Below are positions 1 to 64,000 of a DNA stretch of 64,000 bases, in pieces (positions within the stretch are counted from its first letter, which is position 1; each line of letters starts with the position of its first letter). The notes under the pieces are model-generated. The model was not told the DNA's origin and ran no database searches. It saw only the letters and a list, made by a program, of their open reading frames with translations. Source of the stretch: Bacteroidia bacterium. GTDB lineage: Bacteria; Bacteroidota; Bacteroidia; NS11-12g; UBA955. The translations under genes and the position numbers were made by a program. The DNA lies in the NCBI GenBank assembly GCA_023653095.1, contig JAMNXP010000002.1:206910-270909 (forward strand). Direction: 5' to 3'.

Positions 1-530
1 TGGTTCAAGTTGATTTCTTGTTGGTTTTCTAATTCATCCAGTGCTATGATGATCCAACTAGGGGTGTGAAACTGTTGCCAATCTAATTCATAACCCAGTC
101 CTCTACAGACATTTAATACAAATTTGATGGGTAGATATTTCAGCTGACTTTTGTTGGCGGAATTCAGTCTATTGAACTCATCCAAAACCAGCTGAAAAAA
201 AATGGCATCCGGGAAATGTTCATGCACGCACAGAGAAATGAGCTCCGTGTAGAAGAATTTCACTTGCTGAATGTCCATAGCATCGGGCAAAATGGATGTT
301 TTTAAAGCCGATATTTCCTTGATCCTCAACAATCCAGGTGATTGTTTGACCGTATAAACCAATTCCACGGCTGTACCCGATTGATAATAGGCGTTCTTAC
401 TTTTGGCCTTACCCAAACCTTGAACGAGAAAAGCGGCTAGCCCTGAGAATTCAGTGTAGATGTGCACCACCGCCGAATGATCGGTGTAGGGAATGCGTTT
501 AATGACAATGCCTTTGGTCTTGACCAACAT
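1..530 (-). CDS. recO: Recombination mediator RecO (partial, C-terminus outside window)
   Basis: RecO belongs to the RecFOR pathway and helps RecA replace SSB on single-stranded DNA. The frame opens with ATG at 530 and reads MLVKTKGIVIKRIPYTDHS followed by VVHIYTEFSG. This is the N-terminal OB-fold (about residues 1-80) typical of Bacteroidota RecO, and the helical part follows. About 176 residues are visible; the family is usually around 230-250 residues, so the C-terminus lies beyond the left edge. It is the last visible gene of the minus-strand series starting at 6100, but only 18 bases after an unrelated propeller gene, so co-transcription is an inference. Identification is by motif recognition, not by a search. 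Confidence 0.9.
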   Translation of the reverse strand, partial: MLVKTKGIVIKRIPYTDHSAVVHIYTEFSGLAAFLVQGLGKAKSKNAYYQSGTAVELVYTVKQSPGLLRIKEISALKTSILPDAMDIQQVKFFYTELISLCVHEHFPDAIFFQLVLDEFNRLNSANKSQLKYLPIKFVLNVCRGLGYELDWQQFHTPSWIIIALDELENQQEINLN

Positions 531-548
531 CTGTGACCAAAAATAAAA

Positions 549-1688
549 TCAATCTATCCAGTCTGCAATAAAAAGATTGGTGTCGCGGGTACCACCGTTA
601 TTGCGGTTTGAGCTAAAAATTAACTTTTTGCCGTCTGGTGAAAACATAGGAAAAGCATTGAAAATGCTGTTATTGGTGATCCTTTCAAGTCCAGTTCCGT
701 CTAAATTGATCATGTACAATTGGAAGTCATAACCTCTAGTAGAATGGTGGTTGCTTGAGAAAATGATTTTTTTGCCGTTAGGATGGAAGAATGGGGCCCA
801 ATTCGCTTTGCCCAGGTGGGTGATTTGTTTCAAGTTGCTTCCATCTACATTCACTGTGTAAATTTCCATGTTGGTAGGAGCAACTAGGTTTCTTGACAAA
901 TAATCTTTGTATTTTTTTATTTCTTCTTCTGTCTGGGGACGTGAAGCTCTGAAAACCAATTGCTTAGAGTCTGGTGAGAAAAATGCTCCACCATCATATC
1001 CAAGTCCGTTGGTAATTTGACGTTGATTTTTGCCGTCAATATCCATGATCCATAGTTCAAGGTCGCCTGATCTGGTGCTAGTGAAAACAATTGACTTTCC
1101 ATCAGGAGATACTGTTGCTTCGGCGTCATACCCCATTTGGTTGGTCAATTGATTGACAATTTTTCCTGATTTATTGGATACGAAAATGTCAAAATCCTTG
1201 TAGATTGGCCAAAGGTATGCACCAGAGGTTTCAGGTGTTGGAGGACATTCTTTAGCTCCCAAATGTGTGCTCGCATAAACCAGTTGTGAATCGCCAGGCA
1301 TGAAATATGAGCATGTGGTTCTACCAAGGCCTGTACTTACTTGTGCTGGTTTGTAATCATGAGAACCCATATCTGATAGTTTGGTCCAAAAAATCTGATC
1401 ACATTGAAGTCCCCATTTGGCATTATTGCTTTGAAAAACAATGGATGAATTGTCAAAGCTGAAATATGCTTCGGCATTATCGCCGCCAAAAGTGAGTTGT
1501 TTTAGGTTCTTAAGGTGTGGTTCTGGTTGTATGGTGATTTCTGAAGAAGCGTTTGGCTTGTATTCTTTTGATATGCCGTGGCCATGACCATCGAGGTTGC
1601 CATGCTGATGGGTTTCTTGACCTTGTTGAGCCAATAATGAACTTGCTAGGGCAAGGCCAATGCTGAGGGATAAAAACTTTATATTCAT
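549..1688 (-). CDS. TolB-like WD40/PD40 beta-propeller protein, exported, His-rich N-terminus
   Basis: Exported protein of 379 residues. The start MNIKFLSLS at 1688 is chosen because it gives a clean signal peptide ending ...SSLLAQ and lies 2 bases after the stop of the upstream HmuY gene; an in-frame start at 1709 would overlap that gene. The mature N-terminus is His-rich (HQHGNLDGHGHG). PD40-type propeller repeats with the core SPDGK..IVFTS/FSSN recur near residues 195, 240, 305 and 350, as in the periplasmic TolB propeller. It is the fourth gene of the haem-uptake operon. A role in binding or relaying metal or haem is inferred from the histidines and context. Its enzymatic or partner function is unknown. 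Confidence 0.75.
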   Translation of the reverse strand: MNIKFLSLSIGLALASSLLAQQGQETHQHGNLDGHGHGISKEYKPNASSEITIQPEPHLKNLKQLTFGGDNAEAYFSFDNSSIVFQSNNAKWGLQCDQIFWTKLSDMGSHDYKPAQVSTGLGRTTCSYFMPGDSQLVYASTHLGAKECPPTPETSGAYLWPIYKDFDIFVSNKSGKIVNQLTNQMGYDAEATVSPDGKSIVFTSTRSGDLELWIMDIDGKNQRQITNGLGYDGGAFFSPDSKQLVFRASRPQTEEEIKKYKDYLSRNLVAPTNMEIYTVNVDGSNLKQITHLGKANWAPFFHPNGKKIIFSSNHHSTRGYDFQLYMINLDGTGLERITNNSIFNAFPMFSPDGKKLIFSSNRNNGGTRDTNLFIADWID

Positions 1689-1690
1689 AA

Positions 1691-2749
1691 TTATTTTAAT
1701 ACTTCCCATGCCATTTTAGGGTAGCCTTTACGGCCCTGATCGTCATAAAAGTCAATGAATCGCATCTTGAACCAGTTGCCTGATTCGGTTTTTAAAAGGA
1801 AATATTTATTTTGGACGATGGTGTATTTAGCGGAATTTTGGTCATAAACCTTCCAGTCATATCCAATTTCATTCAGGGTTTTACCCATGGAGAAGTCTTG
1901 AGCCAATTCTTTGCTCATGTCATCAAATGAGATGCCTGTTGAGTTGGAATTGACTTCACAAACTGAGATTTTATGTTTATTGATTAATGCACCGCGAATG
2001 ATGTATGGATATGGTTGTCCGTTGACGTCGTGAATGGATTCTTTGTAAGTGGTAAAGACGATATCCCATTTTTTGTTTTTGATGGGTTCGTTTTCCACGG
2101 TTTTTAGGGTGCCAAAATTGAAATAGGTGTAATTATATTCTGGGTTTGTATAAATTTTGGTGACGTTTATTTTAATCGGATTGAAGACAAATGTCCACTG
2201 GAATTCATACATTCCACCTCTGACAGATAAGAATTTAATTTTGATAAAACGATTTGCTACAACTGAGTCTGAGCCTAAATCTAAAACGTAGGTTTCATCA
2301 GGATTACCCTCATAACCGTAAGTAGTGGGTTTAAAACAATTAGAAGTCACCAAAGAATCGATATGTCCGTTAGGATTGTCAAATCCCCAAGATAACTTAG
2401 ACATTTGAAGTTGATGAATATCATCGAAGTGGGTGTCAGTCACTTTGGCTAGGGCATAACTGGTACTTTTACCTGCACAAACTATGATGTGTGGGGTGCC
2501 ATTACACGCGAAACCTAGGTCCCACTGACCAAATAAGTTGGTAGTTTTGGTTTGTGTTTCAAAGTCAAAGTACAATTGATTGCTGTAGGTTTCACCCATT
2601 TCGAAGGTTTGGGTTTGTAGTCCTGCTGCTACTTTAGGTTGGGGGTACAAGGGCTCGTCTTTTTCGCAAGAAGTGAAAACTATGGCTAACATCGCCAGCA
2701 GAACGAAGCTGGCTTTTGAAAACGAACGATTGAATGATGAAACTAACAA
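1691..2749 (-). CDS. HmuY family haem-binding lipoprotein
   Basis: Surface or periplasmic haem-capturing lipoprotein, 352 residues. A hydrophobic leader ends in the lipobox VFTSC (Cys27). The body carries HmuY hallmarks: YSNQLYFDFET near residue 57, QWDLGFACNG near 75, KKWDIVFTTYK near 225, and the C-terminal signature NWFKMRFIDFYDDQGRKGYP. HmuY is known in Porphyromonas gingivalis as a haemophore that passes haem to the TonB-dependent receptor HmuR. Here the receptor gene is directly upstream with a 6-base gap, which supports the same role. The ligand is inferred: some HmuY relatives may bind other ligands, and the axial haem ligands cannot be assigned by eye. Confidence 0.88.
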   Translation of the reverse strand: MLVSSFNRSFSKASFVLLAMLAIVFTSCEKDEPLYPQPKVAAGLQTQTFEMGETYSNQLYFDFETQTKTTNLFGQWDLGFACNGTPHIIVCAGKSTSYALAKVTDTHFDDIHQLQMSKLSWGFDNPNGHIDSLVTSNCFKPTTYGYEGNPDETYVLDLGSDSVVANRFIKIKFLSVRGGMYEFQWTFVFNPIKINVTKIYTNPEYNYTYFNFGTLKTVENEPIKNKKWDIVFTTYKESIHDVNGQPYPYIIRGALINKHKISVCEVNSNSTGISFDDMSKELAQDFSMGKTLNEIGYDWKVYDQNSAKYTIVQNKYFLLKTESGNWFKMRFIDFYDDQGRKGYPKMAWEVLK

Positions 2750-2755
2750 AATGAA

Positions 2756-4789
2756 TTACAAATTTACAGTAAGCTGAACAAATAAAATCCTACCCATACC
2801 AATGTTTACACCCCCATTGCTGTTGCCGTGAACGCCTCCAGTTTGAGCGGTAGCGGCTAATTGGCTAACATTAAAGAGGTTTTTTGCGCCCCATTGGAAT
2901 TGAGCTTTATTGAATAAATTATGACTAAAACTAAGGTCTGCAAGAGTGTAAGAGGGCAAAGTGTACACTTCACCATTTGAAGTGAAACCTTGAGTTTTTC
3001 CTGAGAATCTGCTAAACCAAAGCACGTTGGTGTTATACTTTTTTAGGGGATATTGAACGTTAAGGGTATGTTGAAATACTTGCCATTCATTGAGTCCGCC
3101 ATCAACATTCACTCTCGCATAATTTTGAATAAATGATGAGTTCCATGTGAAGGTAGTGTTGTAAATGAAAAATTCTGATGAAATATTGGCCCCACTAGAT
3201 GTCATTTCACCAATGTTAATGTATTTGTATAGGGCGGTATTGGGGTCAACCAAGCTCAATTGAATTTGGTTATTGATGGAGTTGTAAAAACTGGATAACT
3301 TAAATTGAGCGGCAATATTTTGGTTGATGGTGTGACGGTAATCTAGCGATGCAATAAAATTGTGAGAATTCTCAGCTTGAAGGTTCTCATTGCCTTGAAC
3401 ATTATGATTTATATCTACAAATAAAAAGTACATTTCTTTTGCAGTAGGAGCTCTGAATCCGCGAGCATAAGAACCGCGGAATTGAGTGAATTTCGAAATT
3501 TGATATTTAAGTTGAAAAGACGGTATGATGGGAGCGAATTTTAAGTGATTGTTGAAAATCGCTGGAGCTATTTCTGTTCCGAATGCATTGTTGTATGCGA
3601 TTCTTAAAGATGGTTTTAAATTGAGTTTTTGGGTAGGTTTATATTCTAGCGACCCAAACAATGCAGCGTCCCAAATGGGTTGAAATTGTTGAATTCTCTG
3701 TCCAGTAATATCTTCTCTCTGAATATCATAGCCAGCCATGAACACAAACTTTTTGAATTTATTGTTTTCCCAAAGAGCTCGCAGATTTAATAGGGAATTC
3801 AGGGTTGTATCTTGGTCAGATGGTCTTGTAACTATTTCTGAGCCGTTGACCAAATTGCGACGGACATTGATTTTTTCTCGATGATAGACATTGAAAGCAT
3901 TTTGAAAGCGAAAACTGTTGTTCGCATTCATTTTGTAATCTACGGTATATCCTAAATCAGCACGTTGTGTGTAGAAATAATTGTTGTATCCGGTCACTCC
4001 TATCAAATTGAATTCAGCATTGGAGCGATCTGTCAATTTCTCATGAAAGTAATTTAGGTTTATTTTATGGTTCAGTTTCTTCGTTTTGTATCCCCATCCG
4101 GCGTTGCCAAACCATTTGATTTTTGGTTTCCAATCAACCATTCTGCTTTCCGGGTTAAAGTCTAAGCCCTCAAAAAATTGTCTTCCAATATTGAAATCTA
4201 ACCATTGATTTTTGGTGTAAAAGTACTTCATGCCCGCATCTTGATTGATGTTTTTGGCACCATCCTTATAGGCTTTTGCGAAATACGAATTTTGATTGGT
4301 CAAAGGTGTTTTTGTAATGATATTGATCACTCCACCAATGGCATCTGTACCATAAACGACGCTCATTGGACCTTCCACTACCTCAATTCTTTCAATGCTT
4401 TCAGTGGGGATTTGGGACACATCAATATTGCCGTTTAATCTGCCAACCATAGGAATTCCATTAATTAATATCTTTACGTTTTGCCCTCCTAAACCTTGAA
4501 GCTTTACCGATGACCCTAGGCTCGGGTCATTTGAGATAATCATGGATGATTGATTGTTTAAAACATCATTGAGATTCTGTGCAGCCATGTTTTTTATGGT
4601 TTTAGAGCTAATAACCTGAACAGAATAAGGATTATCGGTTGCCAAACGCGGATTTACAGAGGCAGTGATGCTGACGGGGTTGATTAATTCCACTGATGAG
4701 TCAACGGAACTATTTGTACGCAAAGAATTTTGGGAGTACAATGGATTTAGTACTCCCAAAATTGAAATTATGATTAGCGTTTTTTTCAA
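2756..4789 (-). CDS. TonB-dependent outer-membrane receptor (haem/iron, HmuR-like)
   Basis: Outer-membrane beta-barrel that imports a ligand using TonB energy; 677 residues, usual size for the family. A signal peptide (MKKTLIIISILGVLNPLYSQ) is followed by a plug domain with ISSKTIKNMAAQNLNDVLNN near residue 60, VKILINGIPMVG near 108 and IERIEVVEGPMSVVYGTDAIGG near 132. The barrel has the LRAxTAKE-type motif RGFRAPTAKEMYF and a final strand ending FVQLTVNL. It sits between two HmuY-type genes, so haem or haemoprotein-derived iron is the likely substrate. That substrate is inferred from neighbours. Siderophore or vitamin B12 receptors share the same architecture. Confidence 0.9.
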   Translation of the reverse strand: MKKTLIIISILGVLNPLYSQNSLRTNSSVDSSVELINPVSITASVNPRLATDNPYSVQVISSKTIKNMAAQNLNDVLNNQSSMIISNDPSLGSSVKLQGLGGQNVKILINGIPMVGRLNGNIDVSQIPTESIERIEVVEGPMSVVYGTDAIGGVINIITKTPLTNQNSYFAKAYKDGAKNINQDAGMKYFYTKNQWLDFNIGRQFFEGLDFNPESRMVDWKPKIKWFGNAGWGYKTKKLNHKINLNYFHEKLTDRSNAEFNLIGVTGYNNYFYTQRADLGYTVDYKMNANNSFRFQNAFNVYHREKINVRRNLVNGSEIVTRPSDQDTTLNSLLNLRALWENNKFKKFVFMAGYDIQREDITGQRIQQFQPIWDAALFGSLEYKPTQKLNLKPSLRIAYNNAFGTEIAPAIFNNHLKFAPIIPSFQLKYQISKFTQFRGSYARGFRAPTAKEMYFLFVDINHNVQGNENLQAENSHNFIASLDYRHTINQNIAAQFKLSSFYNSINNQIQLSLVDPNTALYKYINIGEMTSSGANISSEFFIYNTTFTWNSSFIQNYARVNVDGGLNEWQVFQHTLNVQYPLKKYNTNVLWFSRFSGKTQGFTSNGEVYTLPSYTLADLSFSHNLFNKAQFQWGAKNLFNVSQLAATAQTGGVHGNSNGGVNIGMGRILFVQLTVNL

Positions 4790-4816
4790 GTGTTTGATTT
4801 AATGCTCAGAAGAGAA

Positions 4817-6100
4817 TTAGATCTTTGAAAAAGAGATGGCACTTTTACCCAAGTTATGTGTTACTTCCAGAACATATTGTCCAGCAGAAAGACTAGACAA
4901 ATCTATGGTAGATTGAGTAGAGTTCAACAGTAAACGTCCATCGAAACCTCTAACAACATACTGATGAGGAGTTACATTTTCTGGAACGATAACATTAATT
5001 TGCTCTGAAGCGGGTACAGGAAAAGCAACGATGTTCGCATTGATAGATTTTTTCAAGCTTGCTTGTGAACCTAATTTCACGCGATCTAAAATGCTGTTTC
5101 CGTTGGAAGTTCCACCGAACCCGGTGAAACGAATTCCCCAGTAGTCAGCGCCAGTAGCATTAGGCACTTCAACGATGTATGCACGATCTGCGACAACTTC
5201 GAAAGCTTGTCCGTTGAACGCTTTCCAATCTGAACCCACACGGGTAAGGTCGTTTTTAAACCCTTTTCCGCCAGTAGTATCAGTATCTGTGATGTAAAGT
5301 TCAGGCTTTGCCAATAAATCTGCCCACTTTACATTTTCAAGCTTGGCAATCTTCAAACCGCGTTTAGATTCAACTCCCATAGTTAAGTAAGGAATATAAC
5401 CTGTGCCAGTGAAGGTTGGGACATAGTAGCGTGTGAAATTCAAATGCCAATCGCCTCCGTTGGGTTCAACGTTTACTTGAGTCATTTTTTGAAGGTCATA
5501 GTATTTGTAAGTAGCTCCATTGGCTTCAGATTGTTTCATAGTGTCTGTAACTGACATAGGGCTACCCAATGGTGCATATTTGAAAATGAAGTCGCCATTA
5601 GTTTCTTGAGAAATGGGCATAAACTTCACAAAATATGTATTTGCACCTACAGCAAAAGTTAAAAGATAGAGGGAATCACCTTTTACTTTGTGAGAACCTG
5701 CATCATACACACCCCAAGAAAAATCCCACTGGTTGTTTGGGTCAAAATTTTGATTGAAGGCGCCTTTTTCGTGAATGTGTAAATCGTTCATGGGTTTCAC
5801 CCAAGATTTCCAACCGGCAGTATCCATTTGGTCAAAGGCAGAATTGTCTCCTTTGGGATATAAATACACGTTTACCCCAGCGGTGTGATTCAAACGGATA
5901 CAATTGTCACGAGTGGCGGAAGTGTGCGCCATGTGCCATTTGTTGATGGGTGAAGAATGCTTACTTCCTGTAACCACGTTAAAGTAATTGCTATTCGCAT
6001 AGCCTGCCCCCATTGACACGGTGTCAGTAATGACTGTTTGAGCTCCCAAGGAACCAAAAAATGCGCTTACTAACAATGCTGAAAAAGTATGTTTAATCAT
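4817..6100 (-). CDS. HmuY-like protein exported by the type IX secretion system
   Basis: First gene of the haem-uptake operon, 427 residues. The start MIKHTFSALLVSAFFGSLGAQ at 6100 is chosen because it begins a clear signal peptide and lies downstream of the promoter; an in-frame codon at 6142 would start upstream of the promoter's -7 box. HmuY-like elements are visible: MGAGYANSNYFNVVTG near residue 30, WDFSWGVYDAG near 140 and a second copy of the fold with WKAFNGQAFEV. The last roughly 75 residues, from IVAFPVPASEQINVIVPEN to YVLEVTHNLGKSAISFSKI, are a T9SS type A sorting domain. It therefore probably acts as a secreted or surface haemophore paired with the lipoprotein HmuY and the receptor. 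The haem ligand itself is inferred. Confidence 0.8.
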   Translation of the reverse strand: MIKHTFSALLVSAFFGSLGAQTVITDTVSMGAGYANSNYFNVVTGSKHSSPINKWHMAHTSATRDNCIRLNHTAGVNVYLYPKGDNSAFDQMDTAGWKSWVKPMNDLHIHEKGAFNQNFDPNNQWDFSWGVYDAGSHKVKGDSLYLLTFAVGANTYFVKFMPISQETNGDFIFKYAPLGSPMSVTDTMKQSEANGATYKYYDLQKMTQVNVEPNGGDWHLNFTRYYVPTFTGTGYIPYLTMGVESKRGLKIAKLENVKWADLLAKPELYITDTDTTGGKGFKNDLTRVGSDWKAFNGQAFEVVADRAYIVEVPNATGADYWGIRFTGFGGTSNGNSILDRVKLGSQASLKKSINANIVAFPVPASEQINVIVPENVTPHQYVVRGFDGRLLLNSTQSTIDLSSLSAGQYVLEVTHNLGKSAISFSKI

Positions 6101-6118
6101 AGAGTTTTTAATCTGTCG

Positions 6119-6148
6119 CAAAGGTAACAGCAACCTATACACACCAAT
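6119..6148 (-). promoter_or_regulatory. Promoter of the haem-uptake operon
   Basis: On the minus strand TACCTTTG (6126-6119) matches the Bacteroidota -7 consensus TAnnTTTG exactly. ATTG (6148-6145) lies 18 bases upstream, as expected for the -33 element. Transcription should begin near 6112, leaving only about a 12-base leader before ATG at 6100. No Shine-Dalgarno site is visible. Direct repeats lie immediately upstream at 6151-6196. Confidence 0.7.
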
Positions 6149-6150
6149 TT

Positions 6151-6196
6151 ATGACATTCGTCATCTTAATGTCATCTACCGTCAAATTAATGTCAT
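6151..6196. promoter_or_regulatory. Putative operator: 21-bp-phased direct repeats plus inverted repeat
   Basis: TTAATGTCAT occurs at 6166-6175 and again at 6187-6196, start to start exactly 21 bp, two helical turns. Extended copies read GTCA-nn-TTAATGTCAT (6160-6175 and 6181-6196). A perfect inverted repeat ATGAC-ATTC-GTCAT occupies 6151-6164. The block sits just upstream of the -33 element of the haem operon promoter, in the position of an activator site, and also upstream of the divergent hscA-like gene. The cognate regulator is unknown. Confidence 0.55.
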
Positions 6197-6230
6197 GGAT
6201 TACTGCAATAGAGTTTTGCTGAATGCGTTG

Positions 6231-6238
6231 TAATTTCG
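6231..6238 (+). promoter_or_regulatory. -7 box of the hscA-like gene (near-consensus)
   Basis: TAATTTCG differs by one base from TAnnTTTG and ends 5 bases before ATG at 6244, predicting a leaderless mRNA. Confidence 0.45.
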
Positions 6239-6243
6239 CGGCC

Positions 6244-8166
6244 ATGGCAAAGATCGGAATTAATATCAAACAGGGTAAAATTGAATTGCCCAAGGTGATA
6301 GTGGGAATAGATTTGGGAACCACAAATTCTTTGATTGCTTATGTGCCAAACTCCGAGAAATCAGATGTTTGTGGAGTTGAATCAATCAAGAGAGAGCCTA
6401 GAATAATTCCGGTAAGAGGACAAGGCTTGGTGCCATCGGTGGTATATTTTGATGAGCATGGATCTCCTAGTGTTGGACATTATGCAAAAAGTAAGATTGC
6501 TCAAGAGCCAGAGAGAACCATTTTTAGTGTAAAAAGATTATTGGGAAAAAGTTACAAAGACCTAGCAGATAAAGCTGATTATGTAGGTTATAAAATCATC
6601 GATTCAGATTCAACGTCCGAAGCCATGGTAAAGATAGAAATTGACGGCAAGTTTTATAATCCCATAGAACTGTCTTTCTTGATTCTTAAGGAAATAAAAA
6701 CTCAGGCAGAAAAGGAGCTTTCGGTACACATTGAACAGGCTGTTATTACGGTGCCTGCTTATTTCAATGATTCACAAAGACAGGCTACACGAGATGCAGG
6801 TAAATTGGCCGGTTTAGATGTTTTAAGAATCATCAATGAGCCCACTGCTGCAAGCATTGCTTATGGCATTGCCGAGAAAAAATCAGGAAATGTTTTGGTT
6901 TATGATTTGGGAGGAGGGACTTTTGATGTGTCTATTTTGACGTTAGAAGAAGGAGTATTTGAAGTTCTTGCCACACATGGAAATACCTATTTGGGTGGAG
7001 ATGATTTAGACAGGAGTATAGCTGAATTTTGGTTGAAAAAGCATCAGTTAACGTCAAATCAACTTTCAAAAACCGAATTGCAGATGCTCAGAATGATTGC
7101 TGAAGAGGCTAAAATATACCTCTCTCAAGATGAAATTTGGGGTCATGCGGAGGCTCAATTTGAGCAAGTATTTCAATGCGTAAACATCAACTTAACTTTG
7201 ACATTGAGTGTCTCAGAGTTGCAAAATACTGTTGCGCCTCTGATCGGAGAAACGCTAAAGTCTGTGCATAAAGCCTTATCTGACGCTGAATTAAAGCCTG
7301 ATCAAATTGATGAAGTGGTATTGGTAGGTGGCAGTACTCGTTACCCAGGTGTGATGCAGGCGTTAATGCCTATTTTTCCGCATGTATTCATCAATAATCG
7401 CATAAATCCTGACGAAGTAGTGGCTTTGGGTGCCGCTATTGAGGCGGATGTATTGGCTGGAAATAGAAGCGATGTGCTATTGTTAGATGTCACCCCTTTG
7501 TCTTTGGGTATTGAAACTGCCGGCGGATTGATGGATGTTCTCATCCCCCGAAACAGTAAAATCCCTACAAGACTGGCAAGGGAATATACCACATCAGTAG
7601 ATGGACAGGTTAATTTGAAGGTTTCTGTGTTCCAGGGAGAGCGAGAGTTGGTCGGCGAAAATCGCAAGTTGGGCGAATTTATTTTAAAAGGCATTCCTGC
7701 AATGCCCGCTTGGTTGCCCAAAATTCAAATTCAATTTGCCTTGAATCCGGATGGAATTTTAAAAGTTGCAGCAAAAGAATTGAGAAGTGGGGTAGAGCAG
7801 GAGGTCGAAATTCAACCTACTTATGGCCTTACAGACAGTCAGGTGGAGGAAATGTTGCTTGCTGGATTTCAAAATGCTCAATCAGATATTGAGTTGCGAT
7901 TGAATCAAGAAACCATCAACGAAGGAAATCAAATGGTATACACGGCTGAACGCTTTATTGAGAAAAACGGTCAACATCTTTCGGCAGAGGAAATTGCAGG
8001 CAGCAAACAACGAATTGAAGATTTGCGTTGTCTATTGAACGATAAAGCTGATCGAAACTCAATAAACAAACAAATTGAGTTATTGAATGACTACACTCGT
8101 CCTTTCGCGGAGCGGGTAATGGATATAGCAATAGGTCAAGCTTTAAAGGGTAAAACATTAGACTAA
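6244..8166 (+). CDS. hscA: Hsp70-family chaperone, HscA-like
   Basis: ATP-dependent Hsp70 chaperone of 640 residues. The start [12 protein letters not shown] at 6244 is preferred over an in-frame ATG at 6223 because the -7 box lies between them. The actin-like ATPase domain shows [14 protein letters not shown] near residue 22, [20 protein letters not shown] near 170, [12 protein letters not shown] near 219 and [13 protein letters not shown] near 358. The substrate-binding domain follows, with a short helical lid, and the EEVD-like tail of DnaK is absent. The short N-terminal extension before the first strand and the lid are like the second Hsp70 of Bacteroidota, often annotated as the iron-sulfur cluster chaperone HscA. 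No isc/suf gene is adjacent, so the assignment to Fe-S assembly rests on similarity only. A general DnaK-like role is possible. Confidence 0.8.
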
Positions 8167-8168
8167 AT

Positions 8169-8855
8169 ATGTATAAAAACGCAGGTATATTTCTTCTCTC
8201 TTTCATCTTGTCTTTAGTGGCTAAAGCGCAATTGGCACCTCAAGAAGTTTCGAACTTAGGGTTTAAGATGGGATTTGGATTTTATTCTTTTAGATCGGGC
8301 GAATTGGTTAATCCTCGCCCAATGCTGGGTTATACCGCGGGTTTTAATGTACACAGTGATTTTACCAAAAAGAAGAGATTGTTCTACCAAGCAGGACTTG
8401 ATTTTACTTTGAGGGGTGGAAATTTTGCAAATCCCGAAAAAATTGAGAGCGCAGTAAATAGTGCTTACGGAAAGATCACTCTGGTTACCGTTGATTTTCC
8501 ATTCAGCGTTTTAGTCCCAATAAGGCCCTTAAAAAAAGCAGAGTCGCCCATGATTAAAATGGGCGTAACTCCAAGTATTTTGCTTAGATCTGTTGTTTAT
8601 GTGGGACCCGATAGAATTCCGTTAAACAGTCAGATTTATCAGCAAACTTGGGAAAATCTTCCTCTTAAGCAAGTAGAATTTTTGGCCCATGTGGGTTATC
8701 AAAAAAAGGTGGCAGAGGTTGGGTATTATGTGGGTTTGAATTTTGGGGTGAATAATTTGAATGCGGGAGATTTTAAAATTGAAGGAATCTATCCTGCAAC
8801 AGGCAACGGTAAACGTATTTCTACGTGGTCTATCGAAGCGGTCATGATTTTTTAA
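8169..8855 (+). CDS. Small outer-membrane beta-barrel protein, unknown role
   Basis: Predicted outer-membrane protein of 228 residues that begins 2 bases after the hscA-like stop, so it is probably co-transcribed. A signal peptide (MYKNAGIFLLSFILSLVAKAQ) is followed by alternating amphipathic beta strands rich in Gly and aromatic residues (GFKMGFGFYSF, MLGYTAGFNV, FYQAGLDFTL, VGYYVGLNFGVNN). It ends in a strand terminating ...SIEAVMIF with a C-terminal Phe, the usual BAM recognition feature. The size suits an 8-10-stranded barrel of the OmpA/PorT-like class. I do not recognise a specific family, and function cannot be assigned. Confidence 0.65.
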   Translation: MYKNAGIFLLSFILSLVAKAQLAPQEVSNLGFKMGFGFYSFRSGELVNPRPMLGYTAGFNVHSDFTKKKRLFYQAGLDFTLRGGNFANPEKIESAVNSAYGKITLVTVDFPFSVLVPIRPLKKAESPMIKMGVTPSILLRSVVYVGPDRIPLNSQIYQQTWENLPLKQVEFLAHVGYQKKVAEVGYYVGLNFGVNNLNAGDFKIEGIYPATGNGKRISTWSIEAVMIF

Positions 8856-8893
8856 GGCAATAGCCCGATATTTGCAGTATATTTAAATCTGCC

Positions 8894-10204
8894 GTGTCTC
8901 AATCTGTCGCATTATATACCCTGGGTTGTAAGCTGAATTTCGCTGAAAGTTCAACCATAGCGCAGCAATTGATGAAAAACGGTTTTGAGCGCAAAGAGTT
9001 TCACGAAGGGGCAGATTTATATGTTATAAATACTTGCTCGGTCACTGATCATGCAGATCGAAAATGCAAGAAAGTGGTCAGTGAGGCTTTGAAGTACAAC
9101 CCCAATGCTTATGTTGTGATTGTAGGTTGTTATGCTCAATTGAAGCCAGAAGAAATTGCCAATATTCCGGGTGTAGATATGGTTTTGGGAGCTGCTGAGA
9201 AATTCCAATTGATGGATTATTTGCACAGTTTGCAGAAAGAGCCCAAAGCGAGGCTTCACAATCAACCCATTAAAGATGTCAATGAGTTTGTTCCTGGGTT
9301 TAGTGAGGGTGATAGAACTCGGATGTTTTTGAAGGTGCAAGACGGTTGTGATTATTTTTGCAGTTTTTGCACCATCCCATTAGCCCGCGGTAAAAGCCGG
9401 AGTGCCAATATTGAAACCACATTAAAGCAAGTGCATGAAGCTACGGCTAAAGGCGTAAAAGAAGTGGTTCTTACGGGGGTTAATTTGGGCGATTTTGGAG
9501 TCAATCACGAAGAAGATTTTCACGGTCTCATTCAGAAATTAGATAAAATTGAACAGGTAAAAAGATACCGAATCAGCAGCATTGAACCCAATTTGCTGAC
9601 TGATGATATCATCCGATTTGTTGCTCAAAGCGAGAAATTTGTTCCGCATTTTCACATTCCGCTTCAAAGCGGAAATGATGAACTTCTTCAGCGAATGAGA
9701 AGGAAATACCTCAGTGATTTGTATAACAGCAGGGTGCATTTAATCAAAGAACTCATGCCTGATTGTTGTATTGGTGTAGACGTAATTGTGGGATTTCCAG
9801 GTGAGTCTGAAGAGCATTTTTTAAGTACCTACGAATTCATCAACGAACTTCCTGTTTCCTATTTGCATGTGTTTCCATACAGCGAAAGACCCAATACCAC
9901 TGCTCGAAAAATGAAAGACGTTGTCCCTGTTAAGGTTAGAGGCCAAAGAACCACTATGTTAAGAGGGTTGTCAGAAAAGAAGAAACGGGCATTTTATCAG
10001 TCGCAAATTGGAAAAACCAGGCCTGTTTTGTTTGAGCATGATGTTAAGAACGGCAAAATGGAAGGTTACACTGACAATTATATTAGAGTAGTGACTGACT
10101 ACGATCCGTTATTGGTTGATGCTATTGTGCCCTTTTACATGCAACACATTGATGCTGATTTCTTAATGCAAGGTAGCTTTGAATCTGCGCACATAACCCT
10201 TTAA
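8894..10204 (+). CDS. mtaB: tRNA t6A37 methylthiotransferase MtaB
   Basis: Radical-SAM methylthiotransferase that converts t6A37 to ms2t6A37 in tRNAs reading ANN codons; 436 residues, normal length. The N-terminal MTTase domain contains LGCKLNFAES (residue 10), INTCSVTDHADRKC (about 50) and VIVGCYAQLKPEE (about 78). The radical-SAM cluster motif is CDYFCSFC (about 152-159), followed by ARGKSRS and VVLTGVNLGDFG. A TRAM domain closes the protein. The start is GTG at 8894; the nearest box upstream is a one-mismatch GATATTTG. RimO and MiaB are the close alternatives, but the LGCKLN and YTLGCK start and CxxxCxxC context fit MtaB. Confidence 0.9.
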   Translation: MSQSVALYTLGCKLNFAESSTIAQQLMKNGFERKEFHEGADLYVINTCSVTDHADRKCKKVVSEALKYNPNAYVVIVGCYAQLKPEEIANIPGVDMVLGAAEKFQLMDYLHSLQKEPKARLHNQPIKDVNEFVPGFSEGDRTRMFLKVQDGCDYFCSFCTIPLARGKSRSANIETTLKQVHEATAKGVKEVVLTGVNLGDFGVNHEEDFHGLIQKLDKIEQVKRYRISSIEPNLLTDDIIRFVAQSEKFVPHFHIPLQSGNDELLQRMRRKYLSDLYNSRVHLIKELMPDCCIGVDVIVGFPGESEEHFLSTYEFINELPVSYLHVFPYSERPNTTARKMKDVVPVKVRGQRTTMLRGLSEKKKRAFYQSQIGKTRPVLFEHDVKNGKMEGYTDNYIRVVTDYDPLLVDAIVPFYMQHIDADFLMQGSFESAHITL

Positions 10205-10212
10205 TTTGAACC

Positions 10213-11394
10213 ATGTTTCCTACCCTATATCATTTCATCAAAGACACGCTGGGTCTTGAATTTCGTTTTTTAGAAATCGTAAACACCTTTGGGTTGTTTG
10301 TGGCTTGTGCTATTGGTGCTGCATATTGGGCCATGCAAACTGAGTTTGCCCGTAAAACGCAGTTGGGTATTTTTTCCAAGCGCACTCAACAAATTACCGT
10401 TGGAGAAAAGTTCCCAATGAGTGATTACATCATGAATGGACTGCTTCTTTTTGTCTTTGGATATAAAATCTTATTCTTGGCCATAAATACCGGAACTGAT
10501 TTTTCGCCACAAGAACATATCTTTACCTCAGAAGGAAACTGGTTGTTGGGGATATTATTGGCTGGCGGTGGAACCTATTATCGATACAGAGAAGATCTCA
10601 AGCAGCGCTTGAATCCACCTGTAAAAAAACAGATTGAAACATCCATAGCTGATGAAATGTCTACCATTACTGGGGTTGCTTTGATCAGCGGATTTTTAGG
10701 AGCGAAAGTGTTTCATATTTTAGAAACCCCTGAGAATTTTTCATTAACGGCCATAGTTAGTCAGTTATTCACAACGGGAGGTTGGACGTTTTTCGGTGGA
10801 TTAATCATGGGTGCTTTGGGTGTATTGATTTACACACAGCGCCGCGGTTATCACTATTTGAATGTATTAGATGCCGGTGTTCCCGCCATGATGTTGTCTT
10901 ATGGAGTAGGGAGATTTGGCTGTCATTTTTCGGGAGACGGCGACTGGGGAATAGCCAATTTGAAACCATCTTCTTGGTTGCCAGATTGGGCGTGGGCGTA
11001 TAAATATCCGCACAATGTTTTAGGGAAAGATTATGGCGCAGCTGGTATGGAACCCATACCCGGTTGCGAGGGGAATTATTGTTTTCAATTGATTGATCCC
11101 GTGTATCCTACGCCACTTTACGAAGCGTTGATGGCGTTGTTGCTTTTTGGAGTTTTGTGGTTTTATATAAGAAAATTGGCCCTGAAGCCAGGTCAAGTAT
11201 TTGGTATTTATTTGATCTTCGCCGGAGTTGAGAGATTTTTGATTGAAAGTATTCGTGAGCACGGAGATAGCCTTTATCAAATAGGTGAGATGGTTTTCTC
11301 ACAAGCACAAATGATTTCGTTGGTATTATTCGTTGTAGGAGTATGCGTCTTATTATTGACTCAAAAAGGATTGCTCAAGCCGGCCTCTCGCTAA
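10213..11394 (+). CDS. Prolipoprotein diacylglyceryl transferase (Lgt) family protein, divergent
   Basis: Polytopic membrane protein of 393 residues, larger than typical Lgt (about 260-290). Lgt adds diacylglycerol to the lipobox cysteine of prolipoproteins. The Lgt core motif is recognisable as YGVGRFGCHFSGDGDWG near residue 234, where canonical enzymes have GRxGNFxNxE; the Asn pair is replaced. Downstream VYPTPLYEALMALLLFGVLW (about 300) and GIYLIFAGVERFLIESIR (about 335) match the conserved C-terminal part with the essential-type Arg. The extra length is an N-terminal membrane extension and an inserted loop. It is probably a diverged family member; whether it is the cell's only Lgt cannot be seen here. 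Its end overlaps the DUF4294 gene by 52 bases. Confidence 0.7.
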   Translation: MFPTLYHFIKDTLGLEFRFLEIVNTFGLFVACAIGAAYWAMQTEFARKTQLGIFSKRTQQITVGEKFPMSDYIMNGLLLFVFGYKILFLAINTGTDFSPQEHIFTSEGNWLLGILLAGGGTYYRYREDLKQRLNPPVKKQIETSIADEMSTITGVALISGFLGAKVFHILETPENFSLTAIVSQLFTTGGWTFFGGLIMGALGVLIYTQRRGYHYLNVLDAGVPAMMLSYGVGRFGCHFSGDGDWGIANLKPSSWLPDWAWAYKYPHNVLGKDYGAAGMEPIPGCEGNYCFQLIDPVYPTPLYEALMALLLFGVLWFYIRKLALKPGQVFGIYLIFAGVERFLIESIREHGDSLYQIGEMVFSQAQMISLVLFVVGVCVLLLTQKGLLKPASR

Positions 11395-11966
11395 TTTTTT
11401 TATTTTTCGGGGGACGGGCTGACGCTCAAACTCCCACGCAGCCTTCGCCCAATCCGCCGAAGGTGGGTGAAATCAGGCAAAAAGTAGAACAAAACCGCGA
11501 TACTATATTCATTGATTACGATAAAATTGATCCTGTATTGGTATCTGGATCTTTGGATGCAGAACATCAGAAGCAGTATCAAATATTGAGGCGCAGGGTC
11601 ATCAAAACGATGCCTTATGCCAAGATGGCGGCTTATAAGATTCAGGCGATGGAAGACAAATTGGCCACCATCAAGAATAAAAAGGACCGGAAAAAGTACA
11701 TCAAACAATCGGAAAAGGCCATTAAGGCCATGTATACCCAACAGCTGAAAAATTTGACCATTGGCGAGGGTCAAGTATTGATGAAATTATTGCATCGAGA
11801 AACGGGAAAAACCACTTGGGAAATCATGAAGAACTACCGTGGAACCACCGAAGCTTTATTTTGGCAAGTTTTTGGAAGTATGTGGGGGCACAATTTGAAA
11901 ATGGAATACGACCCGGTTGTTGACTATCAAATTGAAAACATCATCAAGCGTGAGCATCTGGAGTAA
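11343..11966 (+). CDS. DUF4294 family exported protein
   Basis: Bacteroidota-specific exported protein of 207 residues and unknown function. The signal peptide (LSLIFLFFGGRADAQ) is followed by a short proline-rich stretch (TPTQPSPNPPK), then the DUF4294 core: LRRRVIKTMPYAKMAAYKIQ near residue 83, KNKKDRKKYIKQSEKAIKAM, LTIGEGQVLMKLLHRETGKT and LKMEYDPVVDY. Its ATG lies inside the Lgt-family gene in another frame (52-base overlap), suggesting translational coupling. The 3' end overlaps the convergent permease gene by 23 bases. The codons for FFGGR include a recurrent 12-mer discussed separately. The function of the family is not established. Confidence 0.85.
   Translation: MRLIIDSKRIAQAGLSLIFLFFGGRADAQTPTQPSPNPPKVGEIRQKVEQNRDTIFIDYDKIDPVLVSGSLDAEHQKQYQILRRRVIKTMPYAKMAAYKIQAMEDKLATIKNKKDRKKYIKQSEKAIKAMYTQQLKNLTIGEGQVLMKLLHRETGKTTWEIMKNYRGTTEALFWQVFGSMWGHNLKMEYDPVVDYQIENIIKREHLE
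11404..11415 (+). other. Recurrent 12-mer TTTTCGGGGGAC, copy 1
   Basis: Exact copy inside the signal-peptide codons of the DUF4294 gene, where it encodes the FFGG stretch. It is one of four exact copies in the window. A G5 run is unusual in this AT-rich sequence. Confidence 0.5.
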
Positions 11967-12888
11967 TAGTTCTCCTAAAGAAGCTAGCAATTAATATCGG
12001 TGCACCAATCAGAGCACAAATGGCATTGACTTGAAGTATTCTATCAGGTATGAGGTAATGAGCCACAGAATCAGCGCTTACACACATGATTGCACCCGTC
12101 ATTAAGGTTGGAAAGATAAGTTTACGGTGGTTTTCGGTGTTAAACCAGCGCTTTACAATATGCGGAGATACCAATCCAACAAATCCAATAGGGCCGCAAT
12201 AAGCCGTTATCCATCCAGCACCAAGTGCCCCAAAAAGAATGAGCATTTTGCGTAATTTATTGACGGGTATGCCGGCTGATTCAGCGTAAATGTCGCCAAG
12301 CAAATAATTGTTCAGCTGGTGTGAGTGAATGGCTGTGAATGCAGTTAAGAGCAAAACTGGTATGAGTAAGGAATAAAGATCAAAGGTTAAAATTCTTTCA
12401 AAGCTCCCCATGCCCCAAAAAGAGAATTTTTGCAACTGCTCAGCGTTTCCGAATTGTTGAATGATTTCAATGATTGCGCTGAAAACAAAGCCTAAAACCA
12501 TTCCCGTTAATAAGAGCCGAAGGTGGTTCCCAAATCCTTGATTCAAGAATATTTGCAGTAACAATGCCGTGAGTGCTCCCAATACGCTTCCGGTTAACGG
12601 GGTGATACCTAAGGGGAGTGTTGCAGGGGCAAAGATCATCAACGCCATTCCTAGGTTAGCGCCGGGAGTTACTCCTACCAAATAAGGGCCTGCGAGTGGG
12701 TTTCTAAACAATGTTTGCATCAACAATCCCGAAATGGCCAGTCCCATGCCGGCTAGTGCGCTTCCCAACACACGCGGAAATCTAAAGTCCCAAAAAACAA
12801 TCTGAAAATTATCTGGGGTTAAGTCCCAATGAAAGTCAAAAAATAGCAATAGAAAAAGCAGAGTCAGTAGCGCGCTATTTTTGATCAT
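11944..12888 (-). CDS. FecCD-family ABC transporter permease (iron/haem/cobalamin type)
   Basis: Inner-membrane permease of 314 residues with about nine hydrophobic segments. The family imports Fe-siderophores, haem or B12. Family motifs visible are FRFPRVLGSALAGMGLAISG near residue 34, FRNPLAGPYLVGVTPGANLG near 61, FWGMGSFERI near 157 and GFVGLVSPHIVKRW near 229. It is translationally coupled to the binding protein upstream, with a 4-base ATGA overlap at 12885-12888. No ATP-binding subunit is encoded beside it, so that partner must be elsewhere. Its 3' end runs 23 bases into the convergent DUF4294 gene. The haem locus at 549-6100 makes haem or iron a reasonable guess for the substrate. Confidence 0.88.
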   Translation of the reverse strand: MIKNSALLTLLFLLLFFDFHWDLTPDNFQIVFWDFRFPRVLGSALAGMGLAISGLLMQTLFRNPLAGPYLVGVTPGANLGMALMIFAPATLPLGITPLTGSVLGALTALLLQIFLNQGFGNHLRLLLTGMVLGFVFSAIIEIIQQFGNAEQLQKFSFWGMGSFERILTFDLYSLLIPVLLLTAFTAIHSHQLNNYLLGDIYAESAGIPVNKLRKMLILFGALGAGWITAYCGPIGFVGLVSPHIVKRWFNTENHRKLIFPTLMTGAIMCVSADSVAHYLIPDRILQVNAICALIGAPILIASFFRRTITPDAHA

Positions 12889-14033
12889 GGATGTAGTTTA
12901 ATTTGGGTATAAAAATAGGTATTTTCACCGTTTTGGTAAAAGATGTTTTGGAGGTCTTGCAGTAAAAGATGGGGTTGGGCACTTCCAAGATCCCAGAAAG
13001 GATTAGCCCCTGTAGATTCCATTTTTAGGTCGTTTTGCCAAACTTGTGGCTGGTTTGTATGTAGTGCTTTGATGATTCTTGTATCAGCGATTTCTTGAAT
13101 GTATTTTATGGATCCGGGGTGCAGTAAAATATCGCAATGATGAATATGAGAGAGTGCTTGTTCTGTAGAGATTTGCACTGAATTGTTGCCTGACAAGTTG
13201 GGGGAGATCCAGATGGGGTCTCCGCCGGCATCGTAAATGAGTTGAGTGAGGTAGTTGTTTTTTTGTGGTACCCACCAAATTCCGGAATAGGGTAGGTTGA
13301 CCATGATTTTGGGCTTTTTACCTTTAATTGATGATGGGTTTGGGTTGATTTTAGATGCAATTGATTCGTATTGTGATTTTTCTTTTTGGAAAAGGGAGAT
13401 AGCTGTTTGAGGATTTTGAAGAAAGTACCCAAAAACTTTGATCCATTCGGCTTTCGCTAATGGGTGAACTTCGAAGTGGTTTTGAATGTAAACTAGGGTA
13501 GTGAATTTACTGATTCTAGCGTCAATCTTAGGTTCTAAGGTATAAGTGAAAGTGAGATCAGGTTTTAATTGAATGAGTTTTTCTGTGTGTAGGTTTCCGC
13601 CTTTTTGAATTTCATGGGTTTGATTTTTTAAGGGCAACTGGACAACGGTATTTTGTGTCCAATGCGTCAAGTGATCAACGGCAATTACATTTTTCAAGGC
13701 TTGAAGTTGGTTCAAGAATTCAGAATAGGCTGAAGTCATTACAGCCATTTGAGGTTTGTTTTTTAGTCGGGGAATGCTGGTGTATTCAGGGAAGTTTTGA
13801 GGGTTTTTGCCTTTGTGGAATTTTTGCAAGATCCGTGAAGTGTCGAAATAAATTTCTAGAAGGGTATCTGTGGGGGTGGTGCCAATCCTAAAGAACTTTG
13901 CGTGTGAATTGATTTGCCAGGTTACCTCGATTTTAGTGTTTTCTGTTTTTTGGGGACTTTGACCGCCTGAACATCCGCTGAAAAACAGCGAAATGAACCC
14001 CAAAATGCCAGCAGATAAACGAGCGAAACTCAT
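12885..14033 (-). CDS. ABC transporter substrate-binding lipoprotein (TroA/FecB superfamily)
   Basis: Lipoprotein of 382 residues with a leader ending in the lipobox FFSGC (Cys21). The body looks like a class III (TroA-type) binding protein: VAVMTSAYSEFL-like first lobe near residue 100, KLIQLKPDLTF near 150, a long linking helix, then KPKIMVNLPYSGIWWVPQKN near 238 with LIYDAGGDPIW and a second lobe. Such proteins deliver Fe-siderophore, haem or cobalamin to a FecCD permease, which is the next gene with a 4-base overlap. Sequence identity to any named member looks low, so the ligand cannot be assigned. An exact TAATTTTG box ends 7 bases before the ATG. Confidence 0.8.
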   Translation of the reverse strand: MSFARLSAGILGFISLFFSGCSGGQSPQKTENTKIEVTWQINSHAKFFRIGTTPTDTLLEIYFDTSRILQKFHKGKNPQNFPEYTSIPRLKNKPQMAVMTSAYSEFLNQLQALKNVIAVDHLTHWTQNTVVQLPLKNQTHEIQKGGNLHTEKLIQLKPDLTFTYTLEPKIDARISKFTTLVYIQNHFEVHPLAKAEWIKVFGYFLQNPQTAISLFQKEKSQYESIASKINPNPSSIKGKKPKIMVNLPYSGIWWVPQKNNYLTQLIYDAGGDPIWISPNLSGNNSVQISTEQALSHIHHCDILLHPGSIKYIQEIADTRIIKALHTNQPQVWQNDLKMESTGANPFWDLGSAQPHLLLQDLQNIFYQNGENTYFYTQIKLHP

Positions 14034-14040
14034 GTTTAGG

Positions 14041-14048
14041 CAAAATTA
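14041..14048 (-). promoter_or_regulatory. -7 box of the fec-type transporter operon
   Basis: Minus-strand TAATTTTG matches TAnnTTTG and ends 7 bases before the ATG at 14033, predicting a leaderless or nearly leaderless transcript. Confidence 0.55.
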
Positions 14049-14115
14049 GATTAAAAAAATTGACAGCCGATAAAGTTGTTAATCAAACACCAAAGTTAGA
14101 CAGCATATTTGTGAT

Positions 14116-14412
14116 GTGAATTTTCCGCTGTTGAAATATAAATTTTGGATAGGAATAGGTCTCTTCCTTTTGTGGATGATCTTTTTTGACAACAATAGTT
14201 TCGCGTACAGGTGGAGATTGTCTTCTGATATATCTCGATTGGAAGAGGGAATAAAAATCCACGAGAAAAAGATTCAGGAACTTCGAAGACAAAAAAAGGA
14301 ATTGTTTGGAAGTCAGAAAAATTTGGAAAAATTTGCTCGCGAGAGGTATTTAATGAAAAAGGAAAACGAGGACTTATTTTTAATTGTGGATGTTGAAGAA
14401 ACAGATGATTAG
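14116..14412 (+). CDS. Septum formation initiator, FtsB/DivIC family
   Basis: Small bitopic cell-division protein of 98 residues. One N-terminal transmembrane segment (KFWIGIGLFLLWMIFF, about residues 8-24) is followed by a coiled coil (ISRLEEGIKIHEKKIQELRRQKKEL) and the family motif LEKFARERYLMKKENEDLFLI. FtsB/DivIC bridges FtsL and FtsQ in the divisome. The start is GTG at 14116, because the overlapping ATG at 14114 stops at once. A one-mismatch box CATATTTG ends 4 bases before it, so the mRNA may be leaderless with a GTG start. It is followed by dnaN, which has its own promoter. Confidence 0.85.
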   Translation: MNFPLLKYKFWIGIGLFLLWMIFFDNNSFAYRWRLSSDISRLEEGIKIHEKKIQELRRQKKELFGSQKNLEKFARERYLMKKENEDLFLIVDVEETDD

Positions 14413-14476
14413 CAAAAATAAGCCGACATGTTTATAAAAATAGATTTATTGTGCATTTCTATTGATTCTGAATAAA

Positions 14477-14484
14477 TAGGTTTG
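14477..14484 (+). promoter_or_regulatory. -7 box of dnaN
   Basis: TAGGTTTG matches TAnnTTTG exactly, 37 bases before the dnaN ATG at 14522. Unlike many genes here, dnaN should therefore have a conventional 5' leader of about 30 bases. Confidence 0.55.
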
Positions 14485-14521
14485 CAGTAGTAGGAAAACC
14501 AACAAAACCGAAATAACGATT

Positions 14522-15643
14522 ATGAAATTTATAGCTTCTTCAAGCGACTTGCTTCAGCACCTTCTCACAGTTAATGGTGCCATCATGTCTAAACCCATCA
14601 TTCCTATTTTGGAGAACTTTTTGTTCGATATTCATGGAGGTGAGTTGACCATATTCAGTACCGATTTGGAAACGAGTATGACAACGGCGCTAAAAGTAGA
14701 AGCCAATGATGATATTCGTATTGCCGTTCCAAGCAAAATGGTCATAGACATATTACGCTCTTTGCCCGATAGTCCGGTGACTTTCAATATTGATACTACC
14801 ACGTTCTCCATTGAGGTAATTTCTAGCAATGGCCGATACAAAATGGCGGGTCAAGATGGAACTGAGTTTCCATCTTTGCCTGAGAAAAGCGGCGAAGGTA
14901 GTTTCAGCGTAGCTTCAAGTATTTTGTTGAGAGCCGTAAGTAAAACGCTTTTTGCAGCTGGAACTGACGAGTTGCGTTTGAATTTGACGGGTTTGTTTGT
15001 AGAGATGAAAAACAATCACGTGAATTTCGTTGCTACCGATGCCAATAAATTGGTTTGTTTCACCAGAAAAGACATTTCTCCAAATGTGGATCATTCCTTC
15101 ATCATTCCTAAGAAGCCTTTGAACCTTTTGAAAACGGCTTTGCCAAATGATGAAACTCCCGTTGTTGTTGATTACAATAAGGCGAATGTGTTTTTCAGTT
15201 TTGGAGATACTCAATTGATTTGTAGATTGTTGGATGAGAAATATCCTGACTATTCAGCGGTTATTCCAAAGAACAATCCAAATATTTTGATCATCAATCG
15301 TATGGACTTTTTAAGCTCCATCAACCGTATATCTATTTTTGCATCCAAAACTACTCATCAAGTTCGTTTGAAAGTGGTTGGTAGCGAATTAACCATTTCA
15401 GCTGAAGATATTGAAATGGCTAATGAAGCTACTGAGAAGATTGCCTGCGAATACAACGGCGATGACATGGAAATTGGTTTCAACGCTCGTTTCTTGAAGG
15501 AAATGTTGTCTACCCTTGACGGTGAAAGCATCCAACTTCAATTGTCGCAGCCAAACAGGGCCGGACTTTTGGTTCCAACAGGTAAAGATGGGATAGAAGA
15601 GATCACCATGTTGATCATGCCCATGATGTTGAATAACTACTAA
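14522..15643 (+). CDS. dnaN: DNA polymerase III sliding clamp (beta subunit)
   Basis: The beta clamp encircles DNA and tethers the replicative polymerase. The product has 373 residues, the normal length, and begins MKFIASSSDLLQHLLTVNG. Three clamp domains are visible: residues 1-120 with KPIIPILENFLFDI and TDLETSM, the middle domain with LLRAVSKTLFAAGTDELRLNL, and the third with RISIFASKTTHQVRL. It ends with the conserved LIMPMMLNNY, matching the family's IMPMR/MLNNY-type tail. The gene is not beside dnaA, so this is not an obvious replication origin. Its stop overlaps the convergent yggS stop by 4 bases. Confidence 0.96.
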   Translation: MKFIASSSDLLQHLLTVNGAIMSKPIIPILENFLFDIHGGELTIFSTDLETSMTTALKVEANDDIRIAVPSKMVIDILRSLPDSPVTFNIDTTTFSIEVISSNGRYKMAGQDGTEFPSLPEKSGEGSFSVASSILLRAVSKTLFAAGTDELRLNLTGLFVEMKNNHVNFVATDANKLVCFTRKDISPNVDHSFIIPKKPLNLLKTALPNDETPVVVDYNKANVFFSFGDTQLICRLLDEKYPDYSAVIPKNNPNILIINRMDFLSSINRISIFASKTTHQVRLKVVGSELTISAEDIEMANEATEKIACEYNGDDMEIGFNARFLKEMLSTLDGESIQLQLSQPNRAGLLVPTGKDGIEEITMLIMPMMLNNY

Positions 15644-16305
15644 GAAAATACTTTACTACCCACTCTAATTAGGGTAGATCCATGAGCAGTGGCAATCTCA
15701 TAGTCACTGCTCATTCCAATGGATAGTTCTTTGAATTCATTGGAATGGCTGAAATGTTGCCTTTTAGCCTCTTGAAATAGTGAATTAATCTGTGCGAATT
15801 CCTGGTTGATTTGATCCGTGTTTTCAGTAAGCGATGCCATACCCATCATTCCGCAAATAATTACATTTTCAAGGGTGTCTTTCTCCTTTTGAAATTCATT
15901 CCAAAAGTCATTCAACGACTGCGGTGGAATACCAAATTTACTCTCTTCTTGTGCCACATGAACTTGAATTAGAACTTTAATCGTTTTTGAACAGGCTGCC
16001 GCTTGACGGTTGATTTCTTTCAGTAGTTTCATTGAATCAACCGAATGAATCATTTCAATAAAGGATGCAATATACTTGACCTTGTTGGTTTGAAGGTGTC
16101 CTATTAAATGCCATTCAATATCATCAGGAAGTTGCTCTTTGCGTTCCAAGAGGGCCTGAACTCTGTTTTCAGCGAAAGTTCTTTGTCCGGCGTGATAGGC
16201 TTCTTGGATTTCTCTGATTTCACGGTACTTTGAAACAACAATGAGCTGGGTGCTTTCAGGCAATTGTTTCTTGATTTGATCGATGTTTTCTGCTATGCGA
16301 CTCAT
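15640..16305 (-). CDS. yggS: YggS/PROSC-family PLP homeostasis protein
   Basis: Single-domain PLP-binding protein of 221 residues with a TIM-barrel fold, which buffers pyridoxal phosphate and affects amino-acid homeostasis. The PLP lysine lies in LIVVSKYREIREIQEAY near residue 25. The family pattern AENRVQALLERKEQLPDDIEWHLIG follows at about 60, then HLQTNKVKYI, HSVDSMKLL and the phosphate-binding C-terminal ELSIGMSSDYEIATAHGST with RVGSKVF. It is divergent from the DUF4296 gene, with only about 20 bases between starts, and convergent with dnaN. Confidence 0.93.
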   Translation of the reverse strand: MSRIAENIDQIKKQLPESTQLIVVSKYREIREIQEAYHAGQRTFAENRVQALLERKEQLPDDIEWHLIGHLQTNKVKYIASFIEMIHSVDSMKLLKEINRQAAACSKTIKVLIQVHVAQEESKFGIPPQSLNDFWNEFQKEKDTLENVIICGMMGMASLTENTDQINQEFAQINSLFQEAKRQHFSHSNEFKELSIGMSSDYEIATAHGSTLIRVGSKVFS

Positions 16306-16312
16306 TTTGTAG

Positions 16313-16320
16313 TACCTTTG
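16313..16320 (+). promoter_or_regulatory. -7 box of the DUF4296-mutS2 operon
   Basis: TACCTTTG is an exact TAnnTTTG match ending 5 bases before ATG at 16326. This places the transcription start at about the start codon and argues against the in-frame GTG at 16320, which overlaps the box. Confidence 0.6.
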
Positions 16321-16325
16321 TGTTT

Positions 16326-16688
16326 ATGCAATTTTGCGCCCACAAAATAACAGCCGTTTTTCCGAAAGTAAGCTTGTTGGTTGGTATTTTATTGTGGTTT
16401 TCGTCGTGTTCAAAGAACCTTCCTGTAAATGACGATAAATTGGTAGAGATTCTGGCTGACGCCATGCGACTTGAAGCTTCTCAGCAAGTGGCTTACAACT
16501 ATTTAACGATGCCTGATTCTGCCTGGGACAAGGGGTATTCTTTTATTTTAAAAAAACACCAGGTTAGTGCTGCAGATTTCGAAAAAACCATGAATTATTA
16601 TCAGAAAAATGCCCAAGAATTTTCTGATTTGATGGGCAAGGTAGTTGATGTTTTGAACAAAGAAGAACTTAAAGCTTATCGCCGGTGA
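16326..16688 (+). CDS. DUF4296 family lipoprotein
   Basis: Small Bacteroidota lipoprotein of 120 residues. ATG at 16326 is chosen over GTG 16320 because the latter lies in the -7 promoter box. A hydrophobic leader ends in LWFSSCSKN, a lipobox. The DUF4296 core follows: LVEILADAMRLEASQQVAYNY, then YSFILKKHQVSAADFEKTMNYY and a final YQKNAQEFSDLMGKVVDVL. The function of the family is not known. The stop overlaps the mutS2 GTG start (GTGA, 16685-16688), so the two are translationally coupled. Confidence 0.82.
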   Translation: MQFCAHKITAVFPKVSLLVGILLWFSSCSKNLPVNDDKLVEILADAMRLEASQQVAYNYLTMPDSAWDKGYSFILKKHQVSAADFEKTMNYYQKNAQEFSDLMGKVVDVLNKEELKAYRR

Positions 16689-19111
16689 TTTATCCCAATA
16701 ACTTTGAGGAAATTGTTGGATTTTCTCCGCTTCGCGAGGACATTAAACGCTATTGTAGGCTCGAATCTGCACAAGTAAAAGCAAATGGATTTGGTTTTGT
16801 GACCGATGAATCTGAGCTTTTCCAGCGTTTAGATGAAATTGATGAATGCAATTTACTCAATGAGCAACTGCCTTCTTTATTTGAATGGGGAAAAGTGGTT
16901 GACATTGACGAAAGCCTTAAACACGTTTCTGTTGATGGTTATTTTTTGATGGAAGCCGAGTGGGTTTCGGTGTTGACGGTGTTGAAATCTTATCAACGTT
17001 TCGCGTTGGCATTAACCAATAGGCAGGGAGATTTTCCGCGATGGGCATCTTTGTTTGGTCCATCAGAGGTTGCCAAAAGTTGTCAGGCACTGATTATTAA
17101 AGTCATTGACGAAGAAGGAAATATTCATAACAATGCATCCTCGGAATACCAAAAAATCAGTCTCGAGATATCCAGAATGGAACGCGAAGCACGAAATGCT
17201 ACAAAGTCTATTTTCAAAGAATGGAAAGCTCTAGGTTATACGGCTGATACCGATGTAACCATTCGCGAAGAACGATTGGTGATTCCTGTTTTGGCTGAAT
17301 TCAAGCGCAAAGTAAAAGGCTTTGTCAAAGACGTATCAGCTACAGGTAAGGTCTTATTTATTGAACCTGCCAGTTTGTTGGAAGTAAATAATAGGCTGAG
17401 AGAGCTTTTTGCTGATAGAAAACGAGAACGCGAGCGATTGTTAAAACAATTGACTCGAGATATTTCTCCTCATACGCCGCAATTATTGCAGTTGACAGCC
17501 AATTTGTCAACGGCAGATTTTATCTATGCTAAATGGCAGATGTTGCAGCTGATACAAGCCGAAAGACCCCGTTTTAAAAAAGATGGTGGTATTTTTCTTA
17601 AATCGGTGGTGCATCCCGTATTGAAGCGCGAATTGGGCAAGCAAAACAAGAAGATCATTCCTTTAGATATTGAATTGCAAGATCAACGAATTGTGGTTGT
17701 AAGCGGACCAAATGCCGGAGGAAAGAGTGTGGTTTTAAAAACAGTTTTGTTATCTCAATACATGTTTCAGTGTGGTTTGTTTGTTTCGGCCAAGCCCGAA
17801 AGTGAAATGGGCATTTTCAATCAACTCATGATTGACTGCGGTGATGGACAATCTATTGAAGCAGGATTGAGTACCTTCTCGGCTCATTTGGCCAATTTAA
17901 AGGCCATTATGGATCACGGTTCTGATCGAAGTTTGATTGGATTGGATGAGTTGGGAACAGGAACCGATCCTAGATACGGAGCCCCAATTGCTCAATCAGT
18001 TCTAGAAAGATTGGCCGAAAAAAAGAGTTTTGTAATTGCCACGACACACTTTTCACAGATCAGGGAATGGGGCGCTCGAAATCCAAAGGTGATGCAAGCG
18101 AGTATGGCTTACGATGCCGTGAAATTAGAGCCTCGCTATCAATTTGTATCGGGTAAACCTGGAAGCAGTTTTGCATTGGAATTGATGCGTAAAACCGGAT
18201 TTGATACTGAGTGGTTGGAGAGTATTCAAGAATTGGCAGGTCAACAATTGGGCAAAACCGAAGATTTGATGCTTGACTTAGATCGTAAAAACGAGCATTT
18301 GCAACAATTAATTGTTGACAATCAGCGCAAGAATGCCCATTTGCAGCAATTGATTGACGATTATTCCTCTGTTAAAGACAAAATTCAATTGAAAAGGCAG
18401 CAAATCATTGATCAAACAAGATTGGAGTCTCAGAAAATTTTGTCGAAGGCGAATCAACAAATAGAGGAAACCATCAGAATCATTCGAGAGAATAGGGCTG
18501 ATAAAAATAAGACGCAAAAAGCAAGGCAAGAGTTAGACGGTTTTAAGAAATCGGTAGATGAAAAATTGAAACCGCTCACAGGTTCTGATAAGGCATTGGT
18601 TGGAAAGTCGGCCGAAGTAAAAGCATCCCCCGAAAATTCAGGGAAAGAAAAACCCATACCGGTTAAAATTATGGCCGGTTCAAAGGTGAAGAACACCATA
18701 AACGGACAAAAAGGCGAAGTGATAGAGATCAAAAAAGACAAGGTTTTGGTGGTGTTTGGCCTGATAAAAATGTGGGTGCCCATGAGTGAATTGCAAGCCG
18801 TAGGAGGAAGTGAATCGGTGCAGAAAAAACAAGGCACGGGATTTCAGTGGATTGAGAGACAGTCTACTTTTTCGGCGAATTTAGACATCAGAGGGTTGAG
18901 GGGTGAAGAGTCAATTTTGAAGATCCAAAAGTGGCTGGATGAGGCATATGCTCTGGGAAGTAGAGATCTGAAGGTGATTCACGGAAGGGGAGACGGTATT
19001 TTAAGAAAACTGATTAGGGAGTATTTAAAAACGGTCAACTTTGTTAAATCGTATAAATACGAAACCGAGCAGCAGGGCGGTGATGGCGCCACTCTCATAA
19101 CGCTGAATTAA
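16685..19111 (+). CDS. mutS2: MutS2 family ATPase/endonuclease with Smr domain
   Basis: MutS2 suppresses recombination and acts on branched DNA; in some bacteria it also rescues collided ribosomes. The product has 808 residues, normal length. Starting at GTG 16685, it has core and clamp regions (1-300), an ATPase with Walker A GPNAGGKSVVLK near residue 341 and Walker B LIGLDELGTGTDP near 417, signature ATTHFSQIREWG near 454, and a long coiled coil (515-630). The C-terminal Smr domain shows LDIRGLRGEE near 733 and IHGRGDGILRKLIREYL near 765. The mismatch-recognition domain I of MutS is absent, as expected. It overlaps the upstream DUF4296 gene by 4 bases. Confidence 0.95.
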   Translation: MIYPNNFEEIVGFSPLREDIKRYCRLESAQVKANGFGFVTDESELFQRLDEIDECNLLNEQLPSLFEWGKVVDIDESLKHVSVDGYFLMEAEWVSVLTVLKSYQRFALALTNRQGDFPRWASLFGPSEVAKSCQALIIKVIDEEGNIHNNASSEYQKISLEISRMEREARNATKSIFKEWKALGYTADTDVTIREERLVIPVLAEFKRKVKGFVKDVSATGKVLFIEPASLLEVNNRLRELFADRKRERERLLKQLTRDISPHTPQLLQLTANLSTADFIYAKWQMLQLIQAERPRFKKDGGIFLKSVVHPVLKRELGKQNKKIIPLDIELQDQRIVVVSGPNAGGKSVVLKTVLLSQYMFQCGLFVSAKPESEMGIFNQLMIDCGDGQSIEAGLSTFSAHLANLKAIMDHGSDRSLIGLDELGTGTDPRYGAPIAQSVLERLAEKKSFVIATTHFSQIREWGARNPKVMQASMAYDAVKLEPRYQFVSGKPGSSFALELMRKTGFDTEWLESIQELAGQQLGKTEDLMLDLDRKNEHLQQLIVDNQRKNAHLQQLIDDYSSVKDKIQLKRQQIIDQTRLESQKILSKANQQIEETIRIIRENRADKNKTQKARQELDGFKKSVDEKLKPLTGSDKALVGKSAEVKASPENSGKEKPIPVKIMAGSKVKNTINGQKGEVIEIKKDKVLVVFGLIKMWVPMSELQAVGGSESVQKKQGTGFQWIERQSTFSANLDIRGLRGEESILKIQKWLDEAYALGSRDLKVIHGRGDGILRKLIREYLKTVNFVKSYKYETEQQGGDGATLITLN

Positions 19112-19122
19112 TGGGAAAATCG

Positions 19123-19130
19123 TATTTTTG
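19123..19130 (+). promoter_or_regulatory. -7 box of folD
   Basis: TATTTTTG matches TAnnTTTG exactly and ends 5 bases before ATG at 19136, predicting a leaderless folD transcript. Confidence 0.55.
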
Positions 19131-19135
19131 CAGTT

Positions 19136-20014
19136 ATGGCAGAAATACTTGACGGAAAAGCAGTTTCACAACATTTTAAAGACCAAATCAAGGCTGAGGT
19201 TGAGGCAATGATAGCTTTGGGCAAGAGAGCGCCTCACTTGGTGGCTATTTTGGTTGGAAACGATGGTGGAAGTCAAACGTATGTCGCTGCCAAAGAAAAG
19301 GCCTGTCATGAGGTGGGTTTTACGGGTACTGTTTTAAGGTATCCTGATACCATTTCACAGGAAGAATTATTGAAAAAAGTGCATGAAATCAATGAAGATT
19401 CTGAAATTGACGGACTCATTGTTCAATTGCCATTGCCCAAGCACATTGACGAAAATGCCGTGACACAGGCCATTAAACCTGAAAAGGATGTAGATGGTTT
19501 TCACGACATCAATATGGGTAAACTTGCTAAGGGTGATACCACAGGATATACTAGTGCTACGCCATTGGGCATTACGATGTTGTTGAAATATTACGGTATT
19601 AAAACATCGGGAAAGCATGCTGTTGTTATTGGACGAAGCAACATTGTTGGCAGGCCCATGAGTATTTTGTTGTCAGATTCATCAGAAACGGGCAATTGCA
19701 CGGTAACACTTTGCCATTCAAGAACATCCAATTTAAAAGAATTGTGCCTGCAAGCAGATATTGTAGTTGCCGCTATTGGTAGGCCCGGATTTGTTAAGGG
19801 CGATATGATTAAGCCAGGTGCAGTAGTTATTGATGTGGGAACTACAAGATTAGATAATGCGAGTAAAAAAGCAGGTTGGAGGTTGGCCGGAGATGTTGAT
19901 TTTGCTAGTGCTTCAGAAAATGCGTCTATGATTACCCCTGTTCCAGGCGGTGTGGGTCCAATGACCATAACAGGATTGATGTTCAATACCTTGAAATCCA
20001 GAAAACTGAGATGA
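19136..20014 (+). CDS. folD: Bifunctional methylene-THF dehydrogenase/methenyl-THF cyclohydrolase
   Basis: FolD interconverts 5,10-methylene-THF, 5,10-methenyl-THF and 10-formyl-THF in the cytosol, supplying formyl groups for purine synthesis. The product has 292 residues, normal length. Motifs are YVAAKEKACHEVG with the catalytic Lys near residue 53, LIVQLPLPKHID near 98, KPEKDVDGFHDIN near 120, the dinucleotide-binding GRSNIVGRPMSILL near 166 and the signature TPVPGGVGPMTI near 270. Its stop overlaps the queE start by 4 bases. Its products connect functionally to the cyclodeaminase at 22904 and to purL. Confidence 0.96.
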   Translation: MAEILDGKAVSQHFKDQIKAEVEAMIALGKRAPHLVAILVGNDGGSQTYVAAKEKACHEVGFTGTVLRYPDTISQEELLKKVHEINEDSEIDGLIVQLPLPKHIDENAVTQAIKPEKDVDGFHDINMGKLAKGDTTGYTSATPLGITMLLKYYGIKTSGKHAVVIGRSNIVGRPMSILLSDSSETGNCTVTLCHSRTSNLKELCLQADIVVAAIGRPGFVKGDMIKPGAVVIDVGTTRLDNASKKAGWRLAGDVDFASASENASMITPVPGGVGPMTITGLMFNTLKSRKLR

Positions 20015-20610
20015 AAAAATTGCCGGTAATGGAGCACTTTTATACCATTCAAGGTGAAGGTGCTTTCACAGGGTTTGCGGCTTATTTTGTTCGTTTGGGT
20101 GGTTGTGATGTGGGTTGCACCTGGTGCGACGTAAAAGACAGTTGGGATGCCTCAAAACACCCTGTTTTTTCCATTGATGAAATTTTAGAATGGGTCTTGA
20201 ATTCGGGTGCAAATAGGGTAGTAATCACCGGAGGTGAGCCAGCGATGTATGATTTGAACGAGTTGGTGGATGCCTTTAAAAAGAACCAGATTGTTGTGCA
20301 CATTGAAACATCGGCTGCGCACGAAATAAAAGGAGCGTTTGATTGGGTGACTATTTCCCCCAAAAAATTCAAATTTCCCTTAGACAATGAGATGTCAAAA
20401 GCACATGAATTAAAGATCATTGTGTATAATAAATCTGATTTTGAGTGGGCGGAAAAGTGGGCACAATGTTGTTCGTCTAGTTGTAAATTATACCTGCAGC
20501 CAGAGTGGGACAGAAGAGATGCTGTGATGAATCAAATTATTGATTACGTGAAGATTAATCCGCATTGGCAAATTTCACAACAAACTCATAAATACTTAGG
20601 AATTCCATAA
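20011..20610 (+). CDS. queE: 7-carboxy-7-deazaguanine synthase QueE
   Basis: Radical-SAM enzyme that ring-contracts 6-carboxy-tetrahydropterin to 7-carboxy-7-deazaguanine on the way to queuosine. The product has 199 residues. It starts MEHFYTIQGEGAFTGFAAYF, typical of QueE, followed by the cluster motif CDVGCTWCDVKDSWD near residue 33 and VVITGGEPAMYD near 70. SPKKFKFPL and LQPEWDRRD close the substrate site. The ATG lies 4 bases inside folD's stop, so it is translationally coupled to folD. The other queuosine genes (queC, D, F) are not in the window. Confidence 0.94.
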   Translation: MKKLPVMEHFYTIQGEGAFTGFAAYFVRLGGCDVGCTWCDVKDSWDASKHPVFSIDEILEWVLNSGANRVVITGGEPAMYDLNELVDAFKKNQIVVHIETSAAHEIKGAFDWVTISPKKFKFPLDNEMSKAHELKIIVYNKSDFEWAEKWAQCCSSSCKLYLQPEWDRRDAVMNQIIDYVKINPHWQISQQTHKYLGIP

Positions 20611-20667
20611 TTTCAAACGCTGCAAAGCCTGTGAGTAAGTAGGTTGTCATTAGACAATGGCTTGAAT

Positions 20668-20675
20668 TATTTTTG
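20668..20675 (+). promoter_or_regulatory. Promoter of the serine hydrolase gene
   Basis: TATTTTTG matches TAnnTTTG and ends 5 bases before ATG at 20681. TTG at 20644-20646 lies 21 bases upstream as a possible -33 element. A small inverted repeat, TTGTC-ATTA-GACAA, overlaps that TTG. Confidence 0.55.
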
Positions 20676-20680
20676 AAATT

Positions 20681-21796
20681 ATGTTGAAGAAGGGGCTTCT
20701 TGCTATTGTTTTGGTCTTTGGATTGGGGCGTGAGCTCAATTTGAAGGCTCAACAAAATAAGGGCCTGACAACCGAACAAATCATTCAATCTCGGTATCAC
20801 TCGTTCACTGATTCTACGAAACGCAAAATTGAAGCTTTCTTTGATTATCACCAGCAAATAGGCAATTTCAATGGTACTTATTTGATGTTTTCCAATGACA
20901 GCATCATTTATGGTTCGAGGGGATATGCGATTTACAGTAATCTAGATTCTGTGGAGCCTGGCGATTTGTTTCAATTGGCATCGGTTTCAAAAATTTTTAC
21001 CGCTATGAGCGTCATGATGCTGCATCAAGACGGTTACCTTAATATCGATGACTCTGTGCATTGGTATATTCCCGAACTCGAAAATAAAGGCGTCACTATT
21101 CGACAATTATTGAGCCACACCAGCGGACTACCTGATTATTTTTATGCTGACTATCCGAAGGGCTTTTTCCCCGAGGGACAAACCCACATGACCAATGAAC
21201 AGGTGGTGGAAGTGATCAATTTACAAGGTAAACGCAAGTATACCAAGCAAGGATTTTACCATTATTGCAATACGAATTACGCTTTTTTGAGTCTCATAGT
21301 TGAGAGGTTGTCGCACAAAGATTTCCGAACTTTTGTCAGGGATCATATCTGCAAAAGTGCCGAAATGAAATATTCACACATTGCCAATTTTGATTCCCTG
21401 CCGTTGGTGAATTATCCTGTTCAAGGGTACAACAAGTGGAGTGTTTTTGATGATAACATTTTCAATGGAACTACGGGCGACAAGGGTGTTTATTCCAATG
21501 TTTTCGAGATGTTCATGCTTGACCGCGCATTGAAAGGCTCCTACATCCTCCACGAAGCAACTAAACAAGAAATGTGGACTCCCCAGACGGTTACCAGTTC
21601 CGACGGTTATTATTCTTTGGGATGGCGAATCAAGTACATTGACGGAAAGAAATGGGTGTTTCACAACGGCTGGTGGAAGGGCTTTCGCACCTACTTTTGG
21701 CGCTGCCTAGATGAAGATAAGAGCTTCGTAGTGCTTACCAATAACGTGGATGGCAGATTTCTCAGCACCCTACAGATGGTCCATTTATTGGATTGA
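20681..21796 (+). CDS. Exported class C beta-lactamase-like serine hydrolase
   Basis: Periplasmic or secreted serine hydrolase of 371 residues in the AmpC/penicillin-binding-protein fold. A signal peptide (MLKKGLLAIVLVFGLG...LKAQ) precedes the catalytic SVSK tetrad (Ser101, Lys104). The second motif is YCN (Tyr195-Asn197) and the KTG-box equivalent is HNG (about residue 328) in FHNGWWKGFRTYFW. LSHTSGLPDYF near residue 147 is typical of the family, whose members are mostly D-aminopeptidases, esterases or peptidoglycan-related enzymes rather than antibiotic-hydrolysing beta-lactamases. The substrate is unknown. The end overlaps the convergent gene by 12 bases. Confidence 0.88.
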   Translation: MLKKGLLAIVLVFGLGRELNLKAQQNKGLTTEQIIQSRYHSFTDSTKRKIEAFFDYHQQIGNFNGTYLMFSNDSIIYGSRGYAIYSNLDSVEPGDLFQLASVSKIFTAMSVMMLHQDGYLNIDDSVHWYIPELENKGVTIRQLLSHTSGLPDYFYADYPKGFFPEGQTHMTNEQVVEVINLQGKRKYTKQGFYHYCNTNYAFLSLIVERLSHKDFRTFVRDHICKSAEMKYSHIANFDSLPLVNYPVQGYNKWSVFDDNIFNGTTGDKGVYSNVFEMFMLDRALKGSYILHEATKQEMWTPQTVTSSDGYYSLGWRIKYIDGKKWVFHNGWWKGFRTYFWRCLDEDKSFVVLTNNVDGRFLSTLQMVHLLD

Positions 21797-22729
21797 AATT
21801 CGCTGAAAAGTGCTTTGTGATCGAATTATGTAAATCCCTTCAAGTAAATGGCTTAGGTCTATTTTATCGCCGCGTTCCACGTTGTTTTTTTCTCCAACTA
21901 TTGATCCATTGGAAGCCATAATTTGAATGTTTTCAAGGTTTTGAAGCGCTGTAAGTTCCCTGTATTGATAATTGTAAATGACCATTTTTTCTTTTTCGGG
22001 GGACGTTAACCCGTTGAAGATTCCTTGATTGATCACTCCAATGGCATCGAGGTCAAATCCTGAGCTGGCAAAGTTCGTAGGCCACGGATCGTTAATGATA
22101 TTTCCTTTTGAGTCTATGGTACCCAAAAGTGGATTGATTGAACCTACAACATCATTGATTTTTACGTAATGAAATTTCAGAGGCAAGTCAGGACTGATGA
22201 TTTCTGAAATATCAAAGGGTGTTCCAAAGGGCATTCTATATTTACCCGCCAAATTGTGAATGTTCTCTGGGAAAGTAGAGCCAAAGCTAGCCGTTTGCGA
22301 ATCAATTTGAGTCAGACTCACCGATGGAAAGCGGTAGAAGTCAACTCCGTTCTCACTGATTTCCACATGGGCCAATTCCAAGAACGAATCATTGAATGCA
22401 TTTTCAAACACGGCAAAATCAAACCCTGGTCCATCTAATATGGGCGGATTGAAATATACAAGAGCGGAGCCGCCATCGCCCAAGCTAACCACACCATTTT
22501 TTCGCGATTTGCCTACGGCTGAATTTTCGTTTCCAACAGCAGCCCATCCAGAATCAGCTACATTTATTTGCCTGAGTCCAACATTTAACTGTGATGAGAT
22601 TCCCCAGCCCACAAAACAGGAACTGTCACCATGAATGGCAGTGCTCCCAAATATACCTGCAGCTGGTGCAAACTGAGCACACAGTTTTGTACATGCGGTT
22701 AGGATTGTTATGGTGATGAGGTGTTTCAT
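21785..22729 (-). CDS. Secreted protein with T9SS type A-like C-terminal domain
   Basis: Secreted protein of 314 residues with a signal peptide ending TKLCAQ. The central domain has LGDGGSALVYFNPPILDG near residue 82 and FDFAVFENAFND near 103, followed by HVEISENGVDFYRFPSVSLTQ. This pattern is seen in cell-surface proteins of unknown function. The last roughly 60 residues (LENIQIMASNGSIVGE to GIYIIRSQSTFQRISIQ) resemble a type A T9SS sorting domain, though the usual YPNP is missing. The ATG follows directly on a heptad repeat array, with no promoter box visible in between. I cannot assign a function. Confidence 0.7.
   Translation of the reverse strand: MKHLITITILTACTKLCAQFAPAAGIFGSTAIHGDSSCFVGWGISSQLNVGLRQINVADSGWAAVGNENSAVGKSRKNGVVSLGDGGSALVYFNPPILDGPGFDFAVFENAFNDSFLELAHVEISENGVDFYRFPSVSLTQIDSQTASFGSTFPENIHNLAGKYRMPFGTPFDISEIISPDLPLKFHYVKINDVVGSINPLLGTIDSKGNIINDPWPTNFASSGFDLDAIGVINQGIFNGLTSPEKEKMVIYNYQYRELTALQNLENIQIMASNGSIVGEKNNVERGDKIDLSHLLEGIYIIRSQSTFQRISIQ
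21993..22004 (+). other. Recurrent 12-mer TTTTCGGGGGAC, copy 2
   Basis: Exact copy antisense to the secreted-protein gene, where the complementary codons read as SPEK. The encoded residues differ from those at copies 1 and 4. Confidence 0.5.
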
Positions 22730-22731
22730 TT

Positions 22732-22900
22732 ATCGGTTTTCGGTGATCGGTGATCGGTGATCGGTGATCGGTGGTCAGCGGTCAGTAATCGGCTCTCGGC
22801 TCTCAGCTCTCAGCCAGCGGCGAAGCCGCCTAGCCAAAGACCAAAGACCAAGGACCAAAGACCAAAGACCAAAGACCAAGGACTAACGTCCAAAGACCAA
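22732..22900 (-). repeat. Composite heptanucleotide repeat element A
   Basis: Read on the minus strand this element starts right after the cyclodeaminase stop codon. First come about nine tandem heptamers GGTCTTT with variants such as GGTCCTT. Next is a hairpin GCGGC-TTC-GCCGC (22829-22817). Then come about twelve heptamers of the form CYGAnnn (CTGAGAG, CTGACCG, CCGATCA and others) that run up to the ATG at 22729. Period 7 is maintained throughout. It shares its architecture and polarity with element B at 27131-27309. Confidence 0.85.
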
Positions 22901-22903
22901 ACC

Positions 22904-24592
22904 CTACTGTCTTAGCCCCTGTTCAATTTTATTAGCAATTTCGTCGCATTCACGGTGGTTTTTTGCGAGAAGGGTCTCAGCCTTTTCTACTATCTCGGTT
23001 GCAAATGCTCGGTCAGTTAAATCTTTTGCATTGGTGAGAACGTTGAAAAATGCACCGCGAACTGCAGTTTTTATGCAAATAACGCCTACGGCAACATCGC
23101 TCATGCTGTTGGGGTTGCCAATGATTGACATTTCTTTCAGTAGAGGCAAACAATTATAGGCAGCTTCCATGGTTCGGAATGGAATCATGGTGGCGTATTG
23201 GCTGGCTTTTTCAACGGCTTCTTTTCGGGCAATTTTTTGTTCTTCGGTGTCTTTAGGCAGTTGGAAAGCAGCCATAATTCCATCGAAAGCGCGAGTATCT
23301 TCATCTACTAAATGAAGCAGTTGATCTTTGAGTTTTTGTCCCTTCTCAGCCCAAGGCGAAAAATCGGCTACGCGATCTTCCCAGCCTCTTTTGATGGCAC
23401 TTCCGTTGGCCACCATCGTGCCAAGGGCAGCGCCAAGCGCACCCGATAGAGCGGCTATACTTCCACCTCCTGGGGCAACAGAATCGCTGGCCGTTTCGTT
23501 GGTAAACGCTTTAACACTCATGGAAACGAGGCGTTCTTGAGCCAAGTCTTTTAGAAGATATTCTATGATTCTGGTTTTGGGGTCAAAGTGGCTCAATTCA
23601 TTTAAACCCATGCTTTTGATAGCCATATCAACCAGCGTTTGTTCGTCAACACCACTGCTCATGCCTTGTTTTTCAAGGAAATACTTACCAGCATCGAGCA
23701 TCGGTTGGAGGGGTACAAGTCCTACCAATTCGCTGCCAGTGACTCTTACGCCGCGTTCGTCAGCCGATTTGCAAGTTTCTTCAAAAACGGAATGCAACGG
23801 GGTTTCTCTGAAGTTGGTGAGATTGATGCTGATTTGAGCAATTCCATATTCTTCTATGTACCAGCCTATGGCTTTCACGTGTTTCAGCTTTCCGGGGATG
23901 CGAACATCTTCGCCGTTTTCGTCTTTGACAATTTTTCCAACGTAGGGATTTCCTTCTCGGAGGACTCTTCCCGCTTCGCGGATGTCAAAAGCTATTCGGT
24001 TGGCAATGCGGGTGCTCTTGCTATTGAGATTGACGTTGTAAGCAATGAGGAAGTCTCTAGCTCCAATGACGGTGGCTCCCGCCTTCGAATTCATTTTTGA
24101 AGGACCAAAGTCTGGTTTCCATTGAGGTTCTTGTATTTTGTCGAAAAATCCTTCGTATTCACCAGAACGAATCACACTGAGGTTAGATCGAGATTTATTT
24201 GGTTGAGCCTCCTCGTATAAATATACGGGAATTTGGAGTTCATTACCCACGCGTTCAGCGAGTTTTTGGGCATATTGAGCGGTTTCTTCCATGCTAATTC
24301 CTGAAATAGGAATCAAAGGACAAACATCGGTGGCACCCATGCGGGGGTGTTCACCGCTGTGTTGCGACATATCAATAAGTTCAGATGCGCATTTGATTCC
24401 GCGGAATGCGGCCTCAATGACAGCTTCTGGCTCTCCCACGAAAGTAACCACGGTTCTATTGGTGGCTTTTCCTGGATCTACGTTTAATAATTTTATTCCA
24501 TCAACTGACTCAATAGCATCTGTAATTTGCTTGATAATCTGAGGGTTTCTGCCTTCACTAAAATTAGGAACGCACTCAACAATTTTTTGCAT
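22904..24592 (-). CDS. ftcD: Glutamate formimidoyltransferase / formimidoyl-THF cyclodeaminase (bifunctional)
   Basis: Bifunctional enzyme of histidine degradation. It moves the formimino group from formiminoglutamate to THF, then releases ammonia to give 5,10-methenyl-THF. The product has 562 residues, close to full-length eukaryotic-type FTCD. The N-terminal transferase (about 1-300) shows VECVPNFSEGRNPQII at the start, HSGEHPRMGATDVCPLIPI near 80 and FRETPLHSVFEETC near 262. The cyclodeaminase domain (about 360-562) has SDSVAPGGGSIAALSGALGAAL near 371 and NPNSMSDVAVG near 497. Other hut genes are not adjacent. Element A follows its stop. A TACCTTTG box ends 4 bases before the ATG, so the mRNA is probably leaderless. 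Confidence 0.93.
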   Translation of the reverse strand: MQKIVECVPNFSEGRNPQIIKQITDAIESVDGIKLLNVDPGKATNRTVVTFVGEPEAVIEAAFRGIKCASELIDMSQHSGEHPRMGATDVCPLIPISGISMEETAQYAQKLAERVGNELQIPVYLYEEAQPNKSRSNLSVIRSGEYEGFFDKIQEPQWKPDFGPSKMNSKAGATVIGARDFLIAYNVNLNSKSTRIANRIAFDIREAGRVLREGNPYVGKIVKDENGEDVRIPGKLKHVKAIGWYIEEYGIAQISINLTNFRETPLHSVFEETCKSADERGVRVTGSELVGLVPLQPMLDAGKYFLEKQGMSSGVDEQTLVDMAIKSMGLNELSHFDPKTRIIEYLLKDLAQERLVSMSVKAFTNETASDSVAPGGGSIAALSGALGAALGTMVANGSAIKRGWEDRVADFSPWAEKGQKLKDQLLHLVDEDTRAFDGIMAAFQLPKDTEEQKIARKEAVEKASQYATMIPFRTMEAAYNCLPLLKEMSIIGNPNSMSDVAVGVICIKTAVRGAFFNVLTNAKDLTDRAFATEIVEKAETLLAKNHRECDEIANKIEQGLRQ

Positions 24593-24596
24593 GGCA

Positions 24597-24604
24597 CAAA
24601 GGTA
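24597..24604 (-). promoter_or_regulatory. -7 box of ftcD
   Basis: Minus-strand TACCTTTG matches TAnnTTTG and ends 4 bases before ATG at 24592. It lies back to back with the glmM promoter box. Confidence 0.55.
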
Positions 24605-24624
24605 AATAATTCAGTTCAATTGGG

Positions 24625-24632
24625 TATCTTTG
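24625..24632 (+). promoter_or_regulatory. -7 box of glmM
   Basis: TATCTTTG matches TAnnTTTG and ends 12 bases before ATG at 24645. Divergent with the ftcD box; the two are about 20 bases apart. Confidence 0.55.
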
Positions 24633-24644
24633 CGCCCCGTTTTT

Positions 24645-26024
24645 ATGACGTTAATCAAATCCATTTCAGGCATTCGCGGCACCATCGGAGGTGCACCTAC
24701 AGACAACCTTACCCCAGTTGATATAGTTAAGTTTGCTTCGGCATACGGCTCATGGATATTGAGCAAAGGTGAGAATAAAACCATTGTTATTGGTAGAGAT
24801 GCTCGAATCAGTGGTTCTATGGTTTCTGAGTTGATCATTCAAACCCTCATTGGCCTAGGACTTGATGTAGTTGATTTGGGGCTTTCTACAACACCAACTG
24901 TAGAAATGGCTGTTCCTGCAGAGAATGCGGCAGGCGGAATTATCGTGACCGCATCACACAATCCAAAGCAGTGGAACGCTCTAAAGTTGTTGAACGAAGT
25001 AGGTGAGTTTATCAGTGCTGCTGAGGGACAAAAAATCCTAGAAATTGCAGAAGCCGGCGAGTTTCATTTTGCCCCTGTAGACCAACTAGGAAAACGAAGC
25101 AGCAAAGATTATTTAGATTATCATATTGAGCAGATTTTGGCTTTAGACTTGGTGAAACCAGAGTTGATAAAGAAAGCCAATTATAAAATTGCGGTTGACC
25201 CCGTGAATAGCGTAGGTGGTATTGCTGTACCTCGTTTGTTGAATGCCTTGGGCGTTGATGACGTGGTTATTATAAATGGCGAACCTACAGGTGTATTTGC
25301 TCACAATCCAGAACCATTGGCAGAACATTTGGGTGAAATTTCTTCTACCGTAAAAAGTGAAAAATGTCATTTAGGCATCGTTATTGATCCAGATGTAGAT
25401 CGATTGGCATTTGTTTGTGACGATGGGGAAATGTTTGGTGAAGAATATACTTTGGTGGCGGTTGCTGATTTTGTTTTGAGTCACAAACCAGGCGCTACAG
25501 TAAGTAATTTATCAAGCACTCGCGCATTGAGAGATATTACTGAAAAAGTGGGCCAATCTTACTTTGCTAGTGCGGTGGGAGAGGTGAACGTTGTAGAGGT
25601 CATGAAGGCCAACAATGCAGTTATTGGTGGTGAAGGTAATGGTGGAGTGATTGTTCCAGAATTGCATTACGGAAGAGATGCCTTAGTAGGAATTGCCTTG
25701 TTTTTGACTCACCTTGCAGAAAAAGGAGTGAAAATCAGTAATTTGAGGTCTACTTATCCAACGTATCAAATGTCAAAAAACAAAGCGGAATTAACTGCAG
25801 GTACTGACGTTGATATGATATTGGAGAAAATATCCGAAAAATATAAAAAGCAACCTCAAAATACCATTGATGGGGTTAAAATTGAGTTTGATGGAGATTG
25901 GGTGCATTTGAGAAAAAGCAATACCGAACCCATCATTCGCATTTACGCGGAAAGCGCAAGTATCACAACGGCAGAAAATCTTACTAAAAAAATCCTCCAA
26001 GACATTGGAGAAATAATTGAATAA
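24645..26024 (+). CDS. glmM: Phosphoglucosamine mutase / phosphohexomutase
   Basis: Converts glucosamine-6-phosphate to glucosamine-1-phosphate for peptidoglycan and LPS precursors. The product has 459 residues starting MTLIKSISGIRGTIGG; an in-frame TTG at 24630 lies in the promoter box and is rejected. Motifs are the phosphoserine loop VTASHNPKQWNALK near residue 101, the metal loop DPDVDRLAFVCDDGE near 247, the sugar loop GEGNGGVIVPE near 328 and the phosphate loop RKSNTEPIIRIYAE near 428. Bacteroidota GlmM proteins of this type are sometimes annotated as phosphomannomutase/phosphoglucomutase, so substrate choice is less certain than the fold. ychF follows after 2 bases. Confidence 0.88.
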   Translation: MTLIKSISGIRGTIGGAPTDNLTPVDIVKFASAYGSWILSKGENKTIVIGRDARISGSMVSELIIQTLIGLGLDVVDLGLSTTPTVEMAVPAENAAGGIIVTASHNPKQWNALKLLNEVGEFISAAEGQKILEIAEAGEFHFAPVDQLGKRSSKDYLDYHIEQILALDLVKPELIKKANYKIAVDPVNSVGGIAVPRLLNALGVDDVVIINGEPTGVFAHNPEPLAEHLGEISSTVKSEKCHLGIVIDPDVDRLAFVCDDGEMFGEEYTLVAVADFVLSHKPGATVSNLSSTRALRDITEKVGQSYFASAVGEVNVVEVMKANNAVIGGEGNGGVIVPELHYGRDALVGIALFLTHLAEKGVKISNLRSTYPTYQMSKNKAELTAGTDVDMILEKISEKYKKQPQNTIDGVKIEFDGDWVHLRKSNTEPIIRIYAESASITTAENLTKKILQDIGEIIE

Positions 26025-26026
26025 CT

Positions 26027-27127
26027 ATGTCTTTACAATGCGGAATTGTTGGTCTACCCAACGTGGGGAAATCTACTCTTTTCAATGCAGTCTCTAGTGC
26101 CAAGGCACAATCTGCGAACTTTCCTTTTTGCACCATTGAACCCAATGTTGGAACCATAACTGTTCCCGATGTCCGTATCAATACCTTGTCGGCGTTGGTG
26201 AATCCGCAAAATATTGTCCCTACTACCATTGAGATTGTGGATATCGCTGGATTGGTAAAAGGCGCATCGAAGGGAGATGGTTTAGGTAACCAGTTTTTGG
26301 GGAATATCAGAAATACACATGCCATTTTGCATGTACTCCGTTGTTTTGACGATGATAATATCATCCACGTAGATGGAAGTGTAGACCCCATCAGAGATAA
26401 AGAGATCATTGACACTGAGTTGCAATTGAAAGATTTAGAAACTCTTGAAAATAGAATCTCAAAAATTGCCAAACAAGCAAGAACCGGTGGCGATAAAGAA
26501 GCCGCACGGTTACTAGAAGTTTGTGAAGCCTTCCGAGATCACCTTCTAAAAGGACAGAACGCCCGTACTTTAGAGATGGATGCAGAGAAACGCCTGGCTA
26601 TCAAAGAGCTGAATCTCTTAACTGATAAGCCGGTAATGTACGTTTGTAACGTTGACCCTAGCAGTGCAAAGTCGGGAAATGCTTATGTTGATCGTGTGCG
26701 TGAATCAGTAAAGAATGAACAAGCTGAAATCTTAGTAATTTCCGCTGCCATTGAAGCGGAAATTGCTGAGTTGGAAAGTTTTGATGATCGCCAAATGTTT
26801 CTTCAAGAGTTGGGACTTGATCGCAGTGGTGTTGAGAATCTCATTCATGGTGCATACAAACTATTGAATTATATCACCTATTTCACCGTTGGTGTTAAAG
26901 AAGTTAGAGCTTGGACCATCACCAAAGGAATGAAGGCACCTCAAGCGGCTGGAGTTATTCATACAGATTTTGAAAAAGGCTTCATCCGCGCCGAAGTAAT
27001 TGCCTACGACGACTACGTTCACTACAAGACAGAATCAGCTGCCCGCGATGCAGGTAAGCTCCGTGTTGAAGGAAAAGAGTACGTTGTCAACGACGGCGAT
27101 TGCATGCATTTTAGGTTTAACGTATAG
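26027..27127 (+). CDS. ychF: Redox-regulated ribosome-binding ATPase YchF (Obg family)
   Basis: P-loop NTPase that prefers ATP over GTP, binds ribosomes and influences stress responses. The product has 366 residues, full length. G1 is GIVGLPNVGKSTLFNAV near residue 6, the switch region is NFPFCTIEPNVG near 31, and G3 is VDIAGLVKGASKGDGLGNQF near 69. The G4 position reads NVDP rather than NKxD, as usual for YchF. A C-terminal TGS domain ends YVVNDGDCMHFRFNV. It is probably co-transcribed with glmM. Repeat element B begins 3 bases after its TAG stop. Confidence 0.96.
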   Translation: MSLQCGIVGLPNVGKSTLFNAVSSAKAQSANFPFCTIEPNVGTITVPDVRINTLSALVNPQNIVPTTIEIVDIAGLVKGASKGDGLGNQFLGNIRNTHAILHVLRCFDDDNIIHVDGSVDPIRDKEIIDTELQLKDLETLENRISKIAKQARTGGDKEAARLLEVCEAFRDHLLKGQNARTLEMDAEKRLAIKELNLLTDKPVMYVCNVDPSSAKSGNAYVDRVRESVKNEQAEILVISAAIEAEIAELESFDDRQMFLQELGLDRSGVENLIHGAYKLLNYITYFTVGVKEVRAWTITKGMKAPQAAGVIHTDFEKGFIRAEVIAYDDYVHYKTESAARDAGKLRVEGKEYVVNDGDCMHFRFNV

Positions 27128-27130
27128 GCA

Positions 27131-27309
27131 GGTCTTTGGTCCTTGGTCTTTGGCTATTGGTCTTTGGTCTTTGGCTGACCGCTTCGCGGGGGACATTGCG
27201 GCTGTGGGCTATTTGCCGATACACTCTACACTCTAAACTTCTGACCGCTGACAGCTGACGGCTGAGAGCTGAGAGCTGATGGCTGATGGCTGAGAGCTGA
27301 TGGCTGATC
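27131..27309 (+). repeat. Composite heptanucleotide repeat element B
   Basis: It starts 3 bases after the ychF stop. The first part is a GGTCTTT heptamer array (about seven units, with variants GGTCCTT and GGCTATT). Next comes the hairpin CCGC-TTC-GCGG (27179-27189), a roughly 40-base spacer with two ACACTCT heptamers, then about ten CTGAnnn heptamers (ACCG, ACAG, AGAG, ATGG and ATCA variants). It runs into the stop end of the convergent E1 gene at 27308. It has the same order and polarity as element A relative to the upstream gene. Confidence 0.85.
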
Positions 27310-29290
27310 ACCACCCCAACAATTCTGTTAAAGTATTTTCAAGTCGGCCCCATGGCAAGAACTGGTCTTCCAGTGATTTTGCTAGCGGAATGGGTGTGTC
27401 GAGGCTTCCGAGTCGTCTTACGGGTGCATCCAAGTGTTGGAAAGCGTTTTCAGTGATGTACGCCGAAATGTCGGAAGCGATGCTTCCGGTGAGAGTGTCT
27501 TCCGTGAGAACCAATGCTTTGTTGCAGCGCTTCACTTGTTCAATGACCGTGTTTTTGTCCCAAGGAAGAAGTGTCCGCAAGTCAATGACGGTGACGTTTA
27601 GGTTTTTCTTCTTGATGAGATCCAGACTTTGATGAACTCCCCATCCGTAGGTGATGATGCAGCAATCACTTCCGAAGTCGTGAACGGCGGCTTGGCCTTC
27701 TGGAAGTGTGTAATAGGCCGAAGGGACTTCAGATTCTGTGTTTCTATAGAGGAATTTATGTTCAAAGAAGAGCACTGGATTCGGGTCTTCGATGGCTCGC
27801 AATAGGAGACCTTTTGCATCAAAAGGATTGGATGGATAATAAATTTTGAGCCCTGGAACGTGATAGAACCAAGCTTCGGTGCTTTGGCTGTGAAACGGAC
27901 CTGCCTGCACGCCCGCACCCGTGGGCATTCGAACCACCACCGACGCGGGTTGCTTCCAACGGTAGTGACTTTTTGCCATATTGTTGACAATCTGATTGAA
28001 TCCGCAAGTTACAAAGTCGGCAAATTGCATTTCCACTACAGACTTTTTTCCCTTGATGGAAAGTCCGTAAGCCGCACCTAATATACTGCTTTCTGTGATG
28101 GGCGTATTCCGAACGCGGTGCCTGCCGTACTTTTCACTGAGTCCTTCGGTGGCCTTGAAGGCCCCACCGTATTCTGCAATATCTTGGCCCATAATCACCA
28201 AATCTGGATGTTTCTCTAGGGCCTGATCAAGAGCGTTTTTTACCGCATCGATGAGTCTTAGGGTTGTTTTTTCGGGGGACTCGCCTTCGGCGGAAGTTAA
28301 TTCTGAACCAAACGGAGCGTATAATTCAGAGAGTTCATGATCTAAATCGGGAATGATTTCGGGTTCATTGAATACTTTTTCAATGGCAATATTTAGGATG
28401 TCAAGTCGTTCTTTTCTGATTTTTTCAATGCCTTCGTGGTCTAAAAGTCCCTCGCCAAAAAGAAAATCTTCAAAGTTCTTGATGGGGTCTTTTTGAGCCC
28501 ACTGTTCAATGAGTTCTTTGGGCACATATTTAATACCCGATGCTTCTTCGTGTCCGCGCATGCGGAAGGTCATGGCTTCAAGTATGACAGGTCTGGGTCT
28601 AATTCTTACGCTATCGGCGAGATTTTTTACGGTATGGTATACATCCAAAATGTTGTTGCCATCTACTTTTATGGCCTCCATGCCGTAGCCAATTCCCTTG
28701 TCAATGAATTGTTTGCAACGAAATTGATCATTGCTTGGGGTAGATAGTCCGTAACCGTTGTTTTCAATGAGGAATATTACGGGTAAGTCCCAAACAGCAG
28801 CTACATTGAGTGCTTCATGAAAATCGCCTTCGCTGGCACCACCATCGCCGCTGAAAACCACAGTTACCGTATTTTTTTGATTGAGTTGATCAGCTAGAGC
28901 AATTCCGTTGGCTACACCTAACATGGCGCCGAGATGACTGATCATTCCAACGATGTGGTATTCATTGGTTCCAAAGTGAAAGCTTCTATCTCTACCTTGG
29001 GTAAACCCGGATGCCTTTCCTTGCCACTGGGCAAAAAGTCGTTCATCAGGGATGTCTCGGGAGGTGAATACACCCAAGTTTCGGTGTAACGGAAGCACGT
29101 ATTCGTCTGAATTCAATGCCAAAGTGGTTCCCACTGAAATGGCTTCCTGTCCGATGCCAGAAAACCATTTGCCAATTTTACCCTGTCTGAGTAAAATGAG
29201 CATACGTTCTTCAATGATGCGGGGCGTCAATAGTGCTTTATATAAGTCGAGCAGCTGCTGATCTGTGAGGTTTTTTCGGTTAAATTGCAT
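27308..29290 (-). CDS. Fused alpha-beta E1 of a 2-oxoacid (branched-chain) dehydrogenase complex
   Basis: Thiamine-diphosphate E1 that decarboxylates branched-chain 2-oxoacids or a related substrate and passes the acyl group to lipoyl-E2. The product has 660 residues with both E1 halves in one chain. The alpha part (1-330) has GKWFSGIGQEAISVG near 43, SGDGGASEGDFHEALNVA near 147 and VIFLIENNGYGLSTP near 172. The beta part (345-660) has LVIMGQDIAEYGGAFKATEG near 365, ITESSILGAAYG, VVRMPTGAGVQAGPFHSQSTE near 456 and DLRTLLPWD near 574. Bacteroidota fusions of this type are usually annotated as 2-oxoisovalerate or pyruvate-like E1; the substrate is not certain. E2 and E3 are not nearby. The linker encodes SAEGESPEK, over a recurrent 12-mer. 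Confidence 0.9.
   Translation of the reverse strand: MQFNRKNLTDQQLLDLYKALLTPRIIEERMLILLRQGKIGKWFSGIGQEAISVGTTLALNSDEYVLPLHRNLGVFTSRDIPDERLFAQWQGKASGFTQGRDRSFHFGTNEYHIVGMISHLGAMLGVANGIALADQLNQKNTVTVVFSGDGGASEGDFHEALNVAAVWDLPVIFLIENNGYGLSTPSNDQFRCKQFIDKGIGYGMEAIKVDGNNILDVYHTVKNLADSVRIRPRPVILEAMTFRMRGHEEASGIKYVPKELIEQWAQKDPIKNFEDFLFGEGLLDHEGIEKIRKERLDILNIAIEKVFNEPEIIPDLDHELSELYAPFGSELTSAEGESPEKTTLRLIDAVKNALDQALEKHPDLVIMGQDIAEYGGAFKATEGLSEKYGRHRVRNTPITESSILGAAYGLSIKGKKSVVEMQFADFVTCGFNQIVNNMAKSHYRWKQPASVVVRMPTGAGVQAGPFHSQSTEAWFYHVPGLKIYYPSNPFDAKGLLLRAIEDPNPVLFFEHKFLYRNTESEVPSAYYTLPEGQAAVHDFGSDCCIITYGWGVHQSLDLIKKKNLNVTVIDLRTLLPWDKNTVIEQVKRCNKALVLTEDTLTGSIASDISAYITENAFQHLDAPVRRLGSLDTPIPLAKSLEDQFLPWGRLENTLTELLGW
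28269..28280 (+). other. Recurrent 12-mer TTTTCGGGGGAC, copy 3
   Basis: Exact copy antisense to the linker between the alpha and beta halves of the E1 gene, where the complementary codons again read SPEK. A short CGCC-TT-CGGCG-type hairpin follows immediately. Confidence 0.5.
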
Positions 29291-29323
29291 GGAAGAAGTG
29301 TTTTTGGGTGGTGAGAATTGCGA

Positions 29324-29629
29324 CTAAAACACGAAATTTAACGATGTATTGTCTATGCTCAGTAGTTGTGATATTGGCAACTCGAGCTCATAGCTTGCTT
29401 CAAATAAATTGGTATTTTGTTTTAAGAGTTTAAATTGTGGACGCTTAACTAGTTCATTGGCTTTCTGAAGGGATTGATTGTATTTTATACAATACAGTTT
29501 GATTTCTTTGGTGGCCGCGTAACGGTTGTTATTGTAATATTGGGCGTGTGATTTTGGATAGAAGTAAAAACATCCTAAAAAAGTCAAAATGCAGAATTTC
29601 AATGAAATAGATATAGTGTTATTGCTCAT
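29324..29629 (-). CDS. Small secreted protein, unknown function
   Basis: Open frame of 101 residues with a convincing signal peptide (hydrophobic FCILTFLGCFYFYP, ending KSHAQ). The mature part of about 70 residues is rich in Tyr, Asn and Leu, has no Cys and shows no motif I recognise. It lies 33 bases upstream of the E1 gene on the same strand and is divergent from the ECF sigma gene. A near-consensus box (TAAAATTTG, one base longer in the spacer) ends 5 bases before the ATG. It is probably real given the signal peptide and promoter placement, but could be a taxon-specific orphan. Confidence 0.55.
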   Translation of the reverse strand: MSNNTISISLKFCILTFLGCFYFYPKSHAQYYNNNRYAATKEIKLYCIKYNQSLQKANELVKRPQFKLLKQNTNLFEASYELELPISQLLSIDNTSLNFVF

Positions 29630-29693
29630 TGCAACAAATTTTACAAAATTTCTGCAACCTTTTTCCTATTGTGCGTCATAAATCTGAAACTAC

Positions 29694-30230
29694 TTGTTAA
29701 CACATGAGCAAATCATAAAGGGCTGTATCAAGAATGATCGAAAAGTACAAAAAGAACTTTTTGAGCGTTTCAGTCCTAAAATGTATGGTTATTGCCTCCG
29801 ATACTCGGTAAATTCGGCAGATGCTCAAGATGTTTTACAAGAGGGTTTCATCAAGGTCTTTGAAAAAATTAGCACTCTAAAAAATCCCGATCAACTCGAA
29901 GGGTGGATGTCAAGAATTTTCATCAACTTAGCAATCAGTCGGTTCCGAAAGAACAAAATCGCACCGAACATGCTCAGTACCGATGATATTGACGTGGCAG
30001 ATGAAGCCCCCATCGAAGAAATGAACGAGCTTACACCTTCAGAGGTTTTGCTGAAAATGCAAGAACTCCCAGAGTTGTACAGAACGGTTTTGAATTTGTA
30101 TGCCATTGATGGTCATTCACACAGAGAGATATCTCAAATGTTAGACATCACTGAAACAAATTCAAAAAGCATTTTAAGCAGATCACGGAAAATGTTGAGA
30201 GAACTGATTTCAAAAAAGTCCCAATCATAA
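29694..30230 (+). CDS. ECF-type RNA polymerase sigma factor
   Basis: Sigma-70 family ECF sigma factor of 178 residues. Region 2 covers KCIKNDRKVQ-like residues 10-75 with MYGYCLRYSVNSADAQDVLQEGF and the -10-binding part EGWMSRIFINLAISRFRKNK. Region 4 (about 115-170) has LPELYRTVLNLYAIDGHSHREI with the helix-turn-helix TETNSKSILSRSRKML. The start is TTG at 29694: an in-frame TGA at 29685 excludes longer forms, and the following ATG is out of frame. The next gene, a membrane-anchored barrel protein, follows directly and is a candidate regulator of this sigma factor. Confidence 0.92.
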   Translation: MLTHEQIIKGCIKNDRKVQKELFERFSPKMYGYCLRYSVNSADAQDVLQEGFIKVFEKISTLKNPDQLEGWMSRIFINLAISRFRKNKIAPNMLSTDDIDVADEAPIEEMNELTPSEVLLKMQELPELYRTVLNLYAIDGHSHREISQMLDITETNSKSILSRSRKMLRELISKKSQS

Positions 30231-31516
30231 AGCACAAGATTCTGGAAAACAAGAATAAAAATATCGACCAACAACTCGCTGACAAGTTTAACCACTTTTC
30301 AGCAGATGTTCCTGCATTCACTTGGGATGCGGTAAAGTCGAATTTAGATCGCAAAGATTCCAGACGTAGAGGGATAGTTTGGTCATCGGTGGCTACAGTT
30401 GTTCTCATGGCGGTATCAGGGGTGTTGTTTTTCAATGCTCCTGTTGCCGATATGAAAGATGATTCATCAACTTCACTAACTAATCAGAGTGATAGTCCCC
30501 AGAAAATCCAAGAAGAACAAGCAGAGAGCAGCACCGCTGTTCGAACAGATCGTCATAGCCAAGAAGTTTTGCAGTTGTCACGCACAAACTCCTTAGAAGG
30601 AAAAATTTCAAAAACTCCTGAAGTTAAGCAACCATCCATTGCATTGACTTCAGGAGTTGTTTTGGAAAAGGTTTTGACGCAAGAGAATTCTTTTATTAAA
30701 GATTTTGATTTGAACAGTAAGAAGCTTAATTCACGAGAATTAGATGAATGGATATTGAGTTTGTCTGGAGTTAAAAACGTTCACCATCTTGCACCTAATC
30801 AGAAGGTTTCTCCATGGGCATTTGAAGTGGGGTATGATCAAAATCAGACCCAATTCAATTATCAAGTGTCTACCTCTCAAGAAAAATACGTACACAAGAA
30901 TTATTTGAGCAGAATGCGTGAAGGCGAGTTTTCCCTATCTGCGCCTCAATTTCATACAGCACTAAGATACGATTTTAACAGCCGTTGGCATGCGTCTTTA
31001 GGCTTGGGTTTTGCTCAGTCTAGAACCTCACAGAATTTTAATTTTAGAGACAGTGTTCCTGTTAGCGTAGCTCAAGGACAAGAAGCAGACGCCTTCGGAA
31101 ATTACCCCATCTTTGGATATGTAGGTTTGGGCCAGCAAATCAATTACGAAGGCGTACAAACCATACACATGGTTTCCATTCCTATTAACATTGGATACAA
31201 TCACAGTCTAAATAGGTTGTGGTCAATAACTGCAGAAGGTTCTGCAAGATATAATTTAATTTCGGGTACTGCGGGTAAGACGTTGAATTACCATACTTTG
31301 GAGTTGATGAACGCTGATCAACAGGTTTACAGAAATAGTTTGGTAACAGCGAGATTATCTGCTGGTGTAGAACGAAGACTTGGTTTGAAAAAGTGGATGG
31401 GTGTTAGATTGAATACCCAAGGCAGTGTAACTCCATTGTTTAAGCAAGATGCTGCAGTTCAGAACCGCGGTTGGTCTGTAGGGTTATCAGCTTACTATTA
31501 TTGGAAATTATTTTAA
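30227..31516 (+). CDS. Envelope-spanning protein: cytoplasmic segment, TM helix, linker, C-terminal beta-barrel
   Basis: The conventional start would be GTG at 30389, giving 375 residues. However, the same frame is coding-like further upstream: KNIDQQLADKFNHFSADVPAF followed by TWDAVKSNLDRKDSRRRG, the usual cytoplasmic head of such proteins. I therefore extend to about 30227 (roughly 429 residues), where only non-standard starts exist (ATA 30227, ATT 30239, CTG 30242). Order of parts: head (1-50), one TM helix (VATVVLMAVSGVLFF, about 52-70), low-complexity linker (about 75-190), then an outer-membrane barrel of 8-10 strands ending SAYYYWKLF. It directly follows the ECF sigma gene, so a signalling role is inferred. 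The exact start is uncertain. Confidence 0.7.
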   Translation: MKHKILENKNKNIDQQLADKFNHFSADVPAFTWDAVKSNLDRKDSRRRGIVWSSVATVVLMAVSGVLFFNAPVADMKDDSSTSLTNQSDSPQKIQEEQAESSTAVRTDRHSQEVLQLSRTNSLEGKISKTPEVKQPSIALTSGVVLEKVLTQENSFIKDFDLNSKKLNSRELDEWILSLSGVKNVHHLAPNQKVSPWAFEVGYDQNQTQFNYQVSTSQEKYVHKNYLSRMREGEFSLSAPQFHTALRYDFNSRWHASLGLGFAQSRTSQNFNFRDSVPVSVAQGQEADAFGNYPIFGYVGLGQQINYEGVQTIHMVSIPINIGYNHSLNRLWSITAEGSARYNLISGTAGKTLNYHTLELMNADQQVYRNSLVTARLSAGVERRLGLKKWMGVRLNTQGSVTPLFKQDAAVQNRGWSVGLSAYYYWKLF

Positions 31517-31564
31517 AGTAAAACGGTGGCTACATTTTCAAACATATCGCTTAACTTGCAGGGA

Positions 31565-34000
31565 ATGAAGAAACTATTCCTCGGTTTGATGGCTGTTTTG
31601 CTTGCGAATATCGCAGGTGCACAGGTATTGCAGCCGCTAGGAACGGGTTTGCCGGGTAAAGTGGTTGCTTCATATGCCACCGATAATGAATTTTTTGCCC
31701 TCTACGAAGATGTAGAAACTGCGCAATCTAATGATTATACGTTGGCTCGTTGGAACGGGGTTTTTTGGCAGTTATATCCAGGTTTGGAAACACCAGAACC
31801 GGTTGAAGTTACCGAGGGAGTTTACAATTTTCATTCCATTGTACTTTACAAAAACACCATTTATGTAGGTGCATACATCGCAAACGCTTCGAAAGATGCT
31901 GAAGTACCTGTATCACACTTGTATAAGTGGAGCGAGACTAAACAAAGTTGGGTTCCTGAAATTGGTGTTGTTGATACTCGAAACAACGGTATAGTATCTA
32001 TGTCGGTGTTTGATGATAAATTGATGATTGCTGGACAGTTTGAATCAACCGTTGCAGGCAAGAGCATTCAGAATATTGCCGTATTCAATGGCAGTCAGTG
32101 GGACTACATGGGTACCAGTGATATGGTTCAAGGTGCAAACGGATTGATTCGTGCTTTGCAGCCCTTGGGAAATAGACTTTACATGGCAGGAAACTTCTCC
32201 ACTTTTGCGGGAGGTTCAACTGGAAACATTGCATATTACACAGCTGCCAATGGTGGTTGGGGAGGAATAGGAAGTCCTTTCTCTGGTGAAATCCTTGACA
32301 TGGCCACGTATAACGGTAGTTTAGCGGTTTTGGGTACACAAACTAATGGTTCACGCGAAGTTAGAATCTTCAAAGGAACTTGGTCATCTGCAATTGATTT
32401 TACGGGATTCTCTACTGCAAATATCAAAAGTATTGCTGGGGCCGGTGATAAGCTCGTTTTGGCAGGTGATTTCATCAAAGATGGCAATGGATCTTCATTG
32501 CTTGTCTACGATGGTTCTCAGCTCTCTTTTACGGGTAATCGTTTAACGGGTCAATTTAGCTTGGGTCAAAGGGGTAGTGAAGCTTTTGTTTGGGGAGATT
32601 TTAAGGAGTTAAATACAGACCTGAAGTATTTTTCTACCATTGTATTTGCTACGGGTAATTTATTCGGTGATTTATATTTTGACCTTGATGGTGATTGTAT
32701 CAAAGATGCTAATGAAATGGGTATTCCTGAAAGCATCATCAGAGTCATTCGGAAATCAGACAAGCAACAGTTTTTTACGGTAACTGATAAAAATGGTCAC
32801 TTTACTTTGTCATTGCCAGAAGGTGATTACATTTTAGAACATATGTCTCGCAGACACATGTACAGTATCTGTACTGGCAACTATGCAACTCAAGTGAGAA
32901 ATGGCAAATATTCGTCAGTAAGCTTGGGAGAGTATATGAGTCCCACAACCAAAGATTTGGAAGTGGCTTTGAATCCCATTTATCCAGCAGAATTAAAGGC
33001 TGGTGACACTGTTAGAGCCTTGTTAGTGGTTAAAAACCACGGTGCACAAAAGGTGAATACCACCATTCATGTGGCTCATGATTTGCCTTTGGCCGACTTC
33101 GAATCATTTCCAGAGGCTGATAACTATGACGGTATCGAAGCGACCTTTTCGCTTTCAAACCTAGAACCTTTTGAAACTCGTTCTATCATTCTTAAGTATA
33201 AAATTCCTCATACCGCTACTGCAGAGAATAGATTTGGTTTGTATGTGAAAACGGGTTCACTTTCGGCCCAAAACGATGCTTACCAGAATGACAATTTCGA
33301 TACTACCAAACTGAGTATTGGTAAGCGTGGAAATGGGGCTAATTCGGTTGAAAAAACAGCTGATTTTGGTCCCACCGTAGATTACAGAACCAAGACTTGG
33401 TTGTACAACGTTAATTTCAGAAATACTGGAAGTTCATTTGTGAAAAAAGCGGTAATGATAGATACCTTGTCAACTCAACTTCCATTGCAAAGAGTTTTGT
33501 TGAAGTCGTTCTATCCAGTGAAAGCTCATTACAGCATTCAGAAAGGACATATTTTAGTGGTAACTTTTGATCCTGCTGATTTAAAAACTTACGAAAGCAC
33601 TCCAACACAATCTTCAGGTTGGGTACAATATCAGTTGGATTTTTACGAGCAAATGAGTGTAAAAACTCAAATTGATAACGTTGCATATGTGAATTTTGAC
33701 TCCAAATGGGTTGGTGCATCTGAAAATTGCCAGGTGATGGTGATTGATGGTGCAATGTCAATCGACAAAAGCTTAAATAAGAATGGTTTAAAGGTATATC
33801 CTAATCCAGTAAAGTCAGGGCTAACGGTTGAATGGTTGCAAAGAGAACTGGGTCAAGAATACCAAATATTAGACATGACTGGTAGAGTAGTGACAGTGGG
33901 TATTATTGGTGAAGGAAGTGTGAATGTATCGGGATTGAATTCAGGTATTTATTTACTCAATACTCTTTCAAGCAGTACGAGATTCCAAGTACTGAAATAG
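31565..34000 (+). CDS. Large secreted protein with T9SS type A sorting domain and SdrD-B-like module
   Basis: Secreted protein of 811 residues, presumably surface-bound or released. The start MKKLFLGLMAVLLANIAGAQ at 31565 is chosen for its clear signal peptide; GTG at 31526 lies in the likely promoter region. The N-terminal half (about 20-360) has repeated kelch/propeller-like units such as IAVFNGSQWDYMG and SIAGAGDKLVLAGDF. Residues about 365-440 (GNLFGDLYFDLDGDCIKDANE, DKNGHFTLSLPEGDYIL) form an SdrD-B/carboxypeptidase-regulatory-like module with Asp-rich, possibly calcium-binding loops. The C-terminus (LKVYPNPVKSGLTVEW to GIYLLNTLSS) is a type A sorting domain. The 3' end overlaps meaB by 33 bases. 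Confidence 0.82.
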   Translation: MKKLFLGLMAVLLANIAGAQVLQPLGTGLPGKVVASYATDNEFFALYEDVETAQSNDYTLARWNGVFWQLYPGLETPEPVEVTEGVYNFHSIVLYKNTIYVGAYIANASKDAEVPVSHLYKWSETKQSWVPEIGVVDTRNNGIVSMSVFDDKLMIAGQFESTVAGKSIQNIAVFNGSQWDYMGTSDMVQGANGLIRALQPLGNRLYMAGNFSTFAGGSTGNIAYYTAANGGWGGIGSPFSGEILDMATYNGSLAVLGTQTNGSREVRIFKGTWSSAIDFTGFSTANIKSIAGAGDKLVLAGDFIKDGNGSSLLVYDGSQLSFTGNRLTGQFSLGQRGSEAFVWGDFKELNTDLKYFSTIVFATGNLFGDLYFDLDGDCIKDANEMGIPESIIRVIRKSDKQQFFTVTDKNGHFTLSLPEGDYILEHMSRRHMYSICTGNYATQVRNGKYSSVSLGEYMSPTTKDLEVALNPIYPAELKAGDTVRALLVVKNHGAQKVNTTIHVAHDLPLADFESFPEADNYDGIEATFSLSNLEPFETRSIILKYKIPHTATAENRFGLYVKTGSLSAQNDAYQNDNFDTTKLSIGKRGNGANSVEKTADFGPTVDYRTKTWLYNVNFRNTGSSFVKKAVMIDTLSTQLPLQRVLLKSFYPVKAHYSIQKGHILVVTFDPADLKTYESTPTQSSGWVQYQLDFYEQMSVKTQIDNVAYVNFDSKWVGASENCQVMVIDGAMSIDKSLNKNGLKVYPNPVKSGLTVEWLQRELGQEYQILDMTGRVVTVGIIGEGSVNVSGLNSGIYLLNTLSSSTRFQVLK

Positions 34001-34864
34001 ATTAAAATCTCCTTTATTAAGTTCCGTCTCAATCTCCCTTTGAAGGGTTTGGATGGATACATCTTTCATTCTATTTCGCTGAATGATTTTATAGGCTTTT
34101 TCAGCAAATAGGTGTTTTTTGCGGGAATTATGTTGGTTGACCACTTGATGCTTGGAAATGGATTCTGCCAAGGCTGGGATTCCTTCACTTTGCATGGCTT
34201 GAGTTAATATCACAGGACATTCCCATGATTCAGTGGCACGAACATGCGCTAATTTCATCAAGTAAGAGGCAAATGCGGCGGCACCGTCTCTATCTGATTT
34301 GTTGACTACGAAAACATCGGCAATTTCCATGATCCCGCTTTTGAGGGTTTGAATTTCATCGCCACTTTCAGGCACAGAAACAACAATAGTGGTATCAGCC
34401 AATCCAGCGATTTCTACTTCACTTTGGCCTACGCCCACCGTTTCTATGATGATGCGATCAAAGGGGGCGAATTTAAGAACTTCTACCATCTCAATGATAC
34501 TGGCAGATAGTCCACCCAAAGAGCCTCGAGAGGACACACTTCGGATGTAAACATTGGGATTCAAGAACAGCGATTGCATTCTCAAGCGATCGCCCAAGAG
34601 GGATCCAAAATTGAAAGCGCTGCTTGGGTCGACGGCCAGAATGGCAATTTTGAGATTTTGCTCCGCCCAATAATTTACCAAAGAATTAACTAAAGTGGAT
34701 TTCCCGGCACCTGGCGGTCCTGTGATACCAATGACGGGTGTTACGCCATTCATGAGTTTCAGAAGATCTAGTGCCTTGGGGTGCTGGTTTTCTACCCATG
34801 ATAATGCACGAGCTATATGCAGCTCGTCACCATCTTTGATTTTTGGTAGTTCTGGAATCAGCAT
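33968..34864 (-). CDS. meaB: MeaB family GTPase (methylmalonyl-CoA mutase chaperone)
   Basis: G3E-family GTPase that protects and reactivates B12-dependent methylmalonyl-CoA mutase. The product has 298 residues, slightly short for the family (about 310-330). Motifs are Walker A GITGPPGAGKSTLVNSL near residue 46, ILAVDPSSAFNFGSLLGDR near 74, RSVSSRGSLGGLS near 108, IIETVGVGQSEVEIAGLADT near 140 and the G4 motif VVNKSDRDGA near 184. The mutase subunits are not in the window. A TATATTTG box ends 4 bases before the ATG. The gene overlaps the convergent T9SS gene by 33 bases, and tsaD lies 16 bases upstream. Confidence 0.92.
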   Translation of the reverse strand: MLIPELPKIKDGDELHIARALSWVENQHPKALDLLKLMNGVTPVIGITGPPGAGKSTLVNSLVNYWAEQNLKIAILAVDPSSAFNFGSLLGDRLRMQSLFLNPNVYIRSVSSRGSLGGLSASIIEMVEVLKFAPFDRIIIETVGVGQSEVEIAGLADTTIVVSVPESGDEIQTLKSGIMEIADVFVVNKSDRDGAAAFASYLMKLAHVRATESWECPVILTQAMQSEGIPALAESISKHQVVNQHNSRKKHLFAEKAYKIIQRNRMKDVSIQTLQREIETELNKGDFNLFQYLESRTA

Positions 34865-34868
34865 GTTT

Positions 34869-34876
34869 CAAATATA
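34869..34876 (-). promoter_or_regulatory. -7 box of meaB
   Basis: Minus-strand TATATTTG matches TAnnTTTG and ends 4 bases before ATG at 34864. It overlaps the stop region of tsaD, so meaB probably has its own leaderless transcript. Confidence 0.5.
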
Positions 34877-34880
34877 CGTT

Positions 34881-35882
34881 TCAACTCCGAGTGTAAGGCA
34901 GGTCAGATATTTTTAGATAATTGCGTGTTTCATGCAAGAAACTGCCAGCCATGGCTATCATAGCAGCATTGTCGGTGCAATATTCGAACTTGGGGATGTA
35001 AGATTGGATTTTAAATTTTTGGGCAATTTTTGTGAATTCTGCTCGCAAAGGTTGATTTGCTGAAACCCCACCAACCAGTCCAATAGACTTTGGATTGAAT
35101 TGTTTGATTCCTTTGATCAAACGTTTTTTGAGCATATCAATCAAACATTTTTGGTAAGAGGCACAGACCGAAGAGATTTCTTGGTTTAAGAAATTGGGAT
35201 TGCTTTCTATTTGTTTGCGGAGAAAATAGAGTAGTGAAGTTTTAATTCCTGAAAAGCTAAAATCTAAGTTTGTTGTCTGACTATCGGGAAATGTGTAGGC
35301 GGTTGGGTTGCCATTCTCAGCTAATTTTGAGATTACAGGCCCACCAGGATAACCTAGGTTCATGAGTTTTGCCCCCTTATCGAAGGCTTCGCCTACTGCA
35401 TCATCAATGGTGTTGCCAACTATGTTCATTTGGTCAAATGATTCAACCATGATCAATTGTGTGTGTCCCCCGGAAACCAACAAACACAACATAGGGAATT
35501 CAACCTTATGGTCTATGAAAAGGGCCGCTACATGAGCTTGCAGGTGATTCACTCCAATCAAGGGTTTATTGAGGGCAATGGATATGCCTTTGGCGGTATT
35601 CAGTCCCACGATCAAAGAACCCATAAGTCCTGGTCCCTGGGTTACGGCGATGGCATCGATGTTTTTAAGGGATGTTTGAGCTATTTTAAGGGCCTCACCA
35701 ATGACGGGAATGATGTTGCTTTGGTGCGCTCGGGAAGCCAATTCAGGCACTACGCCACCGTATTTTCGATGAACGTCTTGAGTGGCCATAACATTTGACA
35801 ATATAACACCGTTATGAATCACGGCGGCTGCGGTATCGTCGCAACTGCTCTCGATGCCCAATATAGTGGAGTTGTGGCTCAT
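34881..35882 (-). CDS. tsaD: tRNA threonylcarbamoyladenosine synthase subunit TsaD
   Basis: TsaD transfers the threonylcarbamoyl group to A37 of ANN-decoding tRNAs, together with TsaB and TsaE; it acts before MtaB. The product has 333 residues from MSHNSTILGIESSCDD at 35882, preferred over an in-frame start 19 codons upstream, which would sit inside the divergent tamB region. Motifs are GIESSCDDTAAA, the metal-binding histidines in GVNHLQAHVAALF near residue 112, LLVSGGHTQLI near 134, GYPGGPVISKLA and C-terminal LVGGVSANQPLR with YCTDNAAMIAMAG. Essential in most bacteria. Confidence 0.96.
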   Translation of the reverse strand: MSHNSTILGIESSCDDTAAAVIHNGVILSNVMATQDVHRKYGGVVPELASRAHQSNIIPVIGEALKIAQTSLKNIDAIAVTQGPGLMGSLIVGLNTAKGISIALNKPLIGVNHLQAHVAALFIDHKVEFPMLCLLVSGGHTQLIMVESFDQMNIVGNTIDDAVGEAFDKGAKLMNLGYPGGPVISKLAENGNPTAYTFPDSQTTNLDFSFSGIKTSLLYFLRKQIESNPNFLNQEISSVCASYQKCLIDMLKKRLIKGIKQFNPKSIGLVGGVSANQPLRAEFTKIAQKFKIQSYIPKFEYCTDNAAMIAMAGSFLHETRNYLKISDLPYTRS

Positions 35883-35910
35883 AGGTGGATTCGCGTATAG
35901 TATAAAAAAA

Positions 35911-35918
35911 TATCTTTG
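35911..35918 (+). promoter_or_regulatory. -7 box of the tamB gene
   Basis: TATCTTTG matches TAnnTTTG and ends 6 bases before TTG at 35925. It overlaps the alternative TTG at 35916, which argues for the downstream TTG as translation start. Confidence 0.55.
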
Positions 35919-35924
35919 AGGGAT

Positions 35925-38900
35925 TTGAAAAAACGGCATTCAAAATTAAGAAAGTTCTTGCTTAGAACTCTACTGGCATTGGTATTTCTTTCCAGTGTGG
36001 TTGCCGTTTTGACTCGAAATAGAAAAGTTCAAACCCATATTGCCCGTTATTTGACTCATAAATTCACTGAACTGACGGGTGCAGATATCCACATTGGTTC
36101 AGTGGAAGTTGATTTTTTGCGCAATTTCCATGTAGAAGATTTGGTGGTTTTTGATTTGCATAAAGACACATTATTAAAGCTTAAAAGCTTAGACTTTAGA
36201 GTTGACGAGGTGAATTTCCCCAAAAATACAGCCAGGGTAACCAATGTAGTTTTGAATCACGGTTTTTTCAAGATGGGGCAATACCCCAATGAAACCCTTT
36301 TCAATTACGAAATGATATTGGCTCGTTTGAGTTCAGATAGTTCATCTTCAAAACCTTGGGGTGTAAAAATAGACCAAGTTAAATTGTTGGCAACCGACTA
36401 TGTTTATTTCACAGGGATACATCCCGAAAAATCAAATATCAGGGGAGAATTTAATCCGAGTTACATCAGGGTCAACAATCTAACCGGTGACATTGCACAT
36501 TTAGAGGTCTTTAAAAATGGAAAGGTCACTTTTGACATAAAGAATTTGAAGGGTTCAGAACGAAGCAGGTTTGCAATTGATGAACTTGCAACCCTAGGGG
36601 TATACTATAACAAGAGATTAGAGTTAAACGGACTCAGGTTGTTTTCTTCAGATACACGAATTGAGGGTTTATTTAGCATGGATTGGTCTGCAAAAGATGC
36701 CATGAAGGATTTTTATAACAAAGTTATTTTTCAAATGACAGTGGCATCATCGCCCATCAGATTGAGCGATATAGGCCCATTCGCCCCGTGGTTGAAATCC
36801 CACAGCACCTCTTTGTTGTGTGATTTTACTTTGAAGGGACCTTTATCTGATTTAAAAAGTAAAGATTTTACTGCATTGACTTCGGCCGGTACTGAGTTGA
36901 ATTTGAATTATAGGTTAACGGGTTTGCCGAACGTTTCAAAGCTCTTGAATACCGTAAAAATGAATGATTGCGTGATCGAAATGACCGATGCCATGGAAAT
37001 GTTTGCAGGTGAAACTTGGGGAGGGTATTTGGCTCGATTTGGTACCACTTATTGGAATGCGGATCTAATGATACCTATGGATTCTTTTGTTTTCAAAGGA
37101 ACTGCTCAGACAGATATGGGAGGATATGATGGTGAATTCGCTGTAGATTTTTCCAAAGATGAATCAATGCCATTCCGCCTGCTTGGCGAAACCAAAGATC
37201 TACAATTGAATGGATTTGCCACCACTCTGGGTGATTTTGGTGCTTTAAACGCCAACGTTGTTGTTATGGGTGACGGATTTGATGAGAATGCATCTGGTAA
37301 CTTCGATTTAAACGTTGCAGACCTAAGTTACAATGGTCAAATCTTGCAAAATTCTATCTTTAACGGAACCCTAAATAAGGGTGAGATTGAATTGAATGTT
37401 TCATCTTCAGATGTTAAATCGAAATTGGAGCTAAGTTTACTTGGAGGCAACATATTTGGTGAAAAAAAGAGTTTAAACGCACAACTAAATTTGAGTAAGA
37501 TAGATTTTAAGGCACTCGGATTTGATACCGCAAATTTAGATATAGCTGGAAAATTCAATATAGCCATTGAGGGTTCTTCTTGGGATGATCTAAGGGGTTT
37601 AGTTTCCATTCAAGACGCAAGATTTCACAAGGGAAATGATGAATATATACTCAGAAATCAACTCATTCAACGCCCTACAACTGATTATTTAGGATTTAAA
37701 GGCGATTGGGCTGAGGGAAGTATATCGGGTCCGTTGAAATTTACGCATACCCCTAATTGGATTGATCACTTGAGCAATAATTTGGTGCCGGAGAGATTTA
37801 AAGACATTGGATTTGCTTTAAATGATTCAATTTATTTCAACCTGTTTTTACCCCAAACTGCATGGATAGATGCTTTCCTGATCAAAGGATTGAAGTTGGG
37901 TCCCTTGAACATCAAGGGCCATTATTTTGCACAAAACAACATTTGCGATCTGAAAATTGGCCCTTTTAGTTTGGAATATGGAAACCTATACAGCGAACGA
38001 GTGAAATTGAGCTTATTGAAACCCACCACTCACGGTATGACTAAATTGAGGGTGTCAACTAACTACATGTTGGTTGATAATACGGTGTATGATACCTTAG
38101 GATTTGCCTTCGATATCATGAAGGGTGGATACCAAGTGAAAACACTGTTGCATGAAAAAGCCGATCGGTACTCTTTAGGAGTTGCTGGTACTGGTGCCAT
38201 TCATGAAGATTTTGCCAATTTGTATTTCCAAGAAACCTATCTGCGAATTCAAAAGCAATTTTGGACCTTAGACGACAAGGCTCGTATCAACTTCAATAAT
38301 AACAACATTGAAGTAAATGATTTTTACATTGCAGATGCCACACACTTTTTTCAAGTAGATGGGGTTGCAAGTAAATCTCACTCAGATACCCTAAAAGTTG
38401 AATTTGGAAATATTACTCCGCGTGTATTGATGCCTTTTTTTCCTAGGGGGACGTTTGATAGTTTGAATTTTAGGTCAAATGGGTCTGTGGCTTTAAGTGG
38501 GGTTTTGGGTGATTTACAGTTTTTGGGGAATTTGGACATCAATAAAATTAAATACCAAAATTTTGAATATGGAAGTGCATCTGTTTCTATTGAAGAATCT
38601 GAAGTTCAGGGTAGATTAAAAATGGATGCCTCCATGAGAACAGGTCCGTTGGAGAAGACGCGTTTCTATGGTACTGTAAGTCTAAAAGAAAATGAATCGG
38701 CTGATTTGGATATTTTGGGTACCATTCCACAAAATTCAAGTTTGCAAATATTAAAGCCCTTTTTAGACGGCGTAATCACAATTAAAGAAGGGAAATTTGG
38801 GGGTAATGTTCGAATTTCAGGAAAAAGCAATCGACCCAAAATCATGGGTTTATTGACCACGAATACCGTAAAATTGGGAGTTGATTATCTGGGAACAGAT

Positions 38901-40376
38901 TATTATTTGGGCGGGAACTTTAAAGTTACTGACCAAGGATTGTTCACCATGCGCCCCATGAAGTTTTTCGATGAATCAAAGATGAATTTTGGCTGGATGA
39001 CCTTGGCATTAACTCACGAGAATTACAAAAACTTTGCACTAGATTTAAAAGTAGACAGTATTCGTAATATGCGGGTATTGAAAACGACAGAAAAGATGAA
39101 TGATCTCTTTTATGGCAATGCCTGGGCCGATGGCAACTGTCGAATTTATGGGTTGTTTTCAGAAATTGATATGGATATAAACCTCAAAACAAGGCCCCAA
39201 ACCTCAGTATCCATTCAATATCCAGAAGTTTCAGAGAATATTGTCTCCAATTCCATAAAATTTGTCACCAAAACACCATCCAGTAAAACAGCAATTCCTG
39301 CACCTGTTTTAATAGAAAGCGACGCCATTGGTAAGATTACCCTAAACATTCAAGCAACCGATGATGCCGAAGCAAGATTTGTCATTGATAAACGTTTGGG
39401 CGATGTAATTAAAGGGAATGGAAGTGGGAACTTGCGTCTGATTTATGATAGAGACGAAGAATTATACCTTTACGGTAGTTATATGATTAGTAAAGGTGAG
39501 TATGCATTTTCCTTGCCGGGGGTAAATCTTTTGAAAAAAATAAACCTTCAGAAAGGTGGTACCATCGCTTGGGATGGTGACCCGTTCAATGCAAGGGTTG
39601 ATTTAGCCGGTAATTTCGAGAAACGACTGTCACCCTCTACCTTGATGATTAGCAATGCGGGGTCGGGCAATTCTTATCCAGCTTCTCGATTTGTAAGCAC
39701 TCTTTACATGAAAGGTAATTTGTTTAGTCCCCAAATTTCTTTTGATTTAGACGCTCCAGATTTGATTTCATCGGGCGGTACTTCAGCCAATGAGGTTAAT
39801 TCGGTCATTCAAAGAATCAAAGCTGACAAGGATGAAACCATGAGGCAATCTATTGCATTGTTGTTGTTTGGGAATTTCTTGCCTCCCTCGTTCTCGTCTG
39901 CTTCGGCTCCAAATACCAATGCATTTAGTGGGACGGGTTTTGCCGGAAATAGCATTTCTACCATTGCCAGCAGTGTGGTGAACGATTTATTTTCTAAATA
40001 CGGTATCCCCACCCGAATTCAAGTGAATATTGACGATGTTCGCAATGCAACGGGAACCAGCAATACCCAGTTATTTGTAAATAGTGAATGGTTTTTGTCT
40101 GACCGACTTCGTTTGGATTTGAATTACGACCCTACCGTAGCAGTATTGGTTAACAGCGTGGCGGTGCCCATAAATTTTAATTTGGAGTATAAAACCAGCG
40201 ACGAAAACTGGCGATTGAAAGCATTTTCAAGATCCAATAATTTGCTGTTGCAACAAAATAACTCACCTACCACCAACGGAGTATCTGGCAATACTTTGGG
40301 AACAGGTGTGCTTTACCGAAGAGAGTTTGATACCTTTCAACGAAAAAAGAAAAAGAAATCCAATGAATCAAACTAA
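35925..40376 (+). CDS. tamB: TamB-like envelope lipid-transport/assembly protein (DUF490 C-terminus)
   Basis: Giant AsmA/TamB-type protein (about 1,483 residues) that spans the periplasm as a hydrophobic groove, carrying phospholipid to the outer membrane or assisting barrel assembly. The N-terminus has a membrane anchor (LRKFLLRTLLALVFLSSVVAVL), then GADIHIGSVEVDFLRNFHVE. Long beta-rich repeats follow, and the C-terminal TamB domain (about 1,150-1,480) shows GSGNLRLIYDRDEELYLYGSY near 1,170, SKGEYAFSLPG and LSDRLRLDLNYDP near 1,395. The start is taken as TTG 35925 because TTG 35916 lies in the -7 box. No tamA partner is adjacent. The next two genes (permease, outer-membrane barrel) follow within 6 and 2 bases, suggesting one operon. 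Confidence 0.9.
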   Translation: MKKRHSKLRKFLLRTLLALVFLSSVVAVLTRNRKVQTHIARYLTHKFTELTGADIHIGSVEVDFLRNFHVEDLVVFDLHKDTLLKLKSLDFRVDEVNFPKNTARVTNVVLNHGFFKMGQYPNETLFNYEMILARLSSDSSSSKPWGVKIDQVKLLATDYVYFTGIHPEKSNIRGEFNPSYIRVNNLTGDIAHLEVFKNGKVTFDIKNLKGSERSRFAIDELATLGVYYNKRLELNGLRLFSSDTRIEGLFSMDWSAKDAMKDFYNKVIFQMTVASSPIRLSDIGPFAPWLKSHSTSLLCDFTLKGPLSDLKSKDFTALTSAGTELNLNYRLTGLPNVSKLLNTVKMNDCVIEMTDAMEMFAGETWGGYLARFGTTYWNADLMIPMDSFVFKGTAQTDMGGYDGEFAVDFSKDESMPFRLLGETKDLQLNGFATTLGDFGALNANVVVMGDGFDENASGNFDLNVADLSYNGQILQNSIFNGTLNKGEIELNVSSSDVKSKLELSLLGGNIFGEKKSLNAQLNLSKIDFKALGFDTANLDIAGKFNIAIEGSSWDDLRGLVSIQDARFHKGNDEYILRNQLIQRPTTDYLGFKGDWAEGSISGPLKFTHTPNWIDHLSNNLVPERFKDIGFALNDSIYFNLFLPQTAWIDAFLIKGLKLGPLNIKGHYFAQNNICDLKIGPFSLEYGNLYSERVKLSLLKPTTHGMTKLRVSTNYMLVDNTVYDTLGFAFDIMKGGYQVKTLLHEKADRYSLGVAGTGAIHEDFANLYFQETYLRIQKQFWTLDDKARINFNNNNIEVNDFYIADATHFFQVDGVASKSHSDTLKVEFGNITPRVLMPFFPRGTFDSLNFRSNGSVALSGVLGDLQFLGNLDINKIKYQNFEYGSASVSIEESEVQGRLKMDASMRTGPLEKTRFYGTVSLKENESADLDILGTIPQNSSLQILKPFLDGVITIKEGKFGGNVRISGKSNRPKIMGLLTTNTVKLGVDYLGTDYYLGGNFKVTDQGLFTMRPMKFFDESKMNFGWMTLALTHENYKNFALDLKVDSIRNMRVLKTTEKMNDLFYGNAWADGNCRIYGLFSEIDMDINLKTRPQTSVSIQYPEVSENIVSNSIKFVTKTPSSKTAIPAPVLIESDAIGKITLNIQATDDAEARFVIDKRLGDVIKGNGSGNLRLIYDRDEELYLYGSYMISKGEYAFSLPGVNLLKKINLQKGGTIAWDGDPFNARVDLAGNFEKRLSPSTLMISNAGSGNSYPASRFVSTLYMKGNLFSPQISFDLDAPDLISSGGTSANEVNSVIQRIKADKDETMRQSIALLLFGNFLPPSFSSASAPNTNAFSGTGFAGNSISTIASSVVNDLFSKYGIPTRIQVNIDDVRNATGTSNTQLFVNSEWFLSDRLRLDLNYDPTVAVLVNSVAVPINFNLEYKTSDENWRLKAFSRSNNLLLQQNNSPTTNGVSGNTLGTGVLYRREFDTFQRKKKKKSNESN

Positions 40377-40382
40377 ACTCGT

Positions 40383-41657
40383 ATGATGAAATCCGGTTGG
40401 CGATTGTTCTTGGAATCAGTGAGAATGTCCACTGATGCTGTTAAGCGAAATAAACTCCGGAGTTTGTTGTCAGTATTGGGAATTACCATCGGAATTTTTT
40501 GCATCGTTTCTGTATATGCTTTGGTGCATTCTTTGGAGTTGAGCTTGAACAATAGATTTTCAAAAATGGGCACTCAAGTATTGTTTGTTCAGAAATGGCC
40601 TTGGGATGATATGGGAAATGATTATCCTTGGTGGAAATTTTTGAAAAGACCCGTCTCTAGCGTTCAAGAAGCAGAATTTTTAGAGCGAAAACTTTCAAAG
40701 CAACGGGTTTCTCACTTGGCTTATGTGTTCCAGTCAAATTTGAATGTCGCGGCAAATAAGCAGGTCTTGAACAATATATCCATTAGGTTTGTTTCTCATG
40801 AATTCGACAAAGTTCAAGATGTGAGTGTTGCAGAAGGTCGTTATTTTACCGAACAAGAATCAAGTGCAGGCAGAAACGTGTGTTTGTTAGGTTATACTAT
40901 CGCCAATAATTTGTTTCCCAATGGAAAAGCTACCGGAAGGGTTATTCGCTTGGGAAACCAAATGGTAACGGTCATTGGTGTTTGTGAACAACAGGGCAGT
41001 AGTATTGTGGGTCAAAGCAACGATGATATTGTTATTGCGCCTGTAAAACTTGGACTCAGTTTGGCGTCCTACAGAAACAGTGAAGACGCCCAAATACTGG
41101 TGAGGGCCCACGATGGGGTTGATTTAGATGAATTGCGTTTTGAGATAAATCGCCTCATGAGGCAAGTTCGAAAACTTCCTCCTCACGCCGAAGACGACTT
41201 TGCGGTAAACAAAATGTCTATGATCACCGATGCAATTTCTGGTTTGTTCGGTCAAATTCAGAAAATAGGCCTCATTATCGGGGCTTTCGCCATGATCGTG
41301 GGTAGTTTTGGAGTTGCCAATATCATGTTTGTTTCGGTAAAAGAAAGAACCCGTGAAATTGGAATTCAAAAAGCTCTTGGAGCAACCAACGGTTTTATTC
41401 GAGCGCAGTTTTTATTGGAAAGCGTCTGGTTAAGCATTGCTGGAGGGGCCGTTGGGCTGTTGTTGGTTGCTGGACTCCTAAAGATTTTAGATGCGTTTGC
41501 TAAATCTGGTATGGGAGCTGATGTGGTTCTTGCCTTAAATTTGGAAGACGCTTTGCTTGGGGTAATCACATCCATTGTGGTTGGTCTAGTTGCAGGATTT
41601 CTTCCGGCACAAACCGCCGCAAAATTGAGTCCGGTAGAGGCCATTAGATCTAATTAA
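40383..41657 (+). CDS. MacB/FtsX-type ABC transporter permease
   Basis: Inner-membrane permease of 424 residues with the MacB topology. One TM helix lies near residues 27-50 (SLLSVLGITIGIFCIVSVYAL), then a periplasmic MacB core domain of about 230 residues, and three C-terminal TM helices starting LIIGAFAMIVGSFGVANIMFVS. Conserved VKERTREIGIQKALGATNGFI near residue 320 and FLPAQTAAKLSPVEAIRSN at the end are hallmarks. MacB-type exporters move substrates such as lipoproteins, toxins or siderophores from the periplasm. The fused or separate ATPase is not encoded next to it. It starts 6 bases after tamB. Confidence 0.9.
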   Translation: MMKSGWRLFLESVRMSTDAVKRNKLRSLLSVLGITIGIFCIVSVYALVHSLELSLNNRFSKMGTQVLFVQKWPWDDMGNDYPWWKFLKRPVSSVQEAEFLERKLSKQRVSHLAYVFQSNLNVAANKQVLNNISIRFVSHEFDKVQDVSVAEGRYFTEQESSAGRNVCLLGYTIANNLFPNGKATGRVIRLGNQMVTVIGVCEQQGSSIVGQSNDDIVIAPVKLGLSLASYRNSEDAQILVRAHDGVDLDELRFEINRLMRQVRKLPPHAEDDFAVNKMSMITDAISGLFGQIQKIGLIIGAFAMIVGSFGVANIMFVSVKERTREIGIQKALGATNGFIRAQFLLESVWLSIAGGAVGLLLVAGLLKILDAFAKSGMGADVVLALNLEDALLGVITSIVVGLVAGFLPAQTAAKLSPVEAIRSN

Positions 41658-41659
41658 GA

Positions 41660-43843
41660 ATGAATAAAAGTATACTGTTTTTAGGAGTGTTTGTTTTTCT
41701 GGGGGGACGAATACAGGCGCAGAAAGATTCTGCGAAGATTGAAGGAGTTGAAATAAAGGTCCAAAAAAGCATCATTGAAAATCAAGCAGACAAACTAGTC
41801 TACAATGCTTCTGAAGATATTACAAGTCAGGGGCAATCAGCCAGCGATTTATTGGCTAAAGTACCCATGGTAGAGGTAGATATGGATGGGAATGTGTCGT
41901 TGAGGGGAAACAGGAATGTCAGATTTTTAGTTAACGGTCGACCATCGGGGTTGATTTCTGGAAGCCCAGCAGATGCCTTGCGTGCTTTGTCAGCAGACGA
42001 CATAGAGAAAATTGAAGTCATTACCAATCCCTCATCTAAATACGATGCCGACGGTTCTGGAGGAATCATCAATATCATCATGAAGAAGAAAATTGTGGGT
42101 AATACGGGCAGTGTGAGGTTGGGAATTGGTACGCGTAGTGCTCATTTTGGGGGACAATATTCATCTGTGAGGGGCAAAAATAACTTTTCGGCATCGGCAG
42201 GCGGTCACTTTTGGAGGAGTTGGGGAGATGTTGTGACTACTCGAACCAATGTCAATGCATTGGGTGAGAATTGGATGTTGAAGCAGAATGGTTATGCCAA
42301 TAACTGGGGGGGTGGCCCAAGAATAACCCTGAATTTAGACAGGCAAATTGACGATAAGCAATCTTTAGTGCTGACCGTTGGAACCAACTCTCAAATGAGA
42401 AGCAACAAACAAGATTGGACCAACCTACAAGGGTTAAGTGTTTTACAAAAAACCTCTGACCAATCGGCTAATCGGTTTAACTTCGGTATGGGTTACGATT
42501 TAGGATTTGACTATCGAAAGAAATTTGAAAAGAAAGACAGAGAGTTTTCAATTTCGGGTTTAATGGCACTCGGAACAGGAAACGATGATTACCTTGCAAA
42601 AAGAGATTTTTACGGAATTATAGTTGCCAAAGAACAAGAGCAAAGTTTGAATTCTACTTTGAACAATGAAACCTCTTTGCAAATGGATTATACGGAACCT
42701 TTTACACCTACATTGAAGGGTGAATTTGGTGCAAAAGCCATATTTAGAACGGTCAATTCCGACTATTTATTCAATTTTTACAACGATACATTGGGTAAGT
42801 TTATTGAAGCTAAGGATAGAACAAATGGATTGGATTATTACCAAAATGTATATGCTGCATATGGGCAATTGAACTATTCATTCGCTAAGATTTATTCAGT
42901 AAGATTTGGTCTTAGATATGAGATGACAGAATTTGGAGGTGCCTTGACTCAGTCACAAAAAAGCGAGTTTAAGGGCGATCCTTACGCTAATTTTGTGCCG
43001 TCATTTAACATTTCTCGCTCCATTGGGAAGGGTGGATTTGCTCGTTTTAATTACAATCGACGCATTCAAAGACCTTCGCTATTTTTCTTAAATCCCTATG
43101 TAAATACTTCAGATCCCCTGAATATTTCTCAGGGTAATCCTTATTTATCGCCTGAATTTGGAGATAATTTTGAGTTTTCTTTTGGGAATTATACAAAAGT
43201 GGGTGGGTATGGTTTTAACGTTTTTCACAAAAGGATAGATCAAGCCATAGAGACCTATAGGACAGTGAATGCGAATGATATTTACGTGACCACTTACGGC
43301 AATTTTGGATTAAATAGACAGAACGGATTTGATTTTAACGTCAATTTCAGGGGTAAAGGTTGGTCATTGTTTTTCAACGGTGGCGCTGGATTGGTGCAGA
43401 TTTCTACGTTGATTGATTCTGGAGCCATTGCTGGCTTATCAGTTAGAGGGGTTACCTACAGCGCGGGACTTCGGGGTAATGTTAAAATTGGAAAGAACTG
43501 GATGTTAGAGGCGTTTTCTAGGGTGAATGCTCCTAGTTTTTCTTTACAAGGATATTCACAGAACTGGTTGTTTCACACCATTGGATTTAAGCGACAATTC
43601 AAGAATGATCTAGGCGGAATTGGATTTGGATTTGATAATCCGTTTTCGCCAGTGGTGCATTTGAAAACCGAAAATAATGGTAATGGTTTCACGTATCTTC
43701 AAGATAGAGAGTTGAACATGTGGGGCGTGAGAATCAATTTTGATTACAAGTTTGGTAAAATAAGCAGCCAACCCGAAAACATCAGGGAGATTAAAATCAA
43801 GAACGAAGACTTGAAAAACGGCGACGGGCAAGGCGGAATGTAA
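41660..43843 (+). CDS. Outer-membrane beta-barrel family protein with TonB-type plug
   Basis: Outer-membrane barrel of 727 residues starting 2 bases after the permease. The signal peptide is MNKSILFLGVFVFLGGRIQAQ. The plug-like domain contains ADKLVYNASEDITSQGQSAS near residue 43, KVPMVEVDMDGNVSLRGNRN near 68 and DIEKIEVITNPSSKYDADGS near 113. The barrel follows, with an outer_membrane_beta-barrel family pattern RPSLFFLNPYVNTSDPLN near 473. No TonB-box is evident, and the carboxypeptidase-like N-terminal domain of SusC-type proteins is missing. It may work with the MacB-like permease and TamB in envelope transport, but the substrate is unknown. The C-terminus is an extended acidic/polar tail rather than a final aromatic strand. 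Confidence 0.85.
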   Translation: MNKSILFLGVFVFLGGRIQAQKDSAKIEGVEIKVQKSIIENQADKLVYNASEDITSQGQSASDLLAKVPMVEVDMDGNVSLRGNRNVRFLVNGRPSGLISGSPADALRALSADDIEKIEVITNPSSKYDADGSGGIINIIMKKKIVGNTGSVRLGIGTRSAHFGGQYSSVRGKNNFSASAGGHFWRSWGDVVTTRTNVNALGENWMLKQNGYANNWGGGPRITLNLDRQIDDKQSLVLTVGTNSQMRSNKQDWTNLQGLSVLQKTSDQSANRFNFGMGYDLGFDYRKKFEKKDREFSISGLMALGTGNDDYLAKRDFYGIIVAKEQEQSLNSTLNNETSLQMDYTEPFTPTLKGEFGAKAIFRTVNSDYLFNFYNDTLGKFIEAKDRTNGLDYYQNVYAAYGQLNYSFAKIYSVRFGLRYEMTEFGGALTQSQKSEFKGDPYANFVPSFNISRSIGKGGFARFNYNRRIQRPSLFFLNPYVNTSDPLNISQGNPYLSPEFGDNFEFSFGNYTKVGGYGFNVFHKRIDQAIETYRTVNANDIYVTTYGNFGLNRQNGFDFNVNFRGKGWSLFFNGGAGLVQISTLIDSGAIAGLSVRGVTYSAGLRGNVKIGKNWMLEAFSRVNAPSFSLQGYSQNWLFHTIGFKRQFKNDLGGIGFGFDNPFSPVVHLKTENNGNGFTYLQDRELNMWGVRINFDYKFGKISSQPENIREIKIKNEDLKNGDGQGGM

Positions 43844-43869
43844 ATGGAGTAAATTCGGTTGGATTTTCG

Positions 43870-43877
43870 TAGTTTTG
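43870..43877 (+). promoter_or_regulatory. -7 box of the DUF3127 gene
   Basis: TAGTTTTG matches TAnnTTTG and ends 4 bases before ATG at 43882, predicting a leaderless mRNA. Confidence 0.55.
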
Positions 43878-43881
43878 TGCT

Positions 43882-44283
43882 ATGGACATTCAAGGTAAAA
43901 TTGTACAAATACTTCCCAAGCAGACAGGAGAAGGCAAAAACGGAACTTGGGAGAAGCAAGATTATATTTTAGAAACCCAAGCACAGTACCCCAAAAAGGT
44001 ATGTTTTTCAGTTTGGGGTGTGAAAATTTCCCAATACAATATTCAAATGGGTGAGTTTGTAAGCTTGGGTGTGGATGTTGAAAGTCGTGAATATAACGGT
44101 AGATGGTACACAGATTTAAAAGCTTGGAAAGTAGAAAGGCCTGGAGCAGCGCCAATGAATAGTAATTCTGGAGCAGCACCTAGCAACCAACAGGCTAATG
44201 ACCCATTTGCAGATACTGCTCAAGTAAGTGATCCATTTGCATCTTCTTCGAGTACCGAAGAGGCAGATGATTTGCCATTCTAA
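43882..44283 (+). CDS. DUF3127 protein, SSB-like (OB-fold with acidic tail)
   Basis: Cytosolic protein of 133 residues. The DUF3127 domain (about 1-90) reads MDIQGKIVQILPKQTGEG, then WEKQDYILETQAQYPKK and YNGRWYTDLKAWKVE, and is predicted to be a single OB-fold. It is followed by a low-complexity linker (NSNSGAAPSNQQ with repeated DPFA) and ends EEADDLPF, closely matching the acidic, Phe-terminated tip of SSB (DDDIPF) that recruits repair proteins. A DNA-binding role is plausible but not established for the family. Its promoter is leaderless-type and a terminator follows at 44305-44334. Confidence 0.82.
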   Translation: MDIQGKIVQILPKQTGEGKNGTWEKQDYILETQAQYPKKVCFSVWGVKISQYNIQMGEFVSLGVDVESREYNGRWYTDLKAWKVERPGAAPMNSNSGAAPSNQQANDPFADTAQVSDPFASSSSTEEADDLPF

Positions 44284-44300
44284 TGTCATATTAATGTCGT
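44281..44300. promoter_or_regulatory. Paired TTAATGTCAT-like motifs
   Basis: TAATGTCAT (44281-44289) and TTAATGTCGT (44291-44300) are in tandem with cores 11 bp apart, one helical turn. They resemble the TTAATGTCAT repeats of the haem promoter region. They overlap the DUF3127 stop and precede the type B adhesin operon. Confidence 0.3.
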
Positions 44301-44304
44301 CAAG

Positions 44305-44334
44305 CAGTCAGCAGTAAACGTTGTTGACTGTTTT
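44305..44334 (+). terminator. Intrinsic terminator after the DUF3127 gene
   Basis: CAGTCAGCAG (44305-44314) pairs with TTGTTGACTG (44321-44330) across the loop TAAACG, giving a 10-bp stem with two G-U pairs, followed by TTTT. It ends the DUF3127 transcript before the adhesin operon. Confidence 0.7.
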
Positions 44335-44365
44335 GGTGTCTATAACTAGTTGAGATGTAACAGCC

Positions 44366-47300
44366 ATGAAATTAAACCTATACAAAAAAATATTCCTTCT
44401 TGCCTTATTTTCAATTTCTTCTGTAGTGCTTCGAGCTACAGATTATTATTTGAGTACATCAGGTGATGATACTAAAGATGGATTAAGTCAATCAAATGCA
44501 TGGAAAACACTTTCCCATGCAGTAAGTGTTCTGAAGGCAAACGATAAATTATTCATAGCTGCGGGTAATTACAGTGGAAGTTTGAATGTGGGTGTAACCC
44601 TTACTGTTTCTGTAGATGGAACTGTTAGAGTGGATCACCTTCGAATGAATGCAGGTTCATTGAGTTTGGTGGGTACGAATAGCGCACTATTAAACGTAAA
44701 AGATTCATTTGTTTTAACCAATGGAATTATCACCGTTAACTCTAGTTCTAGATTGCATGCATTAGCAACTTGTGGTTTAAAAGGTGGAAATAAGAATAGT
44801 TTTGTGATAGGTGGTTACGCTGTTCATAATGTAAATTCAGGTGGCCGCAAATTTCTTTGGCACATTGGTGTTGCAAATCAATACAGACCCGTTCAAATGG
44901 AGGGATTTGATCAACCGTCGCCACTAGATCATTGGTTTCATGCTGAATATATTTACACATCTCCTCCGTCATTGCCCACATTGCCTTCAGCAACTAGAAA
45001 TATTTCAAAAACTGGTTATTGGTTTGTAAAATCATCTGCAAGTCCTAGTGAGGCAAGGGCATATGAAATGTCTTTTTATTATGATTCTGTAACGGCTGAT
45101 GACGGTGTGTATGACGCTCCAAAGCTACAGTTGCTTAATTCAAACGGCACCAAACCTTGGAACCTTAACAAAACTGGGGGTACCTTCGATCGCAAAGGTT
45201 ATATTACTTCTAACACTACTGACAGTTTGAAATTTTACGTCTTGGGAAATGCCAAAGGGGGTTCAACTTTTCAAGGTGGATCCAATACCTTAGGTGATAA
45301 TACTAACCCTTTTGCAAAATTCACTTTTGAAACTAAAGCATTGTGTGTGGGCGATACCTTTTATTTCAAAGACCAATCAAAAAATGCTTCAGGGGCTGTA
45401 TATTCTTGGAAGTTTGGAGATGAGAGTTTGACTGGGTCTTTGGCGGGTAAAAATGTGTTATCTACATCAGCCACGAGTAAAAATCCAGTACACATATACA
45501 ATGGGGCGGGTAATTTTCGGGTGCGACAGGAAATTAGAATAGCTGGTAATTTGATTGATACTTCAATTTTGATTTTATCCATTGGCGTAAGACCTAAATT
45601 GACAGGGTTAAATGCCATTCAATTTTATCGTTACCCAATGAACGCTCTTGATACCTTTGATGATGCAACTATCTGTCAAGGGCAACGTTTTTGGGCTATT
45701 GATAACTATGATATTTCTTTCGGGTATAATCCGAATAATGATTACGTAACCAATTTAGAATTGAAAGTGGTGGGGCCAACACCTGAGCCCAAATTGCAAA
45801 CAGTATTGCCGGTTCCTGGGATGGACACTTTGAAATCAACTATTTCACAACCAGGTGCATATCAGATCTTCGCTACACGTACTACCAACAAAGGTTGTAA
45901 GGCATTTGATGTTACTGATTTGATTATTTATGCAACCCCAGGGGTGGCATTTTTAGCCAGTAAGCAATGTGAAACCCCGCCTGATACAAAATTCTTGGTT
46001 ACCAATATGACGGGTGACCCGTCGTTTACCAATAAAATCCAAAAGTGGCGTTGGGAATATGAAGGTCAAAATATTACTGGAGACGTAGTAAAGAATCCAT
46101 CAACAAGAAGTTATTTGTTTTCTGGTGGACACCCCGGTGTTAATATGGTCAAGTTGATCATGGAAACCAATTTTGGTTGTATTGACTCTGTAAGCGAATC
46201 TGTCTATATTTTTCCAAAACCGATTATTGGTTATGACCTTGATAAATTGTGTGACGGCGAAACTATGGAAGCTGATGCAACGAGCTCTCTAATCAAATTT
46301 GGTGGTAGTATTGATGATTATATTTGGAAATTTGATGTTACTGGAGCTGGACGTGCAGATACAGGAAATCAAGTTGCCTATAAATATCCTGGGCCAGGGC
46401 TTTACAGAAACTCAATAACATTGTTTTCTTATAATAATGGCTTGCCAATTTGCAGAGCTGACTCAACTTTCTTTGTTAGAATTCACCCTAAACCAACTCC
46501 AAGTTATCAGATTAAAGAAGTGTGTTATGGTGATTCTACTTCGTTGAGACGTGTAATTGATCGCTATCCGCACAGAGATAGTATGTTGTACTTGTGGTTT
46601 CTTGATTACAACTACATTGGAAGCGATACCAATTTTAAATATAAATTGCCAAAGCCTGGTAGTTATGCATTGACCATGCGCGCGGCATCTTTGGCTGGTT
46701 GTAGAGATTCCGCTGTAGGAGTTTTACGTTCATTTTATGTTCCCGATGTGTCATTTAATTTGGATATGACCGTTCCTGGAAACGATACATTTCAATGTTT
46801 GAATTGGAACCGATTTACTTTTGATTATAATTTCGGCTTAGATCCTTACGATACTATTAGAAACTCTTATTGGGATTTTGGAGACAGTGTGATAGAGTCG
46901 CCTGTGACCAATAATTATCATGGTTATACGAAAGTAGATACGTTTACCGTCAAATTATTTGTAGATAACGTAAACGGTTGTGCTGATAGTGCATATCAAA
47001 CAGTATATGTATGGCCTTCGCCAGTGGCTGGATTTACACACGAGGGAATTTGTATGCCTGACACCGTTGTTTTCACAGATACTATTTCAACTTCAGTGGA
47101 TCCAATTGTTAAGCGATTTTGGGATTTTGGAAACGGTAAAACTGATACCAATAATGTAAACATTGCACGGAATCTTTACATGAGTGCCACGCCTGTTACG
47201 GTGACGTACGTCATTACTTCAGATCACGGTTGTGTAGATTCAGCAGTTAAAGTTCTTGATTCATTGATAGATATCCCCAAAGCCAATTGGCAACTCATTG

Positions 47301-48001
47301 CGGGTAGCATGCCTTTGTGTAAAGGTGATTCAGCTATCTTCCAAGTCTTGGGTGGTGATTCAGTGAGTTGGAAAGTTGATCTTGATACGGCGCGATCAAA
47401 AGCATTTAACAAATCTGGAACCTATGTATTTAGAGTTTATAACGGACCGGGGACCTGTTTTGCGTCTGATTCAGTTCAAGTATACGCGTATTCACCTGCC
47501 GACATTCAAGCTTACGCTGATACGACTATTTTCAGAGGACGTCAAGCTCAACTTAGATTGAAAAATGCTTACAGTAACATTAAATGGTCACCGGCAGATT
47601 TGCTGCTTGACAGCATCAGTGATTTTGTTGTAACTAAACGTCTAACCGATAGTACCGTATTCTATGTTACGGCTTTAGATTCTAATGGATGTCCGGATTT
47701 GGACTCTGTAATTGTCAGAATCATTGACCCACCGTTGGTTAAAATTCCAAATATCATCACCCCAAGTGGAGACGATAAAAACCAGACTTGGAATTTGATT
47801 GACATTCCTGATTTGTTTCTATTTGATATTGTAATTTCAGATAGACAAGGAAAAAGAGTATATTCGACAAGTAATTATGACAATAATTGGGCAGCAACTG
47901 ATCAAAATGGAAATCCATTGCCTGATGGAGTCTACTTCTATTATATGAAAAATCGTCAAACCAATCAGGTGTATAGAGGATACATTCAGGTTATTAAATA
48001 A
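44366..48001 (+). CDS. Giant surface adhesin-like protein with PKD repeats and T9SS type B sorting domain
   Basis: Secreted protein of 1,211 residues. After the signal peptide (ending VVLRA), residues about 22-75 (DYYLSTSGDDTKDGLSQ and AWKTLSHAVSVL) look like the start of a right-handed beta-helix (DUF1565-type). PKD-type Ig folds follow, with YSWKFGDESL near 347, YWDFGDSV near 833 and KRFWDFGNGKTD near 918. The C-terminus, from IPNIITPSGDDKNQTWNL to YYMKNRQTNQVYRGYIQV, is the gliding-motility-associated type B domain. Type B cargo is usually encoded beside a PorP/SprF protein, and that is the next gene, 2 bases away. Probably held at the surface through that partner. A role in adhesion or motility is an inference. 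Confidence 0.88.
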   Translation: MKLNLYKKIFLLALFSISSVVLRATDYYLSTSGDDTKDGLSQSNAWKTLSHAVSVLKANDKLFIAAGNYSGSLNVGVTLTVSVDGTVRVDHLRMNAGSLSLVGTNSALLNVKDSFVLTNGIITVNSSSRLHALATCGLKGGNKNSFVIGGYAVHNVNSGGRKFLWHIGVANQYRPVQMEGFDQPSPLDHWFHAEYIYTSPPSLPTLPSATRNISKTGYWFVKSSASPSEARAYEMSFYYDSVTADDGVYDAPKLQLLNSNGTKPWNLNKTGGTFDRKGYITSNTTDSLKFYVLGNAKGGSTFQGGSNTLGDNTNPFAKFTFETKALCVGDTFYFKDQSKNASGAVYSWKFGDESLTGSLAGKNVLSTSATSKNPVHIYNGAGNFRVRQEIRIAGNLIDTSILILSIGVRPKLTGLNAIQFYRYPMNALDTFDDATICQGQRFWAIDNYDISFGYNPNNDYVTNLELKVVGPTPEPKLQTVLPVPGMDTLKSTISQPGAYQIFATRTTNKGCKAFDVTDLIIYATPGVAFLASKQCETPPDTKFLVTNMTGDPSFTNKIQKWRWEYEGQNITGDVVKNPSTRSYLFSGGHPGVNMVKLIMETNFGCIDSVSESVYIFPKPIIGYDLDKLCDGETMEADATSSLIKFGGSIDDYIWKFDVTGAGRADTGNQVAYKYPGPGLYRNSITLFSYNNGLPICRADSTFFVRIHPKPTPSYQIKEVCYGDSTSLRRVIDRYPHRDSMLYLWFLDYNYIGSDTNFKYKLPKPGSYALTMRAASLAGCRDSAVGVLRSFYVPDVSFNLDMTVPGNDTFQCLNWNRFTFDYNFGLDPYDTIRNSYWDFGDSVIESPVTNNYHGYTKVDTFTVKLFVDNVNGCADSAYQTVYVWPSPVAGFTHEGICMPDTVVFTDTISTSVDPIVKRFWDFGNGKTDTNNVNIARNLYMSATPVTVTYVITSDHGCVDSAVKVLDSLIDIPKANWQLIAGSMPLCKGDSAIFQVLGGDSVSWKVDLDTARSKAFNKSGTYVFRVYNGPGTCFASDSVQVYAYSPADIQAYADTTIFRGRQAQLRLKNAYSNIKWSPADLLLDSISDFVVTKRLTDSTVFYVTALDSNGCPDLDSVIVRIIDPPLVKIPNIITPSGDDKNQTWNLIDIPDLFLFDIVISDRQGKRVYSTSNYDNNWAATDQNGNPLPDGVYFYYMKNRQTNQVYRGYIQVIK

Positions 48002-48003
48002 GC

Positions 48004-49383
48004 ATGAAGAAACTATCAATTCTGTCGGTAATAGCTCTTTCGGCTGTGCAGGTTTTTGCACAAATGGGAGCTAGAATAGACCAATTCTATTTAGACCGAT
48101 CATCAGTGATACCTGCGGCAATTACTGCCACTGATAAAGGTTATGTATCCTTGTACTACAATAAGTTATTTATTGATGTTCCTGGGTCCCCTCAGCATAC
48201 ATTGTTCAATGCCGCGATGCCTCTTCCAAAGCAAAACACTGCGTTTGGATTGTTTTACATGAAAGAGAACATAGCATTCTCAGAAATGCACAATGCTTAT
48301 GCTACCTATGCGTATAAAATTCCATTGGGAAATGATGTTAATGTTGGTTTAGGAGTTAGTGCAGGTGTTCTAGCACAGAATTTTGATGCTTCAAAAGCGG
48401 TGTTTTATGATGATAATGATCCTAAAATCATTGCCCTGCTCTATAGTCCACCAGTTGTAAGAGCAGATTTGAGAGCATCTTTTTATGTGAGTTCAGAGAA
48501 GTTTTATGCGGGGATGGTCGTTTCTAGATTGCCTAAGCCACGTTTCGATTATTCTTACTACAATTATTCAGCAAGTTATGACCTTCAAACTCAAGCTTCT
48601 TGGATGGTGGGGTATAATGCAGTTATTGACGATAATTTCACCTTGAAGCCATCGTTTAATTTCAATATGTATAACTGGGATTATCTCTATTATCAGGGTA
48701 ATTTGACCGCTGATTTTCAAGGGAAATTTTGGTTGGGATTTGGGGTTAATAATCTTTGGCAAGCGGGCTTTAATGTTGGTTTGAAACCTCAAGAAGACAT
48801 CACCTGCGCATACTCTTATACCGTTCCTGATGGAGTTCAGCGAGGACTTTTGGGCCCCATGCATGAATTCACCACTACCATTGGTTTTGGCGCATTGGGT
48901 GCCGGAATTGCTGGAAATGGCAATGGTTTAGGAGGGGATGGTGAAGGTGATGGTTCAAATGGCGGATCAGGCGGTGGAGATGATGAGAATGGTGGCAAAA
49001 GAAGAAGAGGTGGTGATCTTAATGGACAAGGGGTATCTCCAAGTGAGCGAATTCGTAGAGATGTAACGGTGAAAGCTTTCGAAGATATGGAAAGATTTGG
49101 AAAAGGGAACGATACCAGCGGTATTACGTTGCCTCCTATTCCCAAGGTTAAACCAGAGCCTGGACATTATTTAGTGGCAGGTTTACATGCTTCTGAAGAG
49201 AAAGCCAATAAAATGATCAAAGACTTGTACATGAAAGATGTATTGGCATTTAAATTTTATGATCCAAGAAACAAGAGCTTCTACGTATACATCAAGCGTT
49301 ACGATTCAGAAAAGGATGCCAATAAAGGAACATTCTATTTTGAAGTTTCTGTTCCCAATATTTGGGTGAGAGAAATGCAATAA
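48004..49383 (+). CDS. PorP/SprF family T9SS protein fused to a SPOR-like domain
   Basis: Outer-membrane protein of 459 residues that anchors or helps export type B T9SS cargo. A signal peptide ends VQVFAQ. The PorP/SprF barrel (about 20-295) starts MGARIDQFYLDRSSVIPAAI and has the family's FGLFYMKENIAFSEMHNAY and LGVSAGVLAQNFD strands. A glycine-rich linker (GNGNGLGGDGEGDGSNGG, residues about 305-345) leads to a C-terminal SPOR-like fold (about 378-459: PGHYLVAGLHASEEKANKMI and KSFYVYIKRYDSEKDANKG). SPOR domains bind peptidoglycan, so this may tie the surface adhesin to the cell wall. It is co-transcribed with the adhesin. Confidence 0.88.
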   Translation: MKKLSILSVIALSAVQVFAQMGARIDQFYLDRSSVIPAAITATDKGYVSLYYNKLFIDVPGSPQHTLFNAAMPLPKQNTAFGLFYMKENIAFSEMHNAYATYAYKIPLGNDVNVGLGVSAGVLAQNFDASKAVFYDDNDPKIIALLYSPPVVRADLRASFYVSSEKFYAGMVVSRLPKPRFDYSYYNYSASYDLQTQASWMVGYNAVIDDNFTLKPSFNFNMYNWDYLYYQGNLTADFQGKFWLGFGVNNLWQAGFNVGLKPQEDITCAYSYTVPDGVQRGLLGPMHEFTTTIGFGALGAGIAGNGNGLGGDGEGDGSNGGSGGGDDENGGKRRRGGDLNGQGVSPSERIRRDVTVKAFEDMERFGKGNDTSGITLPPIPKVKPEPGHYLVAGLHASEEKANKMIKDLYMKDVLAFKFYDPRNKSFYVYIKRYDSEKDANKGTFYFEVSVPNIWVREMQ

Positions 49384-50052
49384 TCAAGGTTTACTTGAAC
49401 CCATAAACGCAAATCGTATAAGATTGCAACCCATTTGGAGGGCTTGTAGTCTTATACTTTCTGGGTCTTTATAAACTTCGGGGTCTTCCCAACCATTGCC
49501 TAGGTCTGATTCATAATCATAGAAACAAACCAATCGATCTTTGTAGAATAACCCAAGTCCTTTAGCGGGTTTCCCGTCGTGTTCGTGTATTTTGGGTACA
49601 CCCGATGGAAACTTGAAATGATTGTTATATATGGTGTGGGATAGAGGTACAGGAGTTAATTCTAGTTCGGGGAATACCTTTTTTAATTCTCGTCTGATAT
49701 AGGGATCCATGCCGTAGTTATCACAAATGTGAAGGAAGCCGCCGGAGGTTAAATAGGTTCTTAGGTTTTGAGCTTCCTGTTCAGAGAAAACCACGTTTCC
49801 ATGCCCTGTCATAAAGATAAATGGGTAGGAAAAGAGATCATCGCTGCTCACTTCAACAATGACTTCCTGAGTGACTAGGGTAGTTTTGATATGTTTATTG
49901 CAAAAAACAGCTAAGTTTTTAAGGGCTGTTTTGCTGCTATACCAATCTCCTCCACCATTGTATTTGAGTCGAGCCAATGAAATGTTTTGGGCGAATAAAT
50001 GTCCCCCGAAAAGAAAAAGAATGGATAAAAAAGTGCACCTTTTATTTACCAC
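49384..50052 (-). CDS. DUF4159 family secreted protein
   Basis: Exported protein of 222 residues with a signal peptide ending LFGGHLFAQ. The DUF4159 domain follows: LARLKYNGGGDWYSSKTAL near residue 25, FPFIFMTGHGNV-type core (YPFIFMTGHGN near 76), EAQNLRTYLTSGGFLHICD near 92 and LCFYDYESDLGNGW near 175. The fold is related to class I glutamine amidotransferase-like or von Willebrand-associated domains, without a recognisable active site. It abuts the convergent PorP gene with no gap and overlaps uppP by 7 bases. Function unknown. Confidence 0.82.
   Translation of the reverse strand: MVNKRCTFLSILFLFGGHLFAQNISLARLKYNGGGDWYSSKTALKNLAVFCNKHIKTTLVTQEVIVEVSSDDLFSYPFIFMTGHGNVVFSEQEAQNLRTYLTSGGFLHICDNYGMDPYIRRELKKVFPELELTPVPLSHTIYNNHFKFPSGVPKIHEHDGKPAKGLGLFYKDRLVCFYDYESDLGNGWEDPEVYKDPESIRLQALQMGCNLIRFAFMGSSKP
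50001..50012 (-). other. Recurrent 12-mer TTTTCGGGGGAC, copy 4
   Basis: Exact copy on the minus strand in the signal-peptide codons of the DUF4159 gene, encoding the LFGG stretch. Confidence 0.5.
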
Positions 50053-50807
50053 AATGTAATGAGGAAAATGCTACCAATGATGATTCTGTAGATACCAAAT
50101 GCTGCGAAACCGTATTTTTGGACCACACCAATAAAGAGTTTAACGGCAATGGCGGCTGTAATGAAACTGAGTACATTTCCAATAGCGATGTCGGAAAGGG
50201 CAGATGAAGTAAGTTCATCCCAATTTTTAAGCATTTTATATCCAGCGGCAGCAGAAAGAGTTGGAACTGCCAAGAAGAAGGAGAATTCAGTAGCAGAATG
50301 TTTGGATAATTTACATCCTAGTGCGCCGGCAATACTGGCTGCACTGCGGCTCGTTCCCGGAATCATGGCAAAAGATTGCACTACACCAATGACGAAGGCA
50401 TCTTTAAAAGACATGCTGTCAACGGTTTTCTCACCGGGTTTGAGCCACCTATCCATAAATACCAAGAATAAACCTACTAAAATGAGCATAACACCCACAA
50501 CAGCAGGAGTTTGAAGTAAGGTTTCTAGGAAATCATCGAATAAAAGTCCAAGAATAGCGGCTGGAATAAAGCCTACAATTAGTTTGGAATAAAACGATAT
50601 GGAGAAATTTTTGATAAATCTTTCCCAATAGAGGAAAACAACAGCCATAATGGCTCCGAATTGGATTGAGATGAGGTAAGTATCAATGGATGAATCATTG
50701 ACATTCATCCATTCTTGGAACATCATCAAATGGCCTGTGCTAGATACTGGAAGGTATTCAGTTAAACCTTCCACCGCTGAGAAAATAGCGTTTTCGGTAA
50801 AGGTCAT
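50046..50807 (-). CDS. uppP: Undecaprenyl-diphosphatase UppP (BacA)
   Basis: Integral membrane phosphatase that recycles undecaprenyl diphosphate for peptidoglycan and LPS synthesis; activity can confer bacitracin tolerance. The product has 253 residues with about eight TM segments. The active-site motifs are AVEGLTEYLPVSSTGHLMM near residue 11 and FAMIPGTSRSAASIAGAL near 152, both intact with the catalytic Glu, Ser and Arg. It is in a tight minus-strand operon: its ATG overlaps the DUF3098 stop by 4 bases and its end overlaps DUF4159 by 7 bases. Confidence 0.95.
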   Translation of the reverse strand: MTFTENAIFSAVEGLTEYLPVSSTGHLMMFQEWMNVNDSSIDTYLISIQFGAIMAVVFLYWERFIKNFSISFYSKLIVGFIPAAILGLLFDDFLETLLQTPAVVGVMLILVGLFLVFMDRWLKPGEKTVDSMSFKDAFVIGVVQSFAMIPGTSRSAASIAGALGCKLSKHSATEFSFFLAVPTLSAAAGYKMLKNWDELTSSALSDIAIGNVLSFITAAIAVKLFIGVVQKYGFAAFGIYRIIIGSIFLITLW

Positions 50808-51049
50808 TTTTTACGGTAGAAAATGGCTGCGATACCAACACCAAATCCTAGAATCACAATAATTGGGGCCAAAGTAGCTCTTCGGAAATCGTAAATATCA
50901 CCCGTTTTACCGCTCATTAGTACAAACCCAAGAATGACCATAGCCATGCTTATTGCAATGAGAACATAATTTTCTTTGTTGAAGATGAGGTCTGCTGGGG
51001 TGTTTTTTTTCTCTTCGGGTGCTACTGATTTGAGATTCTTATTTTTCAT
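50804..51049 (-). CDS. DUF3098 small membrane protein
   Basis: Bacteroidota-specific inner-membrane protein of 81 residues with two TM helices (YVLIAISMAMVILGFVLMSG near residue 28, and APIIVILGFGVGIAAIFY near 61) joined by a short loop, KTGDIYDFRRATL. The Lys-rich cytoplasmic start and this loop fit DUF3098. It lies between ftsX and uppP, overlapping ftsX by 1 base and uppP by 4, which suggests a link to division or wall synthesis. Function is unknown. Confidence 0.82.
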   Translation of the reverse strand: MKNKNLKSVAPEEKKNTPADLIFNKENYVLIAISMAMVILGFVLMSGKTGDIYDFRRATLAPIIVILGFGVGIAAIFYRKK

Positions 51050-51933
51050 TAGTACAGATTTTCAATTTTTAGTTTTAAGTATTTGCGCGTGCTCAACAAA
51101 CTGGTTAGTGTAGAAAGCAATATTCCAAAAATAGCAATTGCAATTGAAACCATCAGCAATTCGTTGAAAACAATGTGGCTGGTAAATTCTTTTAAAATTT
51201 CAAATTCAGGTTCACCAGAGTAGGGAAGTCCCCAAAACAAAGCCCAAATTGATACAGCAGCAATAGGTAAAGCCAAGATAGAGTGACGAGCTGACTTTAG
51301 TATAAACGGTTTCAAAATGAATGAATTGGTAGCACCCACTAACTGCATACTTTTTATAGTGTAGCGATTGGCGAAAATGCTCATTCTAACATTGTTATTG
51401 ATCAGAACGGTTGATAGTATGATGAATAGAATGGCCACTCCAGAAAAAATCCATTGTAATTTTTCAATATTTCGAGTCATTGACTGTAGCCAGTTTTTTT
51501 GAAAAAGGACATCTTCAACTTCTGGTTGGCTTTTAAACATTTTGGTCAATTGATCCATAAACTCGGTATTGGCATACTGAGCCTTTGGATACACTTCTAA
51601 ACTCAATGGCAGGGTAATTGTTTCTACGTAACTCATGAAATCAGGGTCATATTTGTCGCCCATTTCCTTCATTCCTTGTTCGCGAGAAACGTAGCGAGTT
51701 TTACTAACCCATGGTTTCTTGTCAATTTCTTTTTGGAATTTTAGGACTTCAGACTCTTCCATGTCATCGTGGAAATAGATGTCAATGCTGGAGTTTTCGA
51801 GCCAATGATCACCCATAGATTTAAAGCCCAACAAGGTGGTTCCAAGCAAGCCCAGGATGAACATGACTGCGGCTAGGCTTAAGATTCCAGGCAAGGCCGA
51901 TGGTTTTTTGCGTTTGACGGGTTTTTCTTCCAT
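51049..51933 (-). CDS. ftsX: Cell-division permease-like protein FtsX
   Basis: FtsX forms a complex with the ATPase FtsE and controls peptidoglycan hydrolases at the septum. The product has 294 residues, normal length. The start MEEKPVKRKKPSALPG at 51933 is chosen; an in-frame start 51 codons upstream would add an unrelated, non-conserved leader that overlaps the divergent exonuclease gene. Features: TM1 (ILSLAAVMFILGLLGTTLLG), an extracellular loop with IDIYFHDDMEESEVLKFQ near residue 56, then three TM helices and IKSMQLVGATNSFILKPF near 197. ftsE is not adjacent. Confidence 0.9.
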   Translation of the reverse strand: MEEKPVKRKKPSALPGILSLAAVMFILGLLGTTLLGFKSMGDHWLENSSIDIYFHDDMEESEVLKFQKEIDKKPWVSKTRYVSREQGMKEMGDKYDPDFMSYVETITLPLSLEVYPKAQYANTEFMDQLTKMFKSQPEVEDVLFQKNWLQSMTRNIEKLQWIFSGVAILFIILSTVLINNNVRMSIFANRYTIKSMQLVGATNSFILKPFILKSARHSILALPIAAVSIWALFWGLPYSGEPEFEILKEFTSHIVFNELLMVSIAIAIFGILLSTLTSLLSTRKYLKLKIENLY

Positions 51934-52004
51934 GCAAAAATTTAACTTACCTGCGAAAATGCATAAAATTAATGGTGTGATGAAAAGAAGTTTTCCGCAT
52001 TGTG

Positions 52005-52012
52005 TAGATTTG
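52005..52012 (+). promoter_or_regulatory. -7 box of the exonuclease gene
   Basis: TAGATTTG matches TAnnTTTG and ends 5 bases before ATG at 52018, predicting a leaderless mRNA. Confidence 0.55.
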
Positions 52013-52017
52013 TTGGT

Positions 52018-52746
52018 ATGCAATTGTTTTCCCAACTTGATTTGAACAAGGTGTTGTTTTTGGATATTGAAACGGTACCCGCGCAACCGTCCTTCAAGAG
52101 TTTAAGTCCTCAATGGCAAGCACTTTGGGAGAAGAAATCAAAATCATTGGTCAAAGAAAATATAACCGCTAGTGATATGTATGATAGATCGGCTATTTAT
52201 GCTGAGTTTGGGAAAGTGGTGTGTGTATGTGCAGGAATCATTACGGGATACCCACATCAGCCTCAGTTAAGGTTGAAATATTTCGCTAGTGATGATGAGA
52301 AACAATTGCTTACGGAGTTTGCCGATTTATTGAGGGTTTATTTCAGTACAGATAAGTCGTTTTTGTGCGCACACAACGGAAAAGAATTTGACTTTCCATA
52401 TTTATCTCGGAGGATGTTGGTTCACGGTATAAAATTGCCCGTTCTTTTAGATAATGCAGGAAAGAAACCTTGGGAAATAAAGCATTTAGATACTATGGAC
52501 ATGTGGAAATTTGGCGACTATAAAAGTTATACATCATTGGAACTTTTAGCCTCCTTGTTTGGCATACCTACGCCCAAGGACGATATTGACGGAAGCATGG
52601 TGGCAGATGTGTATTATCGCGAAAAAGACCTTAAGCGAATTGTTCAATATTGCTTGAAGGATGTGGTTACTTTGGCTCAGTTGTTTCTGAAAATGATGAA
52701 TGTTTCAGCAATAACTGACGAAAATATTATATTTCCAACAGAGTAA
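52018..52746 (+). CDS. Predicted 3'-5' exonuclease (PolB-exonuclease-like, DEDDy)
   Basis: RNase H-like nuclease of 242 residues, a stand-alone relative of the proofreading domain of family B DNA polymerases. Exo I is VLFLDIETVPAQPSF near residue 11 (Asp and Glu), Exo II is FLCAHNGKEFDFPYLSRR near 117, and Exo III is IVQYCLKDVVTLAQLF near 205, a YxxxD-type motif. These four carboxylates suggest an active enzyme. No polymerase domain is attached. It is monocistronic with a leaderless promoter, divergent from ftsX. The biological role (repair or RNA processing) is not known. Confidence 0.88.
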   Translation: MQLFSQLDLNKVLFLDIETVPAQPSFKSLSPQWQALWEKKSKSLVKENITASDMYDRSAIYAEFGKVVCVCAGIITGYPHQPQLRLKYFASDDEKQLLTEFADLLRVYFSTDKSFLCAHNGKEFDFPYLSRRMLVHGIKLPVLLDNAGKKPWEIKHLDTMDMWKFGDYKSYTSLELLASLFGIPTPKDDIDGSMVADVYYREKDLKRIVQYCLKDVVTLAQLFLKMMNVSAITDENIIFPTE

Positions 52747-52782
52747 GCCGCGTTTAGGACTTTAAACTTGTCAAATTAGAAC

Positions 52783-52790
52783 TATATTTG
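52783..52790 (+). promoter_or_regulatory. -7 box of the second type B adhesin gene
   Basis: TATATTTG matches TAnnTTTG and ends 7 bases before ATG at 52798. Confidence 0.5.
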
Positions 52791-52797
52791 TAATTCT

Positions 52798-54927
52798 ATG
52801 TATCGTTTAGTTCGAGCACTTGCATTGTTGATTCTGACTTTCGGGTTTTTAGGTGTCGCTATGGCGGCAGAGCCTACTGTAGGACCAAGCAATGCCAAGG
52901 TTACGAACATACAATGTAAACAGGCATCAATCAGTTGGACAAACGGTAACGGTGGGTGGAGATTGGTTTTAGTAAAAGAAGGCTCTGCCGTCAATGCAAC
53001 TCCTAGTGATGGGTCATCGTATACGGTCTTTAATACATTTGGGTCTGGACAGCAATTGGGTACGGGTAATTATGCCGTGTACAACAACATAACATCTAGT
53101 TTTACTCTGCTTGGTTTAAAAGCTAATACGCAGTATTATGTAGCTATCTATGAACACGATGGAGGTTCTCCCATTGATTATTTGACCAGTTCTCCAGCAA
53201 CGGTTTCATTTACCACTTATGACATCCAATTGGATTTTGATTTCACGATTAACGATAGTTGCGATCAAACCAATGTAGTTAGTTTTAATAATAAATCAAC
53301 TTCAAACTTCACAGGCATCAAATATACTTGGCTGTTCCAAGATGGTAACCAAGATACCGGTAAGAATGTTACGCATACCTACATGCAGGGTGGTAATTAC
53401 CAAGTAATGTTGGTTGCTTCCCCTTCGTATGGTTGCACCGACAATTTCACCAACTCCAATGCAGTTAAAATAATTCCTCGCCCGGTGAGCGTTCCTATTG
53501 AGATAAATAATGATTTGTCTCAGTGTTTGGAAGGGAATATTTTTAGGTTTTCAGATAATACCACATTAAAGAATCTACCGAAGATGGCCTACACTCGTAC
53601 TTGGTATTTTACCCCTACTGATTCATCAACCATTCCGAAACCAGTCAAATCTTTTACAAAAGGCGGTAAATATAAGATTGGGTATAAAAGCGAAACCTAT
53701 TTTGATAATATTAGAACGGGTTGTACAGATACAGCTTCACTTTGGATTAATGTAGTGCCATCACCCTCTAGTGGGATTACCATCAATGATAGTCTCCAAT
53801 GTTTATCAGGTAATAGCTTTGTTTTTGATAATATTTTTCCTGGATTAGTGAAGTTTTCTTGGGATTTGGGTGACGGAACAGCTTCTGTAAATAAATCGAT
53901 CACTCATACCTATGCTACTGCGGGGGTATATCCCATCATACACAGCGCAGAAAGTCCTGAAGGTTGTAAAAGTACAGATACTATTTTAATTGCGGTGAAA
54001 CCCAATGTGGTTGCGTCATTTGCTGGATTGCCTTCAAGTGCGTGTGAGAATGATGCTCCAATAACCTTATTTCCGAGTGATCCCAACGGAATTTTTTATC
54101 CGTCTTCAGGAAGTATTTCAGGTACACTTTACACTCCTGGAAATGTCGGTAATCACTCCATTAAATACGTGGTAAAGGATAGTTTCTGTCCAGACAGTGT
54201 AACTCAAAACATCAAAATCAATTTGAGACCTAAATTTTCTTTAGGTAAGGATACCGTGATTTGTGATAATCAAGATTACCTATTGATTGTTAATGCCGCG
54301 GGTACCGTAACCTGGGAAAATTCAACCTCGGCAAATCCAAGATCTATTTTTAATCCTGGGAAGTACTCTGCAACTGTAACCAATAACGGTTGTAGTTGGA
54401 GCGATACCATCAATGTTGGATACGCATTGACGCCACAAGCTAATTTGCCGGGTGATACTCTCATTTGTAAAGGGGCATTGATTGTGTTAAAGCAAGTATG
54501 GCCCAACGCTTCCATAAATTGGAGCACTGGCAGCAGAGATACTGTTATCTATGTGTCTTCGCCTGGTGTTTATTCAGTGGCTGTAACAAATGCGTGCGGT
54601 ACTGCCTCTGACTGGATGGAAGTAAAAGTGTCAGATGGTGAGTGTGATATTTTTGTGCCTACGGCATTCACTCCTAATGGTGATGACAGAAACGAATATT
54701 TTGAAATTGTAGGTAGAGATATTACGCCTACAATGCTCATTATATATAACAGATGGGGTGAGGTGCTTTTCGACAGCAATAAATCAGGAGAATATAGATG
54801 GTACGGAGATGCCAACGGTGAGCCATGTATTTCTGGTTTGTATCCTTTTTTATATAGGTACGAACAGCGCATTGGTGATAGGGTGATCAGGAAAACCGTT
54901 TCAAGTTCTGTAATGATCCTTAAATAG
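52798..54927 (+). CDS. Surface protein with Fn3/PKD modules and T9SS type B sorting domain
   Basis: Secreted protein of 709 residues with a signal peptide ending VAMAAEP. A fibronectin-III-like domain (about 28-140) ends in the strand YYVAIYEHDGGSPIDYLTS. PKD-type modules follow: YTWLFQDGNQDTGKNVTHTY near 179 and FSWDLGDGTASVNKSITHTY near 356. The C-terminal type B domain is textbook: IFVPTAFTPNGDDRNEYFEI near 618, IYNRWGEVLFDSN near 648 and VSSSVMILK at the end. Unlike the protein at 44366 it has no PorP/SprF gene next to it, so it must use a PorP-type partner encoded elsewhere. Likely cell-surface adhesion or matrix. Confidence 0.88.
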   Translation: MYRLVRALALLILTFGFLGVAMAAEPTVGPSNAKVTNIQCKQASISWTNGNGGWRLVLVKEGSAVNATPSDGSSYTVFNTFGSGQQLGTGNYAVYNNITSSFTLLGLKANTQYYVAIYEHDGGSPIDYLTSSPATVSFTTYDIQLDFDFTINDSCDQTNVVSFNNKSTSNFTGIKYTWLFQDGNQDTGKNVTHTYMQGGNYQVMLVASPSYGCTDNFTNSNAVKIIPRPVSVPIEINNDLSQCLEGNIFRFSDNTTLKNLPKMAYTRTWYFTPTDSSTIPKPVKSFTKGGKYKIGYKSETYFDNIRTGCTDTASLWINVVPSPSSGITINDSLQCLSGNSFVFDNIFPGLVKFSWDLGDGTASVNKSITHTYATAGVYPIIHSAESPEGCKSTDTILIAVKPNVVASFAGLPSSACENDAPITLFPSDPNGIFYPSSGSISGTLYTPGNVGNHSIKYVVKDSFCPDSVTQNIKINLRPKFSLGKDTVICDNQDYLLIVNAAGTVTWENSTSANPRSIFNPGKYSATVTNNGCSWSDTINVGYALTPQANLPGDTLICKGALIVLKQVWPNASINWSTGSRDTVIYVSSPGVYSVAVTNACGTASDWMEVKVSDGECDIFVPTAFTPNGDDRNEYFEIVGRDITPTMLIIYNRWGEVLFDSNKSGEYRWYGDANGEPCISGLYPFLYRYEQRIGDRVIRKTVSSSVMILK

Positions 54928-54953
54928 GATTTAGAATTCTACCTTTACTTACC

Positions 54954-54961
54954 TAACTTTG
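54954..54961 (+). promoter_or_regulatory. -7 box of purL
   Basis: TAACTTTG matches TAnnTTTG and ends 5 bases before ATG at 54967, predicting a leaderless purL transcript. Confidence 0.6.
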
Positions 54962-54966
54962 CAGCG

Positions 54967-57183
54967 ATGAATTCATCGTTGTTAGAACAAGCACTTCAAC
55001 TTGGATTGTTGAAGGAAGAATACGAGAAAATTTGCGATATTTTACAACGCGAACCTAACTTTACCGAACTGTCTATTTTCTCCGTTATGTGGAGTGAGCA
55101 CTGTAGCTATAAAAATTCCATCGTTTGGCTGAAAACCCTTCCCAAAGAAGGAAGTAAAATGTTGGCTATGGCCGGTGAAGAAAATGCAGGTTTGGTAGAT
55201 ATTGGAGATGGACTGGCATGTTGTTTTAAAATTGAGAGTCATAATCACCCCAGTGCCATTGAGCCTTATCAAGGGGCTGCAACAGGTGTAGGTGGAATCA
55301 ATAGAGATATTTTCTCTATGGGTGCAAGACCTATTGCTCAATTGAATTCTTTGCGTTTTGGAAATATCAATACCGACAGAACCAAATGGTTGGTAAAAGG
55401 AGTAGTTAAAGGAATTGGCGATTACGGCAATGCCTTTGGAATTCCTACCGTAGGTGGCGAAGTGTATTTTGATGATTGCTATGAGCAAAACATCTTGGTG
55501 AATGCCATGAGTGTGGGTATTGTAGAAAAAGGAAAGACCATTTCTGCAGGTGCAGGTGAACCCGGCAATCCAGTCTATATTTTCGGTTCTGCAACAGGAA
55601 AAGATGGTATTCACGGTGCCGCATTTGCAAGTAAAGACATGAGCGAAGATTCTATCAATGATCTTCCGTCAGTGCAAGTGGGTGACCCATTCTGGGAAAA
55701 ATTAATCCTTGAAGCTACTATGGAAATTATTGAAACCAATGCCGTGGTAGGTATGCAAGATATGGGTGCCGCAGGTATCACTTGCAGTACCAGCGAAATG
55801 AGTGCTAAAACCGATGTTGGAATGGACATTCACCTTGACAAGGTTCCAATGAGACAAGCTGACATGAAAGGGTGGGAGCTTCTTTTGAGCGAAAGCCAAG
55901 AACGTATGTTGGTAGTGGTGAAAAAAGGCATGGAAAAAGAAGTTGAGCGCATTTTCGAAAAATGGGAATTGACCTATGCTCAGATTGGTATGGTTACCGA
56001 CACTAAGAGGGTTCGATATTACATGAACGGTGAATTGGAAGCAGATATCCCAGCAGAATCTTTGGTTCTAGGTGGTGGTGCACCCATTTATCACAGAACT
56101 TGGAAAGAGCCCCAGTATTTTGAAAAAATCAACGAATATTCAATAGATAAGATTGAAGATACGTCCCTCGAAGAAGCAAAAAAATCTGCACTAAAATTGA
56201 TGGAAGAACCGAACATTGCTAGTAAACGTTGGGTCTATCAACAGTATGATAGCATGGTAGGAACGGTGAATCAATCTACCAATCGTGCGTCAGATGCATC
56301 TGTGGTGAAGGTAAAAGGAACCAACAAAAGCTTGGCCTTGACCGTTGATTGTAATAGTAGATATATTTACGCTGATCCCTTTTTGGGGACGCAGATCGCG
56401 GTAAGCGAAGCTGCTCGTAATATTCGTTGTTCGGGAGGTGTACCAACCGCCATTACGAACTGTTTGAATTTCGGAAATCCTTACAACGAGGAGGTATATT
56501 TTCAATTCAAGAGTGCCATTGAAGGTATGGGGGTGGCTTGTAGAAAATTTGATACACCTGTTACGGGGGGAAACGTGAGTTTCTACAATCAAAGTACCAA
56601 CGGACAAGCAGTATATCCAACTCCTACCATTGGTATGGTGGGTATCATTGATGAACCATCAAAATTGATGGGCTTGGCTTTCCAAAACGAAGGTGATGCT
56701 ATTGTTCTTGTAGGTCCTCGTACCAACGATTTGGGAAGCTCTCAGTATTTGGCTAAGGTTAAACGAGTAGAATTCTCACCTTGTCCGGAGTTTAATTTAG
56801 ATACAGAATTCCAATTACACCTTTTCTTAGAGGAACTTGCAAGCCTAGGATTTTCAGCGTCGGTGCACGATATCAGCGAAGGCGGACTATTTGTGTGCTG
56901 CGCAGAAAGCGCTATTTCTGGTGGACTAGGATTTGATGTTTGTACCGATAAAGATTTGAGAATTGATGCATCTTTGTTCGGCGAAGGTCAAAGCAGAGTG
57001 GTTGTTTCAGTTTCACAAGACCGCGTTTCAGATCTTATGAAAATGGCAGAGAACATGGGATTGCCCGTCTTGCACATGGGTACTGTAACCGCAGGGGCGG
57101 TTGTTGTAAATGGCCAGATATGGGGTGATATCCAAGACTTTGCAAATCCTTATCATACCGCAATAGAAGGTCACTTGAACTAA
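54967..57183 (+). CDS. purL: Phosphoribosylformylglycinamidine synthase subunit PurL (small type)
   Basis: Fourth step of purine synthesis: converts FGAR to FGAM using ATP and ammonia delivered by PurQ, with PurS. The product has 738 residues, the size of the Bacillus-type small PurL. Motifs are [19 protein letters not shown] near residue 38, [20 protein letters not shown] near 86, [15 protein letters not shown] near 118, [18 protein letters not shown] near 260 and [15 protein letters not shown] near 636. purQ and purS are not in the window. An FAD-oxidoreductase gene follows after 3 bases. The -7 box gives a leaderless transcript. Confidence 0.96.
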
Positions 57184-57186
57184 AAC

Positions 57187-58323
57187 ATGAGTTCAGGTAA
57201 TTTTAGCTTTTGGGAACAACGTTGGATGGAGCGCGCCGATCAGGTGGTGATTGGTGGCGGTCTGGTTGGATTACAAACAGCTATTGAACTAAAGTTAAAA
57301 TATCCGCACAAGGCGGTTTGGGTTCTTGAACGGAACGCTTTTGGTGATGCCGCTAGCTTGAGAAACGCAGGTTTCGCTTGTTTTGGAAGTGCAGGTGAGA
57401 TTCTAGATGATATCAGTAGAATGGGAGAAGATCAAGCTTTTCAATTATATGAAGAGCGTTATAAAGGACTTCAAGATCTCATTAGAACTTATACTCCTGA
57501 GAAGATTGGCTATGAACAGTCGGGTGGTTATGAGATTTTTCCCAGCGGAAGTGAAGCTGAATTAAATCACATACGTGAGAACCTGCTCAAGTTGAATGAT
57601 TCATTAAGGGAAGTGCATCAGCAGGTTTCATTTGTGGAGCGCAACATCAAGAAGTTTGAAATGAACGTGGGTGAAACAGCCATCGTTTCTCCATCTGAAG
57701 GAGCCATTCAAAGTCATTTGTTGTTGAGAACAGTCAGACAGCATGCATTGTCAGTGGGTGTTGAGATATATACCTCCATGAATGTGAAATCTATTGAAAA
57801 GCACGGTTCTGGTGGATGGATGTTAGAATTTGAACATTCAGATGCTCAAATATTAGCAAAAGATTTGTTCATCTGCACCAATGCGTGGGCTTTGAAATGG
57901 TTTCCTGATTTGGAATTAGAACCCGCTCGAGGACAAATTTTGGTAACTAATCCCATTCCAAGCATTGCATTTAGAGGTATTTTTCACGCAGATCAAGGGT
58001 ATATTTATTTCAGATCTTTGGGTTCTAGAATATTGATTGGAGGAGCGAGAAATACTCAGTTTAAAGCAGAAAATACGTTTGAATCAGCCGTTACTCCTGA
58101 AATTAAATCAGAATTGTTGCGCTGGTTAAATGAAATCATTGTTCCGGGCATTCATGTTGAAATTGATACTGAGTGGTCTGGGGTCATGGGCATGCATCAG
58201 AAGAGATCGCCCATCATTGAGCGAAAAGAAGAGCATCTGTATTTGGGCGTTCGCATGGGAGGAATGGGTGTAGCATTGAGCAGCCAGGTTGCCAAAAAAT
58301 TGGTAAAATTGACGGATTTATAG
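57187..58323 (+). CDS. FAD-dependent oxidoreductase, DAO (glycine/D-amino-acid oxidase) family
   Basis: Flavoprotein of 378 residues. The N-terminal dinucleotide fold reads QVVIGGGLVGLQTAIELK near residue 20, followed by VWVLERNAFGDAASLRNAGF, where the usual DAO motif with a Gly-rich turn sits. The C-terminal part has DLFICTNAWALKWFPDLE near 230, PARGQILVTNPIP near 252 and LYLGVRMGGMGVALSSQVA near 351. These fit the DAO superfamily (glycine oxidase, sarcosine oxidase, D-amino-acid dehydrogenase). The substrate cannot be told. It is co-transcribed with purL (3-base gap), perhaps for amine or glycine turnover, but that is inference. Confidence 0.88.
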   Translation: MSSGNFSFWEQRWMERADQVVIGGGLVGLQTAIELKLKYPHKAVWVLERNAFGDAASLRNAGFACFGSAGEILDDISRMGEDQAFQLYEERYKGLQDLIRTYTPEKIGYEQSGGYEIFPSGSEAELNHIRENLLKLNDSLREVHQQVSFVERNIKKFEMNVGETAIVSPSEGAIQSHLLLRTVRQHALSVGVEIYTSMNVKSIEKHGSGGWMLEFEHSDAQILAKDLFICTNAWALKWFPDLELEPARGQILVTNPIPSIAFRGIFHADQGYIYFRSLGSRILIGGARNTQFKAENTFESAVTPEIKSELLRWLNEIIVPGIHVEIDTEWSGVMGMHQKRSPIIERKEEHLYLGVRMGGMGVALSSQVAKKLVKLTDL

Positions 58324-58338
58324 TATATTCACTCTGTT

Positions 58339-58833
58339 ATGAGTATTAAGGCAACTGTTTTTACTGTTGTATTCTTGTTTTTTGGAACATCTGCATGGGC
58401 ACAAAAGAGCACTTTTATGAAGGAAGAAGAATACGAAGTTGGAGCTGGTGATACCGCAGTTTTAGGCAAGTCAAAAGGTGCTAAAGTTTATGCATATCTA
58501 GATTTGTATCGTAAAACGCGTTGGGATCCCAATGATGTAGTTCAAGATTCATTCACCCAGAAATACGGCGCTTATGATACTGCTACTGGTAATGGATTTT
58601 ATCGATATTTCTTCAGAGGGGACTTTGATGTGGCTGAATTACCCAATGAATTCAACGGACGAAAATGCGAAATTATTGGAGTGGAAGTCCTCAAGAAAAA
58701 AGAAACGGGAGAAGATATAAATGTAATGTATCTCAAAGGTGTTCAAGAAAATACAGTAATTTGGGTGGACTTTGACTATGCGGTGAAGTACATGGAAATT
58801 GATCGCTTTATTGCTAAAAAACGAGCTAAATAA
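58339..58833 (+). CDS. Secreted protein of unknown function
   Basis: Exported protein of 164 residues with signal peptide VVFLFFGTSAWAQ. The mature region is small and hydrophilic with many charged residues, no cysteine pair and no recognised domain. Residues 45-110 contain GAKVYAYLDLYRKTRWDPND and FYRYFFRGDFDVAELP. It follows the FAD oxidoreductase by 15 bases, and its stop overlaps the PolX-like gene start by 1 base, so it is in the purL operon. I do not recognise it. Confidence 0.65.
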   Translation: MSIKATVFTVVFLFFGTSAWAQKSTFMKEEEYEVGAGDTAVLGKSKGAKVYAYLDLYRKTRWDPNDVVQDSFTQKYGAYDTATGNGFYRYFFRGDFDVAELPNEFNGRKCEIIGVEVLKKKETGEDINVMYLKGVQENTVIWVDFDYAVKYMEIDRFIAKKRAK

Positions 58834-60488
58834 TGGATAATTCGACCATTCTTTCACAAATTAGTATGTATGCCAAGCTCGCGGAGCTGCACGAAAAAAA
58901 TCCTTTTCGATATAAAGCCTTTGCGAATGCATCCTTCAACCTAAAGAAAATCAAAGATTCATTTTTAGAAATGAGTGACGCTGATTTGTTGAGCGTGCCT
59001 GGAGTGGGAAAGGGAGTTGTGGAAGCCATCCGTGACATTCAACGTTCAGGTTCTTTTGCGGATCTTCAGGAGTTGGTGGAAATTACGCCTGACGGTATTG
59101 TTGAAATTTTAAAAATTAAAGGACTTGGCCCCAAAAAGGTTTCGGTGATTTGGAGGGAGTTGGGAATAGAGTCTTCGGCTGATTTACTCAATGCCTGCAG
59201 AGAAAATAGATTGCTATCGGTCAAGGGATTTGGATTAAAGACCCAAGCGGATGTAATTCATTCTATTGAATTTGCCCTTTCTTCAAAAGGGCGTTGGCAT
59301 TACGCTCGATTGTTAGAGCCTGCAACCGAATTCAAAGACCATTTAAAGAAATTTTTTAACGGTTCCAGAATAGAATTTACAGGAGCGTTTCGCAGGGCTA
59401 TGCCCGAAATTGATAAGATTGAAGTCTTGGTTGATCTTGAACCAGACGAAGTGATTGAATACTGTGATGAAATGCAATACAACGCCGAGTGGGTTGATGA
59501 ACAACTCACCACGTGGTTACTAGGTCAATATCCTGTTGTGTTTCATTTTGCAGATAGAAGAGATTTTGAGCGCGTTTGGTTTGAAACCACCGGTTCTCAA
59601 GAACATTTAGAACTTCTTGGATATAATTCTACGGAATTTGAATCTGAAGAAAAAGTCTATCAATCGAGAGGATATTGTGTTATCGTCCCCGAGCAGCGCG
59701 AGGGATTGAATGAACTGAGAGAAGACTTCCCCCGAGAAGAACTCATTGAATTTTGGCAACTCAAAGGGGTGCTTCACAATCACACAACTTACAGTGATGG
59801 CTTGAATTCGTTGCGAGAAATGGCCGAATTTGCCCGGGATCAGAAATATGATTATTTGGGAATTTGCGATCACTCAAAGTCGGCTGGTTACGCTGGGGGA
59901 CTGAGTGAAGAAAGGTTGTTACAGCAAATCAAAGAAATTGATCAACTCAATGCGGAGCTTGCGCCTTTCAAAATATTTAAAGGAATTGAAAGCGATATAC
60001 TGTCTGATGGCAGTTTGGATTATTCGAACGAAGTTTTAGGTCTGTTGGATTTTGTGGTGGCATCGGTTCACAGCGGTTTGAAAATGGACGAGGAGAAAGC
60101 CAATCAAAGATTAATAAAGGCCATCGAGAATCCGTATACCACTATCTTGGGACATCCAACGGGTAGGCTTTTGCTGTTGAGGGAAGGTTATCCCATTGAT
60201 CATAAAAAAATCATAGATGCATGCGCAGCAAACGATGTGGTAATTGAATTGAACGCTCATCCTTGGAGATTGGATATTGACTGGAAATGGATTGATTATG
60301 CCCAAAGCAAAGGAGTGATGATTTCCATCAATCCTGATGCGCACGAAAAATCAGGGTATCATGACATGTATTTTGGTGCCTTGGCTGCGAGAAAAGGGGG
60401 CTTGTTGACCCGAAATACCTTGAATGCGATGGATTTGTCGGAATTTGAGTTTTTTATTCAAGAGAATCGAAAAAAGAAGGTGGGTTGA
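58833..60488 (+). CDS. PolX-like protein: helix-hairpin-helix repeats, degenerate polymerase core, PHP domain
   Basis: Protein of 551 residues related to bacterial DNA polymerase X. It has helix-hairpin-helix elements (LSVPGVGKGVVEAI near residue 53, KGLGPKKVSVIW near 94, LSVKGFGLKTQADVI near 126) and a nucleotidyltransferase-like core with EFTGAFRRAMPEIDKIEVLV near 185, where active PolX has GSxRRxxxTxxDxD. The two catalytic Asp positions read Lys and Glu, so polymerase activity is probably lost. The C-terminal PHP phosphoesterase is intact: GVLHNHTTYSDGLN near 310, GICDHSKSAGYAGG near 344, FKGIESDIL near 380, ASVHSGL near 410, GHPTGRLLL near 439 and SINPDAHE near 498. It probably acts as a nuclease in repair. 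Confidence 0.88.
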   Translation: MDNSTILSQISMYAKLAELHEKNPFRYKAFANASFNLKKIKDSFLEMSDADLLSVPGVGKGVVEAIRDIQRSGSFADLQELVEITPDGIVEILKIKGLGPKKVSVIWRELGIESSADLLNACRENRLLSVKGFGLKTQADVIHSIEFALSSKGRWHYARLLEPATEFKDHLKKFFNGSRIEFTGAFRRAMPEIDKIEVLVDLEPDEVIEYCDEMQYNAEWVDEQLTTWLLGQYPVVFHFADRRDFERVWFETTGSQEHLELLGYNSTEFESEEKVYQSRGYCVIVPEQREGLNELREDFPREELIEFWQLKGVLHNHTTYSDGLNSLREMAEFARDQKYDYLGICDHSKSAGYAGGLSEERLLQQIKEIDQLNAELAPFKIFKGIESDILSDGSLDYSNEVLGLLDFVVASVHSGLKMDEEKANQRLIKAIENPYTTILGHPTGRLLLLREGYPIDHKKIIDACAANDVVIELNAHPWRLDIDWKWIDYAQSKGVMISINPDAHEKSGYHDMYFGALAARKGGLLTRNTLNAMDLSEFEFFIQENRKKKVG

Positions 60489-60490
60489 AA

Positions 60491-61477
60491 ATGAGGATTT
60501 TGGTGGTTAGATTCAGTTCCATTGGCGATATTGTATTGACCACGCCTATTTTTAGATTGTTGAAAGCGCGATTTCCGAAGGCGGAGATTCATTGGGTTAC
60601 AAAAGGGGCTTTTGCTTCTGTTTTAGATGGAAATCTCAACATTGATAGAGTTTGGAAGTGGGATGATGCCGAAGAACGCAAAGAACTGAAGAAGTCCTCG
60701 TTTGATTTTGTGGTTGATCTTCAAAAAAATGCGCGTTCACGGCAAGTAAAATGGATGTTTTTCGGAACTCCCAATACCACTATTTCTAAACAAAACTTCA
60801 GAAAGTTAATTTGGGTTGCTTTTAAGCAACATCGATTGAAAAAGTGTCCATGGTTAGCTAAAGTGTTGGAATGCCGTTCATTTACCAACCGCTGCATTGA
60901 TGTGTTAAAGGTATTTGGTGTAGAGGATGATGTTCAAGGGCTTGATTTTCAGGTTGATACCCATACAGAAAAAGAAGTTCGGAATCATTTTAGTGGCTTT
61001 TCTGATTTTACGTGTTTAAGTTTGGGTGGTTCTTTTTTTACCAAAAGATTGCCGTTGCAAAAATGGCAGCAATTGATTGTTGACTTGAACTGTGATGTGG
61101 TAATGATTGGCGGGAGTTCAGATATTTCAGAAGCTGATGCTTTAGAAAAAGCATTATTATCAAGTGATTTCCAGTTTAAAGTGAAGAATTTAGTGGGTAA
61201 ATTGAGTCTGAAAGAGTCGGCAGCAGCTGTGAAATTGAGTGCGGGTGTTTTTACCGGAGATACAGGAATGCTTCATATTTCAGCGGCATTAGGCAAACAG
61301 GTTCATCTGATTTGGGGCAATACCATTCCTGAATTTGGCATGGTTCCACCCTTAAAGCAAGGGGGCGAGTTGTTGCAAAATGAAGTGGAAGGATTGAGTT
61401 GCAGGCCTTGTTCGAAACTCGGATTTGATGCTTGTCCGAAGGGACATTTTAACTGCATGAACAACTTGCAGATTTAA
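60491..61477 (+). CDS. Glycosyltransferase family 9 (heptosyltransferase-like)
   Basis: Transfers a sugar, often heptose, in LPS or surface glycan assembly. The product has 328 residues. The start ATG at 60491 is preferred over TTG at 60485, which overlaps the polX stop. Motifs are RILVVRFSSIGDIVLTTPIF near the start, FDFVVDLQKNARSRQ near residue 75, CLSLGGSFFTKRLPLQKW near 175 and FTGDTGMLHISAALGKQVHL near 257 with IWGNTIPEFGM. The C-terminal CRPCSKLGFDACPKGHFNCM is a Cys-rich segment common in this branch. The acceptor is unknown and no other LPS genes are adjacent. Confidence 0.9.
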   Translation: MRILVVRFSSIGDIVLTTPIFRLLKARFPKAEIHWVTKGAFASVLDGNLNIDRVWKWDDAEERKELKKSSFDFVVDLQKNARSRQVKWMFFGTPNTTISKQNFRKLIWVAFKQHRLKKCPWLAKVLECRSFTNRCIDVLKVFGVEDDVQGLDFQVDTHTEKEVRNHFSGFSDFTCLSLGGSFFTKRLPLQKWQQLIVDLNCDVVMIGGSSDISEADALEKALLSSDFQFKVKNLVGKLSLKESAAAVKLSAGVFTGDTGMLHISAALGKQVHLIWGNTIPEFGMVPPLKQGGELLQNEVEGLSCRPCSKLGFDACPKGHFNCMNNLQI

Positions 61478-61547
61478 ATATCGTTAAACACACTTTTTTT
61501 CCTTATTTTCGCGACCTTAAATAATTTGTCGAGAATTCTAATTACCA

Positions 61548-64000
61548 ATGAAAAGCAATAAATCGATTGTCGTATTTTCTGTCATTTTGGCCTTAGCGTC
61601 ATTGTTCCAATTGACTTTTACTTTCAAAGCCAGAGGATTTGAACAGGAAGCTAGAGAGTTTGCTGTGAAGAAAGCAAAATTTGGAGTGAGCGAAAAAGAA
61701 GCTTACCGCCGCTACATTGACAGCCTTGGAAACAAAGACTATTACAGTTTTTTGGGTATCATGAGCTACACTTATTTTGAGTGTAAAGAGAAAGAATTGA
61801 ATCTAGGTTTGGACCTTCGCGGGGGTATGAACGTAATCTTGGAAGTTGAAAAAGACGCCATCATTCGTGTTCTTGCCAATGATCCAACCGATGCAGATCT
61901 ATTGAAAGCTCTTCAATTGGCGAATATTGAAGTTAGAGACAAAGGAACTGACTATGTGGAGGCTTTTGTTTCAAGTTTCAAGAAAACGGCTCCCAATAGA
62001 AAATTGGCAGTGTTGTTTGTTAAAGGAAACAATTCAACCATCCAAGCTGGAAGTGAAGAAATTGAAGTTAAAAACTACCTTCAAGCGTCAATCAAAACCG
62101 CTGTTTCTAACGTGAAGCAGGTTGTTGAAAAACGTATCAACCAAGCTAACGTCACTCAACCTAACGTACAAGAGGTTGACGGAGGTCGTATCAGCGTTGA
62201 ATTACCTGGTGTAGACAATCCACGTCGTATGGAAGAATTGGTTGAGAAATCTGCACAATTAGAATTTTACGAGGTGTATGGTGGAGTTGAAGGTTCAAAG
62301 ATTTTAAACAATTTAATAAAAGTGGTTCCAGGTGTTGCTGCAGTTTCAAATGATACAACAGCAACAGATTCAACTACGTCAAATGTTACACCTGTTGGTA
62401 AAAGTAGATTGGCAAGTATCTTGAAGCCTTTCGGTACCGGACAAGAATCTAGTATTGCAACTATCAAAGCGGCTGATCGTGAACTGTTGGAAAAGATGCT
62501 GTTAGACGAAGCTTATCAAACCGTTCTTGCAAATAACGTGAAGATAGCATACAGTGCCAAGCCAATGGATGTAGATGCTAACGGTAAAGAGGTAGCAAAT
62601 TCAGATGAATATTATGTTTATTTCTTGAAGAAAGATCGCGATGGAAACGCTGCACTTGCTTCTGGAGATGAAAACATCATTGAAGATGCTCGTGAAAATA
62701 CGAACCAAACAGGTCAGATTGAGGTTGTTATGCAAATGACACCTGCAGCTGCCACTCGTTGGGCTCAAGTAACAGGTGCTAACGTGGGTAAATATATTGC
62801 TATTGTTCTCGATAATAGAGTTTATAGCGCTCCGGTGGTTAACCAAAAAATTACTGGCGGTAACTCACAGATTTCTGGAAATTTTGATATTCGTGAAGCT
62901 CAAGATTTGGCAAACGTTTTGAAAGCGGGTAAACTTCCTGCACCTGCCAGAATCGTTGCAAGTGAAGAAGTAGGAGCATCTTTGGGTAAAGCTTCTATTG
63001 ATAGAGGTTTGAACTCATTGATGATTGGTTTCTTGTCAGTCGTTATTTTCATGGTGCTTTACTACAACCGCGCAGGTTGGATGGCCATTGTAGCGGTTTT
63101 GGGTAACGTTTATTTAATTTTTGGTGTACTATCAAGCTTAGGTGCAGCCTTGACTCTGCCTGGTATAGCTGGTATCATCTTGACTGTAGGTATGGCTGTT
63201 GACGCGAACGTTTTGATTTATGAAAGGATCAAAGATGAGTTGGCAAGCGGTAAAGGCATTCGCACTGCCATTGATTTAGGATTTAAACATGCATTGAGCG
63301 CCATTATAGATTCGAACATCACTACGTTGTTGGCTGGCTTTATTTTGACTTTTGCTGGTTCAGGACCAGCTTACGGTTTTGCCATCATCCTAGTAATTGG
63401 TATCTTCTCTTCAATGTTCACCGCATTGTTCATTACTCGTTGGTTGCTTGAAAATCGTGCATCTAAGGGTAAAGAAATTGCCTTTGATACTTCTTGGAAT
63501 AGAAACTTCCTAAAAGGTAAAAATATTGATTTTGTAACCAATCGTAAGAAATACTATATATTCTCGGCTTTATTTATTGTTGCTGGTATTATAGCTTTTG
63601 TAATGAAAGGCGGTATCACAACTGGTATTGACTTCAAAGGAGGTAATGCGTTAATCATTCAATTTGATCCTTCTCAAAAATACCAAACTGAAGATATCAA
63701 GAAAACTTTAGATGCTTCTCTGAATGAGTCAAGCAATGAGGTAAAGTCATTCGGTAGTGAAGGACAATTTAAAATATTATCAACGTATTTAGTAAAAGAC
63801 GATAGTAAAGAAGCTCGTGAAAAGGTTAAAACAGATGTATTGGAATCATTAAACAAAGGTGGTTTCAAGCTCATGACTCCAAAAGATGCTGAATCTCCTA
63901 TTGTTTCTAGTCAACGTGTATTCGCTTCTATCGCAACAGAAACCAGAAATACAAGTACCGTATTGGTTATCTTGGCCATTGTTGGAATATTCTTGTACAT
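61548..64000 (+). CDS. secDF: Fused SecD-SecF protein translocase subunit (partial, C-terminus outside window)
   Basis: SecDF uses the proton gradient to pull preproteins out of SecYEG. The frame starts MKSNKSIVVFSVILALASLF at 61548 and stays open to the window end (817 codons). The SecD part shows LNLGLDLRGGMNVILEVEKD near residue 84, then the P1 domain with ITGGNSQISGNFDIREAQDL near 439 and the Gly-rich helix LTVGMAVDANVLIYERIKDE near 544. SecF begins near 645 with a TM helix and ITTGIDFKGGNALIIQF near 687. The fused form of about 1,000 residues is normal in Bacteroidota. A TATTTTCG box at 61504-61511 gives a 36-base leader. Confidence 0.95.
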   Translation, partial: MKSNKSIVVFSVILALASLFQLTFTFKARGFEQEAREFAVKKAKFGVSEKEAYRRYIDSLGNKDYYSFLGIMSYTYFECKEKELNLGLDLRGGMNVILEVEKDAIIRVLANDPTDADLLKALQLANIEVRDKGTDYVEAFVSSFKKTAPNRKLAVLFVKGNNSTIQAGSEEIEVKNYLQASIKTAVSNVKQVVEKRINQANVTQPNVQEVDGGRISVELPGVDNPRRMEELVEKSAQLEFYEVYGGVEGSKILNNLIKVVPGVAAVSNDTTATDSTTSNVTPVGKSRLASILKPFGTGQESSIATIKAADRELLEKMLLDEAYQTVLANNVKIAYSAKPMDVDANGKEVANSDEYYVYFLKKDRDGNAALASGDENIIEDARENTNQTGQIEVVMQMTPAAATRWAQVTGANVGKYIAIVLDNRVYSAPVVNQKITGGNSQISGNFDIREAQDLANVLKAGKLPAPARIVASEEVGASLGKASIDRGLNSLMIGFLSVVIFMVLYYNRAGWMAIVAVLGNVYLIFGVLSSLGAALTLPGIAGIILTVGMAVDANVLIYERIKDELASGKGIRTAIDLGFKHALSAIIDSNITTLLAGFILTFAGSGPAYGFAIILVIGIFSSMFTALFITRWLLENRASKGKEIAFDTSWNRNFLKGKNIDFVTNRKKYYIFSALFIVAGIIAFVMKGGITTGIDFKGGNALIIQFDPSQKYQTEDIKKTLDASLNESSNEVKSFGSEGQFKILSTYLVKDDSKEAREKVKTDVLESLNKGGFKLMTPKDAESPIVSSQRVFASIATETRNTSTVLVILAIVGIFLY

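Follow-up and report, generated by a model that had tools for sequence, protein, structure and literature searches.

Polar intergenic heptamer arrays at gene edges in a Bacteroidia genome and its close congener

Repeats of seven bases have long been recorded in bacteria, and we know of no accepted reason for them. Heptamer repeats are over-represented in bacterial genomes, according to the accessible parts of the surveys (PMC6749651, PMC12699852; Mrazek and Huang 2007 as quoted in PMC4692102). Two described families come closest to the arrays treated here. Rehm et al. 2015 reported GGGAATC and GGGGAYT heptamers in Xanthomonas and Nostoc, discussed there as G-quadruplexes. As far as the accessible text goes, these heptamers form intergenic facing pairs on opposite strands, 70 in Xcc and 75 in Xac, and convergent gaps account for 16%. 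Downstream of stops the G-rich strand coincides with the sense strand, and upstream of starts with the antisense strand. A sister species mostly keeps the same gene context, with extensive variation in length and sequence (PMC4692102). The second family is that of MacGregor 2015, whose available text describes TAACTGA heptamers with a patchy distribution in Beggiatoaceae, Cyanobacteria, and some Bacteroidetes. The BOGUAY repeats are mostly forward and lie just ahead of start codons, and translational control was proposed for them; some genomes mix in other heptamers (PMC4679880).

The arrays described here come from a Bacteroidia bacterium (GCA_023653095.1, the home genome). The window, i.e., the whole 64,000-nucleotide stretch analysed (contig JAMNXP010000002.1, positions 206,910 to 270,909), carries two of them, elements A and B. 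We call the strand that reads GGTCTTT, GATCGGT, or NNTCAGC the RGY strand. Element B is genuine and far from chance, and is one of 65 array clusters sampled in the home genome. Its left neighbour is ychF (26027–27127, plus strand; YchF GTPase by Pfam), with a TAG stop at 27125–27127. The left arm begins three bases later and occupies 27131–27174; it is a (GGTCYTT)n array of GGTCTTT and GGTCCTT units whose RGY strand is the plus strand, pointing away from ychF. A central hairpin, CCGC-TTC-GCGG (27179–27189, GCGAAGC on the minus strand), is followed by a non-array spacer (27190–27242) and by the right arm (~27243–27309). This arm reads (GCTGANN)n on the plus strand, that is, RGY words NNTCAGC on the minus strand, and points away from the convergent right neighbour, a dehydrogenase E1 or transketolase-type gene (27308–29290, minus strand).

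In element A, seen from the plus strand, the left arm (22732–22814, plus) runs from the start codon of the gene at 21785–22729 and consists of (GATCGGT)n, then (NNTCAGC)n. The hairpin (22817–22829) is GCGGC-GAA-GCCGC on the plus strand and GCGGC-TTC-GCCGC on the minus strand. The right arm (22834–22901) is (GGTCYTT)n on the minus strand, starting directly after the stop of ftcD (22904–24592, minus strand; formiminotransferase-cyclodeaminase by Pfam). Read on the minus strand, element A is thus GGTCTTT after the ftcD TAG, the hairpin, GCTGANN, and then ACCGATC up to the ATG of the next gene. A first-pass annotation of this DNA had described the same parts in the same order in A and B, an array start just past a TAG stop, and a TTC loop in both hairpins. 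All of this stands on the sequence, with small additions: ACCGATC is a third block in element A, and in element B about 52 nt separate the hairpin from the second array.

The words are abundant well beyond the window. The home assembly is 2.04 Mb in 14 contigs and 74.8% complete, and one window gene gives a sub-threshold match to a type IX sorting domain, which points to the Bacteroidota. The pattern GGTCTTTGGTCTTTGG, at up to three mismatches, matches the window 15 times, whereas shuffles average 0.77 matches; at up to two mismatches, it has 370 matches genome-wide against 5 for the reversed pattern. Three consecutive CTGANNG units occur at 201 places genome-wide and ACCGATCACCGATCACC at 145, each against none in the control. 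Outside this genome the vocabulary is narrow in its range, as an exact GGTCTTT pair is found in two of the 14 genomes of the genus (175 at home, 10 in the close congener G002) and in none of 24 further relatives. GGTNNNN arrays occur in 107 of 296 genomes of the phylum, a count without a clean control, because TGGNNNN, the pattern reversed, matches the same arrays. At least five home contig ends (C5, C7, C8, C9, C12; L163, L169, L170, L174, L180) lie in an array or within a few hundred bases of one, so the arrays probably interrupt the assembly, and their number is probably underestimated. Two local variants were seen. The array at L151:7488-7566, opposite an ACCGATC arm, is (TTTAGGG)n, which we take to be the plant telomere heptamer, and at G000:C7:34229-34476 an ACCGATC array is built of 28-base higher-order repeats, each of four heptamers.

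The order of the words was scored in 40 array-centred stretches plus the window, which yielded the 65 clusters. Words were grouped as L1/R1 (GGTCYTT and its complement), L2/R2 (GATCGGT), and L3/R3 (NNTCAGC). By this grouping, 26 clusters read L then R (LR) and none reads RL; 20 contain L words only, 16 contain R words only, and three switch several times (LRLRLR, LRLR, and LRL). A wider class sets AGT, GGT, or AGC against ACT, ACC, or GCT at a period of seven. With one-sided and untyped clusters excluded from the comparison, LR stands to RL as 31 to 1 at home (60 clusters, with 3 mixed, 14 L-only, and 11 R-only) and as 17 to 0 in G002 (31 clusters, with 10 L-only and 4 R-only). Among 152 clusters in 111 database loci from several phyla, the ratio is 27 to 4, with 5 mixed, 49 L-only, 46 R-only, and 21 untyped. 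This last count took in L044, apparently a contig of G002 itself; the edge-rule, gradient, and composition counts given below are free of it. In the same 111 loci, an array of the complement AAAGACC follows GGTCTTT on the downstream side in 20 and precedes it in 2; in 73 neither flank has one, and 16 are too close to a contig end.

The facing order reflects a simpler regularity at the gene edge. That is, the RGY strand points away from the nearest gene, with a count of 41:1 at home, 20:3 in G002, 20:1 in six genomes of the same class, and 73:18 in the database loci. These counts cover the typed arrays near one gene, as follows: 42 of 97 at home (17 in long ORFs, 14 gene-less or tied, and 24 untyped having been dropped), 23 of 57 in G002, 21 of 43 in the same-class genomes, and 91 of 265 elsewhere. 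Of the three G002 exceptions, one is an arm of a two-sided element (site A). The home and G002 arrays had been viewed before the word classes were chosen, so that those two genomes are not independent tests; the same-class and database sets were picked by word and not by gene side. One-sided home clusters lean the same way: of 15 with L words, 12 lie closer to the left gene, and of 13 with R words, 8 lie closer to the right. G exceeds C on the RGY strand in 56 of 66 home arrays, 36 of 39 in G002, 30 of 30 in the same class, and 150 of 162 in the database set. Element B is thus one of many polar heptamer arrays spread through the intergenic gaps of the genome. Their two arms begin at the flanking gene edges and point toward each other, separated by a centre that varies, with an RGY strand that is usually rich in G and T.

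Gene context bears on the interpretation offered by the first-pass annotation, a directional 3′ UTR module or terminator of the upstream gene. Of the 65 clusters, 29 lie in convergent gaps, 18 in tandem gaps, and 7 in divergent gaps, with 6 called within ORFs and 5 at the edge of a stretch; the 45 gene pairs of the window comprise 6 convergent, 32 tandem, and 7 divergent ones. In stretches unselected for arrays, an array is present at home in 3 of the 55 convergent gaps, 3 of the 244 tandem gaps, and 1 of the 54 divergent gaps, a set that contains the window and hence A and B; the figures for G002 are 8 of 99, 7 of 451, and 4 of 100. Pooled, arrays occupy 11 of 154 convergent gaps against 15 of 849 others (Fisher p = 0.0008). 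Stops predominate over starts among the rule-abiding arrays: 35 to 6 at home, 16 to 4 in G002, 14 to 6 in the same class, and 45 to 28 in the database set. The element is therefore dispersed at gene ends, as had been proposed, and one side of element A is among the arrays that lie just ahead of a start codon. Two arrays, at L154:2974-3065 and at L258, were called inside an ORF; they sit at matching positions in the home genome and G002 and have different words.

A 3′ module would also account for the placement of A and B within three bases of a TAG and for a tendency, weaker than the edge rule, of the two ends of a cluster to differ: among clusters with both outer blocks of these types, one end is GGTCTTT and the other ACCGATC in 14, and both are GGTCTTT in 4 (p about 0.01, hand count). 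The annotation had further taken the polarity to follow the upstream gene and had named random orientation of the copies as the refuting outcome. Convergent gaps, including that of element B, cannot reveal such a polarity. Among the 18 tandem gaps, 4, including that of element A, have the GGTCTTT end on the side of the upstream stop, and 5 have it toward the downstream start, a small sample in which the other 9 gaps have no GGTCTTT block. This 4:5 split is the outcome named, and it largely refutes the 3′ module; the agreement of A and B stems from their own placement. Start codons, moreover, show the identical polarity. No intrinsic terminator, i.e., a G+C-rich hairpin followed by a T run, was found within A or B, so a terminator of that type drops out, and we regard a 3′ element of the upstream gene as very unlikely.

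The hairpin fares no better as a regular part of the element. The GCGAAGC/GCTTCGC word of A and B appears in 9 of 62 clusters and so is not a constant feature. The arms might instead pair with each other in RNA or single-stranded DNA, as a hairpin or cruciform. Long inverted arms do exist: 30 bases in L138, 22 in L034, and 25 and 20 in the home loci L174 and L169. In G286, a genome of the same class, the arms at L277:2355-2469 and 3985-4065, both filling tandem-gene gaps, are mirrored over 38 and 20 exact bases and include several heptamers. Such arms favour pairing, but the longest inverted arm exceeds the longest of five shuffles in 7 of 22 home elements and 4 of 10 in G002, and the 15 home elements without such an arm still keep the polarity. 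A and B are among these 15, with arm sequences that are not complementary and no exact inverted arm above five bases, which is below their shuffles. Pairing is thus unnecessary for polarity, and as an explanation for the arrays it is improbable. RNA folding is uneven and uninformative: over 16 elements with 25 shuffles each, z is −1.9 and +0.4 for B, −1.9 and −3.8 for A, and +2.2 to −9.0 for the others.

A core of 18–50 bases around the GCGAAGC hairpins is common to six home elements and one of G002, as might be expected of a mobile element of the MITE or REP kind copied round the genome. The rest of the 93 masked clusters have no common core at E 0.001; the exceptions are an orthologous pair and a single flank match of 19 bases. 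Rfam gave no match at the gathering score in 22000–28000. We rejected a MITE or REP origin, the least probable of the readings considered, on the restriction of the core to those elements and on the lack of a visible target duplication at site C (see below).

Comparison with G002 shows what is kept at these sites and what is not. The window and contig G002:C9 are collinear, at 82–90% identity. Six home clusters are comparable (A, B, L144, L145, and L154 on both flanks, and L150 separately; left out were six rows that are one-sided or cut and a short match within a gene), and G002 has an array at all six. At five of the six, its words differ from those at home. At site B, for example, G002 has (GGTAGGG)n, then (ACCACGG/ACTATGG)n. 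Sites A, B, and L144 show the same facing order in both species; at L145 and at L154, one of the two species has a one-sided array. The words agree at L150, where the region is 95% identical. The GGTCTTT arrays of G002 (L150 and L215, G002:C17) lie in this 95%-identical region, as against 82–90% between the window and G002:C9, which may reflect either a recent exchange or a misbinned contig. The sites are thus common to the home genome and its close congener while the words differ. The letters seem to matter less than placement and direction.

Site C is array-free at home, where two convergent genes (14522–15643 and 15640–16305) overlap by four bases at 15640–15643. G002 carries an array element of about 180 bp there, with no target duplication visible at the insertion; in the other congeners inspected by eye no array was seen at site C, and in several the next gene differs. 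The 3′ end of ftcD was compared between the home genome and G002, the two genomes matched by the ftcD motif. For ychF, 8 of 14 loci were inspected by eye: the home genome and G002 have arrays, five have none, and G006 (L190) has repeats of period eight. These lie past the ychF stop as facing arrays, GGCTTATA/GGATTATA, followed by CCAATAAG.

If the words change but direction at the gene edge stays the same, either a mutational process senses gene ends or selection acts on the strand composition of the border. As a leading but tentative guess, favoured by the facing order, the edge rule, polarity without complementary arms, and the change of words in place as well as by strand composition, we suggest that an array pair may be a two-way, Rho-type barrier to transcription. 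Seven-base slippage would make and rewrite the arrays, and arms of this polarity would be retained as barriers to polymerases coming from the opposite side. Past the centre, such a polymerase would make a copy of the opposite strand, an RNA rich in C, for the most part poor in G, and carrying a pyrimidine-C step roughly every seven nucleotides. This RNA would resemble a Rho-loading (rut) site placed just ahead of the next gene. The arm pair would then be a two-way, sequence-tolerant insulator instead of a terminator, with Rho as its putative agent.

A sequence was counted as rut-like if it had more C than G within 78 nt and C at steps of about 12. The strand opposite the RGY strand has 1.16 pyrimidine-C (YC) steps per seven nucleotides at home, 1.33 in G002, 1.09 in the same class, and 0.96 in the database set. 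Among single-type arrays of at least 78 bp, the C-rich strand is rut-like in 26 of 28 at home, 9 of 11 in G002, and 7 of 9 in the six same-class genomes, whereas the RGY strand passes in 6, 3, and 0; a looser form of the criterion gives 26, 9, and 8. YC ladders per nucleotide (0.072, 0.091, and 0.085 in the same order) exceed the shuffled values (0.022, 0.037, and 0.028) by 2.5–3.3-fold, yet composition-matched shuffles are themselves rut-like in 71%, 52%, and 64% of cases. Periodicity thus contributes something and composition most. Elements A and B contain rut-like windows, with C above G and YC steps, on both strands, which is weak evidence since 52–71% of shuffled arrays pass; in five array-free gaps of the window, 3 of 10 strands are rut-like (none plus, three minus). 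The same pass rate of the shuffles counts against the barrier, as do the rut-like strands of array-free gaps, the inner words NNTCAGC/GCTGANN, which are not G-poor on the C strand, and the arrays directly ahead of start codons, which would put a rut site in the gene's own leader.

A barrier might also be expected to stand in for intrinsic terminators, and here the contrast is uneven between samples. In G002, a terminator is found at 1 of 16 convergent 3′ ends with an array against 21 of 48 without (p = 0.006), or at 1 of 14 with an array once two stretches are removed (p = 0.012). The array-poor congener G007 has one at 16 of 30 convergent 3′ ends. At home, array-centred stretches show no difference (2 of 48 with an array, 0 of 10 without), unselected stretches give 0 of 6 against 10 of 30 (p = 0.16), and the comparison of 2 of 48 with 10 of 30 (p = 0.0008) mixes two samples. 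Over all 3′ ends, the contrast is non-significant in every set. Site C has a terminator in 5 of 7 congeners besides the home genome and G002, although in L267 the gap is about nil and the match probably lies in the next gene; site B has one in 2 of 10. Since arrays fill gaps, a missing terminator may simply reflect a shortage of space. The replacement of terminators by arrays is suggestive, no more.

Polarity arising from mutation alone is about as likely as the Rho-type barrier. The arrays would then be functionless slippage satellites tolerated in spacers, and their polarity a trace of how they formed, for instance by 3′-end growth at breaks or by fold-back inverted duplication from conserved gene edges, after which each arm was rewritten on its own. 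The patchy distribution of the GGTCTTT pair within and beyond the genus agrees with this, as does the fast turnover of words at kept sites. The mirrored arms of several words in G286 are what fold-back predicts, and the site C insertion in G002 left no visible duplication. The enrichment in convergent gaps suits tolerance and function equally. Growth from the edge, in contrast, predicts older units at the edge, and no such gradient is seen in 66 home, 23 G002, 12 same-class, or 111 other arrays; terminal growth from the gene edge was rejected on these four sets.

The missing gradient also speaks against repeat addition by a reverse transcriptase, telomere-like or DRT10-like. DRT10 produces tandem-repeat DNA, in the available account (PMC12632851), and here the G-richer strand runs 3′ toward the gap. 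The home genome has a reverse transcriptase gene at L218:182-1060, minus strand (G000:C11, ~326–886), the sole RVT_1 match in the 14 genus genomes, with RT_VI as its best PADLOC model. G002, at 99% completeness, has arrays and no RVT_1 match, and on that ground this origin was rejected. A related suggestion, G-quadruplex elements of the GGGAATC kind, meets main words that have GG and not GGG; GGG tracts for a three-tetrad quadruplex are absent from the arrays of A and B (GGTCTTT, GATCGGT, NNTCAGC). Taken together, repeat addition and quadruplex elements are highly improbable.

Returning to the Rho-type barrier, we propose a wider version of it, which we think rather unlikely: across several phyla, polarity and spacing would be kept and not the word, so that the arrays would serve as a rewritable two-way insulator replacing intrinsic terminators, with a vocabulary for each genome. 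Whichever process is at work, single arrays are unsafe to read as gene-specific 3′ elements.

The arrays can now be set beside the known systems. Rho-dependent terminators are described, in the part of the source available, as C>G bubbles with YC steps (PMC9160355). The present arrays share a C-rich, mostly G-poor strand with regular YC steps, a likeness that is one of sequence alone. The TAACTGA repeat belongs to the CTGANNN class (CTGATAA), and the orientation of the BOGUAY repeats, as far as reported, is the polarity of the right arm here. In contrast to them, the present arrays are mostly at stops and are paired with other words. The accessible portions of the reports on general heptamer satellites note no polarity relative to gene edges (PMC6749651, PMC12699852). 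In a search made largely without subscription papers, we found no published account of a polarity rule that holds for differing words across phyla.

The heptamers of Rehm et al. are alike, as far as the accessible text describes them, in their period of seven, intergenic location, many sites, facing pairs, and a G-rich strand that runs away from the gene. They differ in having one G3 word per genome, whereas several words, mainly with GG, are used here, and the congener uses other words at five of six comparable sites. What is apparently new is a mixed vocabulary mostly without GGG tracts, the wholesale change of words in place, and the breadth of the rule. Since facing pairs and strand preference are already present in the accessible text of Rehm et al. 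2015, the arrays described here are best regarded as a variant and a generalisation of that system, and not as a new category.
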